From positions 1-26,751 of IMG/VR virus record IMGVR_UViG_3300043436_001002: a stretch of 26,751 bases of DNA, one strand, 5' to 3'. A program made the translations under genes and the position numbers. Numbering within the stretch: the stretch's first letter is position 1; every line of letters begins with the position of its first letter. Shown here piece by piece: positions 1 to 26,751 of the stretch. Below the pieces are notes generated by a model that saw only the letters and a program-made list of their open reading frames with translations, was not told where the DNA came from and searched no databases. The DNA comes from a virus.

Positions 1-131
1 AAAAACTTTGCTCGACCATCATTGTCTATGTGGGTGAAAACTGGAGGGAACCGTTTGCAAAAGCCGTGGTTGCCAGCAGGGCTTCCCTGATAGAACAAGC
101 ACTGCCCACAAACATCATCATTCTTAGTCAT
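1..131 (-). CDS. Partial small cysteine-containing protein
   Basis: An open frame starts at an ATG overlapping the stop of the upstream gene (ATGA) and runs off the left edge, so only the first 43 residues are seen. They contain C-x2-C and a later Cys in a His-rich setting (CGQCLFYQGSPAGNHGFCKRF), which resembles the start of a small zinc- or metal-binding phage protein. The function is unknown. It is the last visible gene of the leftward early operon. Confidence 0.6.
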   Translation of the reverse strand, partial: MTKNDDVCGQCLFYQGSPAGNHGFCKRFPPVFTHIDNDGRAKF

Positions 132-283
132 ATCATTTCTTTCCACTGCCAGTTCGCCCACTGCCGCATTTCGTCATTTGACCATTGATGCTTCTGCCAC
201 TTTTTTAACAGTTCCGCTTTGTTTATGCCACCGTTTTTGCATCGCATCAGATCAATCAAAAAATCTGTGGCAGTAAGCTTCAT
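128..283 (-). CDS. Hypothetical 51-residue protein
   Basis: A short frame runs from an ATG that overlaps the TAA of the DnaA domain IV-like gene (TAATG) to a TGA that overlaps the ATG of the next gene (ATGA). This tight coupling on both sides is the best evidence that it is real. The product is rich in Lys and Trp (KKWQKHQWSNDEMRQWANWQW) and looks like a small helical, basic, soluble protein with no signal peptide or membrane segment. I do not recognise a family. Confidence 0.6.
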   Translation of the reverse strand: MKLTATDFLIDLMRCKNGGINKAELLKKWQKHQWSNDEMRQWANWQWKEMI

Positions 284-576
284 TACTTTTGGGCCATTAT
301 CTTCAATGAGTGAACAATGGTGCTGTGGTCGCGGTTCATAATCCGACCAATTTCGGTGGTGGAATAGCCCTTTTCACGCAGCATGACAGCGCACTTGCGG
401 CGGATTTCGACCAACTTTCTACAACGATTTTTGCCTATTATGTCTTCAGCCGTATAATCATATTCTTTAGCAATATCATTCATGGCAATCATGTTGGCTT
501 GCCTGGGCGTCATGCCACGGCTGTCAACAAGCACTACCTGATCTTCTTCTTCCCACATAAAATCATCATCAAACAT
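283..576 (-). CDS. Stand-alone DnaA domain IV-like DNA-binding protein
   Basis: The 97-residue protein carries in its C-terminal half the features of DnaA domain IV (Bac_DnaA_C), the helix-turn-helix that reads DnaA boxes. There is a basic helix at residues about 50-66 (KNRCRKLVEIRRKC), a turn with STTEIGRIM, and the signature NRDHSTIVHS at residues 81-90, matching the family pattern GRDHTTVLHA. The AAA+ ATPase part of DnaA is absent, so it can bind DNA but cannot act as an initiator ATPase. The first 45 residues are acidic and not assigned. It sits in the replication operon after MazG. It could bind the phage origin, compete with host DnaA, or regulate transcription; these roles are inferred. 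Confidence 0.85.
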   Translation of the reverse strand: MFDDDFMWEEEDQVVLVDSRGMTPRQANMIAMNDIAKEYDYTAEDIIGKNRCRKLVEIRRKCAVMLREKGYSTTEIGRIMNRDHSTIVHSLKIMAQK

Positions 577-871
577 CGTTTTCTTCCTTTACAAAAATAC
601 CGTCTACCATGCGGCCCTTACGGTCTTTGATTTCATGCCATGCGTGAACAATGCACTCTTCTATTTCCAAATCCTTTTGCGCGGCCATGATGGTAAGCAC
701 CACGAAGGCATCACCAATGCTGTCCATGAATTGATCATCCTTGCCCTTGGCGATGGCCTCAGCCAATTCCCCTATTTCTTCTATCAGCTTTACGAATTGG
801 GCTTGCACGGTGCTGCCAGCAATCAGGTTGCGTTCTTCTGCCCATTGGCGAATTGAGTTTCCGTAAATCAT
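569..871 (-). CDS. MazG-like nucleotide pyrophosphohydrolase
   Basis: The 100-residue protein matches the MazG-like all-alpha NTP pyrophosphohydrolase fold common in phages. It has an EEIGE metal-binding motif at residues 31-35 and a DSIGDAFVVL motif at 50-59 as the second acidic cluster. Such enzymes cleave nucleoside triphosphates to monophosphate and pyrophosphate; in phages they are thought to adjust nucleotide or alarmone pools. The ATG overlaps the stop of the methyltransferase (TAATG) and a GGAGG lies about 10 bases upstream. The single-domain length is normal for phage members. The substrate cannot be told from sequence. Confidence 0.88.
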   Translation of the reverse strand: MIYGNSIRQWAEERNLIAGSTVQAQFVKLIEEIGELAEAIAKGKDDQFMDSIGDAFVVLTIMAAQKDLEIEECIVHAWHEIKDRKGRMVDGIFVKEENDV

Positions 872-1506
872 TATATTTTAACCTCCGAGTTTATTGTTTT
901 ACCACCCCATTGAGCGGCCATTGCAGTTGCAATTCCTTTGTATGTCGTACTGCGCAACCTCCACCTGTCAGCCGATGGCGGCAAATAGTGAAGGCGTTGG
1001 CGCTGGTTGTCCGGCAATGCTTTTGTTTCTGCCTTGAGATCAGTTGTGTGCCGAAGCGGCATAAGCCCCTTCAGCCACAGACAGGTTGCCTTTTGCTCCA
1101 TGTGTCCAAAATGGTACGGCTGGATTGTTTGCGTCTGCTTCATCCCACCGATCCGTTCTTTGGCATATTTGTGCATTACAGGATTTTCTATAGCTATGCG
1201 CTTAATTGGGGCATCCCAGAGAGCCTTAAAAAAAGCAGCGCCTTCGTCTAACTTGGCCCAGCGCGAAGGATCACGGTGCAGCCAGGTTACGCCGGAATTG
1301 GTTAAATAAGTGCAAGGCGGGTGGGCTATCATCAAATCCCAATCTTGCCCATAAACAGCTTCAAGCGCATCGCCCTGTATATGCCAGCGTGGATCGCCGT
1401 CTGTTGGCAATATATCACACGACCAAGCATCATGGCCCAAAGCGCGAAAGGCGTCCCTGACAGTTGCGCTGTATTCACAAGCTATAAGTACTTTGAGTAA
1501 TGTCAT
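871..1506 (-). CDS. Cytosine-type DNA methyltransferase
   Basis: The 211-residue protein looks like a compact phage SAM-dependent DNA methyltransferase. Near the N-terminus VLIACEYSATVRDAF is a motif I-like SAM-binding strand and loop. HPPCTYLTNSG at about residues 61-71 contains the Pro-Cys of C5-cytosine enzymes. IENPVMHKY near residues 105-113 resembles the ENV/ENP motif VI. It is shorter than host Dcm enzymes and lacks an obvious long target-recognition domain, as in many phage orphan methylases. The probable role is methylation of phage DNA to evade restriction. An AAGG lies 7 bases before the ATG. C5-cytosine specificity is inferred from the PC/ENP motifs. Confidence 0.75.
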   Translation of the reverse strand: MTLLKVLIACEYSATVRDAFRALGHDAWSCDILPTDGDPRWHIQGDALEAVYGQDWDLMIAHPPCTYLTNSGVTWLHRDPSRWAKLDEGAAFFKALWDAPIKRIAIENPVMHKYAKERIGGMKQTQTIQPYHFGHMEQKATCLWLKGLMPLRHTTDLKAETKALPDNQRQRLHYLPPSADRWRLRSTTYKGIATAMAAQWGGKTINSEVKI

Positions 1507-1508
1507 AA

Positions 1509-2051
1509 TTAAACCTTATCTGTTAAAAGTGATTGGCTTATTTGCAGGGCTTCCCTCAATTCCGCCAACTCTTCAGCCGTCACATATTCCTGTGGTGGCT
1601 TGTAATCGCGGCGGTGTATCATCAACAGGTATTCCGCTCTGGCTAATTTACGTCTACGGTCCCTGCCTTCTTCCTGTACGATGGAATCTATCTCCGCAGG
1701 GGTCGGCATAAACTTGCAAGTCCGAAGCAGTTTGAGAAACGCACTGCGCAGATCGACCAATGGGTAAATGCGAAGGGTCATCCAGTAAAGTTCCAGCCGC
1801 TCCGCTTCTTCGTCCTGACTGCGCTTTTGGCTTGCAGTGGCCAGCGCCAACTTCGCAATCATTACCTCGACCTGTTCGCGCTCAGGCATTGGTGGGCGTG
1901 GCGCATCCACATACTGTTGCAGGATTTCAGCAGATTTAGGACCAATCGTCGGCAAATCGCTCCCCATCAGCAGATCGTTTAGCTTGGCTGGCAAGGACGG
2001 CTCTGACCATTGGGTTAGTTGGCTCTGCTGCCTGTTGGCTATTTCCTGCAT
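1509..2051 (-). CDS. Hypothetical replication-operon protein
   Basis: The frame encodes a helical, charged protein of about 180 residues with no recognised domain. The chosen ATG at 2051 has an AAGG about 8 bases upstream, but this makes the gene overlap the end of the replication protein gene by 116 bases. Other starts are an upstream TTG at 2081 and an internal ATG at 1967 with only a 32-base overlap but no clear ribosome site. A segment near the middle (MPTPAEIDSIVQEEGRDRRR) and its place right after a winged-helix replication protein resemble phage helicase-loader partners (the lambda O/P arrangement). That role is a guess from position. Confidence 0.65.
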   Translation of the reverse strand: MQEIANRQQSQLTQWSEPSLPAKLNDLLMGSDLPTIGPKSAEILQQYVDAPRPPMPEREQVEVMIAKLALATASQKRSQDEEAERLELYWMTLRIYPLVDLRSAFLKLLRTCKFMPTPAEIDSIVQEEGRDRRRKLARAEYLLMIHRRDYKPPQEYVTAEELAELREALQISQSLLTDKV

Positions 2052-2643
2052 TCGTCTTGCCTTTCGGTTCGTATATATCAAGCCAGCCGTTTATTGTTGA
2101 TCGGTCCAGCAAATCTTCGATGTCATGGCCTTTGGATCGTATTGCATCCAGTTTATTGATAGCCCTTGCGGTTGCCCTGTCAGTCAATGGTCGCTTGCGT
2201 TGCTTGCGCATCTCAACCCATCCGTTCCAAGCATCCATTGGCAGCCAATCTGGAAGCACCACCTTATCTATATTAATTGAAGGTTTCATTGAAGGTTCCG
2301 TGTCCCGTTTTTGGGACTGTTTAACGGGAAAAGTGGAACTGTTCCGTTCTTGGTACTGTTCCGTTTTTGGGACCGTTACGATATTGGCTTGATAAACCTT
2401 GATCTGCCCCGTCCTGCCAACGCGCTCTCCAGTTTCGCTGATCCATCCATCACTGACCAGTTTACCAATGTTTGAGATAACAGTTTTGCGATCCTGACCA
2501 GTAATTTGGCAAAGATGCTTAATGCTGGGAAATATTTTGCCCGTTTGATAATTGGCGCATTCGCAAAGCGCGACCAGCGTAAACTTTACGCTTGATGGCT
2601 TTACGTCAGATTTAAAGGCCCATGCCAGTGCTTCGCTGCTCAT
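1936..2643 (-). CDS. Winged-helix phage replication protein
   Basis: The 235-residue protein begins with a winged helix-turn-helix domain (residues about 15-86) of the type found in phage and plasmid replication initiators. Its features are KFTLVALCECANYQTGKIFPS, then SIKHLCQITGQDRKTVISNIGKL as the recognition region, and a GRTGQIKVYQ wing. After a polar linker, residues about 130-195 form a second helical block (WLPMDAWNGWVEMRKQRKRPLT) often seen in such proteins. It probably binds the phage origin and recruits replication proteins, in the manner of lambda O. GAGG lies upstream of the ATG, and the start overlaps the stop of a 16-codon leader ORF. Origin repeats inside the gene were not obvious by eye. 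Confidence 0.75.
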   Translation of the reverse strand: MSSEALAWAFKSDVKPSSVKFTLVALCECANYQTGKIFPSIKHLCQITGQDRKTVISNIGKLVSDGWISETGERVGRTGQIKVYQANIVTVPKTEQYQERNSSTFPVKQSQKRDTEPSMKPSINIDKVVLPDWLPMDAWNGWVEMRKQRKRPLTDRATARAINKLDAIRSKGHDIEDLLDRSTINGWLDIYEPKGKTNAGNSQQAAEPTNPMVRAVLASQAKRSADGERFADDWS

Positions 2644-2690
2644 TGCAAAGCCTCTTGCGTCATGGTTCTATGGCGTATATAATTCATCAT
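2640..2690 (-). CDS. Possible 16-residue leader peptide
   Basis: A very short frame (MMNYIRHRTMTQEALQ) follows a strong ribosome site GAGGAG with 8-base spacing. Its TGA overlaps the ATG of the replication protein gene (ATGA). This may be a translated leader that couples ribosomes into the replication gene. It could also be a chance reading of the untranslated leader; no protein family can be assigned. Confidence 0.4.
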   Translation of the reverse strand: MMNYIRHRTMTQEALQ

Positions 2691-2715
2691 ATGCGGTGCT
2701 CCTCTATAGCATTGC

Positions 2716-2751
2716 GGCCAGCGAAAATTGTCTCCCCTTTTTTCGCTGGCC
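2716..2751. repeat. 12-bp perfect inverted repeat (hairpin)
   Basis: The arms 2716-2727 (GGCCAGCGAAAA) and 2740-2751 are perfect reverse complements separated by 12 bases. It lies in the 93-base gap between the DUF1064 gene and the leader ORF of the replication gene. No U-tract follows on the minus strand, so it is not a typical intrinsic terminator. It may be an mRNA leader structure, a protein-binding site or part of an origin. Confidence 0.7.
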
Positions 2752-2783
2752 CCCTCCTACATTAATACCAGCGTTTTATAAAG

Positions 2784-3137
2784 CTACTTTGTTTGCCGAA
2801 AGTCGATTGTCGGAAACAAGGCTTTGAACAATGCTTTGCGTAACGTGAAGTCTGGGGTGATCATGCCCTTCACATCTTCAACGCAATCCTGGCCGTTTTC
2901 CGTGTAGGAAAAGTCAGGCTTATATCCAACGCGCCGCCCGTTATCGTGCTTCATCTGGCTGCCATTTACGACAAACCAGAATTGCGGCTGGATCACCAAG
3001 TCAGCTATCACACCAGCAGCCCATAAAACGTGAAGTTCATCACATCGCGCAGCTTCGCGTTTGCTGTCGTGCTTATGGCACTGAGTGCAATATGCTTTCT
3101 TAGCATTGAACTTTGACCGACGATTAAACAGCGCCAT
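2784..3137 (-). CDS. DUF1064 family nuclease-like protein
   Basis: The 117-residue protein fits DUF1064, a family of small phage PD-(D/E)xK nuclease-like proteins sometimes proposed to act as resolvases. Visible parts are an N-terminal C-x2-C with SKREAARCDEL (Glu28), then YKPDFSY (Asp75), then VEDVKG (Asp88 and Lys90), then LRKALFKALFPTIDFR at the C-terminus. It probably processes branched DNA during replication or recombination. The ATG at 3137 overlaps the repressor gene stop by 14 bases; a TTG at 3152 preceded by GGAAGAA is an alternative start. It is the second gene of the leftward early operon. Confidence 0.8.
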   Translation of the reverse strand: MALFNRRSKFNAKKAYCTQCHKHDSKREAARCDELHVLWAAGVIADLVIQPQFWFVVNGSQMKHDNGRRVGYKPDFSYTENGQDCVEDVKGMITPDFTLRKALFKALFPTIDFRQTK

Positions 3138-3336
3138 TGGTCTTGGCTGCAATCAATTCTTCCAATGCCTTTTCGACAGACAAATATGCTTCCAACATTG
3201 GCGTGGCTCGTTGGCACTTCCAGTTGCTCAATGTGACCCGACTAAGGCCAGCGGCAGCGGCAAGTTTGCCAGCCGAAATATTATGTTCCGCAGCGCGTCC
3301 ATATATACGCATTATGGCTTGGTAGCTTAACGTCAT
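3124..3336 (-). CDS. Cro/CI-like helix-turn-helix regulator
   Basis: This is a 70-residue DNA-binding protein. The helix-turn-helix spans about residues 20-42 (SAGKLAAAAGLSRVTLSNWK), as in Cro/Xre-type phage regulators, and a helical tail follows. There is no effector or cleavage domain, so it resembles Cro more than a full CI repressor. The ATG at 3336 has AAAGGA 6 bases upstream and is preferred over an upstream in-frame start, which would place the promoter inside the gene. It is the first gene of the leftward operon and faces the divergent ERF operon. It probably binds the palindrome at 3382-3395 and represses one or both promoters; this is inferred from position. Confidence 0.85.
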   Translation of the reverse strand: MTLSYQAIMRIYGRAAEHNISAGKLAAAAGLSRVTLSNWKCQRATPMLEAYLSVEKALEELIAAKTNGAV

Positions 3337-3366
3337 TTTATGTCCTTTTTTGCTTAATGCGAAACC

Positions 3367-3395
3367 CCTATAAAAAAACGCTTTACATATGTAAA
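3367..3395 (-). promoter_or_regulatory. Leftward early promoter
   Basis: On the minus strand TTTACA (3395-3390) and TATAGG (3372-3367) are separated by exactly 17 bases, a sigma70-type arrangement. The expected transcription start is about 25 bases before the regulator's ATG. The -35 box is half of the palindrome at 3382-3395. Confidence 0.55.
3382..3395. promoter_or_regulatory. 14-bp palindromic operator candidate
   Basis: TTTACATATGTAAA is a perfect palindrome in the divergent intergenic region. Each half provides the -35 box for one of two opposing promoters. A one-mismatch copy occurs at 6529-6542 in front of another early gene group. The adjacent 70-residue Cro-like regulator is the obvious candidate ligand. 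Confidence 0.6.
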
Positions 3396-3410
3396 TGGGT
3401 CTTGCATAAA
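3382..3410 (+). promoter_or_regulatory. Rightward early promoter
   Basis: TTTACA (3382-3387) and CATAAA (3405-3410) are separated by 17 bases. The gene it would serve, the ERF recombinase, starts at 3457. The -10 box is a weaker match than the -35 box. It shares the palindrome with the leftward promoter. Confidence 0.5.
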
Positions 3411-3456
3411 AAAACCAACACATCGAACTATTGCGTTTATTATAAGGAGACAATCA

Positions 3457-4029
3457 GTGAGCGACGATAAAATTTGTGCTGCATATGTTGCAGCATTTGC
3501 AGAACTGGAAGCGGCAACCAAAACAGCTAATAATCCACATTTCAAATCTAAATACGCTGATCTTCCAGCAGTGATTGACGCTATCAAGCCTCACCTTGCC
3601 AAGCATGGCCTTGCGTTTATGCAAATGCCAAAGCCAAGCGACGGCGGCATATCAATCGAAACTGTCCTGATACACAGCAGCGGCGACAAGTTGTCGATGG
3701 GTGTATTGTTTGTGCCAGCTAATAAGCATGATGCACATGGTTACGGATCGGCTTTAACTTATGCGCGTCGATATGCACTGCAAACTTGCTTTGGTTTGCC
3801 AACAGAAGATGACGATGGCAACGCAGCCGTCAAATCGCAGCAGCCAGCGCCAGCAAAGCCCATTACGCAGGAACAGTTCGCGGTGCTGCAAGACCTTATT
3901 GACCGCACAGGCACTGACGTAGCTGTCATGGCGGCGCATTACAAAGTGCCAGCAATCGCAATGCTTCCATCGACTGCGTTTGAAACAGCAAAGTCGGCAT
4001 TGGAAAGGAAGCTGCAAAATGCGGGTTGA
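3457..4029 (+). CDS. ERF family single-strand annealing protein
   Basis: The 190-residue protein belongs to the ERF superfamily of phage annealing recombinases. These coat single-stranded DNA and pair complementary strands during recombination-dependent replication and genome circularisation. Family features seen are NPHFKSKYADLPAVIDAIKP near residues 26-45, a strand-rich centre, and the hallmark GYGSALTYARRYALQTCFGL at about 95-114. The C-terminal tail is Gln/Pro/Ala-rich, then helical. The start is GTG with an AAGGAG 7 bases upstream. It leads the rightward operon and overlaps the exonuclease gene by 11 bases, consistent with an annealase-exonuclease pair. Confidence 0.92.
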   Translation: MSDDKICAAYVAAFAELEAATKTANNPHFKSKYADLPAVIDAIKPHLAKHGLAFMQMPKPSDGGISIETVLIHSSGDKLSMGVLFVPANKHDAHGYGSALTYARRYALQTCFGLPTEDDDGNAAVKSQQPAPAKPITQEQFAVLQDLIDRTGTDVAVMAAHYKVPAIAMLPSTAFETAKSALERKLQNAG

Positions 4030-4675
4030 TGTCGAACAGCGCAGTGAAGATTGGTATACTGCACGATGCGGTTCGCTGGGGGCGTCACAGGTTGCTGACG
4101 CCCTATCCCGCACCAAAAGCGGTTACAGCGCCACCAGAACCAACTTGCGCCTTAAACTGGCGCTGGAGAGGCTTACAGGTAAGCAAGCGGCTGGCTTTAC
4201 CAGTGCAGCAATGCAGCATGGTATCGACACCGAAGCTGAAGCCAGAATAGCCTATTCATTCGACCAGAACGTCACTGTTACCGAAACAGGGTTGGTCAGA
4301 CATTCAAGCATCCCGTGGACGCACTGTTCGCCTGATGGTCTTGTTGGAGATGATGGGCTTGTAGAAATCAAGTGCCGCCAACCAGCGGGTCACCTTGAAA
4401 CGCTAACGTCAGGCGAAATACCATCGCAGTATGTTACGCAAATCAACTGGCAACTTGCTTGTATGCCAGAACGCCAATGGGTTGATTACGTTTGTTACAA
4501 CCCAGACTTTCCTGAAGAACTGAAACTTTTCATTAAAAGGCACTATCGAAATGACGAACAAATCTTGGAATTGGAAAAATCTGTTTGCGAATTTCTTTCA
4601 GAAGTCGAAGCCGATCTCGAAACCATTAACAGCATTAGAAGAAGGGTACAGACTGGCGAAACTATCATCCGATAA
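4019..4675 (+). CDS. YqaJ/lambda-exonuclease-like recombination nuclease
   Basis: The 218-residue protein matches the YqaJ viral recombinase family, PD-(D/E)xK exonucleases that resect double-stranded ends for the partner annealase. Motifs are SEDWYTARCGSLGASQVADAL (substrate groove), HGIDTEAEA with the first acidic residues near 72-74, SPDGL with catalytic Asp106, VEIKC with Glu116 and Lys118, and YVTQINWQLAC with a conserved Gln at 141. The ATG at 4019, inside the end of the ERF gene, has AAGGAAG upstream. The length is normal for the family. Its 3' end overlaps the next gene by 125 bases. Confidence 0.92.
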   Translation: MRVDVEQRSEDWYTARCGSLGASQVADALSRTKSGYSATRTNLRLKLALERLTGKQAAGFTSAAMQHGIDTEAEARIAYSFDQNVTVTETGLVRHSSIPWTHCSPDGLVGDDGLVEIKCRQPAGHLETLTSGEIPSQYVTQINWQLACMPERQWVDYVCYNPDFPEELKLFIKRHYRNDEQILELEKSVCEFLSEVEADLETINSIRRRVQTGETIIR

Positions 4676-4931
4676 ACAAGGAACGGATTGGCAGGCAGCG
4701 GCGTATCGAGCCTATGTGGAACACGCCCGTCAGCATAGATTCTTTACCACTGAGGATGTTCGCAGGTCGGCAAAGAATGTCCCTGCGGCCACAAACAACA
4801 GCGCCTGGGGGCATATAGCAAAGACGGCTAGTAACAATGGTATTATGATGGAATTTGAAACCATGCGGTCAAAAAGCCCATCTACGCACGGACGGCATAT
4901 TATCGTCTGGAAATCGATGTTGCTGCCATGA
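4551..4931 (+). CDS. Hypothetical early protein
   Basis: The frame encodes 126 residues of no recognised family. The ATG at 4551 has AAAAGG about 10 bases upstream, although this start lies 125 bases inside the exonuclease gene in another frame. The segment after residue 40 (DWQAAAYRAYVEHARQHRFF, then TTEDVR) looks like a small helical DNA-associated domain, and the C-terminus is HGRHIIVWKS. A later start would be possible but no downstream ATG exists before the conserved-looking part. The TGA overlaps the ATG of the HNH gene (ATGA). Confidence 0.7.
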   Translation: MTNKSWNWKNLFANFFQKSKPISKPLTALEEGYRLAKLSSDKQGTDWQAAAYRAYVEHARQHRFFTTEDVRRSAKNVPAATNNSAWGHIAKTASNNGIMMEFETMRSKSPSTHGRHIIVWKSMLLP

Positions 4932-5275
4932 TGTTACCGCGCAAGATACCAAAAGAGGCAAAGCGCCAAAGCCGATGGAAGTCTCCAGCGCATTGCAATT
5001 TTGTCAGGGGCCATGCCTGTTCCATATGCGATAGCATGGCAGGGATCGAAGTTGCCCACGTTCGCTACGGAAGCGGTGCTGGCATGGGACAGAAGCCGCA
5101 TGATTGGTTTACTGTCAGCCTGTGCAAGCAATGCCATACGAACCAGCACAGCGTCGGTGAGCGGACGTTTTGGGCCAACTATAATATCAATCCGTTTGCA
5201 CTGGCTGAAGCGTTTGCAAAGGCCAGCCCGAAAGCGGCTGAAATAGCTGCCAAGAAGCGGGAATTGGGATTATGA
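4928..5275 (+). CDS. HNH-type nuclease (DUF968-like)
   Basis: The 115-residue protein has a zinc-bound HNH arrangement: C31-x2-C34, EVAHVRYGSGAGMGQKP with the conserved His44, C66-x2-C69, and H70/H74 in CKQCHTNQHSVGER. This resembles the small phage nucleases of the DUF968/NinG-neighbour type that sit in lambdoid nin-like regions. Its likely role is to cut branched or single-stranded DNA intermediates. It overlaps its neighbours on both sides (ATGA start; four bases with NinB), so it is co-translated with the recombination genes. The exact substrate is unknown. Confidence 0.85.
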   Translation: MMLPRKIPKEAKRQSRWKSPAHCNFVRGHACSICDSMAGIEVAHVRYGSGAGMGQKPHDWFTVSLCKQCHTNQHSVGERTFWANYNINPFALAEAFAKASPKAAEIAAKKRELGL

Positions 5276-5652
5276 CGCAGACCGTCTGGCTTCGCGGCGA
5301 ACATCAAAGGCGATTGGCTCACCAGTTAATCGATAAAGCGCCACAGGATGCAGTTGTTAAGATCAGCGCACCCAAGCGCAGTGAAGATCAGAATACAAAA
5401 ATGTGGGCCATGCTGTCAGACATCAGTCGGGCTGCACCAGAGGATCGGCATCACATACCAGAAGTTTGGAAGTGCATATTTATGGCAGCATTGGGACATG
5501 AAGTGATGTTCACAATGGGCCTAAACAATCAGCCCTTCCCCATAGGCTTTAAGACATCGAAGCTTAACAAAGCCCAGATGTCGGACCTGATTGAATTTAT
5601 ATATGCGTATGGGGCGCAAAATAATGTGAAATGGAGTGAAAAATATGAGTGA
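5272..5652 (+). CDS. ninB: NinB / lambda Orf-like recombination mediator
   Basis: The 126-residue protein fits the NinB (lambda Orf) family, a recombination mediator that binds single-stranded DNA and SSB and helps load the annealase, standing in for RecFOR. The key family signature is SAPKRSEDQNTKMWAMLSDIS near residues 32-52, followed by EVWKCIFMAALGHE. The remainder (KTSKLNKAQMSDLIEFIYAY) also follows the family pattern. The ATG overlaps the end of the HNH gene. Its presence beside ERF, exonuclease and SSB makes a complete recombination set. Confidence 0.88.
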   Translation: MTQTVWLRGEHQRRLAHQLIDKAPQDAVVKISAPKRSEDQNTKMWAMLSDISRAAPEDRHHIPEVWKCIFMAALGHEVMFTMGLNNQPFPIGFKTSKLNKAQMSDLIEFIYAYGAQNNVKWSEKYE

Positions 5653-5878
5653 ACCACACAGCGAACAGCTTCGTCTTTTGATTGAGCGTATCGAGCGTTT
5701 GAACGAAGATAAAAAAGGTATCCAGGATGACATCCGCGATGTTTATAATGAAGCTAAGGCGCATGGTTACGACACCAAAATTGTTCGCGCAGTGATCCGC
5801 CTTCGTGCAATGGAAGCAAATGACCGCGCAGAATATCAGGCAGTATTAGACACATACATGACCGCTCTTGGTCTATAA
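5645..5878 (+). CDS. gapR: GapR-like (DUF2312) DNA-topology protein
   Basis: The 77-residue protein matches GapR/DUF2312 along its full length: a basic coiled-coil start (LRLLIERIERLNEDKKGI), DIRDVYNEAKAHGYDTKIVR, then VIRLRAM and a helical tail ending at LDTYMTALGL. Known GapR of Caulobacter is a nucleoid protein that clamps over-twisted DNA ahead of replication and transcription and stimulates topoisomerases. A phage copy could serve phage replication. The ATG at 5645 has GGAG 8 bases upstream and overlaps the NinB stop by 8 bases; an in-frame GTG three codons earlier is less likely. The family is typical of Alphaproteobacteria and supports such a host. Confidence 0.92.
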   Translation: MSEPHSEQLRLLIERIERLNEDKKGIQDDIRDVYNEAKAHGYDTKIVRAVIRLRAMEANDRAEYQAVLDTYMTALGL

Positions 5879-5890
5879 AAGGATACAGCA

Positions 5891-6271
5891 ATGCAGAATA
5901 TCACAATATCAGGAAACGTCGGCAAGGATGCCGAATTGCGCACAGTACGGGACACCCAAGTTCTCAGCTTCAACGTCGGCGTTAAAAACGGATTCGGTAG
6001 AGATGCTGGCAGCGTTTGGTATCGTTGCAGCTTGTGGGGAAAGGCAGCGGAAGCGTTTGCTGGCAGCATCAAGAAAGGCACAAAGGTCTTTATCTCTGGT
6101 GAACTGACGCACGACGAATATGAAGGCAAGGCGCAATTCAATGTGCGCGTTGGCAGCATCGATACAGGCCCACGCCCACAAGGCCAATCTGATGAGGATT
6201 CACAAGTCCAAGATAATGGCGGTTCGCATACCACTTGGGATGATGAACTTGAGGACTCAGTTCCATTTTAG
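5891..6271 (+). CDS. ssb: Single-stranded DNA-binding protein
   Basis: The 126-residue protein has the SSB OB fold: MQNITISGNVGKDAELRTV at the start, FNVGVKNGF, then WYRCSLWGKAAEAFAGSIKKG as the classical central motif, and VFISGELTHDEYEGKAQFNV. The tail is acidic and ends DDELEDSVPF, a variant of the DDDIPF tip that recruits partner proteins. It is shorter than host SSB because the linker is short. AAAAGG lies 7 bases upstream of the ATG. In this operon it would protect single strands and work with ERF and NinB. Confidence 0.95.
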   Translation: MQNITISGNVGKDAELRTVRDTQVLSFNVGVKNGFGRDAGSVWYRCSLWGKAAEAFAGSIKKGTKVFISGELTHDEYEGKAQFNVRVGSIDTGPRPQGQSDEDSQVQDNGGSHTTWDDELEDSVPF

Positions 6272-6285
6272 GTTGGAGATATAAC

Positions 6286-6519
6286 ATGGCAGTAGGATCA
6301 AGACTTAACTTAGATCACCGACGCAAAGCACCGCCCATGAGCAGCCGCCAGGAATGGTTGGCAAAGCACTATAATGAATCAGTGGCGCAATCCAGCAAGG
6401 CACTTTTGAAGGCGCAACTGACAACAGGTCAACACGCATTAGACAAGGATCGCTTTGTGCAGACAGCTATTAATCATGGCTGGATATTGCACATACCAGA
6501 TCGTTTATTGCTTCAATGA
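6286..6519 (+). CDS. Hypothetical 77-residue protein
   Basis: The gene has a good GGAG ribosome site 7 bases before its ATG and follows ssb by 14 bases, so it is likely translated. The product is basic, helical and soluble (RQEWLAKHYNESVAQSSKAL) with no recognised domain. It is the last gene before an internal promoter at about 6529. A DNA- or polymerase-binding early role is possible but not supported by a motif. Confidence 0.65.
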   Translation: MAVGSRLNLDHRRKAPPMSSRQEWLAKHYNESVAQSSKALLKAQLTTGQHALDKDRFVQTAINHGWILHIPDRLLLQ

Positions 6520-6528
6520 AAAAAGGTG

Positions 6529-6557
6529 TTTACATATATAAAAAGCAGCTTTATATG
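6529..6557 (+). promoter_or_regulatory. Second rightward promoter with the same -35 motif
   Basis: TTTACA (6529-6534) and TATATG (6552-6557) are 17 bases apart. The sequence TTTACATATATAAA (6529-6542) differs by one base from the palindrome at 3382-3395. It lies in the 79-base gap ahead of three tiny genes, which suggests the same regulator controls both units. Confidence 0.5.
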
Positions 6558-6598
6558 AATGGGAGGGGCAATCGCCCCACCATTTAAGGATTCTGACC

Positions 6599-6817
6599 AT
6601 GATTAAACCAGCACAGACAGCCCCTATGGGCAAAAAGTATCGCATATCATCAGATAGCGCATCAGTTTGGCCTTTGCGCGGTGCGGACGGTAAGACGTTT
6701 GCAGAGCGCCGCATCTCATGCGTCCACAACTATGCGTACACCAGTGGCATAGGCATGGGCCATGTGCTTTATCGCTGCACTTTGTGTGGGGACACTTACG
6801 AAAAGGACGTATCGTGA
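6599..6817 (+). CDS. Hypothetical small Cys-containing early protein
   Basis: The 72-residue product has a C-terminal CVHNY...YRCTLCGDTYEK segment. One Cys near residue 41 and a C-x2-C near 61-64, with a His in between, suggest a small zinc-ribbon-like fold, possibly incomplete. The rest is not recognised. A short AAGGA lies upstream of the ATG. It is the first gene after the internal promoter and overlaps the start of the next tiny gene. Confidence 0.65.
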   Translation: MIKPAQTAPMGKKYRISSDSASVWPLRGADGKTFAERRISCVHNYAYTSGIGMGHVLYRCTLCGDTYEKDVS

Positions 6818-6891
6818 CCCTGCGCCAATTCCTACACGACAATTTCGGCTGGGATATTTACGACTGGGCTGATGATGAGATTAGGTTTTAA
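6814..6891 (+). CDS. Tiny acidic 25-residue protein
   Basis: A GTG-initiated frame overlaps the stop of the previous gene (GTGA), with AAAAGGA 6 bases upstream. The product (TLRQFLHDNFGWDIYDWADD and six more residues) is aromatic and acidic. The good ribosome site, the overlap and the 10-base distance to the next gene favour translation. Function unknown. Confidence 0.5.
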   Translation: MTLRQFLHDNFGWDIYDWADDEIRF

Positions 6892-6901
6892 GGAGAAACA
6901 A

Positions 6902-7030
6902 ATGACCGCCGACAACTGGCTTTTTATAACAGTCATGGGGGTAATAATCCTCGCCGCCTATCTGAACGCCACTAAGCCGAAAATAACCCAGCAAGAGCGC
7001 GAAGAGATGGAAGAAGATTGGTGGTCATAA
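6902..7030 (+). CDS. Small single-pass membrane protein (42 residues)
   Basis: The ATG follows an AAGGAG at ideal spacing. Residues about 6-21 (WLFITVMGVIILAAYL) form one membrane helix. The remainder is a charged cytoplasmic-type tail (QQEREEMEEDWW). It is the last gene before the terminator. Small early membrane proteins in phages often interfere with host membrane processes or superinfection, but no specific role can be seen here. Confidence 0.65.
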   Translation: MTADNWLFITVMGVIILAAYLNATKPKITQQEREEMEEDWWS

Positions 7031-7032
7031 AG

Positions 7033-7071
7033 AAAACGGGCCGCTCCATAACAAGCGGCCCGTTTTTTATT
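7033..7071. terminator. Bidirectional intrinsic terminator
   Basis: A 13-bp perfect inverted repeat (AAAACGGGCCGCT at 7033-7045 and its complement at 7054-7066) has an 8-base loop and is flanked by a T-run on the plus strand and A-run/T-run symmetry on the other. It lies exactly between the convergent early rightward and late leftward units, so it should stop both. Confidence 0.92.
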
Positions 7072-7277
7072 TAGCCGTTGATGATTTGCAACAGGCCAGC
7101 GGCAGCGGCAGCGACAAACGCTAACGCGGCAGCAACCGTGGCCTTCCAGCCCAGCTTACCTTCGGCAACATGTTCCATAGGCAACAGTTTGCCAGTGGCC
7201 TTCTTGATGATGGCTTTTTCGGCTTCTTTCTTCAAAGCCTTGGTAGCCTCTTTTTTCAATGTGCTTTTAATATCCAT
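7071..7277 (-). CDS. Small membrane protein, possible holin-like
   Basis: The 68-residue product has a Lys/Ala/Glu-rich N-terminal helix (TLKKEATKALKKEAEKAIIKK) that looks amphipathic, and one C-terminal membrane helix (ATVAAALAFVAAAAAGLLQII). A GGAG ribosome site precedes the ATG. It is the last late gene, immediately after the endolysin, a common site for lysis genes, so a holin or pinholin-like role is plausible. A structural or membrane-anchoring role cannot be excluded. Confidence 0.7.
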   Translation of the reverse strand: MDIKSTLKKEATKALKKEAEKAIIKKATGKLLPMEHVAEGKLGWKATVAAALAFVAAAAAGLLQIING

Positions 7278-7287
7278 GTTTATTCTC

Positions 7288-7902
7288 CTATAACCAAGTT
7301 GCGTACTTCTTGGTCTTCAGTTTGCGGTCATCAAGGCCATGTGTTCCACCATTGATGCGCTTTGTGAGGGCAAGGATTGCAGCATCATTGATGCCTTGGT
7401 CGCAGATGCTCCACAACTTGTTTGCGTCAAAGAACCACAATGCGCTTTCAAAGCCCAGTTCTGTAGCCACAAGGTCTGGATTGTCCAAAATCTCCTGTTC
7501 GCGCCCGATATACTTACCGAATGCGCGATAGTTATTCTTGCCCGTCAATTGGAGGGGGCCGCGCCCACGGTATTTCCAGCCATCGCCTGACGCTTCGTCG
7601 CCGTTGCCCATGCGATTTGCATAGACGCGATTGGCAATCTTTTGTGGCTGACGCTCATAAGCACGGGCCAAAGCATCCGTGGGAAAATACTTCCCAAAGA
7701 TGCCGCGCAGACCCTTTGCGCCGTAGTTCAGGTTCTCACTGAACGCTTTAAAATTGCCGCTTTCATGCGCTGTTTGGGCAAAGAAGTGCGCGGCACGGTT
7801 CTTATTCAGCTTGAAGTGGTCGCAAGCTTTTTTCAGTGTTGATGGGCCGAACGCACCGTCTGGGTGACATCCGCATTTACTTTGAAGGTTCATCATGCTC
7901 AT
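7288..7902 (-). CDS. GH19 chitinase-like endolysin
   Basis: The 204-residue enzyme belongs to glycoside hydrolase family 19 as used by phage lysins to cut the peptidoglycan glycan. Key parts are FFAQTAHESGNFKAFSENLNY with the catalytic Glu in HES and a second Glu nine residues on, then YRGRGPLQLTGKNNY, the family substrate-binding motif, and ELGFESALWFF. A short N-terminal stretch (LQSKCGCHPDGAFGPSTLKK) resembles a truncated peptidoglycan-binding repeat. No signal or SAR segment is present, so it needs a holin. The ATG at 7902 overlaps the upstream stop (ATGA) with GGAG 10 bases before. Confidence 0.92.
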   Translation of the reverse strand: MSMMNLQSKCGCHPDGAFGPSTLKKACDHFKLNKNRAAHFFAQTAHESGNFKAFSENLNYGAKGLRGIFGKYFPTDALARAYERQPQKIANRVYANRMGNGDEASGDGWKYRGRGPLQLTGKNNYRAFGKYIGREQEILDNPDLVATELGFESALWFFDANKLWSICDQGINDAAILALTKRINGGTHGLDDRKLKTKKYATWL

Positions 7903-8414
7903 TTTCCAGCACTCCGCCAATCAGGGAAATCAAGTTCATCGACTACGCCGTCACCGTTGGCATCATAGCGCAAGTCACCGCGATACTTTTCCCACGGTTC
8001 CATATCGTCATCATCGTCATCGTCATCGAATGATGGTTCATCATCAATTGCACTAGTTGCAGCATCTTTAAGGATTGTTGCTGGTGCAACCATGTCAGGT
8101 GTAAGCGGCAGCGGGTCTGGTTGTGGCGCTACAGGGGCCAGAGGCTCTGGTTCTGGATCATCGCGGTCTTCTGGTGGTGGCGGAACCAAATCGCCCTTCA
8201 TGCCCATCAGGGTTGCATATGAGCCAGCTACAGCGCCAACAACCGAAGTCATGACGTATGACAGCAAACCAAATACATCTTTATTATCAATAATCTCATT
8301 CGATACGAATAGGCCGACAATCATTGCGCAAGTGATGGCGATAATGACAAATGCCATTGTTTTTGCCGCCAGCAGCAAAGCTTTGATCCGTGCCTCTAAT
8401 AATTTATCATCCAT
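7899..8414 (-). CDS. Two-helix membrane protein with EF-hand-like loop
   Basis: The 171-residue protein has two membrane helices in its first 75 residues (about 17-39 and 50-70). A Pro/Glu/Asp-rich linker (PPPPEDRDDPEPEP) follows, then a run of eight Asp, and a C-terminal DANGDGVVDELD loop at about 152-163. That loop has Asp/Asn at EF-hand positions 1, 3, 5, 9 and 12, like a dockerin or calcium-binding loop. It lies directly before the endolysin with overlapping codons, so a holin or lysis-timing role is possible. Calcium binding is inferred from the loop only. AAAGGA precedes the ATG. Confidence 0.8.
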   Translation of the reverse strand: MDDKLLEARIKALLLAAKTMAFVIIAITCAMIVGLFVSNEIIDNKDVFGLLSYVMTSVVGAVAGSYATLMGMKGDLVPPPPEDRDDPEPEPLAPVAPQPDPLPLTPDMVAPATILKDAATSAIDDEPSFDDDDDDDDMEPWEKYRGDLRYDANGDGVVDELDFPDWRSAGK

Positions 8415-8417
8415 ATA

Positions 8418-8948
8418 TTAGTCCTTTCCTGCCAGCGGATTTGCCAGCGTCTTTTGAATGCGCTCGTTAGTTTGCGCCTCCAACTCTTTGATGCGACGTT
8501 GCTGTTCCTGATCTTGCTGACGCAACTGATCGATAACTGCACGTTGCATTGCCATGTTTTGAGCATCGCTGCTCCTAACGCTACTGGAAACAGCATCAAC
8601 CGTCTGGCGCGTTCCACTGACGCTGCTGCTAATGCTACCCGTCATGTAATTCAGGGCTTCGCTGTTGATCTTAGTGAGCCGCTCAACGCTTGTGACGCGC
8701 TCATCAAGCACAGAAATGCGCTCTTCAATACCAGACAGATCGGGCGGAACATATGCGGCAGTCACTTCCTGCATAGTCAGGAATTGCTGATACACCTGGA
8801 ATCCAGCCCAAAGGCCACCAAGGATTGTTGAGAATGCAGCAAAGATAATCGCAATCTTGCCGCTGCTTAGGCCACCAATGTTAAAGCTGAAGCCGCTTTC
8901 ATCAAAGGATACCTTGGGTTCTTCTTTTTCTTCATTTGTATTGGGCAT
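8418..8948 (-). CDS. Membrane-anchored coiled-coil protein
   Basis: The 176-residue product has a polar N-terminus, one membrane helix at about residues 32-52 (IAIIFAAFSTILGGLWAGF), then a long heptad-like region (LDERVTSVERLTKINSEALN) and Gln/Arg-rich C-terminal coil (LRQQDQEQQRRIKELEAQ). This type II architecture resembles inner-membrane-anchored periplasmic rods such as i-spanins, but no lipoprotein partner was found, so the role is open. GGGAG lies 7 bases before the ATG; the gene overlaps the upstream NIDO-like gene by 17 bases. Confidence 0.8.
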   Translation of the reverse strand: MPNTNEEKEEPKVSFDESGFSFNIGGLSSGKIAIIFAAFSTILGGLWAGFQVYQQFLTMQEVTAAYVPPDLSGIEERISVLDERVTSVERLTKINSEALNYMTGSISSSVSGTRQTVDAVSSSVRSSDAQNMAMQRAVIDQLRQQDQEQQRRIKELEAQTNERIQKTLANPLAGKD

Positions 8949-10605
8949 CTACAATCTCCCGCCACTTGGCGTCATTAGTTTGGGTCATCCGATACATCTC
9001 AAAGTTGGCGTCACGCAGCCTTCTGTTGCGGTATATATCACGAATTGCGTAAAAGTCAGCCCTGTCAGATAATGCTACTTGTCGGTAAGCATTGAAGGCT
9101 GGAACCGAACCCATTTCAGCGATGGTTTCCGATTGTCCTTCCGCCATTTCGCTTTCTGATTTTTCAGATGATGCGCTTGCAGCCACGGGCGCTGCATTGC
9201 TTCCGCCGCCAATGTTATTCAGGATTTCAAATGTCGTGGTCATTGAAACAGGGCCACCAGCCGAAATGGCAGCATCAAGTGGTGATGAACCAACGCCACC
9301 ACCATTATTCCCACCACCGCCAGCACCAGCACCGCCTGAACCAAAATCAACACGCATTTGGAAGCTGCCGAAGCCTTGCGACGATTGAGCGTTGTTTTCA
9401 AACGCCGATGATTGGCTGTTTTGGGTAGCATCGCCAAAGGATGCGTCCTGCATACCTCCTGCGCCATCCTCAAGCGACATAGCAAGCTGATTTGATGCTT
9501 CCTGCCCTAATTCACCCGAAGATGCGTCTTGGCCCTCTAAATCGCTTTCTGTGCCGTCTGCGGCAAGCGCAGCAACTTCATCAGGGGATAGCCGTTCTTC
9601 ATCAGAACCAAGGTCTTCCAAATCACGTTCTGCAATCAATTCTTCGATGGCATCATCTTCGACAATATCATCTGTTTCAATCGCAGCGTCAGCTTCAATC
9701 GATGCTTCTGCTGTTTCCAATGCCTCTTGCGCGGTTTCAAGCACCTGTTCGATGTCGGCAACATCTTCAATCTGCACTTCTTCTTGGGTTTCTTCCATCG
9801 CCGCTTGTTCGACGGAAGCCACAGCAGCTTCAAGCGCACTTTCAGCCGCACTTTCAATCGGATCAGGTGCGCCCACATCAATGGCTATTGATATTGGTGG
9901 GCAGGATGGATGCATGGGCGTTGCATTGCAGTCTATTGCCACTTCATCAGGGATCGGCGCACCATATGTCAAAAGGCCAGATTGGTTTTGCAAGGATTGC
10001 GGATTGCGTCCGTAGAAAAGCGAAATATTGTCATCCGCTTCAGGGCCAGTGATGCCAGCCGTAAAGTCGCGCCAACCCGATGCAGACAAAGACCCGTAGT
10101 TGAATTGGATATTGCCGTTGCTGAACAGACCTATTTCAAACGTATTTTGATTGTTCGTCCCGTATTCTTGGACACCATACCACCCAAACAGCGCGGCCCC
10201 ATCAGTTACGCGATAGTATGGGTTGCCAGTAAAGCTAATTAGATCAGACCAGTATGCGTAAATCGTGTTGCGCTGTGCCTGTTCGAGAGGCTGACCATTG
10301 CAGCAAAGGTTCGCCGCGCTTTGAAACGATACAAAGCCATTGCTGGACACCCAAACGTCGGTGAAGGTCTGGCCCCAATATTCAAACTCAAAGCCAAGGG
10401 ACACCTGTCGTGTGTTGTCGTCGCCCAGATTAAGTGGCGTCATCGTTGTCGGAGCGCCAAGGATTTGCGGCGGAATAAGCGCAGGTTCGTAGGTCTGCGC
10501 GAAAACGGGTGTAGCGCAAGCCAGCAGAATAACCTGCAAAACGTATGTCTTATTTCTCAACAGGGCGAAGCTCGACGTTCTCTGTCCACGCAGCGCGGGC
10601 TTCAT
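8932..10605 (-). CDS. Secreted NIDO-like domain protein
   Basis: The protein (about 557 residues) starts with a Sec signal (YVLQVILLACATPVFAQ). Residues about 45-220 resemble a nidogen (NIDO) beta domain: FEFEYWGQTFTDVWVSSNGF, then NTIYAYWSDL, then FEIGLFSNGNIQFNYG and FTAGI. The middle is a very acidic Ala/Glu/Asp helical region (EQVLETAQEALETAEASIEA), followed by a Gly-rich segment and a helical, basic C-terminus. NIDO domains are known mainly from extracellular adhesion proteins. The start is uncertain: ATG 10605 overlaps the upstream gene by 56 bases, whereas a TTG at 10560 gives an 11-base overlap and a more normal signal peptide. Function in the phage is unknown. Confidence 0.82.
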   Translation of the reverse strand: MKPALRGQRTSSFALLRNKTYVLQVILLACATPVFAQTYEPALIPPQILGAPTTMTPLNLGDDNTRQVSLGFEFEYWGQTFTDVWVSSNGFVSFQSAANLCCNGQPLEQAQRNTIYAYWSDLISFTGNPYYRVTDGAALFGWYGVQEYGTNNQNTFEIGLFSNGNIQFNYGSLSASGWRDFTAGITGPEADDNISLFYGRNPQSLQNQSGLLTYGAPIPDEVAIDCNATPMHPSCPPISIAIDVGAPDPIESAAESALEAAVASVEQAAMEETQEEVQIEDVADIEQVLETAQEALETAEASIEADAAIETDDIVEDDAIEELIAERDLEDLGSDEERLSPDEVAALAADGTESDLEGQDASSGELGQEASNQLAMSLEDGAGGMQDASFGDATQNSQSSAFENNAQSSQGFGSFQMRVDFGSGGAGAGGGGNNGGGVGSSPLDAAISAGGPVSMTTTFEILNNIGGGSNAAPVAASASSEKSESEMAEGQSETIAEMGSVPAFNAYRQVALSDRADFYAIRDIYRNRRLRDANFEMYRMTQTNDAKWREIVDAQYK

Positions 10606-11488
10606 CGCCAATCAATCCCAAGAATGGGCAGGGTGTTCCGGCCATCTCCATTGCCCTAAAGACGCGGAAGTCTTGGCATAGAAGGCTAACAGCGGCGACA
10701 CGCATACCCATATCATACAGGGTCTTGGACAGCTTCATCCGTTCGCAGTTTTGGTCGCGCACAGTGCGGCCAGCCGACAAGCCGATGATCTGCGTCTGCA
10801 CAGCGCCTGATTGCCCAGTGGTGCAAAGGTCCTGGCTGTAGGACATCATCGACGGCGCAATGGCGCTGGGCGGCGGTGATTTGATGTTCTGGTCGATTAC
10901 CTGACGATTAATGCTTTCGCTGTAGCTTTTGCTATCGCTCACGTTGACATTGTTGTTCTGGTTGACGTTATTGTTGTTGTTATTGCTGTTCGTCGTTTGG
11001 TTAATCGTGCTGGTATCGTTGCTGGTGCTGTTCGTATTGACAGTGCTGTTGTTGTTGCTGTTGACTGTCTGATTGATTGTGCTGCTGCTGACATCCGTAT
11101 TGAAATTGCGGTTCGTGTTGTCGGATGTGCTGGTCGATGTGTTCTGGTTGATGTTGGTCATCGTCCCAGAATTGATATTATAATTGGTGTTCGTGCTGGT
11201 GGACGTATTCTGGTTGATGTTCGTCATACTTCCAGAATTGATGTTCTGGTTCACGTTCGTGTTGGTGTTCGTGCTGGTATTGACGTTGTTATTGGTGTTC
11301 GTCGATGTGCTGGTCGAAGTGTTGTTGTTGTTATTTGTGTTTGTGCTGGTGGACGTATTTGTGTTGTCCGATGTGCTGTTTGTGGTGGTGTTATAGATAT
11401 ATTCCGTCGGCGCTGTGGAAGTGGCCTGTGCCAATACCATAGACGATGACGCAGCTATCGCGATAAAACCCAGCACAAATTGTTTCAT
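10550..11488 (-). CDS. Secreted Asn/Thr/Ser-rich protein
   Basis: The 312-residue product has a clear signal peptide (MKQFVLGFIAIAASSSMVLA, then Q). Residues about 28-200 are almost only Asn, Thr, Ser and some Val/Ile, in degenerate repeats such as NINSGTMTNINQNTSTSTNT. Residues about 210-312 form a distinct folded-looking domain with four Cys (DLCTTG, DQNCER, LLCQDF, GTPCPF) that could form two disulfides outside the cytoplasm. The gene lies between a small membrane protein and the NIDO-like protein. No family is recognised. Its low-complexity region is prion-like in composition. Confidence 0.85.
   Translation of the reverse strand: MKQFVLGFIAIAASSSMVLAQATSTAPTEYIYNTTTNSTSDNTNTSTSTNTNNNNNTSTSTSTNTNNNVNTSTNTNTNVNQNINSGSMTNINQNTSTSTNTNYNINSGTMTNINQNTSTSTSDNTNRNFNTDVSSSTINQTVNSNNNSTVNTNSTSNDTSTINQTTNSNNNNNNVNQNNNVNVSDSKSYSESINRQVIDQNIKSPPPSAIAPSMMSYSQDLCTTGQSGAVQTQIIGLSAGRTVRDQNCERMKLSKTLYDMGMRVAAVSLLCQDFRVFRAMEMAGTPCPFLGLIGDEARAAWTENVELRPVEK
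10940..11395 (-). repeat. Degenerate Asn/Thr/Ser-coding repeat tract
   Basis: Within the secreted Asn-rich gene, short units rich in GTTGTT/GTGCTGGT on the plus strand repeat with variation. Two longer near-identical blocks code for the INSG(S/T)MTNINQNTSTSTNT unit. The tract is likely prone to slippage and length change. It is coding, not an intergenic or CRISPR repeat. Confidence 0.75.
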
Positions 11489-11715
11489 GATCTATCAGCC
11501 TTGTTATCCAGCTTGTCTTCAATGCGGCGAAGGTGCGTCATCACCTCGTCGAACTTCTTGTCGATGCCCTGGAACTTTTCATCACCAAAGCCGAGCCGCG
11601 CTTCAAGCAATGTCAGCTTGTTAGTCAGATTGACCCAAACAGTAATCAACCCCCCAATAAAACTTAGGGCGGTGATGACAAAGCCAAGGATGGTGAAAAG
11701 AGTATTGGTGTCCAT
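11485..11715 (-). CDS. Small membrane protein with coiled-coil tail
   Basis: The 76-residue product has one N-terminal membrane helix (LFTILGFVITALSFIGGLITVWV) followed by a coiled-coil-like tail (KFDEVMTHLRRIEDKLDNK). This resembles XhlA-type hemolysin/holin-accessory proteins and other late phage membrane anchors. It overlaps the Asn-rich gene start (ATGA) and begins the membrane/secreted cassette. A lysis accessory role is possible, but the match is architectural only. Confidence 0.75.
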   Translation of the reverse strand: MDTNTLFTILGFVITALSFIGGLITVWVNLTNKLTLLEARLGFGDEKFQGIDKKFDEVMTHLRRIEDKLDNKADRS

Positions 11716-11718
11716 TAC

Positions 11719-12087
11719 TTAGCCTTTAGGAAGCGCAATTTGTTTGATGTTGCTAGGCAAAACTTTTTCGCCAGTTGGAATCATTGATGGGTCTATCAGA
11801 TCAGCAACACCGTCACCATTCCTGATCCCGTTAATGCAAGCTGCGACAGTTTCGTCTTCCAGTGCGGTCAATTCATGCACCTTGTCTTTGTCGATCCAGA
11901 TAAGGTGCGGCGCTTTGAAGTCAGACTCTTTGCCGTCTACCACTACGCGCAGCGAACCTGACGCCAGGAGCGTCAAATGGTCGAACGTGTGCTTGTGACC
12001 GACGATCTTGTCGCCAGCCTTGGCAAAGTGGAGCATCCGCGTGTGAATGTTGGCGCAGATACCTATTAGCTTGCGTGGCTCACTCAT
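11719..12087 (-). CDS. Cupin-fold metal-binding protein
   Basis: The 122-residue product is a single-domain cupin. Motif 1 is GHKHTFDHLTLLASG (His31, His33, His37), where His replaces the usual Glu, and motif 2 has His71 in KDKVHELTAL. The GDG-containing C-terminus (GIRNGDGVADLIDP) is unusual. Small cupins bind a metal and act as sugar isomerases, dioxygenases or binding proteins; the activity cannot be read here. The ATG at 12087 overlaps the previous stop (ATGA), so it is co-translated with the fibre chaperone. Confidence 0.8.
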   Translation of the reverse strand: MSEPRKLIGICANIHTRMLHFAKAGDKIVGHKHTFDHLTLLASGSLRVVVDGKESDFKAPHLIWIDKDKVHELTALEDETVAACINGIRNGDGVADLIDPSMIPTGEKVLPSNIKQIALPKG

Positions 12088-12578
12088 GCGGCGCTCGATG
12101 GGATGCTTTCGACAGCAGGTGATAAAGGCCACAAAATGTTGAACGGGTCACTTTGGGTTGTAACATCACGCAACGCTTGGCGATACGAGGTCCAATCCTG
12201 CATCTCAATATTGGAAAGTGGCGCGTCAGGTAGCTGCGTCCAATCAGTCCGAGATAGAATGAAGTTACGCTTGTAGCGCACACCGTTCCATTCTTGCTCA
12301 GTTCGTGCTGCAACTTCTTCTTCTGTCATAGGCTCTACGGCCCAAGTCTGCCGCCAACGGCCAAACTGGTCTTTAACGGGAGCAACTTCTACAGCCTTCT
12401 CAAACGTGTTGAGATCAGGTTGGTTGCTGAAGTCATACAGACCAAAACCTAGAGCCTCAATGTCCTCTGGCACGAACGGCCATGAAAAACTTGTGTCCGG
12501 AAACAACGCACGGAAATTGTCCATAATGACGGCGTGGCCTACAGGCTGACCGTCAACAAGTTGAATAAACATTGTCAT
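12084..12578 (-). CDS. Phage tail/fibre assembly chaperone (Phage_tail_APC-like)
   Basis: The 164-residue protein ends with the signature of the tail assembly chaperone family near fibre genes: RYKRNFILSRTDWTQLPDAP, then WTSYRQALRDVTTQSDPFNI. The N-terminal half (FIQLVDGQPVGHAVI and Trp/Phe-rich strands) is like DUF4376/Tfa-type proteins. It probably helps the upstream Gly-rich fibre fold and trimerise. The ATG overlaps the fibre stop (TAATG) with AGGAA upstream. Confidence 0.85.
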   Translation of the reverse strand: MTMFIQLVDGQPVGHAVIMDNFRALFPDTSFSWPFVPEDIEALGFGLYDFSNQPDLNTFEKAVEVAPVKDQFGRWRQTWAVEPMTEEEVAARTEQEWNGVRYKRNFILSRTDWTQLPDAPLSNIEMQDWTSYRQALRDVTTQSDPFNILWPLSPAVESIPSSAA

Positions 12579-13708
12579 TATATTGTTCCTGTATTTGTTG
12601 ATGGGAAAAGGCGCGTGTTACCTGGCCAGATGATACGGACTGCACCACCGCCGCCATTCGATCCAAAGAACTGTTCAAAGGGAGGGGCGTAGAATCCACC
12701 CGCGCCGCCGCCACCGCCGTAAGCTGTACCGGAGCCACCGGAACCAGCACCACCATGAAATGTTGCGCTAGTACCACCAGCGCCATTAGCGCCTTGACCA
12801 AGTAACCCTACGCCTCCGCCGTTTCCGCTTTCGGTGCGCCCGTAATAATCAAAATATCCATTTTCGTCTGCGTCTTCACCATAGAAGGTCGAGCCCCTAC
12901 CGCCGCCGCCAGCGCCACCAGTTCCCGCAGTCCCGTTGCCAGGTGTCCCTCCGTAGTCACCGGCTGCGCCAGGTGTCCCGCCGTTGCCGGTGTACCCTCC
13001 TGCTCCGTTACCTCCGCTAGAGTTAGTTTGTCCGCCGTTTCCGCCGCCATCGCCATAGCGTCCTGCGAACGCAGAACCAAAACCGCCAACGATTGCTGAA
13101 CCAGTAGGAGTAAAAAAAAGGCTGTCAGCGCCTTGATTACCGGACTGACCATCATTCCTACCAGTGCCGCCAGAGCCAACGACAATAGAATGAGAATTGC
13201 CAGGAGTTACCGCGATGTTATTTTTCCAACCAAGGCTTCCTGCTCTTCCGCCATCAGTAACACCCCCACCCATGCCGCCGCCAACGCAAACAACAGACAC
13301 GCTCGTTACACCCGCTGGGACGATGAATGTGTAAGTCCCTGCCGTTGTGTAAACAGCCTCAGTTGGTTCCGCCCTAGAGGTGATGCTCCATGTCGATTGA
13401 GTAGCCCCAATGCTCACAACAAATGAAATCGTAGTGCTGTAGCTCGACGAAGAAGTGCCGCGTACAGTGAAGGTTTGCCCAGGGGATATTGTCCCTGACG
13501 TTGCGTATGTTCCGCCGTTCACAGAACCCTGACCACCATTAGTCACTGACCAAGCTGTGGGCGTGTCGTAGCCAGTCGGCGTGATGGTATTTGATGTTGT
13601 CAGGGTAGACAGGCTGGCGGCGGTCACATTGTTGAAGCCGAAAGCATTCGGATCAAGGTCTGCGGTTATACCACCCGTCATCAGTAATGCGCGAGATATG
13701 CTATCCAT
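12578..13708 (-). CDS. Glycine-rich tail fibre protein
   Basis: The 376-residue product starts MDSISRALLMTGGITADLDP, continues with beta-rich Ser/Thr repeats, and from about residue 125 has the entry AGTYTFIVPAGVTSVSVVCVG of the Gly-rich fibre domain. The rest is largely Gly/Asn/Ser repeats (GGGGGAGG-like), typical of polyglycine-helix receptor-binding tips. It ends with GGGGAVRIIWPG, a common C-terminal strand of such fibres. It probably binds host surface sugars or proteins. The start at 13708 follows the previous gene by 4 bases. Confidence 0.85.
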   Translation of the reverse strand: MDSISRALLMTGGITADLDPNAFGFNNVTAASLSTLTTSNTITPTGYDTPTAWSVTNGGQGSVNGGTYATSGTISPGQTFTVRGTSSSSYSTTISFVVSIGATQSTWSITSRAEPTEAVYTTAGTYTFIVPAGVTSVSVVCVGGGMGGGVTDGGRAGSLGWKNNIAVTPGNSHSIVVGSGGTGRNDGQSGNQGADSLFFTPTGSAIVGGFGSAFAGRYGDGGGNGGQTNSSGGNGAGGYTGNGGTPGAAGDYGGTPGNGTAGTGGAGGGGRGSTFYGEDADENGYFDYYGRTESGNGGGVGLLGQGANGAGGTSATFHGGAGSGGSGTAYGGGGGAGGFYAPPFEQFFGSNGGGGAVRIIWPGNTRLFPSTNTGTI

Positions 13709-13712
13709 CGTT

Positions 13713-14588
13713 TTACGCCGTGTAGTTAACTTGAGATGCTGCACGCCAATTTGTGCCAGCATCGTCGGTTACAAAAGTAATAAGGTGAACGCGGCTGGTT
13801 GTCAGCGTCGGAGCAGTTCCACCAGGCCATCTCACTGTTGTCGGCCATGTGATCGTTCCGCTGGTGTGAGTCACCTCAAGGGTAAAGGCAAATGCCCGTG
13901 TTGAAGGCGCATTGCTAAACGTGAAAGTGCTGTTTCCAGCAATCGTCTTGGTGAAGAAGTTACCCAGAGAGCAATCAATGTCTAGGGCAGCAACGGCAAC
14001 AATGTTGCTGCGTATAGGGCCAAGAGCATCTGTTGTCGCAAAGGTCGCCGTGCCAGTGAATGTAGGTGAAGCTAAAGGCGCAGCACCTGTTACATCAGCC
14101 ACAGGGATCGCAGCAGATGCCGTCATGGTGCTTGTGCCGTTACCCTTAATATATCCCGTAAGAGTAGTTGCACCCGTACCGCCGTTAGCGACAGGTAGTG
14201 TGCCTGTGACATTGGATGTCAGGTTTACAGTGGTAAGGTAACCGCTTGGATTCGTTGCGTTATAAGGCGTAAAGCCAAGGGCTGTCGTAACTTGAGTAGA
14301 TGTGATGCCTGTAAGGTATGTATCTGTGTCTAGCGAGTAAGTGTTGGCAGCAGTCTTGCGAACAATACCCGTCGTTCCAGACAGGGCCGCAATGGCAGTT
14401 AGGTCACCATCAAGCGGCTGATAGTTGGCAAGAGCCGACTCACGGGCCAGTGGATACCCACCCACCTGAGTACCATCATGGACAACTAGGGTGTCCTTGG
14501 TGGTATCGACGGTGACCTCACCCACAACGCCTGTAAAGGTAGCGTGTTCGGTAGTTGTACCGCGACGAAGTTGAACTTGCTTAGGCAT
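13713..14588 (-). CDS. Tail fibre with Mtd-type N-terminal domain
   Basis: The 291-residue protein begins with the N-terminal virion-binding domain used in several fibres, including Bordetella phage Mtd (PKQVQLRRGTTTEHATFTG, then GEVTVDTTKDTLVVHDG). Repeats shared with the adjacent large fibre follow, such as TGTLPVANGGTGATT and VTTALGFTPYNATNPSGY. The C-terminus (TLEVTHTSGTITWPTTVRWP) is beta-rich with a terminal NWRAASQVNY. It is probably trimeric. It is separate from the large fibre by a TAATG overlap. Confidence 0.88.
   Translation of the reverse strand: MPKQVQLRRGTTTEHATFTGVVGEVTVDTTKDTLVVHDGTQVGGYPLARESALANYQPLDGDLTAIAALSGTTGIVRKTAANTYSLDTDTYLTGITSTQVTTALGFTPYNATNPSGYLTTVNLTSNVTGTLPVANGGTGATTLTGYIKGNGTSTMTASAAIPVADVTGAAPLASPTFTGTATFATTDALGPIRSNIVAVAALDIDCSLGNFFTKTIAGNSTFTFSNAPSTRAFAFTLEVTHTSGTITWPTTVRWPGGTAPTLTTSRVHLITFVTDDAGTNWRAASQVNYTA
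14238..14423 (-). repeat. 62-codon fibre block, copy in smaller fibre
   Basis: Residues 56-117 of the 291-residue fibre (from YQPLDGDLTAIAALSG to ATNPSGY) match residues 160-221 of the 1041-residue fibre at 17051-17236 with few differences. This indicates duplication or recombination between fibre genes. Confidence 0.8.
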
Positions 14589-17500
14589 TAAAAGAGTCCT
14601 CCGAAATCGTCATAGCTGTCTAGACTTCCGGTAATTAAACCCCAGTCTTGGTTTGAATCGTCTAATGGCGTATACCCCAGTGCCGTAGTTACATCGCTGG
14701 AAGTCAGTGAAAGTGCGCCACCAAGCGTGAGTGAGCCAGAAGATGTTACACTACCTGTAAGCGTAATACCAGACACTGTGCCTGTGCCGCCAACAGATGT
14801 GACTGTACCTGTGTTGGTAGTATAGCCACTAGGATTGCTTGCAGAATAACCGCCAAGGGCATTTAACGCATTAGCAGCAGTAGTAGCACCTGTACCACCG
14901 TTTGCTATGGGCAGTGTTCCTGTGACCTGTGATGTAAGGCTAATGCCAGAAAGAGTGCCACCAAGGGTCAACGATCCGCTCGTTGTGACCGTTCCTGTCA
15001 GCGTAAGACCATTTACAGTCCCTGTGCCGCCGACAGACGTTACTGTGCCGACGTTTGTTGTATATCCGCTTGGGTTGGCTGCTGGGTACGCTCCGAGGTT
15101 CGTAAGAGCGGTTGCTGCGTCTGAAGCACCCGTGCCACCATTTGCCACCGCTACAGTGCCAGACGTAACCTGAGAGCCTGAGATGGCGATAGATGTGTTG
15201 GTGACGCCTGTGGCTTGCCCCTGAGCATTGAACGCAATCACAGGGACTGAAGACGCGCTACCGTAGGTGCTTGCCGTTAGCCCCGTGTTCGTGATGCTAA
15301 AGACCGTGCCAGCCAGCGACAGGCCAGTACCAGCCGAATATGTAACTGGAGCAGCAAATTGCGTAAACACTAAGCCTGTAGTGCCAACAGTAATAGGCAA
15401 TGGCGTCTGCTGCACCCATGATGTGTTGGATTGTGTTGTCCCTGCCGTGACAATGAAAAAGTCACCAGCATCAATCTGATCTACACCTGTGCCAGAACTA
15501 TCAAAGTCGGTGGCGCGAGTCAGAATGTACGGCGTTGAGCCATCACCAACTTGCGTTACAGTGTAGATGCCGTTGTTCGCTGAAGCGGCTTCGTTCTTAA
15601 CTAAGACGCGGTTACCCACAACAGCAGTTACGCCGTCAATGCTCAGTGCGCCGTTGGCGTTTGCCGTAAGCGTTGCACCGACACCACTTGAGCCATTGCT
15701 ATATGTGTTGGTAGGCAAAGCGGCAGTTGTCGCCAAGCGGACAGATTGATGGAAGTTAATACCTGACGCGATGCTGTCAGCGTAAAGTTTGTTAACAATG
15801 TCTGTGCCGCCACTTGGCACTGCTGTAATAGTGCCGCTGGTAAGCGCAATTGATGTAATATCGGTGTTTGCGCCCAATGCCGCAGCACTGAGGCTAGTCC
15901 GCGCCGCACCAGCCGTAGTCGCCCCTGTACCGCCGTTGGCAACAGGAAGAGTACCAGTGACGTTTGATGTCAGGCTTACAGTCGAAAGGTAGTTACTTGG
16001 ATTCGTCGCATTGTATGGCGTATATCCCAGCGCCGTAACAATCGACTTCTTTTCCCATAAGTTTGTCGATGTGTTGTAGAACAGGCCGTCGTTGTTCGCT
16101 GGTGACTGAGCCGACACATTGTGCAACTCATCCATCTCATAGCCGTTTTGGACTTTGACGAATAGTTTGCCCTGCGTAGGGTGAGCGTGTTCTACAACCG
16201 CCATGTAAACCAGGTGCTGTGGAGCATATGGCTTGGTTACCGTCAGTGTTCCAGCCGTTGTGGGGCTTAGATAAAGCTGCTGACCATCTGTGTATGCAGA
16301 GGTGTCAATGTTAGTGATTGTGCCGATCAGCGTCACATTGCCATTGGCATTGTTAGCGATGTTGGCAGTAATCAAGCCTAGTGTCTGTGCTGATGTTGCA
16401 TCGCCAGTTGCGATTGCCTTGCTGACAGTTGAAAGCTGGCCAGTGGCTCCACTGATGTATACTGCCGTGCCTTTTGTTAGAGTTGCGCCAGTGGTGTTGC
16501 GAACAGGCAAAATAACATTGGATGCTGATGTAGCGAAGGCAGCAGACAGATCAATAGCTGTTGTACCTGTAATTGTTACGGAGCCATCTGCTGAGGCAAT
16601 GGTTTGAACAGCCGTATCAGCCTTAGCCCCCTGGGCCGCTGTAGCATATGCAGAAGCATCTGTGGTAGCCGCAGTACCCAAACCGAGGGCTGTCCGCGCC
16701 CCAGAAGCAGTAGTCGCGCCAGTTCCGCCATTAGCTATGGCAAGTGTGCCGCCAAGCGTGAGAGTGCCTGACGTTGTAATAGGTGAGCCAGTAAACGTGA
16801 GGCCAGTTGTGCCGCCGGATGCAGCTACGGATGTTACTGTGCCTGTTTCGCCACCGCCACTTGCTGCGATAGTGAAGTTGGGATACGTCCCTGTAACCGT
16901 GACGTTTGTGCCAGCCGTAATGCTTACAACTTGATCAGGGGCAGTATTAGTGACCGTGATCGATCCGCTTGAAGTGATCGGGCTACCAGAAACACTAATG
17001 CCTGTGCCAGCAGTTAGACCAACGCTTGTGACTGTTCCAGTATTGGTGGTGTAGCCAGCAGGATTCGTAGCATTGTACGGCGTATAGCCTAGCGCAGTTG
17101 TAACCTGGCTGCTTGTAATGCCTGTAAGATAAGTATTGGTATCCAGAGAATATGTGTTGGCATCAGTCTTGCGGATCAGGCCAACCGTTCCTGCCAAAGC
17201 AGCAATAGCTGTTAGATCACCGTCAAGCGGTTGATACGTTGTAGCCGCTGTCGCACTTGTTAGGTATGGCGACAAGGCCGATGAAGTAATATAGCCAGCA
17301 GGGTTTGTTGCATTGTATGGCGTAAACCCAAGAGCCGTTGTGACGTTCCCAGATGTCAGCGATAGGGTTCCACCGAGTGTCAGTGACCCAGATGTAGTAA
17401 TGTTACCCGTTAGTGTCAGGCCGCTAACTGTTCCAGCGCCAGTTACAGATGTAACTGTTCCTCCAGCACTAACACTTGCAGTAGTTTGGGTTGTTCCATC

Positions 17501-17713
17501 TGGAAACTTAAAGCCACCAGATGTGCTTTCAACAATCCCAGTCGCAGTGATAGTTCCGGTTTTGCCAACGGTAAATTTGGACACACCACCGATCTGAATA
17601 TCAATCAGCTTTGAACCAGACGCACTGGCAGTATCAGTGACATTCAACTTGATGCCGTTGAACGAAGTACCAGCATTGTTCCAAGTGTCAGTCAAATCGT
17701 AGATAAATGCCAT
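14588..17713 (-). CDS. Large repeat-rich tail fibre protein
   Basis: This 1041-residue protein is built mainly of short beta repeats. One unit class has TVTSVGGTGTVSGITLTGSV, another is TGTLPVANGGTGATT, and a third is VTTALGYTPYNATNPAGY. The first 60 residues (FIYDLTDTWNNAGTSFNGIKL) form a non-repetitive attachment part. Around 620-800 a non-repeat insertion (NFHQSVRLATTAALPTNTYS and VVGNRVLVKN) resembles a fibre knob module. The C-terminus ends LDSYDDFGGLF. It probably forms the long tail fibre shaft. AAGGGAA lies upstream of its ATG. Confidence 0.9.
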   Translation of the reverse strand: MAFIYDLTDTWNNAGTSFNGIKLNVTDTASASGSKLIDIQIGGVSKFTVGKTGTITATGIVESTSGGFKFPDGTTQTTASVSAGGTVTSVTGAGTVSGLTLTGNITTSGSLTLGGTLSLTSGNVTTALGFTPYNATNPAGYITSSALSPYLTSATAATTYQPLDGDLTAIAALAGTVGLIRKTDANTYSLDTNTYLTGITSSQVTTALGYTPYNATNPAGYTTNTGTVTSVGLTAGTGISVSGSPITSSGSITVTNTAPDQVVSITAGTNVTVTGTYPNFTIAASGGGETGTVTSVAASGGTTGLTFTGSPITTSGTLTLGGTLAIANGGTGATTASGARTALGLGTAATTDASAYATAAQGAKADTAVQTIASADGSVTITGTTAIDLSAAFATSASNVILPVRNTTGATLTKGTAVYISGATGQLSTVSKAIATGDATSAQTLGLITANIANNANGNVTLIGTITNIDTSAYTDGQQLYLSPTTAGTLTVTKPYAPQHLVYMAVVEHAHPTQGKLFVKVQNGYEMDELHNVSAQSPANNDGLFYNTSTNLWEKKSIVTALGYTPYNATNPSNYLSTVSLTSNVTGTLPVANGGTGATTAGAARTSLSAAALGANTDITSIALTSGTITAVPSGGTDIVNKLYADSIASGINFHQSVRLATTAALPTNTYSNGSSGVGATLTANANGALSIDGVTAVVGNRVLVKNEAASANNGIYTVTQVGDGSTPYILTRATDFDSSGTGVDQIDAGDFFIVTAGTTQSNTSWVQQTPLPITVGTTGLVFTQFAAPVTYSAGTGLSLAGTVFSITNTGLTASTYGSASSVPVIAFNAQGQATGVTNTSIAISGSQVTSGTVAVANGGTGASDAATALTNLGAYPAANPSGYTTNVGTVTSVGGTGTVNGLTLTGTVTTSGSLTLGGTLSGISLTSQVTGTLPIANGGTGATTAANALNALGGYSASNPSGYTTNTGTVTSVGGTGTVSGITLTGSVTSSGSLTLGGALSLTSSDVTTALGYTPLDDSNQDWGLITGSLDSYDDFGGLF
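17051..17236 (-). repeat. 62-codon fibre block, copy in large fibre
   Basis: This is the partner of the block at 14238-14423 (starts YQPLDGDLTAIAALAG, ends ATNPAGY). Together they mark a module shared by the two neighbouring fibre genes. Confidence 0.8.
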
Positions 17714-17782
17714 TGGTATTCCCTTCGCGCCATATCATTAGCATTTTATGGCTTGGATGCCAACTGAGTATTGTTAATTACG

Positions 17783-17800
17783 CATCCTAAAATTAGGATG
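17783..17800. repeat. 8-bp inverted repeat near a gene end
   Basis: CATCCTAA and TTAGGATG are separated by two bases and include the stop codon of the 164-residue tail gene. It lies in the 79-base gap before the large fibre. There is no U-tract, so a terminator role is not supported; it could slow polymerase or protect the mRNA end. Nothing else was found in this gap apart from the fibre ribosome site. Confidence 0.45.
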
Positions 17801-18287
17801 GCTTTGGATAATGATTTTTGATCTCAGTTATCATCTGATGCCATGCTTCATATCCGTTATGGTATATGTAGTCGAATTGCTCTCCGTAGCTTGGATATTC
17901 CGCAACACGGTCCTCAACATATGATTTAACAAATACGGAATAGCTGCCGCGATACGCGCCCTGAAGATTAATGTAATAAACGGTAACCACATCAGTCGGC
18001 AGTTGCACTTGCCCAGAGTAACGGACACCATTTAGATCAAAGAAAGTGTTTGCGGGTAATGTAAAGGACAAATCATCGTTAATATTAACCGACGCTGGAA
18101 CAGTGAGATCAGCATCTTGGCGCTGCTCAGGCTCCCCATTATTGATCCAGAAGTCGCTTGGCGAAAACAGCCCATCAATCACACTAGCGTTGCCAATGTC
18201 CTGCTGCGCCATAAAATCAGCTTCCTGGAAGCTAAAATTCTTCAATATCGCGCCTGTTTGCGAATCGTATATGGTGTAGTCGATCAC
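17793..18287 (-). CDS. Hypothetical tail protein
   Basis: The 164-residue protein is acidic. Its C-terminal part, RVAEYPSYGEQFDYIYHNGY then EAWHQMITEIKNHYPKP, resembles a short motif (YPSxxxQLDxxxHxG...IxxIKxxYPKP) found at the ends of many phage tail and fibre-associated proteins. The N-terminal two thirds are beta-rich. It lies between the hub and the large fibre and overlaps the hub gene stop, so it may connect fibre and hub. No catalytic motif is seen. Confidence 0.8.
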   Translation of the reverse strand: MIDYTIYDSQTGAILKNFSFQEADFMAQQDIGNASVIDGLFSPSDFWINNGEPEQRQDADLTVPASVNINDDLSFTLPANTFFDLNGVRYSGQVQLPTDVVTVYYINLQGAYRGSYSVFVKSYVEDRVAEYPSYGEQFDYIYHNGYEAWHQMITEIKNHYPKPS

Positions 18288-20692
18288 TTTTTGACCTCCA
18301 CTAAGGATAATGATGCTTGGTTTACAATTGTATAAGCCCCTGACGAATCTACATTTTTAACTCTAACATCATAACTTACAGAGCCAACGCCCGCCGTTCC
18401 ATCAACGTATTGAATTGTAAAGTTATCTGAATCAAATAAAGTGCTACTTGTGTTCGTATATGAAGAGACGTAATATCTAGTATATACCAAACTCCCATTT
18501 CTATAAATATAAATGTAAAACGAACGAAGCCCAAGATAACCTACGAAATATCCAAAATTTGATTCTAATTGAACAATTGAACTAGAAAATTCTTTTGTAA
18601 TAGAAAGGCTATTAACGCTAACTTCTGTATTATATGTCATAGTAATATTTCCGCTTTCAGAGGCAACGGAAATACGATTAACTGCACCATTGATAATGGA
18701 GTTTGTAATAACCTTGTTGCCAGCGATGTTTCCGCTGCCGTCAAAGCCATTAGTGACGCGGCTGTCGGTAGATAATACCCACGACGATCCATTCCAACGA
18801 TAAAGTTTGTTGTTATCGTCGGTGTCAAACCAAAGGTCACCTACGGCTTCTGCGGTAGGTGCAGAAGTCTGGAAAAAGCTTGTTACCTTTCCATCGGCAG
18901 TTGCAAGCGCATCGGACGCCGTGGCGATAGCCGTGGTTATCCCAGTGTCTCTAGCTAATACCCACGCCGTGCCGCTCCAGCGATACATTTTGTTGGCATC
19001 GTCGGTATCAAACCATATGTCGCCAATTTCACTGGCCATTGGCGTGGACGTTTGGAAGAAGGTAGTTATTCTGCCATCCGCAATAGCCTCAATATCGCTA
19101 ATGGCTAGGATAAGCGGATTGTTTAGCGGATCATAGATCGTCGGCGCAGTTGGCGTCACGGGCGCTAGATCATCCGCATCCCACGCATAGATAGCCGCGT
19201 TTTCTTCGATCAAAGCCATTGGCACTTGACCGTCAAAGCGAATCTCTTGGCTAACAACGCGGAATAGTTTGTTCGACCAACCCAATGCCTCAAGGCTTAG
19301 GCGCACAACATCACCAACCTGACAGCCCAATGCCTTAACATTGAACGTAGCCGAGAACATCCCGCGATACTGATTGCGCTGCAAAACTTGCTTGGCAATC
19401 CGCTGTGCGCGACGACCATCTTCGACATATGGAAGATCAAGAGACATGACTCGCTCAATACCGTCAGAGGCCGCAAAGCCTACTTCTGGGTAGTCTACCA
19501 TCTGATAAAGGCTATTGGCTGAAGGATCGACATAACGGCCACGGGCAATGTTATAGTTTTCCGTCAAACCGCGAGTTTGTTGCCAATCAAACCCACCGAT
19601 CATATCGCCTTCATTAAAAGTAAGGACATAATCGGCAAGATCATTCTTCATTGCCGTTACCGTCAACTTGCCGCCATTGTCGCGCAGCGTACCATTCATT
19701 GACGCAAGGAAATTGTTGATGATCTCCATACGATCATCTGAATCTGACGCTGTACCACTTGTGCGGTAACGCTTTTGAGTCCCGCCAGTTGCTAAAGTTA
19801 TGCTTTCATCACAGATGTTCGCCGCTGTGATAAAAGATTCCATATCAATTCGACCATACGGAACGCCGCAGCCGACTGATAACTTGCCGTTGATTTCCCA
19901 ACCAAGCAGCCACCATAACAATTGCAAAGCAGGATTATCGGTATCATCAGCATTGGTGTATGCGCCCCAAGTGCTTTGATTTGTAGCGCGGTGTGAGCCA
20001 GAACCACCAGGCACAGTGCTATCCTTACGCGGATCGTAAAGCAGAGCGCCATCACCAATAATGGTTACGCGGCTGGGTAAACCACTAAGCAAAGGGCTTT
20101 CTGCTTTTTTGTCATTTCCAGTGCGCTTAAGGCGAAGATGAACATAGGCGCAGCCCGTCAGGCGACGAGATGATCCCCACTTTGTCCCACCATTAATCGA
20201 AATATAGTTATCAGCCGCCCCCTCAGTGCGGACAGCAACATCCAGATAGCCGGAGTAAGTGCTTGTAACACCGCCAGCGAGTGTCCATGCTTGCTTTTCT
20301 TCAAACCATATCTCAGTGATTGAAGCAACTTTATGAGCCGCGACAGCAATAATATAATCAACATACTCTTGATCCGTACCGCTGGATTCGTGATACCGAA
20401 GGTCGAGAGGCATTGCAGTTGTGCCGAACACAACCTTGCGTGGCGTTGATGGATCAAGGCTGACGTTTAGGCGTGAAATTTGAGTCTTTGGTACTTTAGG
20501 GCCAAACAATGCCATCGATGCAGTAGATAGCGCCAATGAAGCGCCAATGCCTACGATAGTGCTAGTTAAAGCAGCGCCAGCGGCTGTCGCAGCCCCTGCA
20601 CTACCAAGCAGTGCAACCGAAATCTGTGGAGCAAAGTAGGCAACCGCAACAGCAGCCGCAACTATTGCAACGGTTCTTAGAGTTTTACCCAC
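18284..20692 (-). CDS. Central tail hub / TipJ-like host specificity protein
   Basis: The 802-residue protein is related to lambda gpJ/TipJ. Its N-terminus has hydrophobic Ala-rich segments. A typical J start follows (FGPKVPKTQISRLNVSLDP, then TPRKVVFGTTAMPLDLRY), then NPALQLLWWLLGW, and the phage-tail_3 region with RRAQRIAKQVLQRNQYRG and VKALGCQVGDVVRLS. Residues about 540-660 carry two copies of a small Trp-rich module (positions 18941-19060 and 18758-18877). The C-terminal 150 residues are beta-rich and probably bind receptor or fibres. It forms the tail tip baseplate core. Confidence 0.92.
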   Translation of the reverse strand: MGKTLRTVAIVAAAVAVAYFAPQISVALLGSAGAATAAGAALTSTIVGIGASLALSTASMALFGPKVPKTQISRLNVSLDPSTPRKVVFGTTAMPLDLRYHESSGTDQEYVDYIIAVAAHKVASITEIWFEEKQAWTLAGGVTSTYSGYLDVAVRTEGAADNYISINGGTKWGSSRRLTGCAYVHLRLKRTGNDKKAESPLLSGLPSRVTIIGDGALLYDPRKDSTVPGGSGSHRATNQSTWGAYTNADDTDNPALQLLWWLLGWEINGKLSVGCGVPYGRIDMESFITAANICDESITLATGGTQKRYRTSGTASDSDDRMEIINNFLASMNGTLRDNGGKLTVTAMKNDLADYVLTFNEGDMIGGFDWQQTRGLTENYNIARGRYVDPSANSLYQMVDYPEVGFAASDGIERVMSLDLPYVEDGRRAQRIAKQVLQRNQYRGMFSATFNVKALGCQVGDVVRLSLEALGWSNKLFRVVSQEIRFDGQVPMALIEENAAIYAWDADDLAPVTPTAPTIYDPLNNPLILAISDIEAIADGRITTFFQTSTPMASEIGDIWFDTDDANKMYRWSGTAWVLARDTGITTAIATASDALATADGKVTSFFQTSAPTAEAVGDLWFDTDDNNKLYRWNGSSWVLSTDSRVTNGFDGSGNIAGNKVITNSIINGAVNRISVASESGNITMTYNTEVSVNSLSITKEFSSSIVQLESNFGYFVGYLGLRSFYIYIYRNGSLVYTRYYVSSYTNTSSTLFDSDNFTIQYVDGTAGVGSVSYDVRVKNVDSSGAYTIVNQASLSLVEVKK
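18758..18877 (-). repeat. 40-codon TipJ module, copy 2
   Basis: The block begins FFQTSAPTAEAVGDLWFDTD and ends near WVLSTDS; it is the diverged twin of the block at 18941-19060. Such FFQ...WFDTDD...YRWNG modules are common in tail tip proteins. Confidence 0.8.
18941..19060 (-). repeat. 40-codon TipJ module, copy 1
   Basis: The block begins FFQTSTPMASEIGDIWFDTD and ends near WVLARDTG. It is followed about 60 bases later by copy 2, so this is a tandem intragenic duplication. Confidence 0.8.
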
Positions 20693-21083
20693 GACCTACG
20701 CTCCAGCACTTGTCCCATAAGGATCGGTTAATGCGCTCCAACCCATCGTCTGAAACAAAATAAGCGAAGCCGCCCATTACTACACCAACACTATCATCAA
20801 AGAAAGCCAAGTCTCCACGCTGCGCATGGCCTATTGCCACCTCTGAGAACTTGCCATCCATAGTCGCTTCAAGGGTTCCTGCGCCGATGTCCTTGATAAC
20901 CTGTAGGCTGGTTTTAAGGCTGTCATACTGGCCCCGAAATTCGGGCATAGGGTCTTCGCCAGTTATGGCCTCAACAGCACCAGCGGCAAACAGACAGCAG
21001 TCATTTACGCCATACTCAAATGGCTCATGCCGCTTGTTGGCGATATAATCGGATAGGGCCTCTTCCCAAGTCGATATTCTCAT
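20685..21083 (-). CDS. NlpC/P60-like tail protein (DUF6950-like)
   Basis: The 132-residue protein resembles the small cysteine-peptidase-like tail proteins beside TipJ. FEYGVNDCCLFAAGAVEAIT at about 22-41 holds the candidate nucleophile Cys, followed by FRGQYDSL, and GHAQRGDLAFFDDSVGVVMG with a His around residue 91. These proteins sit at the tail tip and are thought to open the peptidoglycan during DNA entry. The C-terminus (SLWDKCWSVGRG) overlaps the TipJ start. Whether it is an active peptidase cannot be told. Confidence 0.85.
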   Translation of the reverse strand: MRISTWEEALSDYIANKRHEPFEYGVNDCCLFAAGAVEAITGEDPMPEFRGQYDSLKTSLQVIKDIGAGTLEATMDGKFSEVAIGHAQRGDLAFFDDSVGVVMGGFAYFVSDDGLERINRSLWDKCWSVGRG

Positions 21084-21712
21084 CGGAAGTTCGCCCTTCT
21101 ATTATCATTTTCACCAGCGCCGCCGCCGCCGTATCCGTAGTTACCAGCTTCAGCCATGCCGTTGGCAGCAGAAATAGCGGCCTCTCCACTTAAATCGCCA
21201 GCATCATAGATATTTTGGATAAGGTATGTTTTGTTCTGTGCGCCAGCGATGCTTGTTAAATAGTTTTCAATGGTAAGAGTGACTGTCTGGCTTTCTGCGC
21301 TGCCAGAAATGCTCACTTCATTCATGTAGCCAGTGTAATATGGAATGATGGAGCCTACTTGGCCTTCATTCTCGTTGACGCAATAAAACCAAAGCCGCGC
21401 AATGCGCCCCTGCCACTTTGATTTATCGCCAATAATAGCCAAAAAGTCAGCATTGTTCACAACAAGGCCGCTCATGGAAATGGACACAGTATCTGAGCCA
21501 GATTCGTTGTGCTTCACAGTCGAAACATTAATCAGATCGTGGTTGAAGCTATCGTAAGTTCCATCCAGTTCTGTGTCGCCCGATCCGGAAATAACTTTGT
21601 CGTAAAGGCCGCTTGTGCCGCGCAGCACATCTCCAACAAAATCGGCATAAATTAAGACACGCCAATTAACGACTGTGGCTTCAAGCGCAGCCTGTGTGGT
21701 TGCATCAACCAT
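21080..21712 (-). CDS. DUF2163-like minor tail / hub protein
   Basis: The 210-residue product resembles DUF2163-type tail proteins, which in gene-transfer agents and related siphophages form part of the hub between Dit and TipJ. Its features are WRVLIYADFVGDVLRGTSGL, then GTYDSFNHDLINVSTVKHNE, DTVSISMSGLV, and a Gly-rich C-terminus (NYGYGGGGAGENDNRR). It has no recognised catalytic motif. It overlaps both neighbours by a few bases, in the fixed order Dit - DUF2163 - NlpC/P60 - TipJ. Confidence 0.8.
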   Translation of the reverse strand: MVDATTQAALEATVVNWRVLIYADFVGDVLRGTSGLYDKVISGSGDTELDGTYDSFNHDLINVSTVKHNESGSDTVSISMSGLVVNNADFLAIIGDKSKWQGRIARLWFYCVNENEGQVGSIIPYYTGYMNEVSISGSAESQTVTLTIENYLTSIAGAQNKTYLIQNIYDAGDLSGEAAISAANGMAEAGNYGYGGGGAGENDNRRANFR

Positions 21713-22302
21713 TAGAAGGACTCCCGTAGATTCAGCGAGAGGCTATACACATAGCCGTTCTCGACTGAAAGCGTTGGCTCCTCTACGAAATACATTAGGC
21801 AATAAGGATTTTTGTATTCAATTGCCGCATTGTCCGCTGGAGATGTGCGGATCGGCGGCTCGAACGTCAGTGTTGCGACACCGGAGCCGTTCGACGTTAC
21901 GTTTTCAGTCAACTGCAAAAGCTGGTTGTTGATGGTGACAAACTGCCCAGCGACAAGCACGGTTGATGATAAAGGCCAGCCGTCAGTGGTTAGCGTCCGG
22001 CCTGTCTGCCCCGCGCCATTTACCAAAGGAGTTGCGGTTGCTGCCGACTGCGCAGTTGCGTCAACAGGAATCTGAAAATCGTTCGCACGGCCACGGCTCT
22101 TGGCAATGAATGAGCGCCAAGCGTTGACGTTAGCGGTCCCCACGATTGGCGGCAGCGACAACTGGCACTCCCACCAGCCGCGACCAGATGCGATAGTCTG
22201 TCTGCGCCCCGTCCAATCAGATACGTTTGTCTGCGATGGCATTACCAAACGCCACGACATGCCATTGGGCTTAGGGGATGAAGGAAATGTTACCGTTGCC
22301 AT
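21712..22302 (-). CDS. Distal tail protein-like (Dit)
   Basis: The 196-residue protein is beta-rich, lies directly after the tape measure and before DUF2163, and has the look of the distal tail or gpM-like ring protein: MSWRLVMPSQTNVSDWTGRR, GWWECQLSLPPIV, NAWRSFIAKSRGRANDFQIP, then TLTFEPPIRTSPADNAAIEY. It probably forms the hexameric ring capping the tail tube. The assignment rests on order and these motifs. Confidence 0.78.
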   Translation of the reverse strand: MATVTFPSSPKPNGMSWRLVMPSQTNVSDWTGRRQTIASGRGWWECQLSLPPIVGTANVNAWRSFIAKSRGRANDFQIPVDATAQSAATATPLVNGAGQTGRTLTTDGWPLSSTVLVAGQFVTINNQLLQLTENVTSNGSGVATLTFEPPIRTSPADNAAIEYKNPYCLMYFVEEPTLSVENGYVYSLSLNLRESF

Positions 22303-24146
22303 TACTGCATTGCTCCACCAAGGCGCGGTCTGCGCAGCCCTGCAATTGTGCGTGACTCTGCTGCCGCTATGATAGCCGGAGCAGCCTCAAGGATGCCCTG
22401 CTGCACCTGAGCGCGAACAGCGGCTGGATCGGTAGCACCACGGGCATCTACTGTGATGTTGAAGTTGCCGCCCATTCCCCCCATTTTATGATTTGGAATG
22501 ACTTGGCTACCGCGTGGTAAGTTTACCAATTCGGGGCCGCGTTCACCGACAAGAGCCATGCCTCCTGGAGCGTATGATGTTCCATTTGCAAAGCCTGGTG
22601 GTGGTGTTACAGCAGTTGTTCGCGTAAAGCCCTTAACAGGAGCGCCGCCTGGTTTTAATCCTCCAAGCGCACCAGTAACAATGCCAACAATCTGCTGGAC
22701 AACAAACAGCCTAAACAGTTCGTCAATGACGGCGCTGATGATGCCTTTCATAGCGTTCTTGAATGACATTGCGCCAGTAAGAATGCCCTTAAATGAATCG
22801 GATATAGTATTACCAATTCGCTCAAACGACTTATCCATTTCATCTGCTTTAGATAAAATATCTTGCATTTCCTTGCTGACAGGAAGTTCTCCCATATCAG
22901 GCAAAGCATCTTTAACTATGCGGTCAGCGTCTTTAAGATCAGCCTTGAGCATATCGCTGTAAGCATTCATCTCAATGGATTCCACCGCAGCCTTAAATGG
23001 CGCGATGGTCGCAGCTTGCCCAGCCTTTGACAGTTCCATGAAATCTTTTTCCAACATGGCAATATCGCGCTGGTAAGCAGGAATTTCCTTCATTCCCACT
23101 TTGCCGATCTTGTCCATGAAGTCTTGGATTGAGTTTGCCTCTTTCTCACGCGCAGCTTCTGCTTCTTTTGCAATTCTCTTTGCTTCTGCTTCAGCCTTTC
23201 GTGCAGCAGCTAATCCCTTTTTTGCATTTTTATCAGCAAGAGAATTGGCGCGTTCCAAACTGTCTCCACGGAGATTAGTTAGGCTAAGTTCCAGCTTCCG
23301 CATTGAAACTTCAATTGCATTTAAATCCTCGTTTTCCTTTTTGATTTTGCCTTCATTATCTTGAAAATACTCTCTTACTGTACCCAAGATTGAAATGCCT
23401 GGAGCGCGAAGACCAGCACCCATTGTCTGCATTGTTTTATTGGCTGCAATGTTTGCCCTTGCGGCTTCAAGCCGCATTTTAGCAGCAGCGATTGATTCCT
23501 TGGCAGATGCAATGTCAATTCTTGCTAACTTAACTGCCTCACGCTGTCCGACTAAATAGCTATCTACGTTTTTGCCAAGTGCCTGATCAATACGCGCACG
23601 GGCAATGACAAGATCACTGGCAATCCCAGTTAATGTTCTTTCATGCTTTTCAAGCCTTGCTGTTTCTTCAGCAGCCTTTTTAGCCGCTTCACCTGTATTA
23701 AACAGACCCTCTATCAATGGAGCAAGGACCATTGTTCCTATGACAATGGCAGCGCCCCAAGGACCAGCAAGAAAACCGCCGACTGTTCCAGCGATGCCGC
23801 CCATCTGCGACATAGCGATGCCAACTTGACCTATTTGCTGGTTAAACGCCTGAATAGGACTTGCGCCAGTTGATACACTGGTTGCGAAGTCATTGATCTG
23901 CATACCAAGCTGCTGAGTGCCTTGACGGGTTTGACGCAATGCCTTTGATTGCGCATCTAGTGCGTTATTGTAGCGCACACCGTTGCTAATGACCGCGTTA
24001 GTAGATGAGGCAAGACCAGCATTAGCAGTCTTTAACTGCTCAGTCTCTTTGCGCAGCGAATCAACAGAAGAAATTAGCTTCTGAAGTTGTTCCTGCCCAG
24101 AAACCTGAGCCGCGAATAGAAACTCAACTCTTTGGTCCTGAGCCAC
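22302..24146 (-). CDS. Tail tape measure protein
   Basis: The 614-residue protein has the tape measure layout. There is an N-terminal helical coil (VDSLRKETEQLKTANAGLAS), a hydrophobic Gly-rich region near residues 120-170 (GGIAGTVGGFLAGPWGAAIV), long Ala/Lys/Glu coils (KNAKKGLAAARKAEAEAKRI), and a Gly/Pro C-terminal end with ALVGERGPELVNLPRGSQVI, a sequence frequently seen near tape measure C-termini. At about 1.5 angstrom per residue this predicts a tail of roughly 90 nm. The start is GTG, with GAGAGG about 10 bases upstream; it overlaps the frameshifted chaperone extension by 23 bases. Confidence 0.93.
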   Translation of the reverse strand: MAQDQRVEFLFAAQVSGQEQLQKLISSVDSLRKETEQLKTANAGLASSTNAVISNGVRYNNALDAQSKALRQTRQGTQQLGMQINDFATSVSTGASPIQAFNQQIGQVGIAMSQMGGIAGTVGGFLAGPWGAAIVIGTMVLAPLIEGLFNTGEAAKKAAEETARLEKHERTLTGIASDLVIARARIDQALGKNVDSYLVGQREAVKLARIDIASAKESIAAAKMRLEAARANIAANKTMQTMGAGLRAPGISILGTVREYFQDNEGKIKKENEDLNAIEVSMRKLELSLTNLRGDSLERANSLADKNAKKGLAAARKAEAEAKRIAKEAEAAREKEANSIQDFMDKIGKVGMKEIPAYQRDIAMLEKDFMELSKAGQAATIAPFKAAVESIEMNAYSDMLKADLKDADRIVKDALPDMGELPVSKEMQDILSKADEMDKSFERIGNTISDSFKGILTGAMSFKNAMKGIISAVIDELFRLFVVQQIVGIVTGALGGLKPGGAPVKGFTRTTAVTPPPGFANGTSYAPGGMALVGERGPELVNLPRGSQVIPNHKMGGMGGNFNITVDARGATDPAAVRAQVQQGILEAAPAIIAAAESRTIAGLRRPRLGGAMQ

Positions 24147-24626
24147 GCTTTTTCTGCCTCTCTGCGTCCAGCTTAAAGTAAGCGACCCACTCGTTATAAT
24201 CGTCTATTGAGATTTCTTCAATCTCTGAGATGCTTTTACCAAGCCGATCCGCCAAGGTCAGTAGATTGAACCTAAACGGATCGTCTGTTAGTTTTTTTCA
24301 TGCTCCTCGACGCTGGTTCCGCTCATAAACGCAGCGGCCACAGTCGAGATAACACCAACCTCTTCACGCATCAGTATGGCTTTATCCTCAAGCGTGAATA
24401 GCTTTTCACCTTGGCCATTCTCTGCCTTGAGGATGATCAGATCGACCATCGCCTCAAACGATGCGTTATTAAGGAATTGAGGATGCTTGCGCTGTATCCG
24501 GTTAAGTTCGCCAGCAAGCAGGGGGCCGTAATAAACCTTTTCCGGCGCTCCCTTTTCACCCCATTCTGCAACTTCAATATGTGTCTTGGTAGATGTACGC
24601 TCTGCAATACGCTTTGAAATACTCAT
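24124..24626 (-). CDS. Tail assembly chaperone, -1 frameshift form (gpGT-like)
   Basis: A -1 shift at the heptamer 24297-24291 extends the 112-residue protein by 55 residues to a TGA at 24124-24126, giving 167 residues. The extension (LTDDPFRFNLLTLADRLGKS then ISIDDYNEWVAYFKLDAERQ) looks like a real domain of the T type that binds the tail tube protein, and this frame has no stop until just inside the tape measure gene. It also fills an otherwise unexplained 141-base gap. The frame and the slippery site are read directly; the use of the shift is inferred from siphophage practice. Confidence 0.85.
24245..24297 (-). promoter_or_regulatory. Programmed -1 frameshift signal
   Basis: The slippery heptamer A-AAA-AAC is at 24297-24291 in the correct phase (GAA AAA AAC, then TAA). 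Seven bases downstream, a 7-bp stem is formed by CGATCCG (24283-24277) and CGGATCG (24251-24245) around a 25-base loop. This spacing is right for a frameshift-stimulating hairpin. Confidence 0.8.
24288..24626 (-). CDS. Tail assembly chaperone, short form (gpG-like)
   Basis: The 112-residue unshifted product is a typical chaperone that coats the tape measure before tube assembly. It starts MSISKRIAERTSTKTHIEVA and ends VEEHEKN at a TAA directly after a slippery A-AAA-AAC. Its position between tube and tape measure genes is the conserved location of such chaperones. Most ribosomes should terminate here, giving the short form in excess. Confidence 0.88.
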   Translation of the reverse strand: MSISKRIAERTSTKTHIEVAEWGEKGAPEKVYYGPLLAGELNRIQRKHPQFLNNASFEAMVDLIILKAENGQGEKLFTLEDKAILMREEVGVISTVAAAFMSGTSVEEHEKN

Positions 24627-24643
24627 AATTATATCCTTTTAAA

Positions 24644-25036
24644 TTAAACCGTAGCAGCACTCAATGAACCAGTACCCTGAAGTGTGATTGTGGATTCTAC
24701 CATGCCGTCAAAGCTACCTGTGATAGTTTTGCCAGTGACAATTGCACTGCCCGTCAGATACGCATCACCAGATGCCGCACCTTCTGGCATAAAGCGAACA
24801 GTCACTTCTGAGCCAACGAGCAGAGCGCCTTGGCCAGTGGTGTCCGTTTCATCCCAAAATACGTCAACCGAACCTGTCCACGCTTTCAAAGTGGTCTTAA
24901 AGGTGCGGTAGCTATCACCCATCGAAGTGTCTTCCGCAGTGTCAGCGGTTTCTTCTACTGAATAAGAGCGAATTTCAACAATGCTGTTGGTCGAGCCAAC
25001 TTTAACAGTGCCTTCAGAGCCAGTATGCGTTGCCAT
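24644..25036 (-). CDS. Major tail tube protein paralogue 2
   Basis: The 130-residue product is close to the gene just upstream (25048-25446), about four fifths identical by hand alignment: both start MATHTGSEGTVKVG, share EETADTAEDTSMGDSYRTFK and end with GSFDGMVESTITLQGTG. The fold pattern is the tail tube type, where hexameric rings stack to form the tube. It lies directly before the chaperone gene, the usual place for the tube gene. It differs mainly in a loop near residues 74-97. Which copy is the main tube subunit is unknown. Confidence 0.88.
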   Translation of the reverse strand: MATHTGSEGTVKVGSTNSIVEIRSYSVEETADTAEDTSMGDSYRTFKTTLKAWTGSVDVFWDETDTTGQGALLVGSEVTVRFMPEGAASGDAYLTGSAIVTGKTITGSFDGMVESTITLQGTGSLSAATV

Positions 25037-25047
25037 CTAGTTAGTCC

Positions 25048-25446
25048 TTACGCCAAGGTGGAGAGCGTCAAAGCACCAGTGCCTTGAAGCGTGATTGTGG
25101 ATTCGACCATACCGTCAAAGCTACCAGTTACGGTCTTGCCAGTAACGATTGCCTCACCGGAATAATACTTTTCAGATACACCAGAAGAAGCGCCTTCTGG
25201 GAAGAAGTTTGCAGTGACTGTTGAGCCTACAGAAAGGGCAACCTGACCGTCCGTATCAGTCTCATCCCAGAAAACATCAACCGATCCGGTCCATGCCTTC
25301 AGAGTTGTCTTGAACGTGCGATACGAATCGCCCATTGAGGTATCTTCAGCAGTGTCAGCCGTTTCCTCAAGCGAATAGGAACGGATTTCAGCAATGGCAT
25401 TTGCGCCAACCTTAACAGTTCCCTCTGAACCAGTGTGCGTAGCCAT
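25048..25446 (-). CDS. Major tail tube protein paralogue 1
   Basis: The 132-residue product is the tandem twin of 24644-25036. It differs by a few insertions, such as SSGVSEKYYSGEA around residues 88-100, and a changed C-terminus (ALTLSTLA). The conserved core KTTLKAWTGSVDVFWDETDT is unaltered, so both copies should fold and could assemble in one tube. The ATG overlaps the upstream 47-residue gene stop (TAATG). Confidence 0.88.
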   Translation of the reverse strand: MATHTGSEGTVKVGANAIAEIRSYSLEETADTAEDTSMGDSYRTFKTTLKAWTGSVDVFWDETDTDGQVALSVGSTVTANFFPEGASSGVSEKYYSGEAIVTGKTVTGSFDGMVESTITLQGTGALTLSTLA

Positions 25447-25589
25447 TACTCAGTCTCCTCTTTAGCCTCTGGCTTCGCCTTGGGCTTTTCTTTAATGGGC
25501 GTCCAGCCAATCTGCGCATAGCGGCCAAGATCAACCTCACAGGCAAGTATTTCATCGCCAGTTTTGTTATAAACTTTGACCATCTTCAT
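25446..25589 (-). CDS. Small 47-residue late protein
   Basis: The frame lies exactly between the tail terminator paralogue and the first tube gene. It starts with an ATG overlapping the upstream stop (ATGA) and ends with a TAA overlapping the tube ATG. The product begins MKMVKVYNKTGDEILACEVD and ends in a Lys/Glu/Pro-rich tail (KEKPKAKPEAKEETE). Similar short genes next to tube genes are common in siphophages; a role in tail assembly is inferred from position. An alternative start is the ATG two codons later. Confidence 0.75.
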   Translation of the reverse strand: MKMVKVYNKTGDEILACEVDLGRYAQIGWTPIKEKPKAKPEAKEETE

Positions 25590-26029
25590 CGCGGTGTCTC
25601 CAGATCAGCAAGTAGCGTAACATATTGGACTGCGTAAGACAACCGCGCATTAGCAACTGGCTTCTCGCCTTCAACATTAATGTCAACGTCCGACTGCGAC
25701 AGAATACAGCTTTTCACTAATCCTGACAACTGGAAATCAGAACCGATGGCATCCTCAATCAAAACACAGGCATCATCTACCTGGTTTATGATTGTTGAAC
25801 TTTGGCCCTTAATAAAAATCTCTACAAAAACTTGCAGTGACCCCATAGATGTTTTTGTTCCTATGGTCGCCAAGGAATTAGTCTGGCTGTTCGTGTATAT
25901 CACAGCCGCTGGAAGTTTATCATCATCCAGTGCGTAGGATCGCATCTTATACACGCGCCCAGAAAAGAAAGGCAGAGCGCCTATGATGTCAGCGATTCTG
26001 TCGCGTATCTGGTTATTAATGTGCGACAT
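25586..26029 (-). CDS. Tail terminator-like protein, paralogue 2
   Basis: The 147-residue product resembles gpU-type minor tail/terminator proteins. It is a paralogue of the upstream gene: MSHINNQIRD at the start, YALDDDKLPAAVIYTNS, SLATIGTKT and GLVKSCILSQSDVDINVEGE match its neighbour, with roughly 40 percent identity by eye. It is shorter by a block near residues 17-43. It probably sits at the head-proximal tail end and stops tube growth. The gene starts directly at the upstream stop. Confidence 0.78.
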   Translation of the reverse strand: MSHINNQIRDRIADIIGALPFFSGRVYKMRSYALDDDKLPAAVIYTNSQTNSLATIGTKTSMGSLQVFVEIFIKGQSSTIINQVDDACVLIEDAIGSDFQLSGLVKSCILSQSDVDINVEGEKPVANARLSYAVQYVTLLADLETPR

Positions 26030-26544
26030 TAGATAGACACCTGGCAGTTATCGATGGCGGTCATGTACTTAACGTCAAAAATCATTTTACCAGTGCCAAT
26101 TGCCTTTTCGCCAGTAGTATTGACGCTAAAATCTGATTGCGTCAGCACACAGCTTTTGACAAGTCCACCGAAACTGTAGTCAGCCTCAATTGCGCCGTTT
26201 AATTCAGCGCAGAAGCTTTCTATGTTTTCAAAGATGTCGAGGCTTGATCCTTTGTTAATGACATCAACCCTTAGTTCAAGGTTGTGTGACAAAGTGCGAC
26301 TGCCAATAGTGGCAAGGCTCGTTACATCGTTTGTCGTGTAAACAATCAGGGCCGGAAGCTGTGCATCATCAAGCGCATATTTACGAAACTTGTACAATGT
26401 GCCTGTAGAAAGCAATCCGCCTTCCTGTCGGGCCGCAAGTTCAACATTGAATCGGTCCAGAATTACAATTCCGAACCTGTCGTAAATAAAGTTTACCAGC
26501 AGGGTGGCGGCATAATCTCTGATCTGTTGCCGAACGTGGCTCAT
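26029..26544 (-). CDS. Tail terminator-like protein, paralogue 1
   Basis: The 171-residue product matches the next gene downstream in order of motifs: MSHVRQQIRD, YALDDAQLPALIVYTTN, SLATIGSRT, GLVKSCVLTQSDFSVNTTGE. It has an extra 25-residue stretch (VILDRFNVELAARQEGGL). Being next to the head-tail joining gene, it may be a neck or terminator protein. It starts two bases after the stop of the upstream gene. Confidence 0.78.
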   Translation of the reverse strand: MSHVRQQIRDYAATLLVNFIYDRFGIVILDRFNVELAARQEGGLLSTGTLYKFRKYALDDAQLPALIVYTTNDVTSLATIGSRTLSHNLELRVDVINKGSSLDIFENIESFCAELNGAIEADYSFGGLVKSCVLTQSDFSVNTTGEKAIGTGKMIFDVKYMTAIDNCQVSI

Positions 26545-26545
26545 G

Positions 26546-26751
26546 TTACACCTTTTCGAGAATAAGGGTACTTACGCCAGTTCCATCAGTTAAAACAACA
26601 CGCACTTTATACGCGACAGAGCGAATGATGATTTCATCGCCGTCAGCGGCCAAAGGTACGTCAGCAGTACGGCAAACAAACTGCGGCGATGGGATTGTGA
26701 TCTCCATCAGGTCTGTTGCGCCACGGCTGGCTTGAGGGGCATCAAAGATAC
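26546..26751 (-). CDS. Partial head-tail joining protein-like
   Basis: The 3' part of a gene entering from the right edge is seen (68 residues). It includes EITIPSPQFVCRTADVPLAA, then DEIIIRSVAYKVRVVLTDGT and ends TLILEKV. A beta-rich protein with a DG-x-V-x-Y-x-V core and a TLILE end is typical of small head-completion/head-tail joining proteins. It is the first visible gene of the late leftward unit, just before the tail genes, which fits. The N-terminus is outside the window, so the assignment is tentative. Confidence 0.65.
   Translation of the reverse strand, partial: IFDAPQASRGATDLMEITIPSPQFVCRTADVPLAADGDEIIIRSVAYKVRVVLTDGTGVSTLILEKV

Follow-up and report, generated by a model that had tools for sequence, protein, structure and literature searches.

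Tandem tail tube genes of an uncultured siphophage change in step at the predicted stacking surface, beside an exchangeable terminator cassette

The DNA analysed here (the window) spans 26.7 kb and covers part of the genome of a siphophage whose relatives include the CRP-822-type roseophages; the phages concerned are uncultured. On the minus strand, the order of transcription runs from the end of a head-tail joining gene, truncated by the window edge, through two terminator genes (D, then C), a 45-codon ORF, two tail tube genes (B, then A) and a chaperone gene to the tape measure gene, and all four tube and terminator ORFs were found on this strand at the positions given in Table 1. The small ORF is 91-96% identical in the closest relatives and is kept beside the tube pair. 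Near the end of the chaperone gene lies an A_AAA_AAC slippery heptamer (24291-24297, minus strand), from which a -1 shift opens a 55-codon extension resembling the -1 frame extension of the chaperone gene in the lambda G/GT system.

Table 1. Features of the tube and terminator region
Feature	Position	Strand	Remarks
Tail assembly chaperone (G-like)	24288-24626	-	directly downstream of the tube genes
Tail tube protein copy A	24644-25036	-	downstream copy, 130 aa; 1-residue insert near residue 15, Arg in strand 76-82 (RFMPEG), lacks the final Ala
Tail tube protein copy B	25048-25446	-	upstream copy, 132 aa; 2-residue insert (xSEKYY) and C-terminal TLA, both typical of the B clade
Stacking hairpin of copy B	25264-25368	-	residues 27-61; core co-evolving with copy A
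Small ORF	25449-25583	-	45 aa; separates the terminator pair from the tube pair
Tail terminator C	25586-26029	-	147 aa; tube-proximal terminator gene
Tail terminator D	26029-26544	-	171 aa; upstream copy, with an extra stretch (insert) of ~25 aa near the N terminus

The family assignments, already correctly proposed in an earlier note made from the letters of the window, are firm by profile as well as by predicted fold. Both tube proteins match PHROG 1407 (major tail protein; 5e-11 and 3.5e-14), and both terminators match PHROG 4204 (tail terminator; 3e-18 and 2e-14). Among solved structures, the nearest in both sequence and predicted fold are the tail tube and terminator of roseophage R4C (PDB 8gtb, 8gtf), a phage described as having a single protein of each kind (PMC10276861). 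The profile match of the tube to 8gtb reaches 6e-10, and the AlphaFold2 model of copy B (pLDDT 81), a β-sandwich with a long stacking hairpin and a short helix, finds 8gtb as its best PDB match (E 3.9e-6). Fold modelling of the terminators covered D, whose predicted structure (pLDDT 70) matches the R4C terminator 8gtf (E 1.2e-7) and lambda gpU, while C was placed by its sequence family.

The closest isolated relatives are the CRP-822-type roseophages CRP-811, -821, -822, -823 and -831 (PMC12629253). CRP-811 and CRP-822 share the order capsid, head-tail joining protein, terminator, tube, chaperone and tape measure; however, phages of this type possess one tube and one terminator gene, unlike the paired genes of the window, and none of the isolated relatives found carries two tube genes. 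In the CRP-822 record (PV211012, 5913-6327) a frameshift divides the tube gene, which is annotated as a shortened major tail protein; the tube genes of CRP-811, -821, -823 and -831 are free of this frameshift.

The two tube genes are directly adjacent, and their products are identical at 106 of 129 aligned residues (82%, close to the 80% estimated in the earlier note), with an alignment score 47 SD above that of the shuffled protein. At the nucleotide level identity drops to 72% overall and 43% at third positions (dN 0.14-0.16; dS 1.3-2.6, saturated). Such protein identity combined with saturated synonymous sites indicates that the tube duplication is old. Copies A and B form two separate clades (support 100/94 and 95/94, respectively), which are paired in 47 genomes, and their order is fixed across all two-tube loci, without inversion or switch elements. 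One locus (L054) behaves differently: its position in the whole-protein tree suggests an independent second duplication (83/89), but its upstream copy possesses the B-clade insert and the TLA ending, and the tree of the periphery leaves it unplaced; this locus was removed in control runs. Both copies are under strong purifying selection, with dN/dS (ratios of sums) close to 0.08 (A 0.086, B 0.080, as compared to 0.14 for single-copy tubes). Relaxed selection, which the earlier note had named among the signs that would speak against its reading, is seen in neither copy, and a decaying duplicate or pseudogene was rejected on the same values. Ribosome-binding sites of at least 4 bases precede 46 of 49 A genes and all 45 B genes; as both copies are selected and both are equipped with such sites, both are likely to be used. 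The two copies cannot be told apart by net charge.

Four scans of viral contigs and one of genome contigs yielded 123 distinct deduplicated loci, which were fetched by similarity to the tubes or to terminator D, so that counts of arrangements are not natural frequencies. Among complete regions, 48 carry one tube and one terminator and 28 carry two of each. Two tubes with one terminator were counted in 11 regions, of which 10 are real, since that of CRP-822 (L002) owes its apparent second tube to the frameshift, and a single locus (L052) combines one tube with a paired terminator cassette. Along the tube tree, two-tube phages show at least six changes of terminator arrangement (single or paired). 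The nature of these changes is apparent from closely related loci: L029 (paired) and L032 (single) are 84% identical in DNA as far as the first ten terminator codons and 94% identical from the terminator's 3' portion onward, across both tubes and beyond, and the middle alone differs. The junctions fall at the same places when L006, or the window itself, is compared to L007. Given these positions and the same tube pair behind them, single and paired terminators are exchangeable cassettes, with recombination taking place in the conserved ends of the cassettes themselves. A tube pair consequently needs no terminator pair, as the latter can be replaced by a single terminator. The expectation of the earlier note that the two duplications would track together is contradicted by the 10 loci with two tubes and one terminator, by L052 and by the repeated switches, which, along with the precise cassette exchange, rule out a coupled duplication.

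Some peculiarities of individual loci were noticed during the survey. A single terminator in L024 (540-1046) combines a D-like N-terminal insert with a C-terminal part of the single type and is possibly recombinant. In L029, which carries two tubes, the tape measure frame (6296-8083) is apparently broken into 420 and 173 codons, which may be a sequencing error. Median tape measure lengths in the comparison concerning two-tube phages were 584 vs 616 aa, with widely overlapping ranges; the idea of longer tails in two-tube phages (p 0.01 when relatedness is ignored) was set aside.

The terminator-like neighbours C and D are indeed paralogous, as had been claimed: 58 of 146 residues are identical (40%), and the alignment stands 24 SD above shuffled sequences. 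Either tube copy resembles its partner (82%) more than it does the CRP-811 tube (63-66%). Terminator C, by contrast, shows the same identity to D (40%) as to the CRP-811 terminator (40%), and a long branch (0.7) leads to the D clade. These distances and the D branch make it likely that the tube and terminator duplications differ in age; the earlier note had drawn this conclusion from the divergence, but percent identity alone does not suffice for dating, since the terminator family is generally less conserved. No co-evolution of C with D was seen, their identity being 0.388 within and 0.385 between genomes (p 0.125).

The divergence of the tube copies is distributed unevenly along the protein. 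We defined a core consisting of residues 27-61 (the stacking hairpin) and 100-118 (a strand region), with boundaries chosen after viewing the alignment; in the 47 genomes possessing both copies, A and B are 95-96% identical in the core and 68% identical elsewhere, in line with the conserved core and variable loops described previously. Core variants differ by lineage, yet the same variants occur in A and B of one genome. Examples common to both copies are RTHK (L029, L032, L065 and L054), EDSSMGD (L027, L030 and L031), KGW (the L027 and L036 groups) and SASFDG (L024, L025, L029 and L065). Amino-acid identity between A and B in the core is 0.937 within genomes as compared to 0.880 between genomes, a value equalled in none of 5000 permutations, while identity at four-fold synonymous sites does not differ (0.333 vs 0.329). 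Phylogeny was taken into account by counting same-state replacements on the same branch of a tree built without the core columns. The core showed 21 such replacements where 4.0 were expected; leaving out L054 gave 14 (expected 1.8), and leaving out both L054 and L065 gave 12 (expected 1.4). No excess was detected in the periphery (2 against 3.2 expected), and the excess was not significant at synonymous sites of the core (7 vs 4.3, p 0.12) or at all third positions (22 vs 19.3, p 0.29). When columns were ranked without any partition, residues 33, 51, 53, 45, 108, 107, 30 and 55 came out on top, all of them within the hairpin or the 100-118 strand region. Consistently, A is not separated from B in the core tree, while the two are largely separated in the tree of the periphery. 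Both copies are conserved, under selection and co-varying at the core.

In R4C, the long loop of the tube protein touches the ring below through V33, W36, M38, F46 and T48, and V49 and K107 take part as well; laterally, contacts within a ring include D67, E70, E103, R91 and K126 (PMC10276861). On a profile alignment at 24% identity, the co-evolving columns would fall in or beside this ring-to-ring set; M38 is invariant among the tube proteins studied here. Of the positions that distinguish A from B, 69 and 128 align with or beside lateral salt-bridge residues of R4C in this distant alignment, and 15-19, 80-82 and the insert at 90-93 are near lateral residues in sequence, so that the A-B differences may sit partly around the lateral interface.

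Taken together, these results are probably best explained by one old tube duplication whose two products build the same tube with a matched core, accompanied by an independent terminator pair. According to this reading, A and B would have arisen by a single duplication in a siphophage lineage akin to the CRP-822-type roseophages, and both would be structural subunits of the same tail tube; co-assembly is what we infer from the sequences. In each lineage, A and B would retain matching versions of the stacking hairpin and of its receiving strand region, with the consequence that rings or subunits of either kind could stack on the other. Meanwhile, the N-terminal turn, the short helix, the 76-98 strand/loop region and the C terminus would have diverged into A- and B-specific versions, a peripheral divergence expected to favour pure A and pure B rings, or rings in which A and B alternate regularly, over random mixing. 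An obligate two-paralogue tube with strict alternation, either A-B-A-B within a ring or A rings alternating with B rings, is a more tentative proposal, which we consider possible rather than probable. The terminator pair would be an independent neck cassette, swapped with a single terminator by homologous recombination. The earlier note had argued for a heteromeric or two-zone tail from the paired duplication; that argument fails, but the tubes themselves are selected and change in step at the predicted stacking surface, which is what a tail containing both proteins, heteromeric or two-zone, would lead one to expect.

Matching cores could also arise if the annealing recombinase of the phage copied core tracts between the tandem genes, the copies being otherwise independent, for instance a dosage pair. 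Exchange between A and B does happen, as indicated by identical core tracts of 48-56 nucleotides in the same or neighbouring genomes (L025; L030_A/L027_B; L032_A/L057_B), and the window encodes ORFs that look, by eye, like ERF-type and YqaJ-type proteins (3457-4029 and 3980-4675). However, the longest identical runs have a similar length within and between genomes (mean 17.4 vs 16.6), the within-genome identity of four-fold sites is lower in the core (29%) than in the periphery (41%), and same-branch changes at synonymous sites are not in significant excess. Recent conversion as the general cause of core identity is thus unsupported by run lengths and four-fold sites. Old conversion followed by synonymous saturation could yield the same core pattern and could have contributed to it; as the main explanation, we regard such concerted evolution as unlikely. 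A shared third partner, such as the tape measure or the distal tail protein, could likewise drive parallel change without direct contact between A and B.

Tube-initiator paralogues form specific rings in contractile systems, and one tube copy might similarly provide a few specific rings, for example the first on the distal tail protein or the last under the terminator, with the other forming the shaft. The diagnostic A/B differences fixed in the periphery and the fixed gene order of all two-tube loci would suit such a zoned tail. Yet both hairpins change in step, whereas an end-specific ring would be expected to follow the distal tail protein or the terminator on one face, and a terminator-specific ring is made less likely by nearly identical tube pairs occurring beside quite different terminators; we find this arrangement somewhat less plausible still than concerted evolution. 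That the copies are alternative subunits, one used per virion or condition and the other held as a reserve or host-range variant, would fit the outer regions differing most but is very improbable in view of the equal purifying selection, the conserved ribosome-binding sites of both genes in one apparent operon, and a fixed order devoid of inversion or switch elements.

Siphophage tubes are usually regarded as polymers of a single protein. Two forms of tail tube protein in one phage are nevertheless already known. In SPP1, gp17.1 and gp17.1* are produced from one gene by frameshifting, differ by a C-terminal FN3 domain and occur in a 3:1 ratio (PMC8718954); the likeness lies in the two forms within one siphophage, but here there are two genes and no added domain. 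Cluster DJ Gordonia phages and the cluster EL Microbacterium phage Damascus possess two major tail protein genes, which are 43% identical and have another gene between them, and one copy is inferred by the authors to have been acquired by transfer (PMC12859696, PMC11080557). The pair described here is instead 82% identical, directly adjacent and apparently derived from a lineage-internal duplication, with a measured co-variation of the core. In T5 pb6 and the P74-26 tube protein, duplicated tube domains are fused in one chain, and their halves alternate in trimeric, pseudo-hexameric rings (PMC5717097, PMC10034513); an alternating ring made from the separate genes of the present phages would be the unfused counterpart. 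Our literature search for tail-tube paralogues forming heterohexamers revealed no described case, and in-step evolution of separate tube genes next to an independent terminator cassette was not found described in the literature searched. Phages with one tube, with two tubes, and with two tubes and varied neck cassettes constitute a natural series, in which the passage from a homomeric to a heteromeric ring stack, and the interface that must stay matched, become testable, and in which the tail cap can be exchanged as a cassette with the tube unaltered.

Elsewhere in the window, the recombinase-like ORFs lie on the plus strand (3457-4675), resembling an ERF-type annealing recombinase and a YqaJ-type nuclease by eye; such proteins could account for the frequent cassette exchange. 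Three consecutive large ORFs occupy 12578-17713 on the minus strand, the upstream two of which (13713-14588 and 14588-17713) have repeats in common, such as VANGGTGATT, of the sort found in tail fibre-like proteins. Another minus-strand ORF (10550-11488) contains a long repeat tract rich in Asn, Ser and Thr.
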